Assembly: GCA_030425645.1 (NCBI GenBank)
Contig: JAUHZK010000001.1
Location: 310,001-374,000, forward strand
Direction: 5' to 3'
Length of the DNA stretch: 64,000 nt
DNA from: Gammaproteobacteria bacterium
GTDB taxonomy: Bacteria; Pseudomonadota; Gammaproteobacteria; JAPPPA01
Part shown: positions 1 to 64,000 of the stretch, one piece after another
Position numbering within the stretch: position 1 is the stretch's first letter
How the letters are laid out: each line of letters begins with the position of its first letter
Position numbers and translations under genes: made by a program
The notes under the pieces: model-generated
What the model was told of the DNA's origin: nothing
The model's input: the letters and a program-made list of their open reading frames with translations, nothing else
Database searches by the model: none

Positions 1-1712
1 GTGTCCGGGATTTTGACATCTTCAACCGCCTTAGTAAGCCGCAGCGAGCCGGCTTCGCCGACAAGGGTGCCGGCTTCCAAAAAGGCTTGCAGGGCTTCTT
101 CAACAAAATAGGGGTTGCCAGCGGCGCGTTCGGCCAAGCGCTGTCTGAGGCTGGCGAGTTCGCTATCGCAACCAATCAGGCGCTCGGCTAGCTCCAGCAT
201 GGCTTGGTCATCTAAGGGGCGTAGGCCTAGGTGAAGATCGGCTTGGTTTAACCAACTGGGTTTTTCATGCGGCCGGTAGTTAAAGATGATCGATACCGGG
301 TGTTCGCAGACTTCGCTGCGCATACGCTCTAGAAAGGCCAGTGTGCCTTCGTCGGCCCAATGCACGTCATCAACAATCACCAAGCTGCGGCGGTCTGGTG
401 CGGCAGCGTTAAAGCGATCATAAAACTCGAACAGTTTTTCTAAACGTAGTTCCGGCGGCAGATTGAGCGCGGGTTTGCTGGGGTCGGCAATCTCCAAAAA
501 CTCAAACATCAGTTGTAAGGAGTTGTCGTCGCCAATGTTCATCAAGGTGATGGCGCCGGCGACTTTTTGTCGAGCGCTGGCATTGTCGTCACTGTCGATA
601 ATGCCGAAGTAAGCACCGATAAGTTCGCGCATTGGTTGGAACGGCGCGGCATTGGCGTAAGGCACGCAGGCGCAGCTATAGACTTCAATATCTTCGCTGC
701 GGGCGATTTCGGCAATCTCGTGGCAGATCCGGCTTTTGCCAATACCAGCATCGCCTTCCACTGTGGCAATAATGCCGCGTGGTTTTTCCGCCTTAAAGTT
801 AAGCACTTGCGCCAGTGATTCGAGCTCGCCTTCGCGCCCAATAAAGGGAGATAGTCCGCGTTTGCGGCTGAGGTCGAGCCGAGTGCGGAGGCGGCCTTCG
901 CTTTCTAGCTCATACAGTTCAATCGGTTCGCTGACGCCTTTGACTTTGCTGGCGCCAAGGTTGTTAAGTTTGAAATAACCCTCTACTAGGCGAGCGGTGT
1001 AGCGTGTCATTAACACGCTGCCAGGGGCTGCTAGGCTTTCCATGCGTGCGGCTAGACCCACGGTGTGGCCTTGGGCGGTGTAATCCATACGTAGGTCATC
1101 GCCAATACTGCCAACGATGACTTCGCCGGAATTGAGACCAATGCGGGTGGAGATATTAAGGCCGTCTTCTAGACGTAAACGTTGCCCAAAGTCGGCTAGA
1201 CGGTCGCGCAGGGTGATGCCAGCGCGACAAGCACGGGCAGCGTGGTCTTCATGGGCAACGGGCGCGCCAAACAGGGCCATAATGCCATCGCCGGTATATT
1301 GGTTGATGGTGCCCTCAAAGCGGTGCACTTCTTCACCTAGGATGGCGAAAAACTCATCCAGAATTTCGTGCCAGCGTTCGGCGTCGACTTGTTCTGCGAG
1401 ATCAAGAGAGCCTTTAAGATCGACAAACATCACCGTCACTTGCTTGCGCTCGCCTTCCAGCGCGCTGCGGCTGCTGAGAATGCGGTCAGCTAAATGTTTG
1501 GGTGTGTAGTCTTTGGGGCTTGCTTGGGTCTTGCGGCTTGGGGCTTCACTAGTGCTAGCAGTCGCGAGTGAATTGCCACACTGGTTGCAGAATTTTGAGT
1601 CAGCGGGATTTTCGGCGCCACATTGAGCGCAGCCGGGTTTTAAGCTGCTGCCGCACTGGTTGCAGAAGCGAGCGTTGTCGGCGTTGTCGTGATGGCAGTT
1701 TGTGCATTGCAT
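1..1712 (-). CDS. Zinc-ribbon + class III adenylate/guanylate cyclase + AAA ATPase regulator (3' end outside window)
   Basis: Minus-strand reading from ATG at 1712: MQCTNCHHDNADNARFCNQCGSSLKPGCAQCGAENPADSKFCNQCG (two zinc ribbons), cyclase segment VMFVDLKGS..GDGIMALFGAP, Walker A VEGDAGIGKSR. Open to the window edge, so absent from the ORF track. Confidence 0.88.
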   Translation of the reverse strand, partial: MQCTNCHHDNADNARFCNQCGSSLKPGCAQCGAENPADSKFCNQCGNSLATASTSEAPSRKTQASPKDYTPKHLADRILSSRSALEGERKQVTVMFVDLKGSLDLAEQVDAERWHEILDEFFAILGEEVHRFEGTINQYTGDGIMALFGAPVAHEDHAARACRAGITLRDRLADFGQRLRLEDGLNISTRIGLNSGEVIVGSIGDDLRMDYTAQGHTVGLAARMESLAAPGSVLMTRYTARLVEGYFKLNNLGASKVKGVSEPIELYELESEGRLRTRLDLSRKRGLSPFIGREGELESLAQVLNFKAEKPRGIIATVEGDAGIGKSRICHEIAEIARSEDIEVYSCACVPYANAAPFQPMRELIGAYFGIIDSDDNASARQKVAGAITLMNIGDDNSLQLMFEFLEIADPSKPALNLPPELRLEKLFEFYDRFNAAAPDRRSLVIVDDVHWADEGTLAFLERMRSEVCEHPVSIIFNYRPHEKPSWLNQADLHLGLRPLDDQAMLELAERLIGCDSELASLRQRLAERAAGNPYFVEEALQAFLEAGTLVGEAGSLRLTKAVEDVKIPD

Positions 1713-2160
1713 AGGAAGTCCTCGCTGACAGCATAACAAAGCTAATTTTATTGTGGTGGCTAGGCCGATTTTTTGCGCAGCTGATAGGTTGGCAGTTGCG
1801 CAATTTTGCTGCGTATTGGCTGTTTTAAGCAAACGCTCGCGGCTCAAATTGTCTTCAATTCTGCAGGTTTGTCTGCTTGATTGTTATGTTGTTGTTTTTA
1901 AATAAAAAAATCCGATAACGCGGCAAGTTTTGATTGCCTAAAAACGCCCAAAAACCGACGAACGGTAGTTTGAGCGGTATGTGTAACCACCGTTCACCAA
2001 TTCTTAAATTGAATTAGATTTCAGTTGCCATTATTGTCGCCATCGCAAATCTGTTCCTGGCTGGCCATAGGGGTTATTGCTGGGTTTGTTTATGTCAATG
2101 CTATAGCACCTAGAGAGTCTCAAAAGGGCGCCAGCTAAGTGTATTAGCAAGGGGAAATTA

Positions 2161-3693
2161 ATGAATATTTTTGGTATTAAGAGTCGTCTGCCGTCGTTGG
2201 CAGTGCTGCTCTCCGTTGTGATGTTAGCTGCCTGTGGCAGCGCCAGCAGCGACGGCAGTAAAGCCTGTGCTGGCGGTCAAACCTGCGGTGCCTTAGACAT
2301 CGTGCAAGAGACTGTTGCTGATTTAGTGGGTGGTCAAATTGGCGGCGCTTTGCCTGAGCCACTGGGTTCGGTAGCTGGTTGTGCTAGCGACGTTGTGAAT
2401 AACGTGGTTGATGTGCCAGACGCACTGTTGGTTGGCTTGGAAGACCTAGCCAGCACCCAAGATCCAGCTGCGTTAATGACCGCTTTTGATGACATTGGTG
2501 CTTCTTTAAACAACGCCGTTTATAACCTACAAGCGCTATTGACCGGCTTGGCCGGCCAAGGTGGCGCAGGCTGTGACGAGGCAGGCTCAGGTGAGTCTCC
2601 AGACAACGGTGGTGATGGCGGTTCTGAGGGTCCAACCGGTACCCCGTTAGATGCGGCTTTGGCGCCTTTGATGGACGGTTTGGATACCTTGGTTTCGACC
2701 TTACAAGACTCTGCTGCGGGTACTCCAGCGGCGGCCTTGGTTGATCCAATCGTTGAAGGCTTAGATGCTTTGCTTGCCGTGCTTGAAGGTGGCGGCAGTG
2801 GTGGTGTTCCTGCGTTGCCAGGTTTGCCAGGTGGTGGCGACAACCCACTGACCGGTTTGCTAACCCAACTGCAAGACCAACTAGCTGGTCTGCCCGGTGG
2901 TGGCGGTGATGGTGGTGACTCTTCTGACCAAGACTTAGAGCCGCTAACTGATATTTTAGATACTGTTGTGTCTAGCCTAGGCGCTGCGATTGGTAATGGC
3001 CAGGCGCAACTAGAAGATGCGGCTGGCAGTGAAGTGCCAGTGGTAAGTGGCCTGTTGCTAACCCTATCGACCCTGTTGCAAGACACTGGTGATTTGGTTG
3101 ATGAAGTAGGTGAGTACGATGGTGTTAACGCCAACGCGGCAATTGAAACGCTGCTAGAAAACACCCTTGGTAACGCTTTGACTGAGCTTGTGCCATTGCG
3201 CTTTATTGGTGAGCAGGCTGGTCAAGACCTAGCTGGCCCAGTGCGCGACGGTATTGCTCAGGGCGTATCGGCGATTGGTGATGGTACTGAGCTGTTGATT
3301 GATCCGTTGTTGAGCACTGTGCTAGACGACGCAGCATCACCTTTGCTTGACCCAATTGAAGGCGCGATTGCGACGCTATTAGCCTCTAGCCCAGTTGATT
3401 TGGGCGATGTCTTGGGCGGCGGCATTGATCAGCTAGTGGGTGCACTAGGTATGTTGACTAGCCAAATTCCAGGTGGCGGCGCTGGTGGCGGTAACCCGCT
3501 GGATTCGCTGCTAGGCGGTTTGCCAGGCGGTTTGCCGGGCGGTGGTTCTGGTGGCGGCTCTGGCCCAACTGGTACGCCGGCTGATCTGCTGCTAGGTGCC
3601 TTGATCGACAATGACCCTACCGGTGTTTTGGGTGGCCTTCTAGGCAGCCTAAGCGATGGCCTGCTGGGGCTGTTGGGTGGCTTGGCGCCCTAG
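2161..3693 (+). CDS. Secreted Gly/Leu/Asp-rich low-complexity lipoprotein
   Basis: Lipobox-like MLAACGS; repeated LDxLL/GGLPGG segments. Confidence 0.75.
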   Translation: MNIFGIKSRLPSLAVLLSVVMLAACGSASSDGSKACAGGQTCGALDIVQETVADLVGGQIGGALPEPLGSVAGCASDVVNNVVDVPDALLVGLEDLASTQDPAALMTAFDDIGASLNNAVYNLQALLTGLAGQGGAGCDEAGSGESPDNGGDGGSEGPTGTPLDAALAPLMDGLDTLVSTLQDSAAGTPAAALVDPIVEGLDALLAVLEGGGSGGVPALPGLPGGGDNPLTGLLTQLQDQLAGLPGGGGDGGDSSDQDLEPLTDILDTVVSSLGAAIGNGQAQLEDAAGSEVPVVSGLLLTLSTLLQDTGDLVDEVGEYDGVNANAAIETLLENTLGNALTELVPLRFIGEQAGQDLAGPVRDGIAQGVSAIGDGTELLIDPLLSTVLDDAASPLLDPIEGAIATLLASSPVDLGDVLGGGIDQLVGALGMLTSQIPGGGAGGGNPLDSLLGGLPGGLPGGGSGGGSGPTGTPADLLLGALIDNDPTGVLGGLLGSLSDGLLGLLGGLAP

Positions 3694-3730
3694 TTAAGCG
3701 CTTTAGCTAACAACCCATTCAGGGTATAGG

Positions 3731-3763
3731 CCCGTTATCGCTTCGGCGGTAACGGGTTTTTTT
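3731..3763 (+). terminator. Rho-independent terminator
   Basis: cccgttatcgc-ttcg-gcggtaacggg (11-bp stem with one wobble, TTCG loop) followed by a run of T. Confidence 0.88.
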
Positions 3764-3858
3764 ATGTTTGCCGGCTTGCGCCTGGGGTCGGTATAGCGAG
3801 CTTGAAGCCTCGCTGTTGTATAATCGCGCGCCTTTGTCACAGTTAACGCGACGGTTTT

Positions 3859-4800
3859 ATGTCGGTCTTTACAACGGTTTCTGAAACCGAGCTTAAACAA
3901 TTCTTGGCCCGTTACGATCAGGGCGAGCTGGTGTCCTATGAAGGCATTAGCGAAGGCATCGAGAACACTAACTATTTCGTCACCACCACGGGTGGCCGTT
4001 TTGTGTTGACAGTGTTTGAGTATTTCACGCCTTATGAGCTGCCTTGGTTCCTCGAGCTGATGCATCACCTAGTCACGCATGGCGTGCCCGGTGCGGCACC
4101 TATTTTTGATAAAGACGATTGTTTCCAGAGCCCGCTATGCGGCAAGCCAGCGGCCTTGGTGCAGCGTTTAGAGGGTAAGCCATGCATGGAACCCAACCAA
4201 GCGCAGTGCGAGTCCATTGGCCGCGCCTTGGCGCAGGTACATGTGGCGACTAAAAGCTATACCGAACCACGTGAAAACACCCGTGGTTTGGCTTGGATGG
4301 AGCAAATGGCGGCGAAAGTGATGCCGCATTTGTCAGCTGACGACAATATCTTGTTGCTGAAGGAAATTAAATTCCAGAAAGAGCAGGCCGGCCGTGATTT
4401 GCTGCCACAAGGTGTTACCCATGCTGACCTATTTCGCGATAACGCCTTATTTGTCGGTGACGAACTCAACGGCATTATCGATTATTACTTTGCCTGCACC
4501 GATGCCTATATGTATGACTTGGCGGTGGTGCTGAATGATTGGTGTCGGAATGACCATGATCATTCTTTAGACGCTGAGCTGGCGCGAGCGGTGACACGCG
4601 CCTATGCCGCGCGCCGTGATATTGCTGGTGAAGAGCTCGCGGCGTTGCCGGCCATGTTGCGTGCTGGCGCCTTGCGGTTTTGGTTGTCGCGCCTGAATGA
4701 TAAACACAGCCCGCGTGAAGGCGAGATGACTTACATCAAAGATCCAGACGTCTTCCGCGATTTGCTGCTGCATCATATTGAGCAACCCTTTAGCCTTTAA
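3859..4800 (+). CDS. thrB: Homoserine kinase (APH-fold ThrB)
   Basis: GISEGIENTNYFVTTTGGRFVLTVFE and THADLFRDNALF kinase motif. Confidence 0.85.
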   Translation: MSVFTTVSETELKQFLARYDQGELVSYEGISEGIENTNYFVTTTGGRFVLTVFEYFTPYELPWFLELMHHLVTHGVPGAAPIFDKDDCFQSPLCGKPAALVQRLEGKPCMEPNQAQCESIGRALAQVHVATKSYTEPRENTRGLAWMEQMAAKVMPHLSADDNILLLKEIKFQKEQAGRDLLPQGVTHADLFRDNALFVGDELNGIIDYYFACTDAYMYDLAVVLNDWCRNDHDHSLDAELARAVTRAYAARRDIAGEELAALPAMLRAGALRFWLSRLNDKHSPREGEMTYIKDPDVFRDLLLHHIEQPFSL

Positions 4801-5297
4801 TGCTGGCCTTCGTTAACAAACTGAATGCCGGCATCGGCAAGTCGGCGGCTTGTTTGGCGCTGGCGATGGTGGTGCTGGAATTTTTGGTGGTGGTGCTGCG
4901 TTACGCTTTTGAGTGGGGCTCCATCGCCTTACAAGAGGGCGTGATTTATATGCATGCCAGTTTGTTTATGGCCACCGCCGCCTGGGTGTTGCAAACCGAT
5001 GGCCATGTGCGAGTCGATATTTTCTACCGTGAAATGAGCGCCAGCAACAAAGCTCGCGTGAATTTGGCGGGTGCCTTATTGTTGCTGCTGCCAACCAGCG
5101 GCTTCCTGCTTTATATCAGCTGGGATTATGTCGCCTTGAGTTGGCAAATCCGCGAGGGCTCGAAAGAAACCGGCGGCCTAGATGCGGTGTTTTTGCTAAA
5201 GAGTTTGATGCCCTTGTCGGCGGCCATGTTGGTATTGCAGGCATTGGCGCAGGCGGGTCAGGCTTGGCTAGATTTGAGCTGTGATGAACATGCCTGA
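4800..5297 (+). CDS. TRAP transporter small permease (DctQ-like)
   Basis: Four-TM small permease, followed by DctM; TAATG overlap with thrB. Confidence 0.85.
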   Translation: MLAFVNKLNAGIGKSAACLALAMVVLEFLVVVLRYAFEWGSIALQEGVIYMHASLFMATAAWVLQTDGHVRVDIFYREMSASNKARVNLAGALLLLLPTSGFLLYISWDYVALSWQIREGSKETGGLDAVFLLKSLMPLSAAMLVLQALAQAGQAWLDLSCDEHA

Positions 5298-6687
5298 TTT
5301 AGTCACGTTAATGCCGCTGCTGATGTTTCTGTTTATTTGCGGTGTTTTGCTGCTGGGGTATCCGGTGGCCTTTTCGCTAGCCGGCGGGGCGCTGATATTT
5401 GCCGCTATTGGGTTGGTGACCGGCACCTTCGATCCAGTATTTCTTGAAGCGCTGCCAAACCGGCTTTATGGCGTGATGACCAATCAAACCCTAATGGCGG
5501 TGCCGCTATTTGTGTTTATGGGCGTCATGCTGGAGCGTTCTCGTATTGCCGAGCTGCAATTAGAAACCATGGCGCAGTTGTTTGGGCGCCTGCGGGGCGG
5601 CCTTGGTTTGTCCGTGATTGTAGTGGGCATGTTGCTGGCGGCTAGTACCGGCATTGTTGGCGCCACGGTTGTGACCATGGGCCTGATTTCCTTGCCAACC
5701 ATGCTTAAACGCGGTTATTCGCCTGAATTGGCCAGCGGCGTGATCTGCGCCAGTGGCACCTTGGGACAAATTATTCCGCCGTCGATTGTATTGGTGCTGC
5801 TCGGTGATGTGTTGTCGTCGGCGTATCAGCAAGCGCAGTTGGATATGGGTATTTGGTCGCCGGAAACGGTTAGCGTGGGTGACCTGTTTGTCGGCGCCTT
5901 AATTCCCGGCTTGTTGTTGGTGGCGGCCTATATTGCTTATCTATTGCTGGTGGCTTGGTTTAAACCTAGCGCCGCGCCAGCAGTGCCAGAAGAAGAGTTG
6001 CTAACCGACACGGGTTGGGACTTGGCGAAACATCTGTTTTCAGCGCTAGCGCCACCGTTGCTGCTGATCTTTGCCGTGTTGGGCTCGATTTTGGGTGGTT
6101 ATGCAACGCCGACCGAGGCTGCGGCCGTCGGTGCCATGGGTGCTACCTTGCTGGCGCTAGCTAAGCGTGAGCTCGACAAAGAGCGCCTTTGGATTGTGGT
6201 TCGCGACACCGCTCAAGTCACCAGTATGGTGTTTATGATTTTGCTCGGGGCAGCCTTGTTTTCGCTAGTGTTTAGAGGCTTTGGTGGCGACGAGTTAGTG
6301 CAAGAATTCTTGCAAGACTTACCGGGCGGTGTTGCTGGTGCCGTTATCATCGTAATGTTGGTGATGTTTCTACTTGGCTTTGTGCTCGACTTTATCGAGA
6401 TCACCTTTGTGGTGGTGCCGATTGTTGGCCCAGTCTTGCTAGCGATGGGTTTAGACCCCGTTTGGCTTGGCATTATGATCGCGATTAACTTACAGACCAG
6501 CTTCCTCACGCCACCGTTTGGTTTTGCCTTGTTCTATCTTCGTGGCGTGGCGCCCGATAGCGTCAGTACCGGCCAAATTTATCGGGGCGTATTACCTTTT
6601 GTATTGATTCAACTGGCAATGTTGGTTTTACTGGCGTTATGGCCAGAGTTGGTCACATGGCTGCCAGATCAGCTCTACAATAATTAG
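5281..6687 (+). CDS. TRAP transporter large permease (DctM-like)
   Basis: GYPVAFSLAGGALIFA, GQIIPPSIVLVLLGD, TPTEAAAVGAMGA. Confidence 0.92.
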   Translation: MMNMPDLVTLMPLLMFLFICGVLLLGYPVAFSLAGGALIFAAIGLVTGTFDPVFLEALPNRLYGVMTNQTLMAVPLFVFMGVMLERSRIAELQLETMAQLFGRLRGGLGLSVIVVGMLLAASTGIVGATVVTMGLISLPTMLKRGYSPELASGVICASGTLGQIIPPSIVLVLLGDVLSSAYQQAQLDMGIWSPETVSVGDLFVGALIPGLLLVAAYIAYLLLVAWFKPSAAPAVPEEELLTDTGWDLAKHLFSALAPPLLLIFAVLGSILGGYATPTEAAAVGAMGATLLALAKRELDKERLWIVVRDTAQVTSMVFMILLGAALFSLVFRGFGGDELVQEFLQDLPGGVAGAVIIVMLVMFLLGFVLDFIEITFVVVPIVGPVLLAMGLDPVWLGIMIAINLQTSFLTPPFGFALFYLRGVAPDSVSTGQIYRGVLPFVLIQLAMLVLLALWPELVTWLPDQLYNN

Positions 6688-6709
6688 GTTCGTCTTAAGG
6701 GGTTCATAG

Positions 6710-8242
6710 GTGCAACGTAATTTTTCTAAATTATCCAGTGGCGGTAAATTCGACGTCCTCATTATTGGTGGCGGTATTACCGGCGCTTGGGCGGCTTATG
6801 ACGCGGCGCGACGTGGCTTGCATGTTGCCTTGGTAGAAAAGTCAGATTGGGCTTCAGGCACATCATCGGCTAGTTCAAAGATGATTCACGGCGGTCTGCG
6901 TTATTTGGCCACCTACGAATTTAGTTTGGTAAAGCACTCTCTGGGCGAGCGGGCATTGCTGGCACGTTTGGCACCACATTTAATTCAGCCAGTGCGTTTT
7001 GCTTTGCCGATTTATAAGACCGATGACGTTACTCGTCTACAGATGAAAGCCGGTCTCACCATGTATGACTGGTTGGCAACGCGCAAATCGCCAGCACCGA
7101 AACATGAATATCTAACGCGTAAGCAATATCGCAAACGCTACCCCTATATTCGTCAAGAGGGTTTAGTGGGCGGTTTTACCTATGGTGACTGCCAAGAAGA
7201 CGACGCCCGCATGACGGTGGAAATTGTTTGGGGCGCCGATTTTACTGGCGCTACCTGCGTTAACCACTGCCGCGCGACAGAGCTGTTGCGCGAGGGTGAA
7301 AAAGTTGTCGGCGCGCAGTTGCGCGACGAGTTAACTGGCGAAGAAACTAAGGTCCATGCCCGTACCGTTGTTAATGCAGCGGGGCCGTGGTGTGAGTCGC
7401 TACTGCCTTCGGGTGGTAAATCACGCTTAACGCGTTTGGTGAAGGGCGTGCACTTAATGATGCCGTCTTTGCCTTTGCAAGATCACGGTTATGCCGACGG
7501 CATGTTGATTACCAACCCCGATGATGGCCGTGTGGTGTTTTTGATTCCTTGGTACGGCTATACCATCTTGGGCACTACCGATAGTGACTACGACGGTTCG
7601 CCCGATGCGCTTGGTGTGACCACCGACGAAGAAGATTATCTGCTCGATATTGCCAACAAGGCGCTAGCGCAGGTGCCCGGCGTGCAGCACTGGCAGCGCA
7701 AAGATATCTGCGGCAGTTATGCGGGTGTGCGTACGCTAGAAAATGTAGAGGGCAAATCAGCCAGCAAGGTGAGCCGCGAGTGGGCTTTGACTGAGCCATT
7801 GCCAAATATGCTGATGCCTATCGGTGGTAAATACACCACGGCGCGTGAAGATGCCTCGTTTATCGTTGATAAGGTGGTTAGCAAGCTGGCTATTGAGGCA
7901 CCGCCTTGTACTACGGCCAAAAGACCATTCCCTTGGGCGCCACTAGTGGGTGGTGTTGCCGGTTATAAGGCTTGGGAGGCTCAGGCCGTTAAAGATGTTA
8001 TTAACGCCGGCGTTGAAGCCGTGATTGCAAAGACCGTTGTTAAACGTCAGGGTAATCAGCTCCCGATATTGCTAGACCTGATCGCTCAAGATCCGAGCTT
8101 GGCTGAACGGGTAGACCCGGCGGCGCCATTTATTAAAGCGGAAGCGAAAAAAGCCAAGCTCTACGAAATGGCAGTGACTGACGAAGATATTTATCGTCGT
8201 CGTATGCCGTTATGGTTGCTGAGTGGCGATCATCGCGATTAG
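6710..8242 (+). CDS. glpD: FAD-dependent glycerol-3-phosphate dehydrogenase
   Basis: GGGITGAWAAYDAARRGLHVALVEKSDWASGTSSASSKMIHGGLRYL; GTG start. Confidence 0.88.
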   Translation: MQRNFSKLSSGGKFDVLIIGGGITGAWAAYDAARRGLHVALVEKSDWASGTSSASSKMIHGGLRYLATYEFSLVKHSLGERALLARLAPHLIQPVRFALPIYKTDDVTRLQMKAGLTMYDWLATRKSPAPKHEYLTRKQYRKRYPYIRQEGLVGGFTYGDCQEDDARMTVEIVWGADFTGATCVNHCRATELLREGEKVVGAQLRDELTGEETKVHARTVVNAAGPWCESLLPSGGKSRLTRLVKGVHLMMPSLPLQDHGYADGMLITNPDDGRVVFLIPWYGYTILGTTDSDYDGSPDALGVTTDEEDYLLDIANKALAQVPGVQHWQRKDICGSYAGVRTLENVEGKSASKVSREWALTEPLPNMLMPIGGKYTTAREDASFIVDKVVSKLAIEAPPCTTAKRPFPWAPLVGGVAGYKAWEAQAVKDVINAGVEAVIAKTVVKRQGNQLPILLDLIAQDPSLAERVDPAAPFIKAEAKKAKLYEMAVTDEDIYRRRMPLWLLSGDHRD

Positions 8243-8255
8243 TCTTGTTTGAATT

Positions 8256-8276
8256 GACCGCCGACCGGCGGTCTTT
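8256..8276 (+). terminator. Probable terminator
   Basis: gaccgcc-gacc-ggcggtc stem, then ttt. Confidence 0.55.
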
Positions 8277-8332
8277 GTGCTTTGCTTTAAAAGGCGTATG
8301 CTTTTCGCACAACGTGCGAAGAGGACGCCATC

Positions 8333-9847
8333 ATGGCTGCAGAATTACAACCCACCGACCTTCATCAAGTTAAGCCTGAAATTTGGCTAGGCGAGTTGCT
8401 TAATAAGCAACGTAAAGCCTTGCGCCAAGCGGGTACGCCTGACTACAAAAAACGCATTGATGCACTGAAGGCGCTGAAAAAAGGCCTGACTGATCATCAA
8501 GATGCATGGGTCGCTGCGGTGTCGGCAGACTTTGGTAATCGTTCTGCTCACGAAACCGTATTGGCCGAAATTTTCGTTGTTGTCAGTGAAATTGATGATG
8601 CCATTAAGCACCTGCGCAGCTGGATGAAGCCAAAGGTTGAGCGAGCGGTATGGCAGTACGCACCAGCGGTGACTAAAATCTTGTACCAGCCAAAGGGTGT
8701 GGTTGGCGTGATCGGTGCTTGGAATTATCCGATTCAACTTAACCTGGGCCCGGTAGTTGGGGCGCTAGCGGCGGGTAACCACGTGATGGTTAAGCCATCA
8801 GAACTGGCACCTAAAACCGCTGCACTGATGGAAGACATTATCTCGCACAGCTTTCCCACCAGTTACGTCACCGTATGTAATGGTGATGTCGACGTTTCTG
8901 CTGCTTTCTCGGCGATGGCGTTTGACCATATCTGCTTCACCGGCTCCACCCGCGTGGGCAAAATTATTATGCGTAACGCGGCTGAAAATTTGGTGCCGGT
9001 GACATTAGAACTGGGTGGCAAAAGCCCGGCTATTGTTGGCACCGATGCCATTAGCAAAATGGCGGCGGCCCGCATTGCTCGCGGTAAGTTTTTAAATGCC
9101 GGGCAAACCTGTGTAGCGCCAGACTACGTGCTGGTGCATGAGAGTATGCGCGACCAGCTAGTGGCTGATTTACGCGACAAGGTTGCTCAGGCTTACGGTA
9201 ATGTCGCCGAAAACGACGACTACACACATATTGTTTGTGAGCCGCACTATCAGCGCCACAAAGACTTAGTGGCCGACGCGCAAGAAAAAGGCGCCACGAT
9301 AATCTCCGCCTGTGGTGGTGAAAGTGTTCCAGACGATGCACGGCGCATGTTCCCGCCAACGCTAATCCTGAATCCAACAGATGATATGCGCGTGATGCAG
9401 GAAGAAATTTTCGGGCCGCTATTACCGATTAAAACCTACAACCGTCTTGATGAGGCCCTCGATTACGTGAATGACCGTGATCGGCCGTTGGCGCTGTATT
9501 ACTTTGGTGAGAACAAAAAGAACCAAGACTACGTGCTAGAGAACACGCTTTCTGGCGGTGTCACCATTAACGACACCCTCTATCACCTGCCACAGCCGAA
9601 CCTGCCCTTTGGCGGTGTAGGGCCATCCGGCATGGGTCATTACCACGGCCATTTCGGCTTCCTTGAATTTTCTAAGCAAAAGCCAGTGTTTATTCAGACT
9701 CGCTTGGCCTTCCTCGACCTGCTAACGCCGCCTTATGGCCGTTTGGCCAATACCGTGTTGCGGGTGCTGGTGGGGTGGCGCAGTGATGCGGCTAAGGTAA
9801 AAGTCGCGAATGCGCCGAAGATGGTTAAGGAGAAGCGGGAGCAATAG
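8333..9847 (+). CDS. Aldehyde dehydrogenase (coniferyl-aldehyde dehydrogenase-like)
   Basis: GVVGVIGAWNYPIQLNLGP, FTGSTRVGKIIMRNAAENLVPVTLELGGKSP, GQTCVAPDYVL. Confidence 0.9.
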   Translation: MAAELQPTDLHQVKPEIWLGELLNKQRKALRQAGTPDYKKRIDALKALKKGLTDHQDAWVAAVSADFGNRSAHETVLAEIFVVVSEIDDAIKHLRSWMKPKVERAVWQYAPAVTKILYQPKGVVGVIGAWNYPIQLNLGPVVGALAAGNHVMVKPSELAPKTAALMEDIISHSFPTSYVTVCNGDVDVSAAFSAMAFDHICFTGSTRVGKIIMRNAAENLVPVTLELGGKSPAIVGTDAISKMAAARIARGKFLNAGQTCVAPDYVLVHESMRDQLVADLRDKVAQAYGNVAENDDYTHIVCEPHYQRHKDLVADAQEKGATIISACGGESVPDDARRMFPPTLILNPTDDMRVMQEEIFGPLLPIKTYNRLDEALDYVNDRDRPLALYYFGENKKNQDYVLENTLSGGVTINDTLYHLPQPNLPFGGVGPSGMGHYHGHFGFLEFSKQKPVFIQTRLAFLDLLTPPYGRLANTVLRVLVGWRSDAAKVKVANAPKMVKEKREQ

Positions 9848-9903
9848 CTAAGCGCTGTATCTCGTTAGAAGAAACCGGCCTTTGGGTCGGTTTCTTTGGT
9901 TTA

Positions 9904-10511
9904 GCTGGTGTCGGTTTCGGCCTTTGGAAAGTTTCGTATGCTTTCGGTTGGGCCATTCGTGCGGGCCGAGTGACTTTTCTTTGTCTCGCCAAAGAAAAGT
10001 AACCAAAAGAAAGGCGATCCCACCATGCGGCCCCTTCGGGGTTCCCTGCGCTACTCGCCAAATCGAACGCCTGCGGGAACTCACTCCGCTAACGCTCCGT
10101 TCAAACAGGCCGCAGGCTCAATCTCGATTTGACTCCGTTGCTCGGCCGCATAGAAGGGCAAGGGCACTGCTAACCAGCTTTCCTTTTTTCGTGGAGTCTT
10201 TCTTCTAAGGCCCCTTTTGCGCAGCTGAGCATCGCAGTGGGTTTTGGATTGAGGGAGCGGCTTGTTTGAGCGTTAGCGAGTCCCCGCGACCGCCAAAATC
10301 CGCGAGAAGCGCAAGGAACCGCGAAGCGGCTGCGCGGTTGGCGGTGGCTTTTTTGGTTACTTTTTTCGCCAAAGAAAAAAGTAACTCGGCCTTACTAACA
10401 AACTTGCCGAAAGCGGGCAAAACCCTCTAGGGCCGAAACAACCACCAGCCAAGTACCAACGGAAACAACCGCAAGCGTACAAACCATCCAAAGGCCGAAA
10501 CCGACACTAGC
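9904..10511. repeat. ~608-bp imperfect inverted-repeat (MITE-like) intergenic element
   Basis: Outer ends 9904-9928 (gctggtgtcggtttcggcctttgga) and 10487-10511 (tccaaaggccgaaaccgacactagc) are inverted, 24/25. Internal modules are also inverted. Left half reappears at 33112-33365. Confidence 0.8.
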
Positions 10512-10577
10512 AAAGCGGGAGGGCCGAAACAGCCACCAGCCACAGCTTCTTCAGTTAATGCTATAAGCTGGGCTGGC

Positions 10578-11345
10578 CTAAATATCAAATGTAGCCATCA
10601 CCGGCGCATGATCCGACGGTTGCTTAAAGCGCCGCTCGCGCTTGTCGATCTTGCAGGCGGTGCAGGCTTTAGTCATGGCCTCGGAGGTAAACACGTAGTC
10701 AATCCGCAGACCTTTGTTTTTCCAGAACGCGCCGCCGCGGTAATCCCACCAGCTAAAACTTTTGTCTTCTTGCTCAAACAAACGGAAGCTGTCTTGCACG
10801 CCGAGGTCTTTAAGGCCTTGTAGCCATTCGCGTTCAATCGGCGAGGCGTGAATGCCGTCACCCCAGTCGGCCGGGTCGTAGATGTCGGCGTCGTCGGTGG
10901 TGATATTGAAGTCGCCCATCATCACCAGCTTGTCGTGTTCGGCTAGCTGGGTTTTTAAGTAGCTATTTAAGGCCTCAATCCACTGCCGTTTGTATTCAAA
11001 CTTAGGTGAGTCTAGGGCTTGGCCATTGGGCACATAAAGATTAATCACCCGCACGCCGTTGACGGTAACGGCCATGATGCGACGCTGCTCGTCCTCAAAA
11101 CCGGGGAAGTCAGTAACGGCATCAGCGATTTCTTGCCTAGCCAATACGGCAACGCCGTTATAGGTTTTCTGCCCAGCGAATACGACTTCGTAACCGGCGG
11201 CGCGAATTTCCTCAGCAGGGAAAACGTCGTCGGTCATTTTGGTTTCTTGCAAGCCAAGCACGTCGGGTTCGTTTTCCTCTAGCCAGCGCAGTACGTGGTG
11301 TAAGCGGACTTTCAGTGAGTTGACGTTCCAAGTAGCGATTTTCAA
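10578..11345 (-). CDS. xthA: Exodeoxyribonuclease III
   Basis: MKIATWNVNSLKVRL..LGLQETKM, DFNITTDDADIYDP, SDHAPVMA. Confidence 0.93.
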   Translation of the reverse strand: MKIATWNVNSLKVRLHHVLRWLEENEPDVLGLQETKMTDDVFPAEEIRAAGYEVVFAGQKTYNGVAVLARQEIADAVTDFPGFEDEQRRIMAVTVNGVRVINLYVPNGQALDSPKFEYKRQWIEALNSYLKTQLAEHDKLVMMGDFNITTDDADIYDPADWGDGIHASPIEREWLQGLKDLGVQDSFRLFEQEDKSFSWWDYRGGAFWKNKGLRIDYVFTSEAMTKACTACKIDKRERRFKQPSDHAPVMATFDI

Positions 11346-11385
11346 AGTCTTAATCCAAGCATTAGGTGAGCGGGGCAGCGGTGGC

Positions 11386-11748
11386 TTAGTTGTCGTAGGC
11401 CGAGCGGTTGTCGTTGGTGCGCAACAGGCCTTTAATGCTGCGGTATATGAACCACAGCCCAGCGCCGAGAATGATGAAATAACCGAGGCCGATGACGGTT
11501 AAAGCCACGCCAACCAAGGTGGCGATAACGGTGCCCCAAAAGGTGTAGATGGCGTAGGTATAGTTTTCGTAACCTTCGTGGCTGCTAGCATCGCCGCGTT
11601 TAATGTGGGCAATGACTATGCCTATCCAAGCGGTAAGGCTGCCGGTCAATAAGGTCGCCAAATATAGAACCCAGACCACGGTCAGGTTGCGGCGCTCGTT
11701 GTCAGGGATGCCGTTGCCAGCAGGTAAACGTACGTCAGTGACGGCCAT
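11386..11748 (-). CDS. Small membrane protein (DUF4870-like)
   Basis: ITVVWVLYLATLLTGSLTAWIGIVIAHIKRGDA-type TM pattern. Confidence 0.6.
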   Translation of the reverse strand: MAVTDVRLPAGNGIPDNERRNLTVVWVLYLATLLTGSLTAWIGIVIAHIKRGDASSHEGYENYTYAIYTFWGTVIATLVGVALTVIGLGYFIILGAGLWFIYRSIKGLLRTNDNRSAYDN

Positions 11749-11750
11749 GG

Positions 11751-12542
11751 TTATTTCCCGTAAGTGTTGTCTAGATACGCAAGAATGGCTTCTGATTCTG
11801 GCATTTTAGTACTTGTGTTGGGATCAATCAGGTAGGGCGAAGAAATATGATTTAGCTCGGCCTGCATGGTCTCACGTTTGCTGCCTTTGGCAGGGGAGTA
11901 GGGCTTGCGATTCCAGCTGCGGTTGGCTGGGCCCATGTCGGCGGCTTGCTCTTTACCGATATTGATTAACTTGTACGGTATTTCCAGTTCGGCAAGGCGC
12001 TCACGCACCAAGCGCCCGAATGGGCTCGAGTCGAAGGTGTAGACCGTGAGTGGTTCTTTAGGCTGTGTATTTGGCTTGGCGTAAGTGCCCTTGCCTAGGC
12101 GGCTAGCGGAACAGGCTTGGCTGCCGATTAGTAGTTTTTTCATTTCCTGCGGCTGCCACTTATTGGGTACCTTGCCGAGGTAGGTGGTGAATAGGTAATT
12201 CACTATTTCGCCTGACTCGTACATCACGGTATTGGTGTTGTCGTCGACCAATAGCGGGAATTGGTCTTTGCCGCCTATTTTCTTGGCTTCTGCTCGCCAC
12301 ACCGTGCCGTTTTTAGGGCAGGGGCGAATATTGACGTCGATATGTAGCTCGGTCAGCGCTAGTCGAACTAGGCGGCAGTAAGGGCAGTTCTCAAACTCAT
12401 ATAAGGTCAGTGTTTTTTCTGGCTGGCGCACGCCTTTGCGGTAAAAAGCACTGGTGCCACGCCAGAGGGCAGCGGTAGACGCGGCTACTGAGCCAGCCAC
12501 CTGAATGTTATGCAATAGAGACATTGTTTGGCTCCCGATCAA
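11751..12542 (-). CDS. Protein with tandem glutaredoxin/GST-N thioredoxin folds
   Basis: Two modules: LYEFENCPYCRLVRLAL and VYTFDSSPFGRLVRERL, each ending in ESEAI/ESGEI motifs. Confidence 0.75.
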   Translation of the reverse strand: MIGSQTMSLLHNIQVAGSVAASTAALWRGTSAFYRKGVRQPEKTLTLYEFENCPYCRLVRLALTELHIDVNIRPCPKNGTVWRAEAKKIGGKDQFPLLVDDNTNTVMYESGEIVNYLFTTYLGKVPNKWQPQEMKKLLIGSQACSASRLGKGTYAKPNTQPKEPLTVYTFDSSPFGRLVRERLAELEIPYKLINIGKEQAADMGPANRSWNRKPYSPAKGSKRETMQAELNHISSPYLIDPNTSTKMPESEAILAYLDNTYGK

Positions 12543-12584
12543 AGAATGGGAGCATTGTAAGAGTTGTTTAGCGGTTGTCTGTGG

Positions 12585-12953
12585 CTATAGCGCCGCGGCA
12601 CTTAAAACGGCCATGAGTAGCTCTGCCGCTAGTGCAATTTTGATATAGCCGGTTGAGTTGCCGTCTACCACCATGCCCCAGAGGCGGGCGCTGGCCATGC
12701 CGGCCATAATTAGCAGCACTAATATCAGTGCGGCGGTGATTGCGGTTTGCGTGGCGGCGGCCCAGCCAAACCAAAGACCTAAAGCGGTCATACAGCCGCC
12801 GTAGGTTGAGCGGGTGTCGGTACGACTCGCATCGTTGCCCGGCTCTGCATCGGTAGTGGCTTTAGCAACCTGATTGGGCCAGAAAACGAAGGCGATGCCA
12901 TAGGCGGCGAACACCACCGCGTTGAGCCATAAAATAATGCTTTGGTAATCCAT
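12585..12953 (-). CDS. Hypothetical membrane protein
   Basis: Multiple hydrophobic segments; tight spacing with neighbours. Confidence 0.6.
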   Translation of the reverse strand: MDYQSIILWLNAVVFAAYGIAFVFWPNQVAKATTDAEPGNDASRTDTRSTYGGCMTALGLWFGWAAATQTAITAALILVLLIMAGMASARLWGMVVDGNSTGYIKIALAAELLMAVLSAAAL

Positions 12954-12955
12954 GC

Positions 12956-13780
12956 TTAGCTCTTCAGTTTGTTAAGGCCAAATTTCTTGCTGAGTAAGGC
13001 GTCGAGCCGCTCAGTGGGCACCCAGCGTTCGAGAGCCGGTAGTAGTGTGCTTTTAGCACCAGCGCGAATGATGGGCTCGGGCTTTTCGTCAGTCAGTTTA
13101 ACGACGACTTCTTCCGCGAACTTGTCGGCAGCGGTGGCGCCTTCTTGCTGCGCCTTAGCACGGCCGATAATGTCGTCGCGCAGCGGCCAGTAGAGATTGT
13201 CTTGATCTAACCAACGATCAACTTCGGCGCTGGCATTGTCGCCTAGGGCAGATTTTACGCCGCCGGGCTGCACGGTGATTACGCGGATGCCGAGTGGGCC
13301 TAACTCCATACGCAGGGCGTCGCCCAAGGCATGTAAGGCGCGCTTGCTAGCGCAATAAGCACCGGCAAAAGGAGTTGTTAGCACGCCGGAAACGCTGCCA
13401 ATATTGACTAGCATGGGCGCTTGCGACTCTTGCAGCATCGGTAAGAATGTTTGCAATACCGCCAGCGGTGCCACGGTATTGGTTTCTAGCTGCTGACGCA
13501 GGGTGTCTAGCGGCATGGTCGCTACCGGGCCCATGGTGGCGACGCCAGCGTTGTTCACTAATACGTCAACTTTGTCGTAGGTTTTGCTGACTTCTTTATG
13601 CAGCGCGCTGAGGCTATCGGCATCTGTGACGTCGAGCGCAAACTGATCGCAGTCGAGGCCGTTCAGTGAAGATGGATTACGCGCCGTGGCCAGCACGATG
13701 TCGCCGTTATCAATAAAGGCTTGAGCCAGTGCGCGGCCAATGCCGGTGCTGCAGCCTGTAATGAGAACGATGCGACTCAT
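12956..13780 (-). CDS. Short-chain dehydrogenase/reductase
   Basis: TGCSTGIGRALA, NNAGVA, YCASKRAL. Confidence 0.92.
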   Translation of the reverse strand: MSRIVLITGCSTGIGRALAQAFIDNGDIVLATARNPSSLNGLDCDQFALDVTDADSLSALHKEVSKTYDKVDVLVNNAGVATMGPVATMPLDTLRQQLETNTVAPLAVLQTFLPMLQESQAPMLVNIGSVSGVLTTPFAGAYCASKRALHALGDALRMELGPLGIRVITVQPGGVKSALGDNASAEVDRWLDQDNLYWPLRDDIIGRAKAQQEGATAADKFAEEVVVKLTDEKPEPIIRAGAKSTLLPALERWVPTERLDALLSKKFGLNKLKS

Positions 13781-13783
13781 GAT

Positions 13784-14305
13784 TTATCCTTTTTTGAACG
13801 CCTTCGGTACTAAGGAAAGCATAACCAAAGCAGCGATTCCAAGCAGACCATATTTAAGGCTGGCGTTAACCGATTGCCAGTACACGGCGGTGTCGGTGAC
13901 TTGGCTGAAGTCTAAGGCATAGGGGACGATGAAGCTGTTTTCCAGCAAATCAAAGACCGCCGCCAACATTGGGAAATAGACCACTGCGTTTAACAAGTCG
14001 GAGCCGTCGGCACGATCGAGCAGCCACGCTACGGTGCAGCTCATCCACAGGCCGTAGGCGACCGGATAGGCGAAATCGTAGCGGTAGTGCATACCAAAGC
14101 CATGCTGTTGCTCAGCGGTCATGCCGCTAAGTACAGCTAGAAACTGCTCTTGGCTGAAGCTAAATTGCAGCGCCAAAATGTTGTAACCCTCTAAATGCGG
14201 CATCATTAATAGGCTCAAGGCGATGGTGCTAATAGCGCCGATCCACCAAGCGCGTGTGAGTAGTGGAGACACGCGCATAAATTCGGCAAGGCTATTCACT
14301 GACAT
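13784..14305 (-). CDS. Hypothetical membrane protein
   Basis: Four or more hydrophobic segments; same operon. Confidence 0.6.
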   Translation of the reverse strand: MSVNSLAEFMRVSPLLTRAWWIGAISTIALSLLMMPHLEGYNILALQFSFSQEQFLAVLSGMTAEQQHGFGMHYRYDFAYPVAYGLWMSCTVAWLLDRADGSDLLNAVVYFPMLAAVFDLLENSFIVPYALDFSQVTDTAVYWQSVNASLKYGLLGIAALVMLSLVPKAFKKG

Positions 14306-14307
14306 GC

Positions 14308-15690
14308 TTACACTCCAAATACGGTACGTAGGTGCTCATTGAGCATAATGCCGCGCGGGTCTAGCTCGGCGCGGATGTCCAAGAACTCCTGCCAACGCGG
14401 GTAGCGTTGTGCGAAAGTGCTGGCGTCTAGTGTGTGCATCTTGCCCCAGTGCGGCACGGCGCCAAGGTCTTGGTAAATAGGCTCAATGGTTTGGAAGTAC
14501 GGTAGTGGGTCGTCTTCAAAGTAGCGGTGGATCGCAATACTGGCCGAGTCGTGTTTATAAAACGGTGACAACATAGCGTCATCAGATTTGCCGTCTACCA
14601 CGCGAACTTCACAAGGGAAGTAGACCTCGTTGTGATGTTTCTCTACCAGCATGCGTACTTTTTTCAGCGTTGGCAGCAGGTGCTGTCGATCCATGTGGTA
14701 TTCCATCTCGTTAAAGCGCACGGCGCGCTCTGATGGGAAGGCGTTGTACCACTCGGTCACGGCGACTTCACGGGGGTGATCTTTGGCCACGGTATTCATT
14801 AGCCAGCGGCGCATGCCTGGCCACCAACCAAGATAGTCACGCAACATGCGTAACTCTTCGGCTGATTCATTATCGGTTTCAACGCGCGGCGGTGTTAGTG
14901 GCTCATCGGTTGGGTCAATCGCAATCGCGAGGCCGTAGTCACTGAATGGAATATAGTAAAACTCGAAACTGTGATGTTTGGCAGAGAGCTCGTCAAAGCC
15001 GTCAATTAAGTCGTCTAGCTTGGCAATCCAGCTTTCGCGTCGCATGCGCGAACTGGCAATGTTTTGGAAGGTGTATTCAGTCACAACGCCCAGTGCGCCA
15101 AGGCCAACACGGGCGGCATCAAAGACTTCAGCATTGTCGTCCTTGCTGCATTTCATTACCTCGCCTTCAGGGGTTACCAAGGTTAGGCCGGTCACGTAAG
15201 CGTGCAGAGCACCGAGGTTCTCGCCAGTGCCGTGGGTGCCGGTATTCATGGCGCCGGCCAGTGATTGTTCGTCAATGTCGGGCATGTTGGCCAGCATCTG
15301 GCCGATGCCGTGTAGTGGCTCACCAACGTGGCCGATCTTAGTGCCGGCGCCGAAGGTGGCGGTTAGCTTTTCCGGATCATGTGACTTTAGGCCGCGAAAA
15401 TTACGTAGCGACAGAATCGTGCCATCCGTCGGCACTAGCGGCGTAAAAGAGTGACCAGCGCCCACAGGGCGAATAGTTTGGCTGGCGTTTTTCAGTAGCT
15501 CTGCAAGTTGATCTTCGTCGCGCGGTGCGGCGCGCCCGCTCGGCGTGGCCTTGAGATAGCCAGACCAGTTTTGCCAAGGAATCTTACGTCCACTGCTAGG
15601 TGCGGCTTGTGCCTGTGGGCTGCCAGAGCCAAAAATTAATGCGGCAAGACTGGCATGTGTGCCGGTGCGAAGAAATTGGCGGCGATCCAT
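14308..15690 (-). CDS. FAD-linked oxidoreductase, D-arabinono-1,4-lactone oxidase-like, exported
   Basis: MDRRQFLRTGTHASLAALIFGSG Tat-like signal; VGAGHSFTPLVPTDGTILSLRNF FAD motif; HWGKMHTL C-terminus. Confidence 0.85.
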   Translation of the reverse strand: MDRRQFLRTGTHASLAALIFGSGSPQAQAAPSSGRKIPWQNWSGYLKATPSGRAAPRDEDQLAELLKNASQTIRPVGAGHSFTPLVPTDGTILSLRNFRGLKSHDPEKLTATFGAGTKIGHVGEPLHGIGQMLANMPDIDEQSLAGAMNTGTHGTGENLGALHAYVTGLTLVTPEGEVMKCSKDDNAEVFDAARVGLGALGVVTEYTFQNIASSRMRRESWIAKLDDLIDGFDELSAKHHSFEFYYIPFSDYGLAIAIDPTDEPLTPPRVETDNESAEELRMLRDYLGWWPGMRRWLMNTVAKDHPREVAVTEWYNAFPSERAVRFNEMEYHMDRQHLLPTLKKVRMLVEKHHNEVYFPCEVRVVDGKSDDAMLSPFYKHDSASIAIHRYFEDDPLPYFQTIEPIYQDLGAVPHWGKMHTLDASTFAQRYPRWQEFLDIRAELDPRGIMLNEHLRTVFGV

Positions 15691-15749
15691 TTGCTATGCT
15701 CCCAAGTGTTTGTTTTAGTTTCTACCCAGAGTGTAGCAAGGGCAAGTCG

Positions 15750-16022
15750 ATGCGTATTTACTTTACTGTTCTAGTTGTAACCCTAGTGACCGGCTGCGGC
15801 GCAGAAACGGCCGCGGAAAAGAAATCTTTGGCGGCGTTGCCGCCGGGGCAGTTCATATGTCCGCCGTCATCAACAAGCGCTGAAGACACAGTGTGTGCGG
15901 CGGTTTATGACCCTGTTTGTGCGACAACGGCGCAGGGATCTAAAACCTATTCAAATAGTTGTAAGGCTTGCTTAGAGCCTGACGTAGGCCATTACAAAAA
16001 AGGCGCTTGCGAGGACTCTTAG
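15750..16022 (+). CDS. Kazal-type protease-inhibitor-domain lipoprotein
   Basis: Internal ATG at 15750: MRIYFTVLVVTLVTGCG lipobox; VCAAVYDPVCATTAQGSKTYSNSCKACL Kazal pattern. The track start at 15600 overlaps the divergent gene. Confidence 0.75.
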   Translation: MRIYFTVLVVTLVTGCGAETAAEKKSLAALPPGQFICPPSSTSAEDTVCAAVYDPVCATTAQGSKTYSNSCKACLEPDVGHYKKGACEDS

Positions 16023-16059
16023 CCCTCTGCAAACGCCTTCGTTGGTCACCGAGTTTGGC

Positions 16060-16413
16060 TTACTGAGGTGTTGCCATAAACTCAATTAGCGCGGCAAATT
16101 CTTCTTCGCCGCAATCAAAGCAGCTGCCCAGCGGCGGCATGCCGCGGAAACCGTTAATGGTGTTGTCTAGCAGTACGTCATTGCCTTTTGCGAGTCGCGC
16201 TTCCCAGTCTGCGGCGCTACCTGTTTGCGGCGCGCCACTGGCGGGACGGCTATGGCAGGCCATGCAGCTAGCTTGGTAGATATCGGCGAGTACCGGATCA
16301 GAGGGTAGTGCAGTTGAACTGACGACTTGGGCGGCAGGCTGGTTTTGGTTGTCGCCGCCGCAGGCAGCGAGTGTTAGTGCCAGAGAGGCGCTAATAAGCA
16401 GTTGGCGTAGCAT
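16060..16413 (-). CDS. Small c-type cytochrome (c5-like)
   Basis: Signal peptide/lipobox; CMACH heme motif; GMPPLGSCFDCGEEEF. Confidence 0.85.
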   Translation of the reverse strand: MLRQLLISASLALTLAACGGDNQNQPAAQVVSSTALPSDPVLADIYQASCMACHSRPASGAPQTGSAADWEARLAKGNDVLLDNTINGFRGMPPLGSCFDCGEEEFAALIEFMATPQ

Positions 16414-16503
16414 GTTGTCTCCATTGTTTTTGGTAACGCGATGCGCCGCATTCTAGCTTAAGCCTGCGCTAAAATGCGCCTTGCTCGTCCTTGAGAGATT
16501 ATT

Positions 16504-18873
16504 GTGCGCAAAAAAATACGTATCGGCATCGTCACTGCTATCGGCTTATTGTTATTGGCGAGTGGGCTTTCGCGCTTGCAATTCAGCGCGGATATTTTTG
16601 GTTTGTTGCCCAACGAATTGCCAGTCATTAATGCCTTGTCGACCTATCAAAAAGGCTTTAAGCGCGAGCAGGAGTTATTGATTTCGGTACAAGCACCGCG
16701 AGCGCGGGCGGCGGAATCTGCGGCTGAAGAATTAGCGGCGTTTCTTGAAACCGAAAATCTAGTCAGTCAGGTGATTTGGCAAAACCCTGCTGAACAAGAC
16801 ACCGAAGTGCTTGCTGAGCTATTGGCCTTGCAGTGGCTCAATGTGCCGCCTGCGAGAATGCAGCAATTAGCGGACTTATTTGATGCCGAAGCGACTGAAG
16901 AATTGTTGGCTCAAGCGGTGGCCGATTCTTACGAAGCCATTGATCCATTTGAAGCCGCCATCGGTTTATCTGATCCCTTCGGTTTGGCCAAGTTGTCGAA
17001 CGAAGATTCGCTGGAAAGTAGTGAAAATCTACTGGCCTCAGATGATGGCCGCTTCCGCGTGTTGTACTTGGCGCCCAGCGCCGAGTTTGTGCAGTTAGGT
17101 GATTGGGTTGATGCGGTTAAAGCCGCCTTGGCTCGCTGGCAGTTAGAACAAGCCGATATCACACTCGGTGTTGCCGGCACGCCGGCATTTAATCAAGAGT
17201 TAGGCCAAAGCCTAATGAGCGATATGCAAAAGGCGGTCCTAGGTACGTTGTTGCTGGTCGGCTTGCTGTTTGCTTGGGCGCACCGGCGCTTGCGACCGCT
17301 AGTTTGGTTGCTGACCTTATTGGGGCTGGTGTTGGCGACGACCGTCGCCATTGGTGGTCAATTGCTGGGGCCGCTAAATGTGATCAGTTTGGGCTACGCC
17401 GCGGTATTAATGGGCTTGGCGGCTGACTACGGCTTGCTTTTGTATCAGGCGCATCGAAGCCGGCCGCAGGCTGCGGCCAAGACTGTGCGTGAGGTTGCGC
17501 CAAGTATCTTGTGGGCAGCATTAACAACCTCGGTTGCCTTTCTGATGGTGGCGCGCGGCAGTTTGCCCGGTATGGCCCAGCTTGGCTTGTTGGTGGCAAT
17601 TGGTATCGCGGTGGCCGCCGTCTTTGTGTTGGCGTTTTATCTGTGGCCTTTGAGTGAAGCCAATCCTGCGCCACAAAAAGCTCCGCGCTTACTAAGGCAA
17701 TCGCGCGCCTTAGCCGCCACTGGAAGCCTAGTGTTGGTGGCGGTGGTGGTGCTGAGTTGGCAGCTGCCAAGTCTAAATACAGACCCGAAAACCTTGGGGC
17801 CGAAGCAGTTGGATGCCCGTGCCCTGCAGGACGATATTGATGCGGCCTTGGGCCGTGATGATGAATCTATCTTTGTGCTCTTTAGCAGCGACAACCTTGA
17901 ACGCGGTGCGGCCGAGGTACAGGCTGCTATGCAGGCGGCGCGTCCTATTTTGGAAGCCGCACAGGAGCAAGCAGTGCTCTCGGGTTACGCCTTGCCTAAG
18001 TGGTGGCCGAACGCCGACAACCAAATGCAAAACCGCGTCATCATGCAAAAGTTATCGGCCGCCTGGCCTGATGTTTTAGCGCTGGCAGAGCAGTTGGATT
18101 ACCCGGTTTCCAGCATGGCCGTGTCGACCGAAATCATGCGCCAGTTTGGTTTGGTGGCAAATAACCCCAATATTGGCCTGCCGATCCAGCCGGGTACCGC
18201 TTGGTTGTTTGGGCAAACGGCGGCGATTAACTTTGATAAAGCCGATGGCTTGCCGGGTTTTTATGCGGTTGGGCAAGTGAAGCTGGCTGATGGTGCCAGC
18301 GAGCAGCAACGTGATGCCGTGGCCGCAGAAATCAACGCCATCCCCCATGCGCAAATGGCCGGTTGGCCGTTCGCTAGCGCTGGCTTGCTAGAAGCCATGA
18401 AGGGCGACTTTATCGCCGTGGCAGTGCCGATGTTGTGCTTGCTGCTGTTGGTTTTATTCTTGGCTTTTCGTGGGCTTAAAGAAATCTTATTTAGCCTCAG
18501 CGCGATGCTGCTAACCCTGCTGAGTTTGTCGGCAGTGATGGTGGTGATGGGTTGGCAATGGAACCTGATGAATATGCTGGCCCTGCCGCTGCTGGTTGGG
18601 GTGACGGTGGATTACAGCATTCATACGCAGCTGGCTTTGCAGCGTTTTAAGGGTGACTTGGTGCAGGTATACAACCATGTTGGCCGCGCCATTGCGCTGG
18701 CGGGTGTTACCACTGCAATCGGCTTCGGCTCTCTAATTTTCTCTAACAGTGAAGGCCTTTCTGGGCTCGGCCGAGTGGCGTCAGTGGGCGTTGTACTTGC
18801 CTGTCTAATTTCAGTATTGTTACAGCCTCATTGGTGGCGGCTGTTGTATCGTCGAAAAGTCTCGCCAAATTAA
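16504..18873 (+). CDS. MMPL/RND-family exporter
   Basis: 789 aa; two TM blocks with GLAADYGLLLYQAH and GVTVDYSIHTQLAL motifs. Confidence 0.88.
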   Translation: MRKKIRIGIVTAIGLLLLASGLSRLQFSADIFGLLPNELPVINALSTYQKGFKREQELLISVQAPRARAAESAAEELAAFLETENLVSQVIWQNPAEQDTEVLAELLALQWLNVPPARMQQLADLFDAEATEELLAQAVADSYEAIDPFEAAIGLSDPFGLAKLSNEDSLESSENLLASDDGRFRVLYLAPSAEFVQLGDWVDAVKAALARWQLEQADITLGVAGTPAFNQELGQSLMSDMQKAVLGTLLLVGLLFAWAHRRLRPLVWLLTLLGLVLATTVAIGGQLLGPLNVISLGYAAVLMGLAADYGLLLYQAHRSRPQAAAKTVREVAPSILWAALTTSVAFLMVARGSLPGMAQLGLLVAIGIAVAAVFVLAFYLWPLSEANPAPQKAPRLLRQSRALAATGSLVLVAVVVLSWQLPSLNTDPKTLGPKQLDARALQDDIDAALGRDDESIFVLFSSDNLERGAAEVQAAMQAARPILEAAQEQAVLSGYALPKWWPNADNQMQNRVIMQKLSAAWPDVLALAEQLDYPVSSMAVSTEIMRQFGLVANNPNIGLPIQPGTAWLFGQTAAINFDKADGLPGFYAVGQVKLADGASEQQRDAVAAEINAIPHAQMAGWPFASAGLLEAMKGDFIAVAVPMLCLLLLVLFLAFRGLKEILFSLSAMLLTLLSLSAVMVVMGWQWNLMNMLALPLLVGVTVDYSIHTQLALQRFKGDLVQVYNHVGRAIALAGVTTAIGFGSLIFSNSEGLSGLGRVASVGVVLACLISVLLQPHWWRLLYRRKVSPN

Positions 18874-18905
18874 ATAAAAATAAATGGCGACTGGCTGGAG
18901 ACACT

Positions 18906-21467
18906 ATGCGGGCGTGGCGCGGTGTAATTGGATTAACGACTTTATTGATTGCCGGTTCGGCTTTGGCCGAGTCGGCGGTAGATGACGAATTCGATTTTCT
19001 GTTTGAAGAAGCGGTGGCCGAGTCAGTAGAGCTAACCGTAAACGACGGCGCAAACCAAGCACCCGAAGAGACCGGTGCTGAAGAATCTAACTCAGAAGAA
19101 CTAGCCTCTGAAGAACCTGAAGCCGGCGAGGCCGCGGCGACTGTTGCCGTAGCCAGTAGTCGGCGTCGCATTGAAGAGGTGATTGTTACCTCGCAAAAAA
19201 CCGAACAAACATTGCAAGAAGTGCCAGCATCTGTCAGTGCCTTGGAGGGCGATTTCCTGCGCGAGACGGGTGCTTTTGATATCAATAAGGTGCAGAACTA
19301 TGCGCCAAATACTGAGATACGGCTGAGCCCAACCGGCGGCTCATTTCGCATTCGTGGCTTGGGTTCGCAATCCACCAATGCCGCTACTGAGCCGTCAGTA
19401 GGTACCGTGGTCGATGGCGTGTTCTATGGCCGTTCTCATTTCTTGTACGCCTTGTTTAATGATATTGAGCGAATAGAAATATTACGCGGGCCGCAGGGCA
19501 GCCTGTTTGGTAAAAACACCACCGCAGGGGTGTTGAATGTGACTACCCGCAAGCCCGGTAACGAAACCGCCGGCAATATTGATTACCTGTACGGCAGTTA
19601 TGGTGAGACGGCCATTAAGCCCGGTTTGGATATACCCATTAGCGAACACTTTAGTCTGCGTTATAGCGGTGTTTTCCAAGAAGATAGTGGGGTGCAGTTT
19701 AATACCTTGTTGCAGCGTTATGAACGCAATATCAAGCAAGAGACTCACAAGTGGCGCGCGGTTTGGGATGCGGCAGAAAACCTAGAATTTGATTGGATTT
19801 ATTTCCTCTCTGAGCAGGGTCTTAACCACAATAACTTTCAGTTTCATAAGCTAACGCCGGGCATGCTGGCCTTGCAGCAGGATTACGATCCGCAAGTGGA
19901 GGCAGACTCCAGTAACGATACCTTGTCGGCCAACGTGCCAGCGCGTGGCGAGGTTGAGGTGGAAAGCCTGCAAATGAATGTGAGCTTGGATTTGCCGGGC
20001 TTATGGGATTTATACGAAACCAATATCACCAGCATTAGCTCTTGGGCGCGGCACACTACATTTAGGCGCGATATTGACGCCGACTTTGGGCCCACACCAG
20101 CCATCAAAGATAGCTTGTTGCGGCCAAGCCCCTACGAGCAGCTGCAGCAGGAAATGCGTTTTAGCGGTGCCGCCAGCAGCTTATTTGGCTGGGGTGGTGA
20201 AGTGACCTTTGTGACCGGTTTGTTCCACTTCGTATCTGACTTAGATACCTCAGATATATTCGAGCTAGAGGACACCAATGCCTTGCTTGAATATTTTGTG
20301 GTGGCCAATGGTGGCCCGCCGCTAACCTCGCCACTACCGGCTTTAGGCGGTTTGTCGCTTGATGCCATTCAGGCCCTGTTGGTAAATGCTGTTGGCAACA
20401 ATATTCCTTTATCGGCGCACGTGACCTTAACGGAGCAAACACGCTCAACGGCGCTGTTTGGCCAGTTTGAGCACAAGCTTAGTGACACGCTCGGCTGGCT
20501 GTTTGGCTTCCGCTATGGCGTTGATCGCAAAGAGGGTTTCTTTACCAGCCAAAGTGACTCCTTTCTTATTAAGCAGATCGCTGGGCAAGAAGATCATGAA
20601 ACGACGGTGATCCGCCGTGAAGAGGATCTGTCGCCGAAGCTTGGATTTACATGGCAGCCCAGTGACGAGGCCGGCGCTTACGGCACTTGGTCGCGTGGTT
20701 TTAAAAGCGGTGGCTTTAATGGCTTGCCCTTGAATGCCAATAATTTGGAGTACGAACCTGAGCGTGCCACTAGCATTGAGCTGGGTTACAAAGGCTCGTT
20801 ATTGGAAGGCTCTATGAATTTGAACTTCGCCGTTTTTCAAACCGATTTCGAAAACTTGCAGTTGTCGACCTTTGGCGGCGAAGACAATAGCGCTACCTTT
20901 ATTATTCTGAATGCGGGGGCGGCGCGCTCACAGGGCGCGGAGATGGATATCACCTGGTTGCCGCCAATTCCCGGTTCTAGCGTGGTCTTTAATATTGGTT
21001 ACGCGGACGCTTTCTTTACCTCGTATCCAGAAGCGCCTGCCATTGCCGGTACCGAGGATGATCCTGACACCGACGACCGCGACGAGTCTCGGACCCAAGA
21101 CCTGGCGGGTAAGCCGTTGCCGAAAGCATCGAAATGGACAGCGGGCATTTCGCCGTCGTTCACCTTGCCCATGCCGTTTACCGATAACTACATGAACTTT
21201 GGTGTCGACCTGCAGTACCGCTCTGAGGCCTTTTTAGACGTTGACCTTGATCCGGTGACTCGCCAAGGTGCGATTACTGAGGTCAATGCTCGGGTGACGT
21301 TTTCTGGCCCCGAAGAACGTGCCTTTATTACCTTGGCTGGACAGAATTTAACCGACCAGCGCATCTTGGATGAGGTTTTGGATCAGCCCCTAGCACCGGG
21401 CAACTATGCGGCTATCCGTCGCGATAAAGGGCGTTTCTTTAGCGCTAACCTGCGCTATGAGTTTTAG
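18906..21467 (+). CDS. TonB-dependent receptor
   Basis: Plug: EEVIVTSQKTEQTLQEVPASVSAL, RIEILRGPQGSLFGKNTTAGVLNVTTRKP; C-terminal RFFSANLRYEF. Signal peptide starts at the internal ATG 18906. Confidence 0.93.
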   Translation: MRAWRGVIGLTTLLIAGSALAESAVDDEFDFLFEEAVAESVELTVNDGANQAPEETGAEESNSEELASEEPEAGEAAATVAVASSRRRIEEVIVTSQKTEQTLQEVPASVSALEGDFLRETGAFDINKVQNYAPNTEIRLSPTGGSFRIRGLGSQSTNAATEPSVGTVVDGVFYGRSHFLYALFNDIERIEILRGPQGSLFGKNTTAGVLNVTTRKPGNETAGNIDYLYGSYGETAIKPGLDIPISEHFSLRYSGVFQEDSGVQFNTLLQRYERNIKQETHKWRAVWDAAENLEFDWIYFLSEQGLNHNNFQFHKLTPGMLALQQDYDPQVEADSSNDTLSANVPARGEVEVESLQMNVSLDLPGLWDLYETNITSISSWARHTTFRRDIDADFGPTPAIKDSLLRPSPYEQLQQEMRFSGAASSLFGWGGEVTFVTGLFHFVSDLDTSDIFELEDTNALLEYFVVANGGPPLTSPLPALGGLSLDAIQALLVNAVGNNIPLSAHVTLTEQTRSTALFGQFEHKLSDTLGWLFGFRYGVDRKEGFFTSQSDSFLIKQIAGQEDHETTVIRREEDLSPKLGFTWQPSDEAGAYGTWSRGFKSGGFNGLPLNANNLEYEPERATSIELGYKGSLLEGSMNLNFAVFQTDFENLQLSTFGGEDNSATFIILNAGAARSQGAEMDITWLPPIPGSSVVFNIGYADAFFTSYPEAPAIAGTEDDPDTDDRDESRTQDLAGKPLPKASKWTAGISPSFTLPMPFTDNYMNFGVDLQYRSEAFLDVDLDPVTRQGAITEVNARVTFSGPEERAFITLAGQNLTDQRILDEVLDQPLAPGNYAAIRRDKGRFFSANLRYEF

Positions 21468-21564
21468 CCCGGATCGAAAATAAGCTGGCGCTGCGGCCAA
21501 TATATACCCTTGCTTCTGTACTAAACTCATTCGTATGTTGTGGTGAAAACGCAGGAGACCCGGC

Positions 21565-22593
21565 ATGCAGAATAACGAGATAGAGATTCAAAAGTCTGCC
21601 GTTTCAGAAGCAGATAAAGCGGCTATCAAAGCGATCAAATCTGGCATTCGTCAAGCGGGGCGCGATGTGCGTGCCGCACATCCTTGGTTGAAATATCAGA
21701 ACACCATTGGGCTTGGCATTATGATGCTGTCAGTGACCGGCATGGTGGTCAGTGGCTATGGCTATATGCAGGGTTGGTGGCCAGCTTGGGTTACCTTAAT
21801 TGTGACCGGCCTATTCGCTAGCTTGATTCATGAGCTAGAGCACGACCTGATTCACGAGCAGTATTTCCAAAAGCATAAATGGGTGCAGCACATCATGTAT
21901 GCGCTGGGTTGGATTGCTCGTCCCAGCACCATTAACCCTTGGATACGTAAGCGTATCCATCTCTTGCACCACAAAATCTCCGGCACCAATGGCGACCTAG
22001 AAGAGCGTGGCATTACCAACGGCTATAACTGGGGCATAGTGCGTTTTATCTGCCTGTTTGACGGCATGGCGGCGGTCTTTATCCGCACTGTTCGGCATAT
22101 TCCTAATCCCGGCAAAATGGCCTTTTCGCTGATTGGCGGTTTGGTTGCCTACTTCCCAATGGGCTTTCTGCATTGGGGTTTATGGTGGGCCTTCTTGGCT
22201 TACCAAGTTAGCCTGCTGGCTGGCGCGCCCTTGGCCTATACGCCTGAATTTATCGAAACCATGAATCTGCTGATGGTGGTATGGGTCGGCCCGAATATGA
22301 TCCGTAGCTTCTGCCTGCATTTTGTCAGCAGCAATATGCATTACTTTGGTGACGTGCAAAAAGGCAATTTTCTGCGTCAATGCCAAGTGTGGACCGCTTG
22401 GTGGATGTGGCCATTTCAGCTGTTCTGCTTCAACTTTGGCAGCACCCATGCCATTCACCACTTTATTGTTGGCGAACCGTTTTATGTGCGCCAACTAACC
22501 GCGCGTCGTGCGCATCAAATTATGCGCGACAACGGTGTGCGCTTTAACGACTACGGCAGTTTCCGCCGTGCTAACCGCTGGGCGACGGCCTAG
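21565..22593 (+). CDS. Fatty acid desaturase-like membrane protein
   Basis: His boxes HELEHDLIHE, HLLHH, HAIHH. Confidence 0.82.
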   Translation: MQNNEIEIQKSAVSEADKAAIKAIKSGIRQAGRDVRAAHPWLKYQNTIGLGIMMLSVTGMVVSGYGYMQGWWPAWVTLIVTGLFASLIHELEHDLIHEQYFQKHKWVQHIMYALGWIARPSTINPWIRKRIHLLHHKISGTNGDLEERGITNGYNWGIVRFICLFDGMAAVFIRTVRHIPNPGKMAFSLIGGLVAYFPMGFLHWGLWWAFLAYQVSLLAGAPLAYTPEFIETMNLLMVVWVGPNMIRSFCLHFVSSNMHYFGDVQKGNFLRQCQVWTAWWMWPFQLFCFNFGSTHAIHHFIVGEPFYVRQLTARRAHQIMRDNGVRFNDYGSFRRANRWATA

Positions 22594-22600
22594 CGAATAA

Positions 22601-22676
22601 GGGGACAGGCCCCGCTTCGAATGGCGCCATGGCAATGATGAAATTTATACCCGTTTGATGGAAAGGGTCTGTCCCC
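22601..22676. repeat. 76-bp REP/MITE-like palindromic element
   Basis: Terminal inverted repeats GGGGACAGGCCC / GGGTCTGTCCCC (11/12). Confidence 0.6.
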
Positions 22677-22697
22677 GTTCTGTCTTGAGAGAATGAA

Positions 22698-24236
22698 GTG
22701 AAAAAAATAGAAACTGGCGCTGATTACCTAGAGAGCCTACGCGGCCGCAATCTCAATATCTGGCTATTTGGTGAGAAGGTCGAGGAGCCTGTCGATCATC
22801 CGATGATTCGGCCGTCGATTAACGCGCTGGCTAAAACTTATGACCTTGCCGTGGAACAGCCTGAATTGGCCTCCGTGGTTTCGTCGTTTACCGGCGAACG
22901 CGTGAGCCGTTTTCTAAATATCTGCACCAGCGCGCCAGACCTGGTTAAGCAAAACAAAATGCAGCGTAAGTTGGGCCAGCTCACCGGCACCTGCTTCCAA
23001 CGATGCGTGGGTATGGATGCGTTTAACGCGCTGTATTCCACTACTTATGATTTAGACGGTGCCGGCAATACCGAATACCACCAGCGCTTTGTGGCTTTTC
23101 TAACCGAGATGCACAAAGGCAACTATGTGGTCGGCGGTGCTATGACCGACGTTAAAGGTGATCGTAGCAAAGCCCCGCATCAGCAAGATGATCCGGACCT
23201 GTTTGTGCATGTGACTAAGCGCACAGCTGAAGGCGTTTATATCTCTGGTGCCAAAGCGCATCAAACCGGCTGTATTAACTCGCACTGGTTAGTGGTAATG
23301 CCGACCATGCGACTAGGCGCCGGTGATGAAGATTACGCTATTGTTGGCGCGGTGCCGGTGGAAGCTGAAGGCATCACCTATATCTACGGCCGCCAAAGCT
23401 GCGATAGCCGCAGTATGGAAGAGGGCGCCCCGGGTGAGTTGAACAAGATTGATCCGGGCAACGTCACCTATGGGGGGCAGGAAGCAATGGTGATTTTTAA
23501 AGATGTGTTTATCCCCAATGAACATATCTTTATGAATGGCGAAGTCGATACTGCTGCTACCTTGGTGCAGCGATTTACCAGTTATCACCGCCGTAGTTAC
23601 GTTTGTAAAACCGGTGTCGGTGACGTGTTGATTGGTGCTGCCGCACAAGTGGCGGAAATGAATGGCGCAGAGAACGCCAGCCATGTGAAAGACAAGCTGG
23701 TGGAAATGACCCACCTGAATGAAACCATTTACGGCATTGGCATTGCCGCTAGTTACCAAGGTTTTGAAACTGAATCGGGCGCTTACTTACCGGACGATAT
23801 GCTCGCGAATGTCTGCAAACACCATGTCACCAAACTGCCTTACGACATGGCCCGCGTAGCGCAAGATTTAGCCGGTGGCTTGGTAGTGACCATGCCGTCT
23901 GAGAAAGATTTGAATCACCCTGAAATCGGCGACTTGATTCGTAAATACCTTAAAGGCAAAAGCGAATTTAGCACCGAGCAGCGTATGCGCATTTTGCGCC
24001 TAATTGAGAATATGACCTTGGGGCGTAATGCCGTGGGTTATTTAACCGAATCTATGCACGGCGCAGGTAGTCCACAAGCGCAGCGCATCGAAATCGGCCG
24101 CGCTATGCAGCTGGAATATAAAAAACGCCTAGCTCGGGTGATTGCGAATGCCGAACTGGACGCTGACCGTGAGGCTGTCGCAGCTGAGCTAAGCGGTTAT
24201 TTTGAGCGCGTGTTTGCCTTGCCAGCTGAGACCTAA
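22698..24236 (+). CDS. 4-hydroxybutyryl-CoA dehydratase/HpaB-family flavoprotein
   Basis: CFQRC (C99, C103), QEAMVIFKDVFIPNEHIF, YHRRSYVCKTGVGDVLIG, ESMHGAGSPQAQR. Confidence 0.85.
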   Translation: MKKIETGADYLESLRGRNLNIWLFGEKVEEPVDHPMIRPSINALAKTYDLAVEQPELASVVSSFTGERVSRFLNICTSAPDLVKQNKMQRKLGQLTGTCFQRCVGMDAFNALYSTTYDLDGAGNTEYHQRFVAFLTEMHKGNYVVGGAMTDVKGDRSKAPHQQDDPDLFVHVTKRTAEGVYISGAKAHQTGCINSHWLVVMPTMRLGAGDEDYAIVGAVPVEAEGITYIYGRQSCDSRSMEEGAPGELNKIDPGNVTYGGQEAMVIFKDVFIPNEHIFMNGEVDTAATLVQRFTSYHRRSYVCKTGVGDVLIGAAAQVAEMNGAENASHVKDKLVEMTHLNETIYGIGIAASYQGFETESGAYLPDDMLANVCKHHVTKLPYDMARVAQDLAGGLVVTMPSEKDLNHPEIGDLIRKYLKGKSEFSTEQRMRILRLIENMTLGRNAVGYLTESMHGAGSPQAQRIEIGRAMQLEYKKRLARVIANAELDADREAVAAELSGYFERVFALPAET

Positions 24237-25051
24237 ATCTCGTGCACAAACCGTTCGCGTTCAAAGCGGAATTGATCGTGGTATAGGCCGTTGTCGGCAG
24301 CGCGACCGGCGGCAATCACCATCACCACAAACTCGCCTTTTTTGAGTTTGCAGAGCTTGCGAATGCGGGCTTCGTCAAAACCTTCCATGGCGCAGGTGTC
24401 GTAACCGTGCGCGCGAAAGCCGAGCATCATGTTTTCGCAAGCCAAGGCCACCGATTTGCAGGCCCAGGCTTTCATATCTTCTTCAGTATTTGGCCAGCGC
24501 GCTATCGGCTGCACTAAACCCACTACATCGCGCAGTGTTTTCTTAGCATTGCCGACCACGCCGAAGGGGTCGATGGGCGGTGTGCTGTAGTTAATAAAGG
24601 TCAGCTTCTCGTAATAGGTTTTGACTAGCTTCGGAATGCGTTCCTGAGGCCAATAGTCCAGCATCATGCGCGTGTGTTTTTTCCAGTTGCGGGTGCTGCC
24701 GGTGCAGACAATCAGTTCTGCCGCCGTTTTCGCGGCGGACTGGCTCATGCAATTGGCAGCCATTTGTTTCTTCGCCGCGGGTGAAGTGATGCGATAGAAA
24801 TTCCACATTTGCAGGTTGCTGCTATTGGGGGCCGCTAAGGCCCAGTCAATGCACTCGTTGACGACCTCATCGGGAATAGCTTCGTTGGTGAATTTGCGTA
24901 CCGAGCGACGACTTTCGACAACGTTGCGAAATTGTTTAGCGGTGGTGGCGGTGATATTGGCGCGAGGTTTCACGGCTCTGTTCTCCCAGCCTGTGATGGC
25001 TGCAATGTTTTTGTTGCAGTGCAGCTTTACCAACCTAATCAAATTATGCAA
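24233..25051 (-). CDS. Nitroreductase-family protein
   Basis: VVESRRSVRKFTNEAIPDEVVNECIDWALAAPNSSNLQMWNFY; start may lie further downstream. Confidence 0.85.
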   Translation of the reverse strand: MHNLIRLVKLHCNKNIAAITGWENRAVKPRANITATTAKQFRNVVESRRSVRKFTNEAIPDEVVNECIDWALAAPNSSNLQMWNFYRITSPAAKKQMAANCMSQSAAKTAAELIVCTGSTRNWKKHTRMMLDYWPQERIPKLVKTYYEKLTFINYSTPPIDPFGVVGNAKKTLRDVVGLVQPIARWPNTEEDMKAWACKSVALACENMMLGFRAHGYDTCAMEGFDEARIRKLCKLKKGEFVVMVIAAGRAADNGLYHDQFRFERERFVHEI

Positions 25052-25118
25052 CCTAGGCCGAATAGTAAAAAGGGCATCAGCCCGATACTAGCCGCGCGAG
25101 CGGAGTGGGAGACGAACG

Positions 25119-27323
25119 ATGAAGGCTGTCAAAAGAACGGCGTTATTCTTGGGTTTGCTGGCCTTAGCAGGGCCGCTGCAAGCCTTGGATTTTGAGTGGG
25201 GAGACCTCTCGGGAGGTTGGCACAATAAGTTGTCTATGGGTGCCACTTGGCGCATGGAGCCGATTGATTATGATTTGATTGGCAAGGTTAGCGTCCCCGG
25301 GCAGGAAAGCATCTGTGATGCCGACATTGCCGCTGGCCGACCGCTGGCAGGCTGCACCTTCAACCCTGTAGATTTGCGTAATGCGCGAGGCAGCTATTTT
25401 TTAAACGGCGACAACGGCAACCGTAGTTTTGAGAAAGGTGATTTGGTGGCGGCGGCGGCCAAATTGCGCAGTGAGCTTTTCTTGGAGTGGGGCGACTTTA
25501 GTCTCAGTGCCTTAGGTTTTGCGGTGTTTGATCCGGTCAACGACGATGCCTTAATCGTTAACACCAATAACTTTACTAACAATGGTTATCAGCCAGCAAC
25601 GGTGCCGCGTAGCCTTGAGTCTCGGCGTCAGCTGGGCTCTGAATTGGAGCTGGAGGCGGTCAATGTTAGTTGGGTAGGCGAATGGCTGAATCGAGACCTC
25701 TCGGTGACCGTCGGAAGCCAGCGCCTTGCCTGGGGCGAGTCGCTCACTATTGTTGCTCATAGCTTGAACAATATTAATCCGCCGGATTTGGTCAGAGTGA
25801 ATACGCCGGGCTTTGAGCCTGAGGAGCTGTTTGATCCGGTCGGTTTGGTGAATATTGGCATCGGCCTCACCGAAAACAGCAGCCTTGGATTGGTTTATCA
25901 GTATGACTGGCAGCCAGTGCGGACACCGCCGTTTGGGAGTTTTTTTAGTACCGTTGATGTGGTTGGCGCCGGGGCTGATTACTTGCTGCTGGGCTTAGGG
26001 AACAATCGAGAAGACCCACATAATTTAGGCGATCGTGGTTTCCAAGCGCCGATTGACGCCGCTGCTTACGGCCGCGGGTGTTTGTTTGATGACACCGACC
26101 CCAATGGCTCTAATAATCAAGGTGCCCACCGTGGCGACTTGAACAACCCGCTAGAGAGTCCGCTTGCGTTTACCGCTGGCCGCGCGGTTTGTCATGTGAA
26201 TGATTTAACGCCCAAAGAGAGTGGCCAGTTTGGCCTTAACTGGGGTTATTACGCTGAGTGGCTGAATGATACCCAGTTCAACCTTTACTACATGAATTAC
26301 CACAGCCGCTTCCCTCTACTGTCGCTTTACGCAACACAGGATCCACCGGCGGTAACGACGGCATTGCCGCCGGGTTTGTTGCCGCCCGGATTGCCGCTAC
26401 CGGATGTAGCGTCATTAACACGCGTACTGGGCGCATTAAAGGTAGTAGACACCATGCGTTACACCTTGGCCTATCCGGAAGATATAGAACTCTGGGGGCT
26501 GAGTTTTAATACCGTCGTGGGGGATTTGTCAGTCTCTGGTGAATTCGCTTATCGCCCCAATCAGCCATTACAAATATATGGTGTTGATCTCAACTTTTTT
26601 GGTTTGGCTAATGCCTTTGACAGCCTGCGCTGCGACGCTGGCCCCAGCCTAATTGAAGAGTATCGAAATGGCCCGCGTGGTGATGCCTGCGATTCGCCAC
26701 CACCCGCCGCTGGTGAATTTATTCCCGGCTGGGAGCGGCATCAGGTGGCGCAAGGGGTGCTGGGAATTATTAATGCCGAAAGCAATAACCCATTCGGTGC
26801 CGACCGTTGGCTGCAGGTGTTAGAAATTGGTTTTACCAAAGTCATAGATATGCCGGCGGCGGATGAGTACCGCTTGCAGGGTGTGGGCCAACAAACGCAC
26901 CCAAGCATTGGCCGTGACGAGGTTGACGCGGACGGTAATGGCGCCCGCGATGTGGCCGCAGGTGGTACCAACCTAGGTTTGGATATTGATGTGATAGCGA
27001 TGCAGAATCCAACGCGCCAGCGCGGCGGTTTTCCGACCGCCTTTAGCTGGGGTTATCACCTGATTAACGTCTTGGAGTACAAGAATCTGTTCTGGGGTGT
27101 AAACACTCAGGCAGTGATGGTTTGGTTCCATGATGTGAATGGTTACTCGCCCGGCCCAGGGCAAAACTTTGTCAAAGGCCGTAAGCGCGCAACTCTGTTG
27201 GGCCGTTTTGATTATGGCAACTGGGGCGCCAGTGCCGGCTATACCTGGCGCTTTGGCGGTGGTGAATTTAATGACGTTCGTGACCGCGACGTGCTCAGCT
27301 TTAGTATGAGTTACCGCTTTTAA
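25119..27323 (+). CDS. DUF1302-family outer-membrane-associated protein
   Basis: Signal peptide; LDFEWGDLSGGWHNKLSMGATWRM; repeated aromatic beta segments; C-terminal LSFSMSYRF. Confidence 0.78.
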   Translation: MKAVKRTALFLGLLALAGPLQALDFEWGDLSGGWHNKLSMGATWRMEPIDYDLIGKVSVPGQESICDADIAAGRPLAGCTFNPVDLRNARGSYFLNGDNGNRSFEKGDLVAAAAKLRSELFLEWGDFSLSALGFAVFDPVNDDALIVNTNNFTNNGYQPATVPRSLESRRQLGSELELEAVNVSWVGEWLNRDLSVTVGSQRLAWGESLTIVAHSLNNINPPDLVRVNTPGFEPEELFDPVGLVNIGIGLTENSSLGLVYQYDWQPVRTPPFGSFFSTVDVVGAGADYLLLGLGNNREDPHNLGDRGFQAPIDAAAYGRGCLFDDTDPNGSNNQGAHRGDLNNPLESPLAFTAGRAVCHVNDLTPKESGQFGLNWGYYAEWLNDTQFNLYYMNYHSRFPLLSLYATQDPPAVTTALPPGLLPPGLPLPDVASLTRVLGALKVVDTMRYTLAYPEDIELWGLSFNTVVGDLSVSGEFAYRPNQPLQIYGVDLNFFGLANAFDSLRCDAGPSLIEEYRNGPRGDACDSPPPAAGEFIPGWERHQVAQGVLGIINAESNNPFGADRWLQVLEIGFTKVIDMPAADEYRLQGVGQQTHPSIGRDEVDADGNGARDVAAGGTNLGLDIDVIAMQNPTRQRGGFPTAFSWGYHLINVLEYKNLFWGVNTQAVMVWFHDVNGYSPGPGQNFVKGRKRATLLGRFDYGNWGASAGYTWRFGGGEFNDVRDRDVLSFSMSYRF

Positions 27324-27410
27324 ATCCGTGCCTTCTCTTTTCTGGAGTGAGGGCTGTAAAGCGTTTCCGATAGTCGCTAAAGTAGCGCGCAGTGATTTTA
27401 GGAAACCTTT

Positions 27411-28304
27411 ATGAGTATTCGTGGCTGGCTGGTTCGTAACACCGTAATTCGCTTTTTTGGCTGGGCGACTAACTACAAGCGCCCAATTGAAACGCAGCGC
27501 CGCAATATGCACTGGTTTGGCAAGCTTTCGCCACCGCCACGTTCTACCCAGATTGAAGAGCGGGTCTGTAACGGCGTGACTTGCACGCTGATTCGCGCAA
27601 AAGGTGTGGCTGAAAACGCGCCTTTGTTTTTGTATTTCCACGGCGGCGGCTATGTGATCGGGTCGCCTTACACCTATCGTGATTTCGGCAGCCAAATTAG
27701 CCGCGCCTTAGGTATGCGGGTATTGATGCCGGATTATCGTTTGGCGCCGGAACATCCTTATCCCGCGGGTATTGATGATGCCTATAGCGCGTGGCAGTGG
27801 ATTTTGCAGCAGGGCCAAGCTGCAGCCGGCACGCTGATTGCGGGTGATTCGGCGGGTGCTGGTATGGCCGCCGCCTTGATGATGCGCATTAAAGCCAAGG
27901 CCGAAACTCAACCGGCTAAAGCGTGGTTGATCTCGCCGTTTTGCGATTTAACCTTTAGCGGGGCCAGCTATCAAACTCACGTTAAGCGTGATGTTGAACT
28001 TTCACCAGAGATCCTCAAGCAGTGGGGTAATGCCTTTGTTACTGCCGACAAGTTAGCGGCTTCCCCAGAGCTGAATCCTTGCACCGAAGACCTTAGTGGT
28101 TGGCCGCCTATCTGCATTCAAGTAGGTAGTGAGGAAGTGTTGTTAGATGACAGCCGCATGTTGCGCGATAACGCTGCTAAATATGACCTCGACTGTGACT
28201 ACAGCGAGTGGCAAGGGATGTGGCACGTGTTTCAGCCGTACGGCAAATTTGCACCGGAGCCAAAACAGGCATTTAATGCAGCGATGGCGTTTTTGAAGGG
28301 ATAA
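27411..28304 (+). CDS. Alpha/beta hydrolase (HSL-type esterase)
   Basis: FHGGGYVIGSP oxyanion motif; AGDSAGAGMAAAL nucleophile elbow. Confidence 0.92.
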   Translation: MSIRGWLVRNTVIRFFGWATNYKRPIETQRRNMHWFGKLSPPPRSTQIEERVCNGVTCTLIRAKGVAENAPLFLYFHGGGYVIGSPYTYRDFGSQISRALGMRVLMPDYRLAPEHPYPAGIDDAYSAWQWILQQGQAAAGTLIAGDSAGAGMAAALMMRIKAKAETQPAKAWLISPFCDLTFSGASYQTHVKRDVELSPEILKQWGNAFVTADKLAASPELNPCTEDLSGWPPICIQVGSEEVLLDDSRMLRDNAAKYDLDCDYSEWQGMWHVFQPYGKFAPEPKQAFNAAMAFLKG

Positions 28305-28308
28305 CACG

Positions 28309-28743
28309 ATGAGAAATGTGGACGTGGATATATTGAATTCGACGGAGCTGCTTGAAGCGCTTTGGAAAGCTGATCAGGTGGCGCAAAGCTTTATTCTGAG
28401 TTCGCCACAATGGGTGCAGTACTGGATATTGTTTATGACTGTGGTGCTGGTGCCTAGCTTTGTGATTGGCCTGTTTAAACGTGAGGCTCGCTGGGTTGCT
28501 GTGGCGGTGTTCTATTCAACGGTGGTGACGCCGTGGTTAATCGCTTTGGCTGGCCCATCTAAAGTTTGGGGGGTAACGCATTTAACCTTCTGGCCGTTAG
28601 CCTTGGCGGTAATTATTCCCAAGTTAATTCGTGAGCCGATTCAGGGCTGGTACAACCGCTATCTGGCGTTAGTGGCAGCAACCATGACGGTGTCGTTGGT
28701 GTTTGATGCTTGGGACGTTTATCAATTCTTTACCGCAGGGTAA
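28309..28743 (+). CDS. Hypothetical membrane protein
   Basis: Four hydrophobic segments; follows the esterase closely. Confidence 0.6.
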   Translation: MRNVDVDILNSTELLEALWKADQVAQSFILSSPQWVQYWILFMTVVLVPSFVIGLFKREARWVAVAVFYSTVVTPWLIALAGPSKVWGVTHLTFWPLALAVIIPKLIREPIQGWYNRYLALVAATMTVSLVFDAWDVYQFFTAG

Positions 28744-28768
28744 CGACGTCCGCTTAGGAAACTTTAGT

Positions 28769-28800
28769 TACGGCCGCTAGTCATAGCGGCCGTATTTATT
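28769..28800 (+). terminator. Rho-independent terminator
   Basis: tacggccgct-agtcat-agcggccgta followed by tttatt. Confidence 0.75.
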
Positions 28801-28812
28801 TGGACAAAGCCC

Positions 28813-30957
28813 ATGTCTCGTTCACGCTTAATTCTACTTGCTGTTATCGCTGCTGCCGTCGCCGCCTTTTTTAGCTTCGACCTAGGTCAGTACCTATCGC
28901 TAGATTATTTCAAATCTCAACAGCAGGCCTTTTCCGACTACTACCAAAGTAATCCGGCTTTAGCGCTCGGTGCCTTCTTTGTGGTTTACGTTGCCGTAAC
29001 CGCGTTATCGCTGCCCGGTGCCGCGTTAATGACCTTATTGGCGGGTGCCTTATTTGGCGTCATGACCGGCACGATCTTGGTGTCGTTCGCGTCCACCATC
29101 GGTGCAAGTTTGGCGTTCTTAGCGGCGCGCTTCTTATTGCGTGATAGCGTGCAGAAAAAGTTTGGCAGTCGTTTAAAAGCGATTAACGAGGGCATTGAGC
29201 GTGACGGTGCTTTCTATCTGTTTACCTTGCGCCTAGTGCCAGCGTTTCCGTTTTTTATGGTGAATATGTTGATGGGCCTAACGCCAATCAAGCTGCCCAC
29301 TTATTTCATTGTTAGCCAAATCGGCATGTTGGCCGGTACTGTTGTGTTCGTAAATGCCGGCACTCAGTTAGCGCAGCTAGACTCGCTCAGCGGCATTATC
29401 TCGCCACAGTTACTGGGTTCGTTTGCCTTATTGGGCGTGTTTCCGTTGGTAGCTAAAAAGTTTGTCGAGCGGGTGCAGGCGAGCAAGGTTTATAAAGGCT
29501 ACCGCAAGCCAAAATCATTCGACCGCAACTTAATTGTGATTGGTGCCGGTGCTGGTGGTTTGGTCACCAGCTATATCGCCGCGGCAGTAAAAGCCAAGGT
29601 CACCTTGATTGAAAAGAACGCCATGGGCGGCGACTGTTTAAACACGGGCTGTGTGCCGTCCAAAGCCTTGATCCGTTCAGCCAAAGCTGTGCATCAGGCG
29701 CAAAACGCTGACAAATACGGCCTGCAGCCAATGCAGCCGGAGTTCGAATTCGGCACGGTGATGGATCGTGTGCATGAGGTGGTTAAAGCCATCGAGCCAC
29801 ATGATTCGGTTGAGCGCTACACCGACCTAGGGGTGGAATGTTTGCAAGGCACTGCCAAGCTGATTTCGCCTTGGGAAGTTGAGGTCCAATTAAACGACGG
29901 CAAGATGCAAACGCTGTCTGCACGAAATATCGTTGTTGCCACTGGCGCGCGCCCATTTGTGCCGCCAATTCCCGGTTTGGAGCAGGTCGAATACCTGACT
30001 TCGGATAATGTTTGGAACCTACGCGAAAAACCAAAACGCTTAGTCGTCTTAGGTGGCGGCCCGATTGGTTGCGAGTTAACGCAAACCTTTAATCGTTTGG
30101 GTAGCCAAGTGACGCAGGTGGAAATGCTGCCGCGTTTGATGTTGCGCGAAGACCCAGAAATATCTGAATTGGTCATGGAGAAATTCCGCAACGAGGGCGT
30201 TGATGTTCGGGTTGGTACGCAGGCCAAAGAGGTACGCGTTAACAACGGTGTCAAAACGCTAGTCTGCCAAGCCGGCGACGACGTGGTGGAAATTGAGTTT
30301 GATGAAATTTTGGTGACCGTCGGTCGCCAAGCGCGCCTGGAAGGTTTTGGTTTGGAAGAGTTAGGTGTTCGCACCGAACGTACCGTGGTGGTGGACGATT
30401 TCCTGCGTACTAATTTCCCCAATATCTTTGCCTGTGGTGATGTTGCTGGGCCTTACCAATTTACCCATACCGCTGCGCATCAGGCTTGGTACGCTGCTGT
30501 GAATGCCTTGTTTGGTCAGTTTAAGAAATTCCGCGCAGACTATTCGGTGATTCCTTGGGCGACGTTTACTGACCCCGAGGTCGCACGGGTGGGTCTTAAC
30601 GAGCAAGACGCCAAAGAGCAGGGCGTCGACTACGAAGTCACCACCTACGGTATTGATGATCTCGACCGCGCCATTGCCGATGGCAGTGCTCATGGTCTGG
30701 TGAAGGTATTAACCGTGCCGGGCAAAGACAAAATTTTGGGTGTCACCATTGCTGGTGAGCACGCCGGAGATTTAATTGCAGAATATGTTTTAGCCATGCG
30801 TCATGGGCTGGGTTTGAACAAGATTCTCGGCACCATCCACAGTTATCCTACCTTCGCTGAAGCCAATAAATACGCTGCGGGCGAATGGAAAAAAGCCCAT
30901 GCGCCTGAGGGTGTTCTCAAATTGCTGGAGAAATATCACGCTTGGCGCCGGGGTTAG
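28813..30957 (+). CDS. TVP38/TMEM64 domain fused to MerA/Lpd-like FAD oxidoreductase
   Basis: N-terminal membrane domain (LPGAALMTLLAGALFGVMTG, LRLVPAFPFFMVN) then GAGAGGLVTSYIAAAVKAKVTLIEKNAMGGDCLNTGCVPSKALI. Confidence 0.88.
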   Translation: MSRSRLILLAVIAAAVAAFFSFDLGQYLSLDYFKSQQQAFSDYYQSNPALALGAFFVVYVAVTALSLPGAALMTLLAGALFGVMTGTILVSFASTIGASLAFLAARFLLRDSVQKKFGSRLKAINEGIERDGAFYLFTLRLVPAFPFFMVNMLMGLTPIKLPTYFIVSQIGMLAGTVVFVNAGTQLAQLDSLSGIISPQLLGSFALLGVFPLVAKKFVERVQASKVYKGYRKPKSFDRNLIVIGAGAGGLVTSYIAAAVKAKVTLIEKNAMGGDCLNTGCVPSKALIRSAKAVHQAQNADKYGLQPMQPEFEFGTVMDRVHEVVKAIEPHDSVERYTDLGVECLQGTAKLISPWEVEVQLNDGKMQTLSARNIVVATGARPFVPPIPGLEQVEYLTSDNVWNLREKPKRLVVLGGGPIGCELTQTFNRLGSQVTQVEMLPRLMLREDPEISELVMEKFRNEGVDVRVGTQAKEVRVNNGVKTLVCQAGDDVVEIEFDEILVTVGRQARLEGFGLEELGVRTERTVVVDDFLRTNFPNIFACGDVAGPYQFTHTAAHQAWYAAVNALFGQFKKFRADYSVIPWATFTDPEVARVGLNEQDAKEQGVDYEVTTYGIDDLDRAIADGSAHGLVKVLTVPGKDKILGVTIAGEHAGDLIAEYVLAMRHGLGLNKILGTIHSYPTFAEANKYAAGEWKKAHAPEGVLKLLEKYHAWRRG

Positions 30958-30967
30958 GCCTAGATTA

Positions 30968-31051
30968 GGTTTGCCGATAGGTTTGCCCATGGGGTTGCTC
31001 ATGGGTTTGCTCATGGGTTTGCTCATGGGTTTGCTCATGGGTTTGCCGAGG
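30968..31051. repeat. 12-bp minisatellite, 7 units (consensus GGTTTGCTCATG)
   Basis: Seven consecutive 12-mers; the three central units are identical and the outer ones diverge. Confidence 0.9.
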
Positions 31052-31130
31052 CGCCGCGGCTGTTGGGTCACTACCGTTTAGCGGCGTTCGTCAGTAGACT
31101 GGCTTCCAGAATAAAAACTAGGAGGCCAGC

Positions 31131-33098
31131 ATGAAACATTATTTTTTACCTCTCGGGCTGCTACTCAGCGCCTGTGGTAGTAGTCAGTTGGCGTTGGAAG
31201 AAGGTGCTGATGAGCACGGTTTTACAGCGCCAACCGAACACACTATTCGTGCTAATCAAGCCGTAGCCGACAAGCTGCCGATTGCCGATCAAGCCGATTT
31301 TGAAGATGCCAAGCGCGGCTTAATCGCCTCACCAGAATCATTAGTGGTAAAGCGTGGTGATGAAACGGTTTGGGATCATGATGCCTTCCAGTTTGTCGAA
31401 AATGTCGAAGCGCCGGCCTCGGTAAACCCTAGCCTTTGGCGTCAGGCGCAGCTCAATCACAAAGCCGGGCTTTACAAAGTCACCGATGGTATTTACCAAC
31501 TACGTGCGTTTGACCTAGCCAACCTGTCGATTATTGAAGGTGATAGCGGTTGGATTGTGGTTGACCCGCTAACCAGTAAAGAAACCGCCGCCGCCGCGAT
31601 TGATTTTGCTCGCCTACATTTAGGTGAGAAGCCGGTGACTGCAATTTTATTTACCCATAGCCATATCGACCACTTTGGTGGTGTGGATGGCGTGCTGCAG
31701 TACGCGACCGACGATGTGCGCATTATTGCGCCGATTGGGTTTATGGAAGAAGCCACCAGTGAAAACGTCATGGCTGGCATTCCCATGCAGCGCCGGGCTG
31801 GTTTTATGTATGGCCGTCACCTGCCGCGTAGCGAGCGCGGTCATGTTGATACCGGCTTGGGTAAAGAACCGCCATTTGTGGGCAGTATTGGTATTGCCGA
31901 GCCGAGTGACTTAGTTACTGAAACCGGCCAAACCATGGTGGTAGATGGTGTCGAGATTGTCTTCCAAAATGCGCCCGGTTCTGAAGCGCCAGCTGAGTTC
32001 ACCTTCTACCTGCCGGAGCACAAAACCTATTGCGGCGGCGAAGTGGTGTCGCGCAATATGCATAACCTCTACACCTTGCGTGGAGCTAAAGTGCGTGATG
32101 CCTTGAAGTGGGCCGCGTACATCGACGAAGCCACGCATTTGTTTGGTGACGCCGAGGTCTATTTCGGTACTCACCACTGGCCGTTATGGGGCAATGAAAA
32201 TATTCGTGACTTCATGATCGCGCAGCGCGATATGTACAAATACATTCACGACCAAACCATGCGTATGGCCACTTGGGGTGCGACACCGAATGAAATCGCC
32301 AGCAGCATCGAGATGCCAGAGACGTTGCAGAAACGCTTTGCTAGCCGTGGTTATTACGGCACGCCAATGCATAACAGCAAGGCCGTGTACCAAGGCTACT
32401 TTGGCTGGTATGACGGCAACCCTGCGAATCTACACCCGTTGCCAGAAGCCGACGCCGGTAAGAAGTTTGTGGACTATATGGGCGGCGCGGACGCCATTTT
32501 GGACAAAGCCCAAGCGGACTTTGATGATGGTGAATATCGCTGGGTCGCGCAGGTGTTAAATAAGCTGGTATTTGCCGAGCCGGGTAATAAAGCCGCCAAG
32601 GCGCTGCTCGCTAAGACTTACGATCAACTGGGCTATCAGGCTGAATCCGGCCCTTGGCGTGATGTCTACTTGTCCGCCGCTTATGAGCTACGTCATGGCA
32701 CCACTACCGAGGGTGTTGATATGAGCAACGCCATTGATCTTATGCGCGCCATTCCGCGCGACAAATTCTTTGAATCGATGGCGGCACGTTTAGACCCGGA
32801 GAAAATAGATGGCAAAGACACCAAAGTCGTATTTACCTTTACCGATCTAGGTGAAAGCTACACCTTATGGTTGAGCAACAATGTGCTGCATCACAAAACT
32901 GGCAAAGACGATGATGCCGATGCTGAGTTAGCGCTGACGCATAACTTGTTCCTAAAAATGGCGACAGGTGAGGCCGGCTTAAAAGACACCTTGTTTGGTG
33001 ACGAGCTGCAGTTGAGTGGTAGTCGTCTGAAATTGCTGGGCTTGATGACTGCGATTGATAAGCCAGATGGGACTTATGCTTTGGTAACGCCGGAGTAG
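31131..33098 (+). CDS. Alkyl/aryl sulfatase, metallo-beta-lactamase fold (SdsA/BDS1-like)
   Basis: FTHSHIDHFGGVDGVL, THHWPLWGNENIRDFM, C-terminal SCP2-like segment; lipobox LLSACGS. Confidence 0.9.
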   Translation: MKHYFLPLGLLLSACGSSQLALEEGADEHGFTAPTEHTIRANQAVADKLPIADQADFEDAKRGLIASPESLVVKRGDETVWDHDAFQFVENVEAPASVNPSLWRQAQLNHKAGLYKVTDGIYQLRAFDLANLSIIEGDSGWIVVDPLTSKETAAAAIDFARLHLGEKPVTAILFTHSHIDHFGGVDGVLQYATDDVRIIAPIGFMEEATSENVMAGIPMQRRAGFMYGRHLPRSERGHVDTGLGKEPPFVGSIGIAEPSDLVTETGQTMVVDGVEIVFQNAPGSEAPAEFTFYLPEHKTYCGGEVVSRNMHNLYTLRGAKVRDALKWAAYIDEATHLFGDAEVYFGTHHWPLWGNENIRDFMIAQRDMYKYIHDQTMRMATWGATPNEIASSIEMPETLQKRFASRGYYGTPMHNSKAVYQGYFGWYDGNPANLHPLPEADAGKKFVDYMGGADAILDKAQADFDDGEYRWVAQVLNKLVFAEPGNKAAKALLAKTYDQLGYQAESGPWRDVYLSAAYELRHGTTTEGVDMSNAIDLMRAIPRDKFFESMAARLDPEKIDGKDTKVVFTFTDLGESYTLWLSNNVLHHKTGKDDDADAELALTHNLFLKMATGEAGLKDTLFGDELQLSGSRLKLLGLMTAIDKPDGTYALVTPE

Positions 33099-33111
33099 TT
33101 GTGGCTTTGGC

Positions 33112-33365
33112 GGGCGTCGTTTTCGGCCTTTAGAGGCTTTCGTACGCTTTCGGGTGGTTTGCAAGTGCGGGCCGAGTGACTTTTCTTTGCGTCGCCAAAG
33201 AAAAGTAACCAAAAGAAAGGCGATCCCACCATGCGGCCGCTATCGCGGTTCCCTGCGCTACTCGCCAAATCGAGCGCCTGCGGGAACTCACTCCGCTAGC
33301 GCTCCGTTCAAACAGGCCGCAGGCTCAATCTCGATTTGACTCCGTTGCTCGGCCGCATAGAAGGG
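33112..33365. repeat. Second (half) copy of the 608-bp inverted-repeat element
   Basis: Near-identical to 9911-10158, including gtgacttttctttg..caaagaaaagtaac and ..ctcggccgcatagaaggg. Similarity stops at 33365. Confidence 0.85.
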
Positions 33366-33531
33366 TGTAATCGCGCGAATGGAGTGAGGGCGCGGCGCAG
33401 TTGGTTTGATGGTTGTTTTTGGGGTTAAAAAGCGGGTTTATAGGGTCTTAAAGGGTGATTCAACGTGGGGAGTTGATGGGCTGGGGTTTTGGGCGCCCCG
33501 CAGCGTGGGGTTTTCTGCGGGGCACAATTGG

Positions 33532-34074
33532 TTAGATGTAGCCGACAACCTGCAGTTCGAGGTTCGGGCCTTCAGCTCGATATTGGAAGCTTGTGCCGTT
33601 TAGTTCGATCATTGAAAGCGAACGCACGCCAACAATATCACCGTCGCCATTAGCAACCATGCTTATCTGTTTCTGCTCTGGACGGCCGCTTTTTGCTCTA
33701 AAGATAAATGATGACTCAACGTCGGCGGTGTAGACGAAAGGCACCAGCAAAACGACGCTAGGGGTAGCGCCTGCCGGGATCATGGTGCTGATGTTAACGG
33801 TTTTCCATGAGCCGGTTGAAACCGCCACATCTTGAGGCTGGATAAACTTAGGTACCGCAGCGGTGGCAATAGCGCTGAATACAGCTTGTTCCAGCTGGTT
33901 TAGGTCGCTTGCGTTAGGGATTAATCCTCTGCGCTCGATAAAGCCGACAATCTCTTCTTGTATAGCGTTTCTGTCTTGCTCATCTAAGGTCGTGCCGGGC
34001 TTCGAGCCCTGACGGTTTTGATACATTCGCTTGTCATCAACCACTACATGGTTTTCAGCCTGTGTTCTATCCAT
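33532..34074 (-). CDS. Phage tail-fibre-like protein
   Basis: Last late gene, after gp48; no firm family. Confidence 0.5.
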   Translation of the reverse strand: MDRTQAENHVVVDDKRMYQNRQGSKPGTTLDEQDRNAIQEEIVGFIERRGLIPNASDLNQLEQAVFSAIATAAVPKFIQPQDVAVSTGSWKTVNISTMIPAGATPSVVLLVPFVYTADVESSFIFRAKSGRPEQKQISMVANGDGDIVGVRSLSMIELNGTSFQYRAEGPNLELQVVGYI

Positions 34075-34077
34075 TAT

Positions 34078-34713
34078 TTAGTTCTCATAGTAAAAAATCA
34101 CGGTGGTATGGCTGGGTTTAAATTTGTTGATTAAACATTCAACAGAAACGATCCGGCAGTGGCCTATAGGATCTAAGCATTCGGCGGTGCCACACTCCGC
34201 GTCGATACATTCCCAGCCGGGATATTGGCTGGCGTTCTTTATGGTTACTGACCACGTAAAAGCACCACCAGCATTGCTTAGTTCGTCACCACACTGAGCA
34301 ACGCCGCATTCACTTAATGGCGCGCCCTGGGCGATCTCTATGTCGGCTTCAGCAATGCCGATTTGCATTAGCAGCGACTTGTAGTAGGCAACCTCTTGGC
34401 CTTCGTGTTCACTGGCGCCTGCGCGTAGTACAGCCAGCATGGCGGCGCAGTCGTCGGTTTCGGTAAGGCAAGGGTCGCTGTGGATGCCGGTGCTTTTTAG
34501 CCAGTGGCTGCGTGCCAGGTCAGCTTTGCAGGGGTCGATATTGCGTAGAAACACTTCGCAGGCGGTGGCGTGGAAGTCAGCCAGAATATCGGCGATACCG
34601 TGCAGGAGCTTGGTGATGATTTGGCCGGGTTTACGCAGGTAGGCGCGACCGGGCGGCATTAGCTGTTGCAGGTAATTGAGGTATTCGTTACTGCTTGGTG
34701 TTGTGCTAGCCAT
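34078..34713 (-). CDS. Baseplate protein, Mu gp48/YmfQ (DUF2313) family
   Basis: YLNYLQQLMPPGRAYLRKPG..LLHGIADILADFHA; position after gp47. Confidence 0.8.
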   Translation of the reverse strand: MASTTPSSNEYLNYLQQLMPPGRAYLRKPGQIITKLLHGIADILADFHATACEVFLRNIDPCKADLARSHWLKSTGIHSDPCLTETDDCAAMLAVLRAGASEHEGQEVAYYKSLLMQIGIAEADIEIAQGAPLSECGVAQCGDELSNAGGAFTWSVTIKNASQYPGWECIDAECGTAECLDPIGHCRIVSVECLINKFKPSHTTVIFYYEN

Positions 34714-34987
34714 TTTTGACCTTCATGCCCAATCCGGTGCCGTTACATGCCGAACATTTCTGTTCACCATGATTTATTGATTGGCATTCCTGACATACAT
34801 AACCGTGCCTTTTGTACCAACTGATATACCCACCACCAAAAAGCCGAAAAAATTCGTCATTAATCAGAAGCTCGACAGCCTTGTTCTGGGAAACTTTTTC
34901 ACCGTAGAGATAAGCAGCTGGAACTAGTTTCTTTCCGCGCTTCAGCCAAACCATTCGCTGCTCAACCATTTCTTCGCAATCAACCAT
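34706..34987 (-). CDS. Zinc-ribbon small protein inserted in baseplate operon
   Basis: CQEC..CSAC motifs; directly abuts the gp47 stop. Confidence 0.65.
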   Translation of the reverse strand: MVDCEEMVEQRMVWLKRGKKLVPAAYLYGEKVSQNKAVELLINDEFFRLFGGGYISWYKRHGYVCQECQSINHGEQKCSACNGTGLGMKVKNG

Positions 34988-36088
34988 TTAAAGCGCCTCG
35001 TAATTGACGTTACCTAGTACGCCAATGCCGTCGACTCCGGCCCATACATCGCCGACTACTGGATCGCCGTTGGCGTCCGTGATCTCTAGGATTTGGTGAT
35101 CGTGTTCGGCTTCGGCGAGGCTGATGGCTTCGTTAAAGTGGCTGCGTGGGATGCTGGCACCGGGTTTTATATTGCGTCTAAAAACGTCATTTAACTCGGC
35201 ATTAACAGCGTTTTGAACGGCTGGCGTATTGGGCCCTAGTGCTATGCGGAAATTAAAGGCTTTTTGTGCCGGGACAAAAACACGGACGTCGGCGGTTACT
35301 GGCGCGACGCCGGGCTGATTTGGGTAGATACCGATGTATTGTTGAACGTCGTCGACCACGGCTTGGCCGGGGTCAAGTCCAGGGTTGTCGTCATTAATAA
35401 TAGCGACCCCCACGGTGCCTGCACCGTAGATGACCGGTAATGTCCAGGCACGGGTGACGCCACCTCGGCTGGTGGCCCATTGGACGTAGTCATGGTCGGC
35501 GCCGCCACGGGGTGGATTTTGAATGCGAAATAGCAGCCGCGCACGTAGGTCGTCGTCGCTCTCTAGGTGGGTACCACCACTAAGGCCGTCACCACTGGTG
35601 GCGGACTGGTAACCCGCGATAGCGCCAGTGAGCGCCATGTCTTCATTAGCAGCGGTGTTGCTGTCGGGGCCAGCGGATACGGCGCGGACAGACACTAGCG
35701 CTTCATCATTAGCGTCAGCGGTGGCGTCTTCTAAGACGCGAAAGCGTTGCCCAGCGTTGTTTTTGAACTCCGTGCCAGCGGCAATGGTTGTGCCGCTATC
35801 AGCGGTGACCACCAGCGTGCCACGAGCATAGGCGGCAGACTTACGCTTAAGTCCAAAAACACCGGCCCATGCGTCTAGCACTAAGCGCTTAGCGCCTGCT
35901 GGCGTGACTTGGATCACTAGGGTTTCTAGCCACGCGTAAAGGTCATTTACAGACTGCGCCAATACCGCTGAGAGGATGCTAGAAAAGGCCCATCTAAGCA
36001 GGCTTAAACCACCACCTAAGCGGGCATTAAAATAGGCTTTATTTTGCGCGTACAGCTGCTGCACGGTTGGACGGGTAAAGTCTGTCAT
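34988..36088 (-). CDS. Baseplate J-like protein (Mu gp47)
   Basis: FTRPTVQQLYAQNKAYFNARLGG; GTEFKNNAGQRFRVLEDA. Confidence 0.88.
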   Translation of the reverse strand: MTDFTRPTVQQLYAQNKAYFNARLGGGLSLLRWAFSSILSAVLAQSVNDLYAWLETLVIQVTPAGAKRLVLDAWAGVFGLKRKSAAYARGTLVVTADSGTTIAAGTEFKNNAGQRFRVLEDATADANDEALVSVRAVSAGPDSNTAANEDMALTGAIAGYQSATSGDGLSGGTHLESDDDLRARLLFRIQNPPRGGADHDYVQWATSRGGVTRAWTLPVIYGAGTVGVAIINDDNPGLDPGQAVVDDVQQYIGIYPNQPGVAPVTADVRVFVPAQKAFNFRIALGPNTPAVQNAVNAELNDVFRRNIKPGASIPRSHFNEAISLAEAEHDHQILEITDANGDPVVGDVWAGVDGIGVLGNVNYEAL

Positions 36089-36579
36089 TGGATGCTCTCA
36101 GTAGCGGGTACCACTAGCAGGTTCCAAACATGCTGCCAGCGGCTATTGTCGGGGCGGGTAATGGTGATGTTTAACACTAAGATGGTGCGGATAACGGCGT
36201 CGGGGCCATGCGGCCTTGCGCTTAGGCTGGCGTTGATTTCTACGGTTTTGGCGACCTTGTCTTGCAGTAACCAGGCTAAGGCTTCGGTGGCGGCGTCTTC
36301 AGCAAACAAGCGCACTTGATCTTCTGATTTTGCACCCCGCAGCAACCACAAACGGCTGCCGAGTACTTGCGGCTCTAGGTAACCTAAGCACCAGCCTTGG
36401 CGGTTACTGTCACCACAGGGTAAACGGTCACCGGACTCGGCGCGTCGGTTGCTGAACAAAGACCAAGCGACTGCCGTTTGTAAGTCATGGTCGGTGGCCA
36501 AGTCTTGGCCGTCCGCTAGCTGGATTAACTGAGCGTCAAAGCAGCCGTCGTCTTGCAGGATTAGTGCTAAATCACTCAT
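36085..36579 (-). CDS. Phage GP46-family baseplate protein
   Basis: DLQTAVAWSLFSNRRA, GWCLGYLEPQVLGSRLWLLRGAK. Confidence 0.85.
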   Translation of the reverse strand: MSDLALILQDDGCFDAQLIQLADGQDLATDHDLQTAVAWSLFSNRRAESGDRLPCGDSNRQGWCLGYLEPQVLGSRLWLLRGAKSEDQVRLFAEDAATEALAWLLQDKVAKTVEINASLSARPHGPDAVIRTILVLNITITRPDNSRWQHVWNLLVVPATESIQ

Positions 36580-37124
36580 GGCACCGGCACTCCGCTTTGG
36601 CCACTGCCCGGCACCACGCCGCTAGTTTTATGCAGCTTGAGACTGATGCCGCCTGCTTTAATGTCACCGTCACTAGTGATGTCACCGGTACTATGAATAG
36701 GACAATCAAACTCGGCCTTGCTAGCACTGACTTTCAGCGGCTTGCCAGCGGCGGCAATAAGGCTAATGCTGCCGTCTATATGGCAGTAGGCTTTGTTGCC
36801 TGCGGCGGTGTAGATCATGCTGTCGCCCCGCACTTCCAAGGGCGGCCGGTTGGGGTCTTGTGCGGATACCACTACGGTGCTGTTACGACTGGCTGCCAAG
36901 GCGGCATAAACTGCATCGCAATCCTCAGTTGGCCAGCTAGCGGCACCGTAGTTTTGCAGGCGCTCGCAGTCCGTGCGTGTATCACCAAGGCCAACTTTAA
37001 TGGTCATGGTTTGGCGGCCACCTTGCTCTGTGATCTCGACAATGACGGCGCGGCCTAGCAGTTTTAGCAGCCGTTGTTTTAGGTTCATTGCTGAGCCTCC
37101 GCAAGGTCGGCTGGGTGCTCGCAA
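36576..37124 (-). CDS. Baseplate assembly/spike protein (Mu gp45)
   Basis: Spike-type protein with GNKAYCHIDGSISLIAAAGKPLKVSASKAEFDCPIHSTGDITSDGDIKAGG. Confidence 0.85.
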   Translation of the reverse strand: MRAPSRPCGGSAMNLKQRLLKLLGRAVIVEITEQGGRQTMTIKVGLGDTRTDCERLQNYGAASWPTEDCDAVYAALAASRNSTVVVSAQDPNRPPLEVRGDSMIYTAAGNKAYCHIDGSISLIAAAGKPLKVSASKAEFDCPIHSTGDITSDGDIKAGGISLKLHKTSGVVPGSGQSGVPVP

Positions 37125-38224
37125 GCACTGCGGCCGTTAGCGTCGAACTTACAATCCCAGCCCATGCCTTCTAGCGATTCTTCTGTCGCCTCTGGTTCGG
37201 CCAATAGCGCGTCTGGGTGGGTGACGGTAATTAGGCTGTGGTGGCCTTGCTGATCGTCAAAGGCTAGCGTGACGTCTTTGATTAAGAGTTCTGCATCGAT
37301 CTCCATATAGGGGTCATATACCGGCACGGTTTCGCCTGCCGTCCATAGTCTAGTTGTGACGCCTGGCGACGGTGCTTGTTGCAGCCAACCGGCGACGCTG
37401 TATTCAATACCCTCACCTTGGCCACGGCGCGAAGCGCGCTCGTATTCGCAGCGTTTACGGCACTCGGCCTCGGTGGCGCTGTCTTCCCAGATAACCAGCT
37501 CGCGTGGGGCACGAATCGCCGGATCGATTAGGCTGACATCTGGTTGTGCCGTAGCTGGGATGGTCTTGCCTTGCCACGCTTGACTATTGGTTTGGCTGGC
37601 GACTCGATAACGGTGAAAACGGCCGCTGTGGTTTTGCACCAAATTGCCGGTTTTAATGTTCTGGCCAAGTACCAAGGCGCCGTCAGCACGCTTTGGTTTA
37701 CTGCTGATATACAGGGTGCCATCTGCTGTTATTTGCGGGTGCCAGCCCTGTTTTGCCAGCAAACGGTGCAGTGCCTCGGCACGGGTTTCACCGGTCTCTA
37801 GTGCAAAACTCATGGGCGCGGTACTAATGACACCGGCACCAAAAGTCACGCGATTGATAAAAGGCTCTACCAGCTGACCAATAATGCTACCAGCGGCTTG
37901 GTTTTTGAATTCGCCAGTGGCGTGCACAGCGGTGCAGTCAGCCAAATCACCGCCGCTATTGCGGCCGATCCACCGCACTTGATGGTCTTGGCTGGTATAG
38001 CTGACTTCGCGGCCGTCAATAAAACCTTGGCAAGCGATTAAGCCGTTGTGGCTAAGCTCAAATTCTTGGTTAGGCTTGATAGTTTTGGCGCGGTTGCCCT
38101 GGTACCAAGACTCGGCCACGGAAAAATCCAGCACAGCGGCCAGCTCAAACACGGACGTGGTTAGGCTTAATTTTTTGTAGCCTAAGAATTCGTCGCCGTT
38201 AATGGCTAGCGTGGTATTAGTCAT
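37085..38224 (-). CDS. Baseplate hub protein (Mu gpP/gp44)
   Basis: Hub-like segments (WIGRNSGGDLADCTA, AEALHRLLAKQGWHPQITADGTLYI); position. Confidence 0.82.
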   Translation of the reverse strand: MTNTTLAINGDEFLGYKKLSLTTSVFELAAVLDFSVAESWYQGNRAKTIKPNQEFELSHNGLIACQGFIDGREVSYTSQDHQVRWIGRNSGGDLADCTAVHATGEFKNQAAGSIIGQLVEPFINRVTFGAGVISTAPMSFALETGETRAEALHRLLAKQGWHPQITADGTLYISSKPKRADGALVLGQNIKTGNLVQNHSGRFHRYRVASQTNSQAWQGKTIPATAQPDVSLIDPAIRAPRELVIWEDSATEAECRKRCEYERASRRGQGEGIEYSVAGWLQQAPSPGVTTRLWTAGETVPVYDPYMEIDAELLIKDVTLAFDDQQGHHSLITVTHPDALLAEPEATEESLEGMGWDCKFDANGRSACEHPADLAEAQQ

Positions 38225-39422
38225 TAGTGACCACCTCTAGCGCGACTCCGGCCGGGGCAAAACCGGGGTGGTCAAACAAGTGGCTATTGCGCGCAAAAAT
38301 TTCTGCGCCACGGGCGCCGGTGCCGTATAGCTCTTGGCTGATTAAGGCACAGGGCTGGGTTGTTTGTGGCGTGTATTCACTGACACGGCCTAGGCGTTCT
38401 GAACGCTGGGTTAGATCACTACTTACGGCGCTATAAAGGCTGTTTAAAGCCATCCAGGTATTGCGGTCGGCGCTGCTCATTTGGTCGTCAATTTCAGCCA
38501 GCAACAGGTCGCGTATTTCAATCGCTTGTTGGTGACTGTCGTAGCTTGCAGCGGCGGCTGCTTGGCAGGCGTTGGTCAACGCCGCTGTGCGCAGCAGCTG
38601 ATCTAAGGCCTTGGCATTTTGGGCTTGCGTTTGGCGGCTTGGGGTGTCGTTGTAGCTTGGTGGCTGGGCTTGATAACCCCATGCCTCACGCAGGGCCGAT
38701 ACCGCTTGTAGTGGCGTGGTCACGGTTTCGGTGACTTGCTCAAAAACTGCTAGCAGCTGGCTAGCCATTGCCTTTGGATTCTGTAACTGCTGCGCCTGGC
38801 GGGCGAGGTATAACGACCAATCGAAAGCGCTATTGGCAACGGCTGAAGCACCGCGCAAGGTGCGCGCGGCCTCAAACTGATTAAACCACTCGTTAAGCTG
38901 AGTAATGGCGCTTTGGCGCACAAATTCCGGCTTGTTCTGGACGCTAAATACGTTGGCGAATTCGGCGGCAGCAGCAGCGCTGGCCTCAGAGGCTTGTCGC
39001 TTAACGGCAGCGCGGTTATTGACGGCACCGACTGGGTAGCTAAGCGCCTCGACGGGCAGGAATTCAATCGAAAAGGCGACGTACTCACCTTCTTGGGCAT
39101 TGTATTGCCACTCCGGCAGGCTGGCGGTGACGCATTGCGCTGGCGGCAACCAAGGCAATTCTAGGCGGCCGCTGCCGCGCTCTTTAAAGACGGCCAATAA
39201 GGCGTCGCGCTGGCTTAACACGTCAGCGCCAGATAGCCAGCCGTTAACGCGGATAATGCCGTCGCGTTCGGTTAGATCTTCAAAGCCTGGCAAACGACGC
39301 AAGGCGAACTCATGCACCACACGTAGGCGGCCAGCAGCGTTGCTACTACGGCTGCACTCAAAGCGCACGCCTCTATACGAAGGCAGGCGGGTGTCTGGCC
39401 AGACGTTACTGCTTAGGGTCAT
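38217..39422 (-). CDS. DNA circularization-type protein (Mu gpN)
   Basis: SYRGVRFECSRSSNAAGRLRVVHEFALRRLPGFEDLT. Confidence 0.85.
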   Translation of the reverse strand: MTLSSNVWPDTRLPSYRGVRFECSRSSNAAGRLRVVHEFALRRLPGFEDLTERDGIIRVNGWLSGADVLSQRDALLAVFKERGSGRLELPWLPPAQCVTASLPEWQYNAQEGEYVAFSIEFLPVEALSYPVGAVNNRAAVKRQASEASAAAAAEFANVFSVQNKPEFVRQSAITQLNEWFNQFEAARTLRGASAVANSAFDWSLYLARQAQQLQNPKAMASQLLAVFEQVTETVTTPLQAVSALREAWGYQAQPPSYNDTPSRQTQAQNAKALDQLLRTAALTNACQAAAAASYDSHQQAIEIRDLLLAEIDDQMSSADRNTWMALNSLYSAVSSDLTQRSERLGRVSEYTPQTTQPCALISQELYGTGARGAEIFARNSHLFDHPGFAPAGVALEVVTND

Positions 39423-40873
39423 TAATCGGCCCCCACATTAGTGCGGCCGGTGTTCACCTGCAGCTTGGTTTTGCCGTCGGTTTCTATGCTGGTGACTTTG
39501 GCGGCGCTATTAGCGTCGGTGCTGACCTCGATGCGGATAGTGGAGTCACCGTTGGGCGCGGCGTTGTTACCCTCGTAGCGGAATGATTCTAAGCCTAGGC
39601 CGTCGGCAAAGATGGCGCTAGTTAGACGCCGGTCGACGTCTGAAAATTGGCTTAAAACGCCTTTTAAACCTTCTTGACGGCTGCGCTTTTCAAGCTCTGA
39701 TAGCTCTGAATTAATTGCTGCAAACGCATCTCTTGCGCCGTTCGTTCCCAGAATATTGTCGGCTATTTTGGTTACCGTATCGCCTGTGCTTGCCAATTGC
39801 TGATTGGTAATTTGGGCAGCGCGTGCGCTGTCTGCTAATAAGGTGGCGCCGTCGCCATTGGCGTTATAGAAGTCGTTAATACTGTCGATAGCGCCATCGT
39901 TTTGCCTGAACTCGGCGATTGCCGCACTAAATGCCCTAGTCGACTCTGCATCAAATACCTGGCTTAGCTGGGTTGACTTGCCGCCACTGGCTTGGATGAT
40001 CTCGACAAGCAACTCATTAATCGGACGCATGATCTCTTCGCCACGCTTCAGCGCTTCGGTGTCGAAGACCTGTATGCCACCTTTTTCTTGCAGCAGTTTG
40101 ACTTTGTCAGCATCGCCTAACGTTCTAAGCAGTGCCTCAAACGCTGTAGTGGCTTGCTCTGAGCTACCAACACCAGCACGGATTAACTGCAAGGCCGCAC
40201 CCATTTCACGGATGGCAGGAATGCCGGTGCGGCCCATTTTGGCGTAGGCAGCAACGTTACGTTCGCCCAGCTGGGCCAAATTCGCCAAAGTAAAGCTGCC
40301 TGCTTTACCTTGGTTAATCAAAATATCTAGAGCCGAGTTGACTTCTTCTTTGGTGGTAAGTCCAAACTTTTTAAATTGTGCAGTTAAGGCGCCAACGCTG
40401 GCGCCTTCGGCACCGGCGGCCTGGATGGCTAGCGCCATATTGCGAGCTTGCTCGCGGGCAAAATCGAGGTCGCCGGTTTTTTCGACAATCTCGCTGACGG
40501 CGTCGAGCAGCTGCTTGCTGTCGATGTTGATGTCGTCAGCGCTGGCCGTGTCGAACAGCTGATTTTTTAACTGCCGAATTTCTGCTGGGCTGCGACCGCT
40601 TTGAATACCTAAACGCTCGAAGCGTTCTTCAGCCTCTAATAAGTTACCGCTGACTTTTGCGGAACTAAAGCCAGCGCCTAATAGACCGGCGCCACCAGCA
40701 AATTTGCCGAAGCCTTTAAAGCTGCGGCCGGTGGCGGCTAGGTCTTTGCGCATGCGCCGTAGGTTCTGCTGGGTGTTTTTAGCAAACCGTTTTTGGGCGC
40801 GGCCGTTTTTCTTGGTTTGCTGCTCAAAGCTGCCACCCAAGTTGACCTGAATATTGTATTCCTGATCGGCCAT
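39422..40873 (-). CDS. Tail tape measure protein
   Basis: RMRKDLAATGRSFKGFGKFAGGAGLLGAG, TMP-type SALDILINQGKAGSFTLANLAQLGE; position after chaperone. Confidence 0.85.
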   Translation of the reverse strand: MADQEYNIQVNLGGSFEQQTKKNGRAQKRFAKNTQQNLRRMRKDLAATGRSFKGFGKFAGGAGLLGAGFSSAKVSGNLLEAEERFERLGIQSGRSPAEIRQLKNQLFDTASADDINIDSKQLLDAVSEIVEKTGDLDFAREQARNMALAIQAAGAEGASVGALTAQFKKFGLTTKEEVNSALDILINQGKAGSFTLANLAQLGERNVAAYAKMGRTGIPAIREMGAALQLIRAGVGSSEQATTAFEALLRTLGDADKVKLLQEKGGIQVFDTEALKRGEEIMRPINELLVEIIQASGGKSTQLSQVFDAESTRAFSAAIAEFRQNDGAIDSINDFYNANGDGATLLADSARAAQITNQQLASTGDTVTKIADNILGTNGARDAFAAINSELSELEKRSRQEGLKGVLSQFSDVDRRLTSAIFADGLGLESFRYEGNNAAPNGDSTIRIEVSTDANSAAKVTSIETDGKTKLQVNTGRTNVGAD

Positions 40874-41013
40874 TAGTGATGGTTGCGGGCGGCCTTAGCT
40901 GCGGCGCGTTTGCGGACTTGGATAATATGGTCGGCTTGCATGGATAGCGGCTCGAATAGAGACTCAGGCATCTGTAATGACTGGGCCGGTGTCAGGCCCG
41001 TTAGCTGCTGCAT
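40873..41013 (-). CDS. Tail assembly chaperone frameshift (GT) segment, 46 codons from internal ATG
   Basis: MQQLTGLTPAQSLQMPESLFEPLSMQADHIIQVRKRAAAKAARNHH; below the ORF-track cutoff. Stop overlaps the tape measure start. Confidence 0.75.
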   Translation of the reverse strand: MQQLTGLTPAQSLQMPESLFEPLSMQADHIIQVRKRAAAKAARNHH

Positions 41014-41443
41014 TACTGTTAACCTTGGCAGCTGGTTTAGCAGCCGCAGGGCACGTTCGCCCCCGTATCCTTAATCGCTTTTGCGCCTCGTCGATTTTCT
41101 CTTCGTCGACTTCGTAGAGTTTGCCCAGCACAGTGGCTGGAATGCTTGGGCTAGCCAGTTCTGGCAGCGTGCCAGTGCTATCGCTGAGTTTGACAATTTG
41201 GGCGTGCAGTAAATGCCGGTTAAATAGGCATTCGCTGGGTAAACGTAACCAAGCGCCCTCTGGCTCGCCGGATGCTTGGCAGTAGGTGCCGACCTCGGCT
41301 GCGAGTTCGGCACTATCCTTGTCGGCTTTGGTGGCTTCGCGCAGCTCGATGGTGTCGTAGCGTGCATTTAGGACGCTGCTGTCGCCTTGGGTAACGGCGA
41401 TGCCACGTTCAAGCTTGACGACTTCGGTTAGTGGTTCGTACAT
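40964..41443 (-). CDS. Tail assembly chaperone (Mu gp41-like)
   Basis: Between tail tube and tape measure; overlaps the second frame with a slippery site at 41057-41064. Confidence 0.8.
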   Translation of the reverse strand: MYEPLTEVVKLERGIAVTQGDSSVLNARYDTIELREATKADKDSAELAAEVGTYCQASGEPEGAWLRLPSECLFNRHLLHAQIVKLSDSTGTLPELASPSIPATVLGKLYEVDEEKIDEAQKRLRIRGRTCPAAAKPAAKVNSNAAANGPDTGPVITDA

Positions 41444-41472
41444 GCGTTGTTACTCGCACCCTCTCCCCTAAA

Positions 41473-41495
41473 CCCTCTCCCTAGTAGGGAGAGGG
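41473..41495. repeat. 10-bp-stem palindrome between tail tube and chaperone genes
   Basis: CCCTCTCCCT-agt-AGGGAGAGGG. Confidence 0.8.
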
Positions 41496-41510
41496 GAATA
41501 AGGCATGGGG

Positions 41511-41873
41511 TTATAGCTGGATAGGGTCGCCGCCTAGGGTGTAGGTGACGGTTAGATAGTCGTCACCTAGGTCGCCACCACTGGCGAAGGTGCAGCCTGG
41601 GCAAAGTACGCGAACACCGCTAGAGGCGACTAAGGTGATGGGCTCGTTGGCCACGTCACGCAGATTCTTAGCCGTATCAAGGCTTTTATTGAGTAGCGCT
41701 ACTTGTAGCTGCGGCACCACGGGGCGCGTTTTTTGGCCATGTTGGCCATTGCCTGCCGGGAGCGGTTCACTCTCTTTGCCTGCCCAGTTGTTGATCTTGG
41801 TGTCGTCTGGGTTGACACCAATGCTCTGGCCACGTAATTCGATTGCGATAAAACTGAGTACTTCTAAAGCCAT
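41511..41873 (-). CDS. Tail tube protein (Mu gpM)
   Basis: Position between sheath and chaperone; size 120 aa. Confidence 0.8.
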   Translation of the reverse strand: MALEVLSFIAIELRGQSIGVNPDDTKINNWAGKESEPLPAGNGQHGQKTRPVVPQLQVALLNKSLDTAKNLRDVANEPITLVASSGVRVLCPGCTFASGGDLGDDYLTVTYTLGGDPIQL

Positions 41874-41918
41874 GTCTAAATCCTTAAATAATGGGGTTAC
41901 GAGTCAACACAGCCGTGG

Positions 41919-43433
41919 CTAGCGGACAAAGGCCGCATTGGTACCGACAAACCGCAGTTGGTTCATGGTGTTTGGCTGTTGTTCTGTATCGAGGCGATTG
42001 GGATCTTCGCTATTGCGCAGCACAATCAGCTGGTCTTTGTAATGGCTAAGGTTTTCCATAATTCCGGCGCTAACAAACTTCTGGTAGTGACCAATTAGCC
42101 AGCTGCGCATCCGCTCTGGCGTCATTACTGGGCCTGCCTCTGGGCCAAAGCTGTCGCCGTCTTCGGCTAACTTAAAACCACGCAGCTCGCGGCGGATGTC
42201 GTTGTTCTGGCTCCAACGCCAGAAACTCAACACCTCAACGGTGTTTAGGTCTTGGTAGGCGGTGTCTAGGGCGCCGACTTCGTTTTCGGTGTACATGGTG
42301 ACCATGCGTTCGATACGGACTAGGCCAGCCGCGTCAACGTTAAAGGTGCTGACACCGGCTGCTAACAGCTGGTGGCGCTCGGTTTCACTAAACCGATGGT
42401 TGCTATTAGGCGGTAAGGTTGAGCGCAGTGGCAGGCCTTCAAAGGCTACAGCCGGGTCTTTATTGGCGCTGGCCTCGATGGCTGAAGCGACATCGGCAGC
42501 AATGACAAAGTGCGGTGTGGCACTGCCTGCAATGCCTAGCGCAGCCACTTGGTGGCTGTTGCGGCCGTTATTGGCCCAGGCGATTAGGTCAGCAGCGGTG
42601 GCACCGGTGTCGGTATTGCCGACGGCAAAAATGGCACGGCCGTCTCGCTGGCTGTTGTATTGCCAGCGGCGGTCGAGTTCGGCTTCTAGGGTGCGCAGGT
42701 TGGCTTCGTCTAAATACGGGCTCACCAGCTTGGTCATGTGGTCGTCTTCAGTGGCGGCAAAGGCGGCGCTGATGTCTGGGTTGCCAACACTAATGACCGG
42801 CTGCGTGGTGATAACGGTTAGGCCTGCTGCGTCTGGCTCATTACGGCCAAGGTCTAAGCCTTGGTTAATGGTGATTTGGTTGGCGGTAGCGCCGACCCAT
42901 TTGGCGGTGAGTACGGCTTTGCTAGTGTCAGCACCGTCAACCGCTGCAGTGACGTTTAGGTTGGGGTTGTCATTCACGGCATCGACAAAGCTTTGCGCGA
43001 GGGTGTCGCCGGTGTCGTCGGCATTAACGGCAATACGCACGCGGCCGTTGAGGCTGGTGGCACCGATATAGCGCACAAACTCGCCAATGCTTGGGCCTTC
43101 GACAGGATCGTCGATATTGAATTGCACTTCCCATTGGCTGGCGCTGCCGGCGTCGTCATCTAGGGCGATGGCATAAACCGGCAGGTTGCCTGCGTTGCGC
43201 AATGCGGCCAGCAACATGCTGGCCAATAGACTACCGGCACCCGCTAGCGCCACGGCTTGGGTGTTGCTGGTAATTAGTTGACGAAAACCACGGGCAATCG
43301 GCGCGCTGGCCAAGGGCTGGCCAATCACATTAATGCTGCGAGGCATGCCGGTCAGACCGCGCACGGCGTTGCGTGGGTCAAACTGAATGGCGGCGCCGGG
43401 TACTAGGGTAATGGGGATGCTGGTTAATGCCAT
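41919..43433 (-). CDS. Tail sheath protein (Mu gpL)
   Basis: 504 aa; FDPRNAVRGLTGMPRSINVIGQ..; conserved position. Confidence 0.9.
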   Translation of the reverse strand: MALTSIPITLVPGAAIQFDPRNAVRGLTGMPRSINVIGQPLASAPIARGFRQLITSNTQAVALAGAGSLLASMLLAALRNAGNLPVYAIALDDDAGSASQWEVQFNIDDPVEGPSIGEFVRYIGATSLNGRVRIAVNADDTGDTLAQSFVDAVNDNPNLNVTAAVDGADTSKAVLTAKWVGATANQITINQGLDLGRNEPDAAGLTVITTQPVISVGNPDISAAFAATEDDHMTKLVSPYLDEANLRTLEAELDRRWQYNSQRDGRAIFAVGNTDTGATAADLIAWANNGRNSHQVAALGIAGSATPHFVIAADVASAIEASANKDPAVAFEGLPLRSTLPPNSNHRFSETERHQLLAAGVSTFNVDAAGLVRIERMVTMYTENEVGALDTAYQDLNTVEVLSFWRWSQNNDIRRELRGFKLAEDGDSFGPEAGPVMTPERMRSWLIGHYQKFVSAGIMENLSHYKDQLIVLRNSEDPNRLDTEQQPNTMNQLRFVGTNAAFVR

Positions 43434-43445
43434 GTTTAAGGCCTC

Positions 43446-44024
43446 TTAAATGGGGTTATTAAGTCCGGTTGCGTGGGCGGCGATAGCGGCCTCGCCTTGG
43501 GTATTGATGTGTTTTTCGCTATTGGTGTGCACGGTAATGAGCGGCACTAAGTCGGCGCCGTTGCTGTTTTCTAGGCTGACGATTTGATCAAAGGTGACGG
43601 CCCAGAGGTTGATGCCGGTTTTGTCGAGGCGCACGCTGTAGCGGTTAGCGCCGTTGATGTTCTGTGGCATGCCGCTGTAGTCGTTGCATGCCCCGTCTTT
43701 GGCTAGCCAGAGGCTGACTAAGTCTGTTAATGCCAGGGCAATGCGGTCACGGGTTTCTTGTTGGCCGTCGGCAGTGCCGATGTAAATGGCCATGCGGGCT
43801 GTACAGCCATATTGATTATTCAGCTCTTGGTAGCGTTTAATCGCGCTGGTGCGCAGGCAGCTGACCATGAGCACACGGTTGTGCGTGCTGATATATTCCA
43901 AATCGGCAAGGGTGACTTGACCCGCATGGGTGGTGACTTGCTTGGCAGCAAACTCGCTGGGCCAGCTGTTATTGATGGCCTTTAAAGCGGCGTTGATGTC
44001 GTCACGTAGTTTTAGCGTACTCAT
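43446..44024 (-). CDS. Mu gp37-like (DUF1834) protein
   Basis: MSTLKLRDDINAALKAINNSWPSEF..; ATG 44024 preferred. Confidence 0.7.
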   Translation of the reverse strand: MSTLKLRDDINAALKAINNSWPSEFAAKQVTTHAGQVTLADLEYISTHNRVLMVSCLRTSAIKRYQELNNQYGCTARMAIYIGTADGQQETRDRIALALTDLVSLWLAKDGACNDYSGMPQNINGANRYSVRLDKTGINLWAVTFDQIVSLENSNGADLVPLITVHTNSEKHINTQGEAAIAAHATGLNNPI

Positions 44025-44458
44025 TGCAGCAGCCCCAAATACCATTCGCCAATTTCAATACCAATGCGCTCGGCTTCGTCTTCACTAATGCCAAGATATT
44101 GGCGGGCGGGAATGTTTTGCTCTGGCCAGCCTTCGTTATGGACTCCGGCGTATGGCAGGTTGGATCCCACCAATACGGTTTCACTTTGGGCCTCAGAGCT
44201 AATGCTGTCGATTAGGTCGCCTTCGGCGTCGAGCAAGCTTTGGCCACCGCTAACGGTTTTGGCGTAGCGCTCTGACCACGCGGGCCAAGGGCTGCCGTCT
44301 GGCGCGGATTTTAGGCTTTCTAAACGCTCGCGGGCGCCGTCCTCAAGGATCTGCCCAACCGGTTCGCCGAGCTGCTCTAGGCTGCCAGTAGCCGCGTTGG
44401 CAATGGCGGCGTTAAGCCGCTCTAGGTCTCGCAGGTTGACGTTTAAGGCCATACTCAT
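44021..44458 (-). CDS. Virion morphogenesis protein (Mu gpG)
   Basis: ILEDGARERLESLKSAPDGSPWPAWSERYAKT; VLVGSNLPYAGVHNEG. Confidence 0.88.
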   Translation of the reverse strand: MSMALNVNLRDLERLNAAIANAATGSLEQLGEPVGQILEDGARERLESLKSAPDGSPWPAWSERYAKTVSGGQSLLDAEGDLIDSISSEAQSETVLVGSNLPYAGVHNEGWPEQNIPARQYLGISEDEAERIGIEIGEWYLGLLQ

Positions 44459-44462
44459 GCGC

Positions 44463-44864
44463 TTACCAGTTGTTTGTGCCGCTGCTGTTGCGACGCGGTT
44501 TGCTGGTGACTACTGGCTTCAGGTTGCCAGCGTTAGCGCTGCCGCCGTCAGCAGGGCTGGGCGGTGGGCAGGCTTTCAAGATGGTGTCTTTAACGCGTGC
44601 GTTTAGGGCTTTCTTTTCGTCGGTATACGCGCCTTGGCGGATACTTAGGCGGTACATGGCGACGTCGCATGTCCACGCCTCTAGCTGTTGTGCTGACCAC
44701 TTGGACTGGCAATGAATTGACCAGGCGTCGATGTCGGCGCTGGCGTCTTGCAATGCTGCCTCGATGACGGCCGCGCTGGCGACAATATTGCCATTGTCGT
44801 CTGTACGGTAGAAAACTGAGTCGCTACCGTAGCGGGCGCGCAGTTGTTGCTCGGTGGCGTACAT
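44463..44864 (-). CDS. DUF1320 / Mu gpJ-like head completion protein
   Basis: MYATEQQLRARYGSDSVFY..ALQDASADIDAW. Confidence 0.88.
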   Translation of the reverse strand: MYATEQQLRARYGSDSVFYRTDDNGNIVASAAVIEAALQDASADIDAWSIHCQSKWSAQQLEAWTCDVAMYRLSIRQGAYTDEKKALNARVKDTILKACPPPSPADGGSANAGNLKPVVTSKPRRNSSGTNNW

Positions 44865-46040
44865 TTATAGAGCCAGCCTAAAGTGTGGCAGCCAGCGGTG
44901 CACCGGCGCATTGTCGTAACGGCTGTTAAACCAAACGTCGGCTTGACGGATATTGCCACGTGGGCCTTCGATCCGGCCGATGTCGTTATCTACCACGCCT
45001 TCCATTGCATAACCGACTTCGGTGGGCGTACCCAAAATAAAGCCGATGGTGATTTGGTTGCCCGCCACGCTAACGTTGTTAATGGTTGCGCCGGTGAGCG
45101 TAAAGCCGTGATTGGCCACCGCTGTGACGAGGTTCGTATCAACCTCTAAATCACCCCAATTATTGACCGTTAGCACCACATTGTTGCCGTTAACCTGGCC
45201 ACTAATGTCTGGCAGCGGGAACCGGGCGATGTCCGCCATGTAATGGGCAAAGCTTTCGCCGATTTGGCGATTGGCGTAGCTCTCAAAGTGAATGCCGTCA
45301 TTCGGCCACGGCGCGTAGTGGTAGTAACTAAAGGCAAGACGCACGTAAGGGTTGGCTTTGGCTAGCTCTAGCTGGGCCTGTGGCACCTCTGAGGTGGTGG
45401 TGCCGATTTGGGTTAAGAAATTTTTAGTCCAGGCACCGCACTGGGTAATCACCAGCAAAGGCTTGCTGGTTTGACCGGTAATGGCGGTTATGCGGCGTTG
45501 GTAAGACTCGAGCAGCGTTTCTAGCGCGCTGAAGTGTGCGGCTAGAGTTTTGTTGCGATCGTTATACCCCTGGCTCAAAAAGATTGCCGGCACCACTAGT
45601 TTTGGGTAGGTTTCTTTTGCTTTGGCAATGGCGTCCATTTGGTTTTCAAAGGCGTTGCTGCCTTCTTGCATGTCATCAATGGACGTACCACCAACACCAC
45701 CAGCGGCAAAAATCATGGGCGGTTTATGGCCCTTATCGCGCATGGTTTCAGCAAAGCCACTGGCCCACGTTTCGCCAAACCCGTAGTTCAACGCGCCGGT
45801 GTTTTGTATCTCTAGCAATGGCACCAGATTACCCGGGTTAGGGACTCGGGCGCCGCCATGTTCAGGGTCTAGTCGCACCCCATTCTCAAACATAAAGCTA
45901 TTAGCCGGGCTAGTTGTACTTAGCAGCGGTAGCGACGATGTGCCGCCGCTGTTGGATTGTCCCGCGAACAGGTAAAACTCTGCGTAGCCAGTTAGGTCTC
46001 GAATAATTGGGCCGTTGCTAATCATGCTGCCATGTTCCAT
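44865..46040 (-). CDS. SGNH/sialate-O-acetylesterase-like hydrolase
   Basis: LFAGQSNSGG (block I), FAAGGVGGTSI, DGIHF catalytic Asp/His. Confidence 0.82.
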   Translation of the reverse strand: MEHGSMISNGPIIRDLTGYAEFYLFAGQSNSGGTSSLPLLSTTSPANSFMFENGVRLDPEHGGARVPNPGNLVPLLEIQNTGALNYGFGETWASGFAETMRDKGHKPPMIFAAGGVGGTSIDDMQEGSNAFENQMDAIAKAKETYPKLVVPAIFLSQGYNDRNKTLAAHFSALETLLESYQRRITAITGQTSKPLLVITQCGAWTKNFLTQIGTTTSEVPQAQLELAKANPYVRLAFSYYHYAPWPNDGIHFESYANRQIGESFAHYMADIARFPLPDISGQVNGNNVVLTVNNWGDLEVDTNLVTAVANHGFTLTGATINNVSVAGNQITIGFILGTPTEVGYAMEGVVDNDIGRIEGPRGNIRQADVWFNSRYDNAPVHRWLPHFRLAL

Positions 46041-46852
46041 AGGCCAACGGTGTTGCCGTCGTTTTCAAAGGTGAAGCCGGTACCGGTATCAGATGGGGTA
46101 ATGCCGGGCCAGCGCGAAACGTCAGACAGGCGGCCCGCTCGTAAGAGACCGCAGAAAGGATTGGGGGCTGGCGCGGCATAATCGACGCCATGCGCGCGGC
46201 CCATGTAGAAATGCGTTGGTGCCGTGACTTGGCGCAAACTGATGTTATTAGAAGTGCCGATATGATTTCCGTCTAAGTACAGCAGGAAGTTGTCGCCGTC
46301 ATAACAGACCTGAAAGACATAGTCCTGTCCTTCGTTCAGCGGGTTTGGGATATTTCCCACCGGGCCTTGGCGGTCAAAAGTGCCGTCAGCTTCGCGCCAG
46401 CCAACGTAGGGGCTGTTATTGACGTCGAGGCCGATCACCCAGCTTGCGTCAGGATTTTGGTCTTCGCGGTTCTCTGTGTGGGTATGCCATTCACCGGCTA
46501 GCACTTGGTCGGTGCCATTGGCCGCGCCGGCTTTAAATTTGACCTCGATGGTGAAGTTACCATTGGTCATGGCTTTGTCGGTGGTTAAGCCGTTGCTGTC
46601 AGCCCCCCGGTTAGTGCAGTCAAACTGCCATGCACCAGAGCCGCCACCGGGCGGACTGTCGACAAATACAGGGGCTGGCGACCCTACAAGCCGCAGATGG
46701 TTGCCGTGACCGCTTGTGTCTCTCAAGGCGTTGTTATTGCCAGAGCCGCCGCCATTCATTTCCAAATTGGCAAGGCGCGCCTCTTGGCGTTCAATGATGT
46801 CGCACAGCGCCTCATTGTCTAGTTCAACCAAGCAAGCAGGAACTTTTGCCAT
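46022..46852 (-). CDS. LamG/ConA-like lectin-domain virion protein
   Basis: GNFTIEVKFKAG..DNFLLYLDGNHIGTSNNISLRQ..FYMGRAHG. Confidence 0.8.
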   Translation of the reverse strand: MAKVPACLVELDNEALCDIIERQEARLANLEMNGGGSGNNNALRDTSGHGNHLRLVGSPAPVFVDSPPGGGSGAWQFDCTNRGADSNGLTTDKAMTNGNFTIEVKFKAGAANGTDQVLAGEWHTHTENREDQNPDASWVIGLDVNNSPYVGWREADGTFDRQGPVGNIPNPLNEGQDYVFQVCYDGDNFLLYLDGNHIGTSNNISLRQVTAPTHFYMGRAHGVDYAAPAPNPFCGLLRAGRLSDVSRWPGITPSDTGTGFTFENDGNTVGLWNMAA

Positions 46853-46854
46853 TA

Positions 46855-49158
46855 TTAATTACCCTTGGTTTGCAGGTGCCAGCGATAGCCCGCTTTAGCC
46901 CGCTCATTAAAGATGGCTAAGGAGCCGTTTTGTGTGATGTCGCCAAGCTGATCGGTGTTGCCTAGGGAGGCGTTGGTGATGATTTCGGTGGGAGTGTCTA
47001 GCGCGACCTGAACATGGCCATCTTCTTCGGCAGTGCCGTTGTAGTCACGCAGCACGATAGTGCCAGTGCCTAATTCTCCTAGCGCCTGTTCATTGGCGAG
47101 GCTGCGCTGTTCGTTGTCGTTAATTTGATCTAGTAGAGCTTGGTCAACGCCGCCGCCGGATGCACCCAAGAATGTGCCGAACTCGGCTGGCTTAGCCAGT
47201 ATGACCAACATGACGGTAGTGGCGCGTGGGCGGTTATCAATAATGCCCAGCTGGCTGTCGGTTTGATAGGTGCCATCGGCAACGCCTTGCGACCCAGCAA
47301 ACGCGGCGGCCCCAGACGCTAGTGTGACGCTGTGCGTGTGGGCTAGGTTGTGGCTGTCTTGGCCAATAATGTCGCCGACCACTCGGCCTGGGCCTTTACC
47401 AACTAGGAATAAGTCGCCTTCGGGTAGGTTAAAGGTGGTGCTGCCGTCGCCAGCGCCCCAAGTGTCGCCGATTTCCGCATAAAGGCCCGCGTATTCGACC
47501 CGTGACACTGCTTTGCGGGCGCCCGGCTCTAACTCAATGGTGCCGGGCGGCGCGATTGGGCCACCCCAGCTGAAGATAAAGCCGGGTTTAATGCCGACCT
47601 CTGGAATGGCACCACCTTCGGCTATCAGCACCCATTCAGCATTTTGCTTATTGGGGGTAACGCCTTGGTTATTGTCAACTGTGCTGCGCCAGCTGCTGCC
47701 ACCAAAGAAGACGCCATCTTTTTTGTTGTAGATTGCGTCAGGGTCGTAAACGTCACGCCAATTTATGCCCGGCGAGCCGTCACTAATGGTAATGCTTTGG
47801 GTGCTGGTGCTGACGGTGTGGGTGCCGTCGCCGTTGTCGGTGAGCGTTGGGGTTTCGCCGTCGGCACCGGCGTCACCTTGGGCGCCGTCGCTAATGGTAA
47901 TACTTTGCGTGCTAGTGGCGACGGTATGGGTGCCGTCGCCATTGTCGGTGAGGCTTGGGGTTTCGCCGTCGGCACCGGTGTCGCCTTGGGCGCCATCATA
48001 GATGGTAATGCTTTGGCTGCTGGTACTGATGGTGTAACTGCCGTCACCGTTGTCGGTTAGCGTTGGGGCTTGGCCTTCTGGGCCTTGGGCGCCGTCGCTA
48101 ATGGTGATGCTTTGGCTGCTGGTGCTGACAGTGTAGCTACCGTCGCCGTTGTCGGTCAGGGTTGGGGTTTCGCCATCTTGGCCACTGGGGCCGACTAGGC
48201 TTTGAATTAGTTCCCAGTTGCCGACGTTTTTGCGATAAACGTCGCCATTATGTTGCAGGTATAGGTCGTCGTCTGCGCCGAGGCTGTTGTCTGGCGTGTT
48301 GCTGCCGTTATACCAGGTGGATCCGTCAAATCCGACCACGCGGCCGTGGTTTTCTTGGCTGCCGTCGGTATACGTGGTGAGCAGGTCGCCTGCCACAATA
48401 TCGAGCGCTTGAATGCCACGGCCAGCTTCACCTTGAACTTGGCCAGCGTTTTGCGTTTGGCCGTTGCTATAGGTGGTGACAAGCTCGCCGTCGATAATTT
48501 CAACCGACTCTATGCCGCGCCCGTCGCTACCCGCGTCACCTGTAACCTTGCCGACGTTTTCGCTGCTACCGTCGCTGTAGTAAACAACAAGGTTGCCCGC
48601 AATAATTTCGGTTTGCTGGATGCTGGTGCCGTCTACACCGTCGACGCCGTTTTGACCGGCTGGGCCTACTACTTGCCCTAGATTGTCTTCGACGCCGTCA
48701 CTAAAGGTCACCAGCAGATTGCCGCCGTTGATCTCAAAATTAGATACGTGTCGACCGGGTGCACCAGCCGGGCCTTGCAGGTTGCCAAAGTTGTGCAACT
48801 CGCCATTGCTGAGTTCGATAACAAGGTCGTCGTTCTCGTGGCGGATGTCGACAATGCCAACACCGTGCTCGCCGTCTTGGCCGCTGGCGCCAACAACTTG
48901 GCCGAGGTTTTGGGTGCTGCCGTCGGTGAAGCTTAGCCAGAGCTGGCCGTCGGGCGTGATAGCGCCGTCAACAATGCCACGGCCATCTAGGCCGTTGCTA
49001 CCATCAGCGCCGGGTTGACCTGCAACCGTGCCGACCGCTTGCGTGGTGCCGTCGTTATAACTTAGAACCAGCTCGCCGCCTTGGATGGTGGCGTTGATAA
49101 TGCCGCGAGCATTGCCGTTGCTTTGGCTATTGCCGCTGTTGCCGACTTCCCAAACCAT
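46855..49158 (-). CDS. Collagen-like/repeat fibre with C-terminal tail-collar domain
   Basis: GPAGAPG-type triplets; ~38-aa EIxxGxLxxTYSDG repeats; PGTIELEPG..YAGLYAEIGDTWGAGDGSTTFNLP collar domain. Confidence 0.85.
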   Translation of the reverse strand: MVWEVGNSGNSQSNGNARGIINATIQGGELVLSYNDGTTQAVGTVAGQPGADGSNGLDGRGIVDGAITPDGQLWLSFTDGSTQNLGQVVGASGQDGEHGVGIVDIRHENDDLVIELSNGELHNFGNLQGPAGAPGRHVSNFEINGGNLLVTFSDGVEDNLGQVVGPAGQNGVDGVDGTSIQQTEIIAGNLVVYYSDGSSENVGKVTGDAGSDGRGIESVEIIDGELVTTYSNGQTQNAGQVQGEAGRGIQALDIVAGDLLTTYTDGSQENHGRVVGFDGSTWYNGSNTPDNSLGADDDLYLQHNGDVYRKNVGNWELIQSLVGPSGQDGETPTLTDNGDGSYTVSTSSQSITISDGAQGPEGQAPTLTDNGDGSYTISTSSQSITIYDGAQGDTGADGETPSLTDNGDGTHTVATSTQSITISDGAQGDAGADGETPTLTDNGDGTHTVSTSTQSITISDGSPGINWRDVYDPDAIYNKKDGVFFGGSSWRSTVDNNQGVTPNKQNAEWVLIAEGGAIPEVGIKPGFIFSWGGPIAPPGTIELEPGARKAVSRVEYAGLYAEIGDTWGAGDGSTTFNLPEGDLFLVGKGPGRVVGDIIGQDSHNLAHTHSVTLASGAAAFAGSQGVADGTYQTDSQLGIIDNRPRATTVMLVILAKPAEFGTFLGASGGGVDQALLDQINDNEQRSLANEQALGELGTGTIVLRDYNGTAEEDGHVQVALDTPTEIITNASLGNTDQLGDITQNGSLAIFNERAKAGYRWHLQTKGN
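47770..48180. repeat. Four tandem ~99-108-bp coding repeats in fibre gene
   Basis: PTLTDNGDGSYTVSTSSQSITISDGAQG x4. Confidence 0.85.
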
Positions 49159-49508
49159 TAGATTAATACCTCGATTTCGGCTGAGCCGTCGCCTGCCACA
49201 ATGCTTAGGCGCAGGCCAGTAACGGCTTTGTCTTCGCGTAGGTCGGCTTCGCGTAGGCTGTCTGGCGTGGTGTTACTGATGTCACCTAGTGGCCAGCTGC
49301 GCCAGTTGGCAGTGCCTGCTTTGACGCGGTCTGGATGGCTGGTGGTGTGCTCGACGCGGGCAACGGTGTCGGTACCGGTAATGGTAACGGCAACATTGCC
49401 GCCGCTGAGGTCTTGGTCACGTGGCGGGTGGAACTCTAACGGCTCGCCACCGGCATAAGCGGTGCCGCTATAAAACCAGTTGGTGCCGTCAAAGTTCCAG
49501 CCTGCCAT
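49158..49508 (-). CDS. Hypothetical virion-associated protein
   Basis: 116 aa, abuts the fibre gene. Confidence 0.65.
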   Translation of the reverse strand: MAGWNFDGTNWFYSGTAYAGGEPLEFHPPRDQDLSGGNVAVTITGTDTVARVEHTTSHPDRVKAGTANWRSWPLGDISNTTPDSLREADLREDKAVTGLRLSIVAGDGSAEIEVLI

Positions 49509-49537
49509 GCGTGTGACCTCTTACTTACAGCAAACGC

Positions 49538-50137
49538 TTATTGGTTAACGGTGATGGCCGCTTCTAAACCGGCGGCGGTAGCAACCGCATTAACGCCGTC
49601 AGCGTGCAAGGCTGCATTTAGCGTCTGCAGGTCTGGCGTTTCGCCTTCAGCCAAATTTAATGAATAGATGGCGGTGGCAATCGCGTCAGCGCTGGCTTCT
49701 GGCAGTTGTTGAGCGGCTTTGATGTCAGCGGCTTTTACTTTGGCGACCTTTAGGCCTTGGTCTTTTAACGCCTTGGTGACGTTATCCACGGTGGGCTTTT
49801 CACCGGCGGCTTTGTCTAGCGAGGCTACGGCCATGTGAACTTGTTGAGGTGTGGCGGCTGGCGTAGCAGCGGCTTGCTTGGCGGCGCCTTCAGTCTGCGG
49901 CAGCTCAAGCATTTGCGCGCCCTGGAACTGGTTGCGCTGCTCGGCAGCTTCAGCGGTGATCTCTTTCACTGCTAGGTGTGGATCCGCTTCTAGTTTGTCG
50001 CGCACTTCTTGGCTCATGCCATCTAGTGGCAGCAGGTTGTAGCCTAGGCTAAAGACAATTCCTGCACGCACGTGAGTGGGTAGTTTTGTCTGCACTTGCA
50101 GGTGGGTGTTTTGTTGTTCTGGCATGGTTGGCTCCAT
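49538..50137 (-). CDS. HI1506-like Mu-type structural-region protein
   Basis: HVRAGIVFSLGYNLLPLDGMSQEVRDKLEADPHLAVKEI; start placed at ATG 50137 (or 50125). Confidence 0.7.
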   Translation of the reverse strand: MEPTMPEQQNTHLQVQTKLPTHVRAGIVFSLGYNLLPLDGMSQEVRDKLEADPHLAVKEITAEAAEQRNQFQGAQMLELPQTEGAAKQAAATPAATPQQVHMAVASLDKAAGEKPTVDNVTKALKDQGLKVAKVKAADIKAAQQLPEASADAIATAIYSLNLAEGETPDLQTLNAALHADGVNAVATAAGLEAAITVNQ

Positions 50138-50200
50138 TTTCAGTAGGGTGTTTTTAGAGCCACTTGAAGCACATACAAACGGGGCTTTAAGTGGCTTTAA

Positions 50201-50228
50201 AAACACCCCGCACTGTTGCGGGGTGTTT
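50201..50228 (-). terminator. Hairpin/terminator downstream of capsid gene
   Basis: Perfect 12-bp stem aaacaccccgca-ctgt-tgcggggtgttt; the minus-strand transcript continues UUAAAG after UUU. Confidence 0.8.
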
Positions 50229-50249
50229 TGGGGGGATTGAGCGTTAGCT

Positions 50250-51158
50250 CTACTTCAAGATGTCAACTTCAACGACTTTGACGGCTTGATAGTTCGGGTT
50301 GCTGTCGCCACCGTCGATCAACTGGCGGCCAAACAGTTGCTTGGCAGCAGCCTTGTTGGACACGCCAACAACGATCTTGGTGGGGTTGATGCCCATTGGC
50401 TGGCCATGTTCGTTTTTAAACTCATTCATGGCTTTCACGGCAGCGTCAAAGTTGGCGGCTGTCAGTGGCTGGTTGCTGGCGTATGCCAGTTGCCAGAAGC
50501 TGTAGCCGTAGCCATAACGACCGTCTAAGCCAAACAAGAAACGCTTGTTGTTAAAGACCTCTGGATGGTCTGGGTCGGTAATCACCTGCGGGCTAAACTC
50601 TTTGCGGTTCTGCTTGATGATGGGGTTAATGCCGTGGCTGTCGTCTACCAAGTACCAGAAGGCTGAGCCGCCGCCGCTAGCGTCCAAGTTGCTGACTAGC
50701 TCTGCTGGTGCTTCAGCGCCGTCACCGACTGGGTGTTCGGTGTCAAAGAATGGCTGGCCGTCATAGCAAAGATTGATGATACCGTCGCGTAGCAAGCCAA
50801 AGGCTTCGCGGTCATGGTGCCGTGGCGCTTTGGCACCCGACATTTTGGCGCCAATAATGGCACCGCTAATGGCGCCGTCTTCTAAGTCGTTGCGCCCAAT
50901 GCCGACGGTTAGCTCGTAGTCCTCATTCTGAATAGAGTACTTGTGGCCAGATAGCATTTTGACGGCGCGCTCGCCGACCCATTTACGGATCTCGGCGATA
51001 CCGGCAACCCAGTTGTATTGCTCGCTGGCGGTAGTGCTGCTGACTTCGGTAACGATTTCGCCGTATTGCGGCTTGGCTTCGTTAAACGCTTCTTGGAATG
51101 TGGCCTTAAGGCCAGTCATTACTTCGCGTAAGCGTTCGCGGGTAAGTGAATGTGACAT
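50250..51158 (-). CDS. Major head subunit (Mu gpT)
   Basis: GLKATFQEAFNEAKPQYGEIVTEVSSTTASEQYNWVAGIAEIRKWVGER. Confidence 0.93.
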   Translation of the reverse strand: MSHSLTRERLREVMTGLKATFQEAFNEAKPQYGEIVTEVSSTTASEQYNWVAGIAEIRKWVGERAVKMLSGHKYSIQNEDYELTVGIGRNDLEDGAISGAIIGAKMSGAKAPRHHDREAFGLLRDGIINLCYDGQPFFDTEHPVGDGAEAPAELVSNLDASGGGSAFWYLVDDSHGINPIIKQNRKEFSPQVITDPDHPEVFNNKRFLFGLDGRYGYGYSFWQLAYASNQPLTAANFDAAVKAMNEFKNEHGQPMGINPTKIVVGVSNKAAAKQLFGRQLIDGGDSNPNYQAVKVVEVDILK

Positions 51159-51218
51159 GGTGGTGTCCTTAAATAAGTGGTTCTTTAACTAGTCGACTAG
51201 AGGTAACGCTGGGCCTGC

Positions 51219-51632
51219 TTAAACCACAGGCGGACGGAAAAAGCCGACCTGACCTTCGATTTGGAAAAGCGTGCCTGCGGCTGAGTGCGTGGCCGCTAGT
51301 GCTGGGTCGAAGCTGACGGTTTGGTCGTCTAACCAGTAGGCGGTTGCGTCTAGGTTTTCTGGAATCAGGGTGGCGATGTCGTCTACAAACAAGGCGCGGC
51401 ACTCGACGGCGGCTTCTACAGTGATGTCGCCGTCGGCGCCGTCACGGTTGTCTGCTGGGTGTTTGGCGACGCCACCAAACTTGAGGCCGGGCGCTACATG
51501 GGCTGGTTTGGCAAAGCCGTTGTCAATAACAACGTCGGCACCGGAAAAGATGTTGGCGCCTGCGGCAACCACTAAGGTGCGATTGCGCTTTTGCATTAAT
51601 GGCGTTGGGCGGTCTTGAGTTAAGGCTGGCAT
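51219..51632 (-). CDS. Capsid decoration/stabilisation-like protein
   Basis: Between protease and gpT; 137 aa. Confidence 0.6.
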   Translation of the reverse strand: MPALTQDRPTPLMQKRNRTLVVAAGANIFSGADVVIDNGFAKPAHVAPGLKFGGVAKHPADNRDGADGDITVEAAVECRALFVDDIATLIPENLDATAYWLDDQTVSFDPALAATHSAAGTLFQIEGQVGFFRPPVV

Positions 51633-51692
51633 GTGATTTACCTATAAAGCGGAATGGGTGTGTTAGGTGCGAGCTAGCGGCTGTGCTAACGG

Positions 51693-52736
51693 CTAGTTAG
51701 GAAACAAGCTTTGGCGCGCAGCGGCGGCGGCTTCTGCGGAAACGCCAAATTCGTTGGCAATGGCTTCGTTGCTGGCGTTCAGGTCGGTGTCTTCGTCATC
51801 AACCTCACCGGCTGGTTTGCCGTCGGCATTTGGGGTGGCGGTAATGGCGGTGCCGATAATGCCCTGCACTTGTTTGAGGCCTTCGTCGCTGGCGCAGAGC
51901 GCTGTGTAGTGGCCAACGCTGGCCGGGGCGATCTTGCCATCGGCGACAGCGCCTTCGATTAAGGCTTTGATTTCTTGGTCGCGGAAGCCTTTTAGCTTGT
52001 CTTGGGCGGCGTTGAGTTGGGTTTCTAGGTTTTCGACGTCGGCCGCTGGGCGGAAGTTGGCCGGGTCTTTTAGGCGTTCGATCTCGGCGTTTAGCTGCGT
52101 GATGGTGTCAGCTTGGCTGTTAATGTGGTCAACCACACCGGCAGCGGTGACGGCATTTTCGTCAGTCGCGCTGATAGCGGCACACAAGGCGGTGGTGATT
52201 TCGATTTGCTTAGGCATGGTGTCTGCTCCGGTTTCTTTGTCGGGGTTCGCTTCTTCAGCGTTTAATTGGGTTTGGGGAAAGTTGGCGATGTTGGTTAAGC
52301 CAGGGCGACCAAAGGCGACGATTTCGCCCGTTTCGCTATTCACCTTTAGTGCGGGGCTTAGATAGCGGTACTCGCGGCCGTCTACAGCGGCGCGGCCTTG
52401 CGTAGTCCACTCAGCGGCGGCGGTAATGGCGCCGTTGGTTTCTTGCTTCCAGTCGCTGAGCCACGCGGCGGCGACAGCCTTGTGGCGCATGGCGTCGTCG
52501 TATTGGTTTTCGGACTCGTGGCCGTAGTCGATAAACAGGTCGCGCTTGCTGTTGTTGAGTTGGGCTACAAATAGCTGGCCATTGGTGATAGCTGGCCATG
52601 TGCGGCCATCTAGGCCATGAATAAGGCCGTCTGGCTCTGGCGCCGGCAAAACGATAACGCGCGATGGTGCGCCGCCCTCTGCGTTGAGCGCAGTGGCGAT
52701 CACAAATTGGGCAAAGTCGCTTTGGTGACGTTTCAT
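51693..52736 (-). CDS. Phage protease/scaffold (Mu gpI)
   Basis: LFIDYGHESENQ, AAEWTTQGRAAVDGREYRYLSPAL, C-terminal coiled scaffold. Confidence 0.9.
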   Translation of the reverse strand: MKRHQSDFAQFVIATALNAEGGAPSRVIVLPAPEPDGLIHGLDGRTWPAITNGQLFVAQLNNSKRDLFIDYGHESENQYDDAMRHKAVAAAWLSDWKQETNGAITAAAEWTTQGRAAVDGREYRYLSPALKVNSETGEIVAFGRPGLTNIANFPQTQLNAEEANPDKETGADTMPKQIEITTALCAAISATDENAVTAAGVVDHINSQADTITQLNAEIERLKDPANFRPAADVENLETQLNAAQDKLKGFRDQEIKALIEGAVADGKIAPASVGHYTALCASDEGLKQVQGIIGTAITATPNADGKPAGEVDDEDTDLNASNEAIANEFGVSAEAAAAARQSLFPN

Positions 52737-52768
52737 GCAGCCAGTGTGCGGTGGCTAGGCTGCAGCTT

Positions 52769-52794
52769 GGGATTCGGGTTTTTGAATAATTTTA
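52769..52794 (-). promoter_or_regulatory. Candidate late promoter/activator site (copy A, head operon)
   Basis: gggattcgggtttttgaataatttta; identical to copy B. Minus strand TAAAATTATTCAAAAACCCGAATCCC. Confidence 0.7.
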
Positions 52795-52985
52795 AAGTGG
52801 GCAGACGGCCCGCTTAATGGTTGGTGATTGCCTAGCCAAAACCGACGACTGAGGAAAGGCAATATCGGCTTTTAGTGTCACACGCGCTTAACTAGGCCGT
52901 CAATGTCAGCGCGAATGCCGCTAGAGCATTTTTAACTCAGCGACTACGTTTTCAACGATTTTTATTTAGGGCAATGGTGCGGGTT

Positions 52986-53011
52986 AAAAAAAAAGCCGCT
53001 TAGAGCGGCTT
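52986..53011 (-). terminator. Rho-independent terminator
   Basis: Minus strand AGCCGCT-CTA-AGCGGCT followed by a run of T. Confidence 0.88.
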
Positions 53012-53033
53012 AGATTAGCTTGTATGTTTTTGC

Positions 53034-53342
53034 CTAGTGCAGCACTGGCACTTCGGTTTCTGGTTCTTCTGTCGTAGCCAACTCGTTGGCCAGCTCTTCG
53101 GGCAGTTGCCAGCGGGTTGCGATCACGGCTGCCAGTTGCTGCTGATTGGTTAAAGGCTGACTAATCTTGTACTGAGTAGGATAAGGCTGGCTGGTAATGG
53201 TGCCAGACTTAACAGCCGCTTTAACCAGCGGCTCAACAGCGGCTGCCAGCGGGCCGCCAAGCTCGCCGGTTTCACTATTCCATTTCAGCGTGCCAGATGG
53301 CTGGCTTTGATGAAATGCCTGCAGGTTAAATGTGTGGTTCAT
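53034..53342 (-). CDS. Small protein downstream of MuF-zincin gene; candidate immunity/partner
   Basis: MNHTFNLQAFHQSQPSGTLKWNSETGELGGPLAAA; overlaps the 3' end of the head morphogenesis gene. Confidence 0.65.
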   Translation of the reverse strand: MNHTFNLQAFHQSQPSGTLKWNSETGELGGPLAAAVEPLVKAAVKSGTITSQPYPTQYKISQPLTNQQQLAAVIATRWQLPEELANELATTEEPETEVPVLH

Positions 53343-54951
53343 ATCTAAATAATACACCAATTCCCAGATTAAAGAGTTCTGGGTCATTTTTGCGCAGGTT
53401 GTCGAACTCTTCTTGGCTACCCGCGAGGATGCGCTCAAGTGTCATGGTCATAACCTCTAACGCGCCGGTCGGCCCTTCATCCACATCGTACTCGCGCCCA
53501 AAATAGGGGTTGATGTAGTTGTCTTCTTTGGCCACTTCACTCCAGCCATAACCCTTGTTGCCGGTTAGGTTTCGCAGTGACTTGCGTTCGTCGCCTTGCG
53601 TGCGACGCCGGTGCAGCTGCTGAAAAATATCGTCTAAAGCAGGCAATGCTGCCTGCAGCCGGTGGGTGAACTCGTGGACGGTGGATCTTAAGTCGTATGA
53701 TCTTAGGTATCCGGCATTGGCCTCTGCGGTAATGATGCCAAAGTTGCTCATGCGCACGCGCTTGCCGTGATATTTGGCAGTAATAGTTGAGTAGCTAGCG
53801 CGACCTTTTATGGCTTTGGTGTATAGCGGGCCAAATTCGTCGGCGGCCTGTATCCAAGACGCCGGGTAAAGCTTTGAGGCCTGCTTAGTTAGCTGAGCTG
53901 ATTTGCCGCTGCTTTTGACATTGACTGCGCGTTCTGCGCCTATCTCGCTATGCAACCGTTTATGCAAAGTGTTTCGGAAGGCGGCAGCATTGATTGTCTC
54001 TTTATGTGCACCAAGTTGTTTAGCGATTTCTTCGCCGCTGTTGATAGCCTCGTCTAGGCTGGGCGGCGGTAGTGGCACTCTCGGCGCCTGGGCTTTTAGC
54101 GCTTGTTCAAAGCTTTGCTTTTTAGCAAACGCGCTGCGCTTTGCACTTTGTTGACGTGCTGCGCCGGGGTTGTGATCCCAGCCGGGGTCGATGCCTTTAG
54201 GCACATAGGTGATTTCGCCAGTGCGTTTATTGACGTGGCGGCGGGTTTCTATGGTTGGCGCGCTGGTTTGCGGCTTAATTTTTTGCTGCACTTTGCGGCC
54301 GGTAGGTAGGCCGGTGGCTGGGTCTAGCTCTTGGGCGGTGCCGCTGGCTGGGATACCGTCTTTTATATAACGGTCTCGCTGACGTTTGGTAACGCCGCGC
54401 ACGCGGCATTTGCAGCCGTGACCATTCTTAGGCATGTGGGTTCGCCAGTGCGGATGGTCGATGGGTAGCAGCAAGCCGTCCCATTGCAGGTGCTCTTGGC
54501 GGTGATTTTCGCTTGGGCCAAGGCTGTACAGCAAAAACGGCGTGGTGGCTTTGTTGCGTTGCAAGCGCTGCCACTGGCCGACTTGGCGGGCCACATCGAC
54601 GTTGGTGCGGTAGATATGTTTAAGCCGGCGCGGGCTGCCGAGTTGCACTTGGCGCACCTCGCCGGTGAGTGGGTCGGTTTGTTCTTTAATGCCCCACCAG
54701 CCTGCTTTTTGCAGGCTGGGTGTGATTTGCGCGGCCCAGTCGCGGAAGGTTTGACCGTCTTTTAAGGCGGCTTGAAGGCTGCTTTGAACGTCGGCCAGCA
54801 GGTCTAGCTGCATCATCTTGGCGACGGTAAAGGCGTGGGCGTGCTCTTGGCGCCAGACGTCGGCGTGGTCAAAACCGGTGCGCAGTTTTTTAGCGCTGAA
54901 GTACTTGAGTGCGTCTTTAGGAACTGGGCCGGGTTTTAAGGTGGTGGCCAT
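53326..54951 (-). CDS. MuF head morphogenesis protein (Mu gpF) with C-terminal HExxH metallopeptidase-like domain
   Basis: N-terminal MuF (FRDWAAQITPSL..IYRTNVDVARQVGQWQ..HGCKCRVRGVTKRQ); C-terminal STVHEFTHRLQAALP..PTGALEVMTMTLERI. Confidence 0.88.
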   Translation of the reverse strand: MATTLKPGPVPKDALKYFSAKKLRTGFDHADVWRQEHAHAFTVAKMMQLDLLADVQSSLQAALKDGQTFRDWAAQITPSLQKAGWWGIKEQTDPLTGEVRQVQLGSPRRLKHIYRTNVDVARQVGQWQRLQRNKATTPFLLYSLGPSENHRQEHLQWDGLLLPIDHPHWRTHMPKNGHGCKCRVRGVTKRQRDRYIKDGIPASGTAQELDPATGLPTGRKVQQKIKPQTSAPTIETRRHVNKRTGEITYVPKGIDPGWDHNPGAARQQSAKRSAFAKKQSFEQALKAQAPRVPLPPPSLDEAINSGEEIAKQLGAHKETINAAAFRNTLHKRLHSEIGAERAVNVKSSGKSAQLTKQASKLYPASWIQAADEFGPLYTKAIKGRASYSTITAKYHGKRVRMSNFGIITAEANAGYLRSYDLRSTVHEFTHRLQAALPALDDIFQQLHRRRTQGDERKSLRNLTGNKGYGWSEVAKEDNYINPYFGREYDVDEGPTGALEVMTMTLERILAGSQEEFDNLRKNDPELFNLGIGVLFRYEPHI

Positions 54952-54955
54952 GCTT

Positions 54956-55204
54956 TTATTCGACGCTTTCTAGCGCTTCCAGTGTTGGGGTAGCTAGCAC
55001 GTTAGCTTTGGCGACGTCTAACAGGTAGTTGACGCTGGCGTTGCTGAGGTTGTTGCTGGCAGCAACAAAGAGCTTGCCATTGGGCTGAAAACCGACAACT
55101 AGGCATTGCTCTAGGCTTTGGGTTTCGCTGGCATTGAGCAGATGCTGCACTGTGCAGCCTTGCCTAACTGGCAGGTTTAGCGGCGTGATGTTGTCTTTGG
55201 ACAT
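54956..55204 (-). CDS. Hypothetical phage protein
   Basis: MSKDNITPLNLPVRQGCTVQHLL; ATG 55204 preferred. Confidence 0.6.
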   Translation of the reverse strand: MSKDNITPLNLPVRQGCTVQHLLNASETQSLEQCLVVGFQPNGKLFVAASNNLSNASVNYLLDVAKANVLATPTLEALESVE

Positions 55205-55494
55205 TAAGCGGCCTTGTTGTGACGGTTTTGCCAAGCTTTATCTACTGCGTTATGAAGGTCGTCGTGGCTGGTTTGGCCGTGGCGGCTTTTCCAGTTGGCC
55301 ATAAACTCACGGCGTTGTGCTTTGCCTGGCAAATGGCAGATGTAGTTGGCTAGGTGCTGGATAATTTGCACGCGGTAAGCGGCGAGAGTTTTTTGATATC
55401 CGGGGAATTGGGCGTTGCCGCGTGGGGCTTGGTTAACCTTTTTGGCTTGCCGTTCGACAGGCTCAGGCCGAGCGGGAATTTTATTTGTACTCAT
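55204..55494 (-). CDS. Hypothetical phage protein
   Basis: Tight coupling with neighbours. Confidence 0.6.
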   Translation of the reverse strand: MSTNKIPARPEPVERQAKKVNQAPRGNAQFPGYQKTLAAYRVQIIQHLANYICHLPGKAQRREFMANWKSRHGQTSHDDLHNAVDKAWQNRHNKAA

Positions 55495-55678
55495 TTAAGC
55501 TTTCCCAGCTCCATGCGACGCTCTGGTTTCCACATCGTTGGCACTCAACGATGTGAATGTTGTCGGGCGTTGGCTCTTTGGCCGTATGAAAGTCACATCC
55601 TGAGACTAAAGCTCGCAACCGGATGCTGTGCCATAGCCCTTTAAGCAGACAGATTGGGTTAGGTATCACTATGGTCAC
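55481..55678 (-). CDS. Small Cys-pair (zinc-finger-like) protein
   Basis: CDFH..CQRCG; overlaps the portal gene end. Confidence 0.55.
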   Translation of the reverse strand: MTIVIPNPICLLKGLWHSIRLRALVSGCDFHTAKEPTPDNIHIVECQRCGNQSVAWSWESLNEYK

Positions 55679-57386
55679 CTAGGGCGTGAGCTTTGAGCAT
55701 TTGAATGGCGAGGCTTTGTACCAGTTCCGTTTCGTCGATTTGGTCGAGGATCTCTGGCAGTGCGTCGAGTAGCGCTTGTTGCTTTTCTTGGTCGGTACCA
55801 GTTTGGCTGGCGATGTCGTTGATGGCGTTGGTGATGGGCTCAACAATGGGGGCTAGCTGGGCTTGCCAATCTTTGTAGCCTTGCTCGGCCAGCAGGTCGA
55901 CTTCTTCTTTACGCGGCGCTGGGGCGCTGGCGTTGAGTTCTTGCAGCGGGTGTGCTTGCTTTTCTAGTGCAATGGCTAGCGCTAGGGCTAGTGGATTTAA
56001 CTTAGATGGTTCTACATGGCCAATGGTGCCGACATTGATGCGCTTTTGTTCAGCGTTGAGTTGCCTGTCGGTGGCGGGTGTTGACGCAGCTGCGCTGGAC
56101 TCGCTCGGCGCGATATAGCTGTTGCCTTCTTCGCCTTCTAGGTCGCTAAGGCCGAGGCGGTTGCGGACTTCATTTTGTTTCACTTTGGCGCCCGCCTGGA
56201 TTAGTGGCGTTGCGGCTTGGCTAAAGTTGACAGCGTCTTCTGGCTCTGCGGTGTCGAACTCGATGCGCGGGTATTCGGTTTGAGTGCCGAAGTTGTAGTC
56301 GATAAACGGCCGCACCAGTTGGTCGTTGAGCGTGTCGGCCAGTTGCATGGCGTCTGAGTCGCGCAGGTCTTGGCGCACCTCGTTATGGACGGTGGCCTGC
56401 GACTGGCTGCTGCCGTTGTCGGTGGTCATGGTTTGACCTAGCACGGCTTTGCTGACTTGTTCGTCGAGATAGCTGGCTAACTCTTTGAACAGGGCCACGC
56501 CGCTGGCAGTGACGCCTTGTTCGATTTCGATCTCCATACTCTTGGGTACGGCACCGGCAGCTTCGGTACCCAGCCCGCTAAGCGCGCTTAGCAGCGCATT
56601 GAGGTCGTTTTGGTCAATGCTTTCTGCGGTGCCGTTATAGCGACCGATACGCATGGGGATGCCGTAGAGTTCGGCAAAGGCTAACCAGTCGCGGATGGTG
56701 TAGCTCTTGGCCATGTAGCTAGCCAGTGCCACGCGAGCAAGGCCGCCACGCAATGGGCTGCCGGACTTAAGCTCTGGGGTATGGACGATATAGCGACCAT
56801 AGTGCAGTGGCTTGTAAGTGATCTTTTTGGTTTGGCTATTTTTTTTGCGGATCTCGATGCGCTTGTTGTTGGGGTTGATTCCAAAGTGGCGCGGATCTGC
56901 CCATTCAAAATGCTGTGGCACCCAAGCAATGCCGGGCTTGTTGGGCAATGTGCCGTTGAGATTCCAGTCGGCAATGACTACGGCGTAGCCTTTACCTAGG
57001 CCGTCTAAGGCGTGGGTCAGCATTCGGCAAACGCAGCGTTGTTTTATTAGCCATTGAATGGCGCTTTTATGGGCCTCGTGAGCGCTACTGTCGCTGGCTT
57101 CTTCTACTCTTAGTGGTAACTGACTAACGGCGATTTTGCGAGTGCTGAGTACGCTGCGGTAGTGCGGCTCGCGCTCTTCCATTTCTTCGGCAATGGTGAG
57201 CAAGGCGAAGGCGTCGCCACTATTGGCTTGACGGACTAGGCGGGCAATGCGGTCTGGCGCTAGGAATTCGGCCTCGCTTTTAATAGACAGTGGGCGCACG
57301 CCGGTTAGGCGCTCTAGGTTGACGGGCTTTTGTAGCTCGTTGCTGTCGAAGGGTTGGTTGGTACGGGGGTCGATAATTTGGGTCAT
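55659..57386 (-). CDS. DUF935 portal protein (Mu gp29)
   Basis: EEMEEREPHYRSVLSTRKIAVSQLPLRVE; LAFAELYGIPMRIGRY; LGQTMTTDNGSSQSQA. Confidence 0.93.
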   Translation of the reverse strand: MTQIIDPRTNQPFDSNELQKPVNLERLTGVRPLSIKSEAEFLAPDRIARLVRQANSGDAFALLTIAEEMEEREPHYRSVLSTRKIAVSQLPLRVEEASDSSAHEAHKSAIQWLIKQRCVCRMLTHALDGLGKGYAVVIADWNLNGTLPNKPGIAWVPQHFEWADPRHFGINPNNKRIEIRKKNSQTKKITYKPLHYGRYIVHTPELKSGSPLRGGLARVALASYMAKSYTIRDWLAFAELYGIPMRIGRYNGTAESIDQNDLNALLSALSGLGTEAAGAVPKSMEIEIEQGVTASGVALFKELASYLDEQVSKAVLGQTMTTDNGSSQSQATVHNEVRQDLRDSDAMQLADTLNDQLVRPFIDYNFGTQTEYPRIEFDTAEPEDAVNFSQAATPLIQAGAKVKQNEVRNRLGLSDLEGEEGNSYIAPSESSAAASTPATDRQLNAEQKRINVGTIGHVEPSKLNPLALALAIALEKQAHPLQELNASAPAPRKEEVDLLAEQGYKDWQAQLAPIVEPITNAINDIASQTGTDQEKQQALLDALPEILDQIDETELVQSLAIQMLKAHALGDHSDT

Positions 57387-57643
57387 AGCTTCATTAACGC
57401 TTTAGAGACGTGGGCGCAGTTCCAGACGACTAGACAGGCGTAGGAAGCGAAAGCAAGGGCAAAGATTGGGTCTAGCCAGTGGACGAAGTACTTGCCGAAA
57501 ATCAGCTTTTCGATAATGCCTTCAATACCGTTAAAGGCGAAGTAGAAAAGAAGCACACACAGCGCAGCTATTACTGGGTTGCCTTTAGCTGCTAAAGCGA
57601 TCACTAACGCAGATGTGTCGAGTTTTGCGAGTAGCAATTCCAT
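57383..57643 (-). CDS. Small membrane protein between TerL and portal
   Basis: Two or more hydrophobic segments; overlaps the portal start. Confidence 0.6.
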   Translation of the reverse strand: MELLLAKLDTSALVIALAAKGNPVIAALCVLLFYFAFNGIEGIIEKLIFGKYFVHWLDPIFALAFASYACLVVWNCAHVSKALMKL

Positions 57644-57876
57644 TAGCGGCGGTTCCGGCGTTTGCTTAGCTCGCCTTCGTGTTTCCGTAACACTTTGGCG
57701 GCGTAGCGGCGGTCTGCACGGTTGCCCTGGGCAGCGGGCTGGCCTTGCGTAAATTGCAGCTGCCCTGCCTGTGGATTGGTGTTGCGTTTAAAAAACTCGA
57801 CTAACCAACGCGCGAAGTGACCCAAACGGCGCATGCAGCGGTGAGACAGTGGCGGTACTCGATGTTGGCGTGACAT
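57643..57876 (-). CDS. Small basic phage protein
   Basis: 77 aa; overlapping start/stop with TerL and the next gene. Confidence 0.5.
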   Translation of the reverse strand: MSRQHRVPPLSHRCMRRLGHFARWLVEFFKRNTNPQAGQLQFTQGQPAAQGNRADRRYAAKVLRKHEGELSKRRNRR

Positions 57877-59447
57877 TACAAAAGGCCTTTTTGATGTTTG
57901 GTGGCATGGCGATTGCGGCGGTCGCGGTTGGCTCTTTTAGCCAATGGGTCACGGGCAACGCTTGGGTTTTGGTTGAGCCCGTGCCAAGCGTAGTGATTGC
58001 AGTCTTGGCGGCTGGCGAAGTGCGCTAGTGCGTGCGCGATAGCCGCGTCACCGTGGCGGCCGGTTTGGCCGGTGACTTTGGGTAGCTTGGGGATGCCGTC
58101 GATCACTTGCAGCGCGCGCAGGTCGTCGATGGTGTTGTTGTCGGCGGGGATGCTGTATTCGCCGTCTTCTAGTGCGGCTTTAAAAACGGGTAGGTTTTCG
58201 TTGTACCAAGCGTTGCTGATTTTGATTTGGTGAACTGGCCCGCCGCTGTCGCTGCTGCCGAGCTTGTCGGCGGCATGTTCGGCCAACGCTTCGCCATTAC
58301 CGGTGGCGTCGATGGCAACGCATTCTAGGCGTTTAAGTTGCTTGCTAAGCCAGTCAAAAATATAGCGCTGCTGGGCATGGGGAATGCAGCTTAGTTCTAG
58401 CTGCAAAATGGTATGCCGCTGCAGTGTGCTTTGGGTTTGCAGCAAGGCAATAACGGATAAGTCGGCATGGCGGCCAAAGTCTTGGCCGTAGCTAACCGGC
58501 AATTTGGCGCTTAGGCCGCTGAGGATTGGGGTAACGTTTTCGCCTAGCCAGTCGTCGGTTTGTTGCGTGCGTTTTAGGGTGTGGGTGTTGGTGGCCCATT
58601 CTGGCTTTTGGCTGAAGGTGAGCACCGGCGCTGGAATAGCTACCGACTCTAGCAGCGCGCGACTGAGGTAGCGGCCGCCGCTGTTGGATGGGATTGCGTC
58701 AAGCTCTTCGGCGGCGGCGTCGCCATATTTGCTGCGTAGGTCTTGCTCCCATTCGCGTTCTGCCTGCTTGCTCCAGACTTTGTTGCGCATTTTGAAAATG
58801 CGCTTAACTAGTCCTTGTTTAACTGCCTTTTTAAGCGGTATTGAATGCAGCGCATAGCTAAGCTTTTTAGCGCGTATGTCTTTGATGTACTCATTAAACG
58901 GGTTGTCGACACCATCGTGCGTACTGATAACCCGCAGGCAGCCGCCCCACATAAGCAAGGCGATGGCGGCTTTTAGAATTCCGCCGATGTCTTCTACGAA
59001 GGCAGCTTCGTCTAAGACGACGCGCCCCTGTTTTGAGCGTAGCGCAGTAGCTTTACCTGGCAGGGTACGGATCTCGAAGCCACTGGCGCACTTGATGACG
59101 TAGGTGAGTACATCTTTGTCTTCGTCTTGGATGACTTCTTCAACAGGATTGTCTGCGGCCAAGCCGTAGACTTTGATCCAGTAGGCACAGTCGTTAATAA
59201 ACGTCTGCGTCATTTCTTTGTTGTAGCTCATGTAGAAGACGTCCATGCCGCCGCCCTCTCTACTGGTGCAGGCGGTCATAGCGCTTTTGGCTGCCTCGGC
59301 CCAACTTAGGCCGATACGCCGCGACTTTTCAGCGAAGGCGACGTCGGCGTCTTCGTCAAACCATTCGAGCTGATAATTCAGTAGCAGGCCTGCTGCTTCT
59401 GTCAGCTTCGGCTTTGGAATGCCGCTGTTAAGCTCTAGTAGTGCCAT
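57876..59447 (-). CDS. Terminase large subunit (Mu gp28)
   Basis: EKSRRIGLSWAEA (Walker A-like), RVVLDEAAFVEDIG, nuclease SYGQDFGRHADLSVIALLQ. Confidence 0.92.
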   Translation of the reverse strand: MALLELNSGIPKPKLTEAAGLLLNYQLEWFDEDADVAFAEKSRRIGLSWAEAAKSAMTACTSREGGGMDVFYMSYNKEMTQTFINDCAYWIKVYGLAADNPVEEVIQDEDKDVLTYVIKCASGFEIRTLPGKATALRSKQGRVVLDEAAFVEDIGGILKAAIALLMWGGCLRVISTHDGVDNPFNEYIKDIRAKKLSYALHSIPLKKAVKQGLVKRIFKMRNKVWSKQAEREWEQDLRSKYGDAAAEELDAIPSNSGGRYLSRALLESVAIPAPVLTFSQKPEWATNTHTLKRTQQTDDWLGENVTPILSGLSAKLPVSYGQDFGRHADLSVIALLQTQSTLQRHTILQLELSCIPHAQQRYIFDWLSKQLKRLECVAIDATGNGEALAEHAADKLGSSDSGGPVHQIKISNAWYNENLPVFKAALEDGEYSIPADNNTIDDLRALQVIDGIPKLPKVTGQTGRHGDAAIAHALAHFASRQDCNHYAWHGLNQNPSVARDPLAKRANRDRRNRHATKHQKGLL

Positions 59448-59999
59448 TTATATTTTGCCTGCCAATACGCGGTCACGAATAAGCGCAGCTTTCTCAGCGG
59501 TAAGCCCTTGGCTGACGGCTTCGCTGGCGGCTTCTTCGGCAGCTTCTTCACGCGCTTGTTGGCGGATCTCGGCGTCGCGTTTGCTGTTGGCGGTTTGGGC
59601 GGACTCTAGGCGTTGCAGAGTTAGCGCGAGTTTGTTGAGGCTGCCGATGGCGACTTCGACGTCGTCTTGTTCGCGCAGCTTGATAAGCACGTCAAAGACG
59701 ATGGACTGCAGGATCTCGGCCAGCATTTTGCCGGTTTTGCTGGCGGGTTCGGCGCCGACTTGGCCAACAAGTACTTCGGCCATTTGGCGGGACTGCAGCA
59801 TTTTTTCACCGGCTGCGCGGACTTGTTGGCCACGGCGGCCAACGGTGCTTTTACCGATGGGCTTTTCGTCTGAGCCCTGTAGCCATTCGTTTAGCCTTGC
59901 GGTGGCGTCGAGGTCGGTGACGGCTGGGTCTGCCAGCAGTTTGTCGAGCCGTTCGCGCAGGTCTTTTGGCAGTTGGTCTATGCGGCTTTGGCGTGCCAT
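59448..59999 (-). CDS. DUF3486 small terminase-like protein (Mu gp27)
   Basis: MARQSRIDQLPKDLRERLDKLLADPAVTDLDATARLNEWL. Confidence 0.9.
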   Translation of the reverse strand: MARQSRIDQLPKDLRERLDKLLADPAVTDLDATARLNEWLQGSDEKPIGKSTVGRRGQQVRAAGEKMLQSRQMAEVLVGQVGAEPASKTGKMLAEILQSIVFDVLIKLREQDDVEVAIGSLNKLALTLQRLESAQTANSKRDAEIRQQAREEAAEEAASEAVSQGLTAEKAALIRDRVLAGKI

Positions 60000-60175
60000 T
60001 ACTGGGTGTCCTGCCAGTCTTTAGGGGGCGGTGTTAGGTCGCCGTCTTGTAATTGGACTTTGGGCGTCAACAAATAGTTTGCAGCTAGCAAGATGACCAC
60101 AATGACCAAGCATGAAGCTGCAATAGTGATTAGCCAGCCAAGCGTGACAAATAGGCAAGTGAAAAACTGCAACAT
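59999..60175 (-). CDS. 58-aa single-TM phage protein (missing from ORF track)
   Basis: MLQFFTCLFVTLGWLITIAASCLVIVVILLAANYLLTPKVQLQDGDLTPPPKDWQDTQ; TAATG overlap with gp27 start. Confidence 0.7.
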   Translation of the reverse strand: MLQFFTCLFVTLGWLITIAASCLVIVVILLAANYLLTPKVQLQDGDLTPPPKDWQDTQ

Positions 60176-60177
60176 AG

Positions 60178-60480
60178 TTATAGGTCGCTTGGGCTTGGGC
60201 GTTGCACGCCGGGATGGGTGGCGTTGCCATTGGCAACGTCTTGACCGCGCAGGGTTAGGGTTGCGGTAAGGACTACCCCTTCGATGTCGGTCAGCGTGAC
60301 GAGGCTTTGGTCTTTTAACCAGTGGTAGTCAGCGTTGATGGTGTCGCGGCTGTTTTTGTGGCCAAAGTCAACCAGTGCGGTTTGCATAACGCTTGAGTTA
60401 ACGGCGTAGTCTGGCTGCTCGGCTAGTAGCCGCAGGATGACTAGGCGCCGGTCTTTTTCTTGTAGTTTTAGCAGGCTCAT
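60178..60480 (-). CDS. VpaChn25_0724-like / wHTH Mu-type phage protein
   Basis: MSLLKLQEKDRRLVILRLLAEQPDYAVNSSVMQTALVDFGHKNSRD. Confidence 0.78.
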   Translation of the reverse strand: MSLLKLQEKDRRLVILRLLAEQPDYAVNSSVMQTALVDFGHKNSRDTINADYHWLKDQSLVTLTDIEGVVLTATLTLRGQDVANGNATHPGVQRPSPSDL

Positions 60481-60806
60481 TGCTCGCGGGTTCCGGTTAG
60501 ATAGTTTTGAATGATGTCTAGCTGGCGGTTGGCGCCTTCTTTCCACGCGTTGAATTCGCCGTGCATTTGCTTAACTTCATTGCCGACCTTGTTAATTTTT
60601 TCGTGCATCTGGCCCATTTGCTCGTGGGTTGGCAGATTGGCGACGCGCTCTTCGAGTGTGGTGAGCCGGGCTTCTTGGTCGTCGTCTTTTTCTCTCAGCC
60701 CGCTAAGCTCTTCGCGGTTACTGCGGGTGCGGAACAGCACCAAGGTTAGAACGATGGCTAGCAGCGATATGACGGTGCTGATCCATTCCTGTGCGTTAAA
60801 ATTCAT
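60477..60806 (-). CDS. DUF2730-like phage membrane/coiled-coil protein
   Basis: MNFNAQEWISTVISLLAIVLTLVLFRTR..LEERVANLPT; ATG 60806 overlaps the upstream TGA. Confidence 0.78.
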   Translation of the reverse strand: MNFNAQEWISTVISLLAIVLTLVLFRTRSNREELSGLREKDDDQEARLTTLEERVANLPTHEQMGQMHEKINKVGNEVKQMHGEFNAWKEGANRQLDIIQNYLTGTREQ

Positions 60807-61071
60807 TGCTTGGCCCCGCTTGTGATGGCTTGCCATTGGACGGCACCTTGCAAACGCAGACGCATTGCTCGGTTGTCGGATTCGCAGCGGGCGGCGTCGA
60901 TGGCAAGGTTTGTGCACGTATAGGTGGTCGGGGTGCTGGGATGTGTCCAATATCCACTGGGATGCGGATCTCCGGCGCCGGTTTTGGTGGCGTTGAGCAC
61001 GCCGACAACACCAGCAGGCACATGGCAGCGGTTAAGTGCACTGCTGTGGCGCATGATTTCGTCTTCTGCAT
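60796..61071 (-). CDS. Nested Rz1-like outer-membrane lipoprotein (o-spanin)
   Basis: MQKTKSCATAVHLTAAMCLLVLSAC lipobox then Pro-rich STPPKPAPEIRIPVDIGHIPAPRPPIR; +1 frame of the enclosing gene. Confidence 0.8.
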   Translation of the reverse strand: MQKTKSCATAVHLTAAMCLLVLSACSTPPKPAPEIRIPVDIGHIPAPRPPIRAQTLPSTPPAANPTTEQCVCVCKVPSNGKPSQAGPSNEF

Positions 61072-61873
61072 TTCGGGTTAGCTCTTGTTGTTTGTGGTTT
61101 AGCTGCTGTATGGCGGCGCGCATTTGGTCAATGCGGTTTTGTTCTTGTTGTTTTTCTGCCAAGGCTTGCTGAACAGCTTTGGCTGTATTGCGTGAGCGGC
61201 TGGCGAGTTTGCTGAGCGCGCCAAGCACGATGCCTGCGTTGCCGCCAACTGCTTGGCCCGCTGCATTTAGTAGAAGGTCGGCATTGCTCCAAACCTTGGC
61301 GACGTAGTTGGTGGTTTCGATAGCGTCGTCACCGGTTACCGTGGGCAGGTGTTGGGCGATGGGTGCGTACTGGACAGCACCGTTGGCGAGTTTTTGGGCT
61401 TGGATAAGGTGGCCTGCGCCTGCGTTGTAGCTGGCTAACGCAAGGCTGTGGCGGTCGTACTCGCTGCGATCCATGTGCCAGATGGCGCGCTGTTTGGCCA
61501 TGTGGTATGCGCCGCTTTCGATAGCGAACTCGGCGTCAAACGGTGTGGCCCAACGTGGCAGGCTTAGCTCTTGGCGCGTTTGCTGCCAAGTGGCTGGCAT
61601 GAACTGGGCAATGCCTTGGGCGCCTGCTGGGCTCTCTGCGAGTGGGTCGCAGTTGCTTTCAGCAATGAGCTGGGCTTTGTATAGGCGCCAGTCTAAGCCT
61701 GGCAGGTATTTGCCAGACGCGGCTTTGATGCGTGTGTTGTGCAGTGTGCACCGTTGTACGACCAAGCTAGCAGCGGGCTTTTGACCGCCGCTAGCAAAGG
61801 CCGGACTAGGCGAACAGCAGAGCAGCAAACAACAGGCAAAGACCGATAATGCGTGCAGCAAAATACGTGGCAT
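60803..61873 (-). CDS. Lytic transglycosylase (SLT) with C-terminal coiled-coil/spanin-like extension
   Basis: AESNCDPLAESPAGAQGIAQFMPATWQQ, LASYNAGAGHL; C-terminal VQQALAEKQQEQNRIDQMRAAIQQLNHKQQELTRNAEDEI. Confidence 0.85.
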   Translation of the reverse strand: MPRILLHALSVFACCLLLCCSPSPAFASGGQKPAASLVVQRCTLHNTRIKAASGKYLPGLDWRLYKAQLIAESNCDPLAESPAGAQGIAQFMPATWQQTRQELSLPRWATPFDAEFAIESGAYHMAKQRAIWHMDRSEYDRHSLALASYNAGAGHLIQAQKLANGAVQYAPIAQHLPTVTGDDAIETTNYVAKVWSNADLLLNAAGQAVGGNAGIVLGALSKLASRSRNTAKAVQQALAEKQQEQNRIDQMRAAIQQLNHKQQELTRNAEDEIMRHSSALNRCHVPAGVVGVLNATKTGAGDPHPSGYWTHPSTPTTYTCTNLAIDAARCESDNRAMRLRLQGAVQWQAITSGAKQ

Positions 61874-62111
61874 GTGCTTGGCTTAATGCGTTGAAGTTGG
61901 CTTTGAAATTGATGCCGATTAGGGTGTCCCAAAGCCGCAGGGTGGCGAAAAGGACAATGGTGGCGATAACGGCGCCCATAATTTTTAGGGCGAAGCCGAG
62001 CGCGACTTGAGGGGTAACGACACTGACCACCGGTAGCGAAAGGCCAAAAATTAGACCAATGGCTAGCAAGGCGACGGCGCCGAACAATTTAATAAGGGGG
62101 GTGTTGCCCAT
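61806..62111 (-). CDS. Holin-like / membrane protein of lysis module
   Basis: 101 aa, three hydrophobic segments, first gene of lysis operon. Confidence 0.6.
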   Translation of the reverse strand: MGNTPLIKLFGAVALLAIGLIFGLSLPVVSVVTPQVALGFALKIMGAVIATIVLFATLRLWDTLIGINFKANFNALSQAHATYFAARIIGLCLLFAALLFA

Positions 62112-62183
62112 GTTTCACTCCAAGCTGTGAAGAAAAAGAAACCGCTTAGGAATGATTAGTTTGTGGCTTTGGCTATGGGCTTG

Positions 62184-62209
62184 GGGATTCGGGTTTTTGA
62201 ATAATTTTA
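62184..62209 (-). promoter_or_regulatory. Candidate late promoter/activator site (copy B, lysis operon)
   Basis: gggattcgggtttttgaataatttta; 26/26 identical to 52769-52794. Confidence 0.7.
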
Positions 62210-62281
62210 GGGTGGCTTAAAAGACGTTTTTAGTGCCTATTTACAGCGTATTTTGTTTTGCTTGGTTTGTGCAACCAATAA

Positions 62282-62563
62282 TTATTCGCATCCTTTTTTA
62301 AGGGCTATAGCGAAGACTTTGACAGCTTTGGATCCAAAGTGTTGGTGGTTAATGGTTTTGATTGTATAGCCGCGATAAGGAAGGGTAAGACGGCGACTGT
62401 CATCATACTTAGTGGGGTAGCCAAGTGTGAGGGTTAACGTGTCGTATGTTCGACCTTGCAGGCGCTTACGCCAGTAGTCGTTGTAAAGCCGATATTCTTC
62501 GGTTTTAGTGCCTGCTTTTATTTGGCGGAAGTACTCAGCTTTTAGTGCGAGCTGCAAGTTCAT
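62282..62563 (-). CDS. ASCH-domain protein
   Basis: LALKAEYFRQIKAGTKTEEYRLYNDYWRKRL. Confidence 0.75.
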   Translation of the reverse strand: MNLQLALKAEYFRQIKAGTKTEEYRLYNDYWRKRLQGRTYDTLTLTLGYPTKYDDSRRLTLPYRGYTIKTINHQHFGSKAVKVFAIALKKGCE

Positions 62564-62928
62564 AATGGCAACTGGCCCTGGCGGCGCTTAATTTCGCGGG
62601 CGTGTTCTTTGTTGATAATGTCGTAGGCGTGCTGCGTGCAAACGTTGTAGTGGTCGGCAAGATCTTCGGGTGCGGCGCCTTTGTCGGCCCAGCGCTTGTA
62701 CAGCTCACGGTCGCGGATGGCGGTTTTTAGTTTGGTACCGCGTGGTAAGTAGGTGAGCCGTCCGCCGAGGGCGTTGGCGAGTGTAATGACGGCGGTGCGG
62801 GCGGCGTCTTCTGGGTCTTTATAGCCTTTTTCTTTGAATGCAGCGAGTTGGTGGTCGTACAGCTCGCTAAGTTTTTGCCCCCACTTTTGGGGCGCAATAG
62901 CGCTGCTGCCTTGTGCGTTATTGCTCAC
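62560..62928 (-). CDS. Mor/C-family transcription activator
   Basis: LGGRLTYLPRGTKLKTAIRDRELYKRWADKGAAPEDLADHYNVCTQHAYDIINKEH. Confidence 0.88.
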   Translation of the reverse strand: MSNNAQGSSAIAPQKWGQKLSELYDHQLAAFKEKGYKDPEDAARTAVITLANALGGRLTYLPRGTKLKTAIRDRELYKRWADKGAAPEDLADHYNVCTQHAYDIINKEHAREIKRRQGQLPL

Positions 62929-63484
62929 GGCTAAGTTCCTCGATCTGTTGTTCTAGTTGTTGTTTTTGTTGCTTCAGCTCTGGGGTCAGCTGGTTGGCTT
63001 TTAAATTTGCTATACCGCTTAGCTTGCTTTGAAGTAATAGCAATTCTGCCCTAGCGGAGCTTTGTTTTGCTGACTGTTTTACGACTTCGTAGTCTTCCCA
63101 GCGTCGCTCGGTTAGCCAGCCTTGTGGGTGCTTGCGTACACCGCCCTGGGGCAACGTTTGTTTGGCGGCCTGCTTGGCGGCGCTAACGATGTGTTGCGCG
63201 GTGCTTTGGTCAGGGTTTATTTGCAGCCAGCGGGCGGCTGTGTCTTGCTTGCCGTGCTTGTGGTTGTAGGCTTTCCAGAACTGGTCGAACCATTTTTTTT
63301 GCTGGCCGCTAAGTTGTTGGTAGTGGTTTTGCATTTTGTTGGGCCCACGTTTTTCTGCGCCGCCGTAGCCGCGTTGGCTGAGCGCGGCCCAGAGGTTTTC
63401 GGCGTAGGTGATTCCGGCGTCTATCTTTTCTAGCGGTGGCAGGCTGCGGATCATGGTTTGCTGGATAAAGGTTTTTTTGTCCAT
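62918..63484 (-). CDS. Hypothetical middle-region phage protein
   Basis: 188 aa, coupled to neighbours; GWLTERRWEDYE segment. Confidence 0.6.
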   Translation of the reverse strand: MDKKTFIQQTMIRSLPPLEKIDAGITYAENLWAALSQRGYGGAEKRGPNKMQNHYQQLSGQQKKWFDQFWKAYNHKHGKQDTAARWLQINPDQSTAQHIVSAAKQAAKQTLPQGGVRKHPQGWLTERRWEDYEVVKQSAKQSSARAELLLLQSKLSGIANLKANQLTPELKQQKQQLEQQIEELSREQ

Positions 63485-64000
63485 TAGCGCTTTGGCGTTT
63501 GGCTGGCGTGTTGGCTCATGTGCTGGTTAATGATGTCGCGGGTTGGCTGCTGGGCTTGACGCGTTTCTTGGGCCTCGCGAGTGGCGGTTTGTTGCTCTAG
63601 CCATTGCTTTAGTTGGTGCATGGCTTGGACGTTGTTGTCGAGTTCTGCTTGGTGAGTTATGTAACCGCGACTTATGGCTTTTAGCTTGGCTTGGCCCCAG
63701 TTGCTGACGCCGAAGTCTGGGTCGAAGTGAATAGGCAAGGTTTTGATAAGTAGGTTTTGCGCCCGTTTGTTTAGCGCTGTGATAACGCCGTTTAGCTGGG
63801 TTTTATTGCAAAAGTGAACGCTGTCGACCTGGTACATGCGCTTGGCAATACTGTCGGCGTAACGCCAAGGTGCCTCAAGCACCACTAGCAGGGCTTGGAT
63901 TTTGGTTTCTTCTATCTTGGATAGTTGGCGCTGTTTGCTGACCGGGTTGCGGTGTTGGTAGTTTTGGCGCGGGCGCGTGAATTTGGCACCTCGGCTTTTG
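63484..64000 (-). CDS. Hypothetical phage protein (5' end outside window)
   Basis: Frame stays open upstream of the listed GTG to the window edge (..KSRGAKFTRPRQNYQHRNPVSKQRQLSKIEETKIQALLVVLEAPW). Confidence 0.6.
   Translation of the reverse strand, partial: KSRGAKFTRPRQNYQHRNPVSKQRQLSKIEETKIQALLVVLEAPWRYADSIAKRMYQVDSVHFCNKTQLNGVITALNKRAQNLLIKTLPIHFDPDFGVSNWGQAKLKAISRGYITHQAELDNNVQAMHQLKQWLEQQTATREAQETRQAQQPTRDIINQHMSQHASQTPKR

Follow-up and report, generated by a model that had tools for sequence, protein, structure and literature searches.

Does the tail-assembly chaperone gene of a Mu-like prophage, found in the window (the whole 64,000-nucleotide stretch of gammaproteobacterial DNA analysed here), encode a single protein, or is a second, longer product made from it when ribosomes slip back by two bases near its 3' end? 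Such a -2 programmed frameshift was reportedly described for gp41 of phage Mu by Xu, Hendrix and Duda in 2004. The sequence-only reading of this locus relied on the Mu precedent, and the -2 shift of Mu is indeed stated in two publications (PMC5009743; PMC2628397), the first of which, a review, names no users of -2 frameshifting besides Mu, arteriviruses and one Trichomonas virus. In our view the locus is best explained by programmed -2 frameshifting of ribosomes in this chaperone gene, as in Mu, with a probability of roughly 0.88. Since -2 frameshifting in Mu is already known, a frameshift at this locus is a fresh and divergent example of a published mechanism, and the main interest lies in how widely, and in what exact pattern, it is conserved.

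A Mu-like contractile tail module

The minus-strand neighbours of the site form a Mu-like contractile tail module with genes for sheath, tube, chaperone, tape measure, baseplate hub and baseplate wedge proteins, in which the chaperone gene sits between those of the tail tube and the tape measure protein (TMP):

41919..43433, minus strand: tail sheath protein, Mu gpL-like (phrog_165, E=1.5e-113; 33% identity to Mu L over the full length)
41511..41873, minus strand: tail tube protein (phrog_185, E=4e-4; Pfam Tail_tube, E=0.01)
40964..41443, minus strand: 0-frame tail-assembly chaperone, Mu gp41-like, 159 aa (phrog_508, E=4e-4; Pfam Gp41_Mu, E=0.007, which falls below the curated cut-off)
39422..40873, minus strand: tail tape measure protein, 483 aa (phrog_973, E=1e-37; 47% identity to the TMP of phage B23)

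The phrog_508 and Gp41_Mu matches, together with an alignment to eight Mu-type gp41 proteins in which R127-G128-R129 (the residues of the slip-site codons) are among the few invariant columns, lead us to regard the 0-frame product as homologous to Mu gp41.

Two further observations concern the layout of the module. Tail-fibre-like genes (44865-49508), encoding a phrog_4201 fibre and a 767-aa collar/collagen-like protein, are located upstream of the head-tail connector genes and not after the baseplate genes. Between the tail tube and the chaperone gene, at 41472-41510, there is a palindromic repeat, CTCCCTACTAGGGAGAGGG, whose pattern occurs at four places of the genome, this one included, and is absent from the reversed control; it resembles a small dispersed repeat that has inserted itself into the prophage.

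The slip site and the second frame

Near the 3' end of the gp41-like gene the octamer GGGGGCGA is present on the minus strand at 41064-41057, where the 0 frame reads CGG|GGG|CGA in the context ..TTA AGG ATA CGG GGG CGA ACG TGC.., with 31 0-frame codons 3' of the slip-site GGG. The predicted elements are:

41057..41064, minus strand: putative slippery octamer GG_GGG_CGA (35 of 38 distinct homologous loci have it in this phase; the remaining three have xG_GGG_CGA)
40873..41061, minus strand: predicted -2-frame extension, 62 codons and TAA (GGC GAA CGT ... CAC TAA), with an in-frame TAA upstream and a stop that overlaps the TMP ATG

The site, its phase and the peptide had been given by the sequence-only reading with exact coordinates, and we could confirm them base for base. 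The -2 frame (equivalently, the +1 frame) is open from the GGC at 41061 to the TAA at 40875-40873, so that a -2 slip would yield a predicted fusion of 190 aa, ...RLRIRG|GERALRLLNQ...ARNHH. The final A of the stop is also the first base of the tape-measure ATG at 40873 (TAATG). Since the same frame contains a further TAA at 41073-41071, three codons upstream of the octamer, it can be entered only at or just after the octamer.

The mere presence of GGGGGCGA in the window carries no significance, as one copy was observed against 2.35 expected by chance; its placement does. In the neighbouring tail genes GGG accounts for 2.3% of the Gly codons and CGA for 3.1% of the Arg codons, and with this codon usage the probability of R-G-R being written as xGG GGG CGA is about 6e-5. 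The chance of the second frame staying open for at least 62 codons is about 0.034.

The arrangement resembles that of the lambda gpG/gpGT type, including P2 E/E+E' with its T_TTT_TTG, in functional logic, in gene order and in the addition of a small C-terminal domain at low level. These systems, however, slip by -1 on X_XXY_YYZ, and such a site is not used here: no in-phase lambda/P2-type heptamer followed by a -1-frame extension as far as the tape measure was found in the window, where the -1 frame stops soon after the site and it is the -2/+1 frame that leads to the TMP start. Transcriptional slippage was also set aside, as five Gs would be short for slippage by the polymerase and the CGA would be left unexplained.

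Conservation among Mu-type gp41 loci

Mu-type gp41 genes were gathered from phages, plasmids (as plasmid-borne prophages) and chromosomes. G_GGG_CGA was found in the same codon phase in 38 distinct Mu-type gp41 loci, a count that describes elements with the core motif, since the locus-collecting script required GGGGCGA. Hosts of these loci include Escherichia, Klebsiella, Vibrio, Photobacterium, Shewanella, Aeromonas, Marinomonas and Actinobacillus, among others. Of the 38, 35 retain GG_GGG_CGA in full; two Xenorhabdus loci (GAG GGG CGA TAG) and one Pantoea persica genome (TCG GGG CGA) lack the octamer's first G. The second frame runs for approximately 45-63 codons and begins with G[D/E]; in loci with a measured TMP start, its end lies no more than about 20 nt away from that start, with the exception of locus L011, for which a doubtful TTG, 41 nt upstream, had been picked as start. 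A stop of the new frame three codons before the site is found in the window and in five other loci. Searching the phage collection with the whole fusion by tblastn gave no match, and neither did a search of one other genome of the host's order. The sequence-only reading had proposed to look among homologues for conservation of both the slippery site and the -2 frame, and in the 38 loci both are present. These comparisons establish the sequence anatomy of the locus and show that site, phase and second frame are deeply conserved.

The claim of the sequence-only reading that the arrangement is of the Mu type is borne out by phage Mu itself, whose tail genes are in the same order and whose gp41 has the identical GGGGGCGA in the same phase (..CAA GAA CGG GGG CGA GTG..) and the same new frame, and likewise lies between tail tube and tape measure with an extension ending at the tape-measure gene. 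The two loci differ in that identity between the chaperone proteins is only about 25%, the site is followed by a 0-frame tail of 7 codons in Mu and 31 in the window, and the extension comprises 51 and 62 codons, respectively, with marginal similarity. Moreover, the Mu TMP ATG is located 17 nt from the extension stop with a Shine-Dalgarno-like AGGA in between, whereas stop and start overlap in the window.

It is correct that the downstream ORF is unannotated, as had been pointed out, but this is nothing unusual: the Mu record, too, gives no separate CDS for the -2-frame piece, and D108 annotates a separate hypothetical gene (41.5). The latter annotation, together with a comparable hypothetical ORF in one E. 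coli plasmid prophage, would agree with a locus at which no frameshift occurs and a separate small gene is translated from an internal ATG. In the window such an ATG is available at extension codon 17, preceded by AAGG nine bases upstream; the only in-frame ATG starts yield at most 46 aa, which also explains the absence of the second ORF from the ORF track. We nevertheless regard a separate gene as highly improbable. The extensions of Mu and of Xenorhabdus locus L046 are without an internal ATG, and in others the ATG is found at scattered positions; the conserved part starts at the slip site, upstream of any start, and the octamer would be left unexplained.

One element deviates in another way. 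In a Klebsiella plasmid prophage (L033, about position 1038) the octamer is intact and the second frame closes after two codons, through a one-base difference from its relatives; this is probably a broken copy.

Direction of the slip

Slips of -2 and +1 reach the same frame, and their products differ by one glycine. A +1 slip at the same place, from GGG to GGC in the P site, would therefore give a fusion shorter by this residue; the frames are identical in sequence, GGGC allows +1 re-pairing, and the first G of the octamer, missing in Xenorhabdus and P. persica, would be irrelevant to it. A column-by-column comparison of the site bears on this question. The codon before GGG is CGG, AGG, TGG or GGG in elements with the full octamer; its first position thus varies between C, A, T and G, and its final base, directly before GGG, is G in all 38 loci. 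This G is synonymous for Arg at that position and is untranslated in the new frame. Its invariance is accounted for if tRNA-Gly re-pairs two bases upstream, which needs Gs there, whereas a +1 slip does not. The second G upstream, kept in 35 of 38 loci in Arg, Trp or Gly codons, is likewise dispensable for +1. Less can be read from the invariant GGC GA, a stretch that codes in both frames (Gly-Arg in the 0 frame, Gly-Asp/Glu in the new one) and whose conservation could in part reflect this double coding. Taken with the -2 direction reported for Mu in the literature, the column pattern favours -2, and we consider a +1 slip improbable. Perfect -2 re-pairing is not universal, as the two Xenorhabdus loci and the P. 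persica locus are without the first G.

The extension and downstream RNA structure

The extension of the window is the poorest match to the family pattern. It was not matched in a local profile search with the other extensions (1.1 bits, equalled by about a quarter of shuffles). In an ungapped, site-anchored test, which was chosen after the profile search had failed, it reached z=2.1 (p=0.02) with negative log-odds, against z=5-8 for true family members left out in turn; it beat 98% of shuffles and scored best at the -2 frame and register zero among the frames and registers tried. With some relatives it has in common TG at positions 21-22 and P at 25 and 32. The tape measures closest to that of the window (43-47% identity) are those of Alteromonadaceae phage B23 and of the prophages in genome G663; these elements have the same CGG GGG CGA, the same new frame and the TG at 21-22, and B23 in addition P25 and P32. 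Their extensions fit the family pattern clearly, however, and that of the window fits it weakly.

This poor fit, and a 0-frame tail of 31 codons after the site compared with 1-24 in the relatives, might indicate a relic, in which the octamer has been retained while the extension decayed and lost its function. Decay appears quite improbable to us, given that the frame remains open over its 62 codons (a chance of about 0.03, as above) and ends exactly at the TMP start, that the octamer with its rare codons is intact, and that the sheath, tube, TMP and baseplate genes are all open and recognisable.

Neither in the window (z=0.2) nor in Mu (z about 0.0) is the RNA fold downstream of the site out of the ordinary. 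Strong hairpins (z about -3) are found approximately 20-30 nt after the slip site in three Vibrionaceae/Shewanella-type elements (L006, 2317-2377; L011, 2339-2399; L034, 1031-1091). In the Xenorhabdus loci L044 and L046, GAG GGG CGA is directly followed by the 0-frame stop TAG, and in L046 a long perfect hairpin starts a few bases after the TAG (fold z=-3.8), making this a possible relaxed -2 site with a possible stimulator. A downstream RNA stimulator as a general part of the system was rejected, because strong structures are present in some Vibrio-type and Xenorhabdus relatives and absent from the window and Mu.

Proposed mechanism

We infer that ribosomes slip at this site in the host, with a low efficiency. 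The majority of them would complete the 159-aa chaperone. With GGG in the P site and a slowly decoded CGA in the A site, translation would pause, and a minority of ribosomes might slip back by two bases, the tRNA-Gly re-pairing with the GGG two bases upstream and reading resuming at GGC GAA.... Shifted ribosomes would then end at the TAA that overlaps the tape-measure start, giving the 190-aa fusion. CGA is decoded slowly in E. coli. Among the tRNA genes found in the host, only Arg-ACG can read CGA, in line with slow decoding of this codon and with a stalling role that it may have here. For glycine, genes for Gly-UCC and Gly-GCC were identified from the tRNA loci, and none for Gly-CCC was found among them.

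By analogy with Mu and with lambda gpG/gpGT, from which the roles of short and long forms are taken (PMC5009743), the short form would coat the tape measure and the rare long form would recruit tail-tube subunits. Translation of the tape measure may also be fed by ribosomes that finish the fusion at TAATG, since no Shine-Dalgarno-like sequence was found 4-12 nt from the tape-measure ATG.

A possibly fixed -2 site and changed shift types in Mu-like tails

With the Mu octamer retained in some 38 distinct elements, including the divergent one of the window, there is support for regarding Mu as representative of a conserved class. The natural site variants could serve in tests of the mechanism, and annotators gain a simple rule for locating the missing long form of the tail chaperone. 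The chances seem to us evenly balanced that a single -2 site, GG_GGG_CGA, is fixed in Mu-type tails throughout gammaproteobacterial hosts, with no variation in the base left free by both frames (the third of the upstream codon), while related Mu-like tails have switched to -1 and Xenorhabdus has relaxed the site to AG_GGG_CGA with a 0-frame stop directly after it and a strong downstream hairpin in the one that was folded (L046). If this is true, comparing natural variants would make it possible to test both the direction of the rare -2 slip and what stimulates it.

Relatives without the core motif have canonical -1 sites (G_GGA_AAC, G_GGA_AAG, T_TTT_TTG), apart from KS10 and TJ1. The two host prophages L018 and L019 (genomes G132 and G056) have G_GGA_AAC and G_GGA_AAG, and the more distant Mu-type phages PY223 and YPCBV-1 have T_TTT_TTG. 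From L018, L019, L009 and L010, all on canonical -1 sites, it follows that the type of shift has changed within Mu-like tails.

Phage KS10 is reported in the literature to lack a frameshift site. The +1/-2 frame of its chaperone gene (L013, 2101-2704) is open to the tape measure, and the second-frame peptide resembles that of TJ1 (L014, 2087-2751) in the pattern ARLQxW..LSLALxCS..SL..xP. Both phages, the two sequences of this kind that were found, have in common an identical GGGCCAGGCTGCAGA block at which a change of frame could take place and which may represent a different, undescribed shift site.
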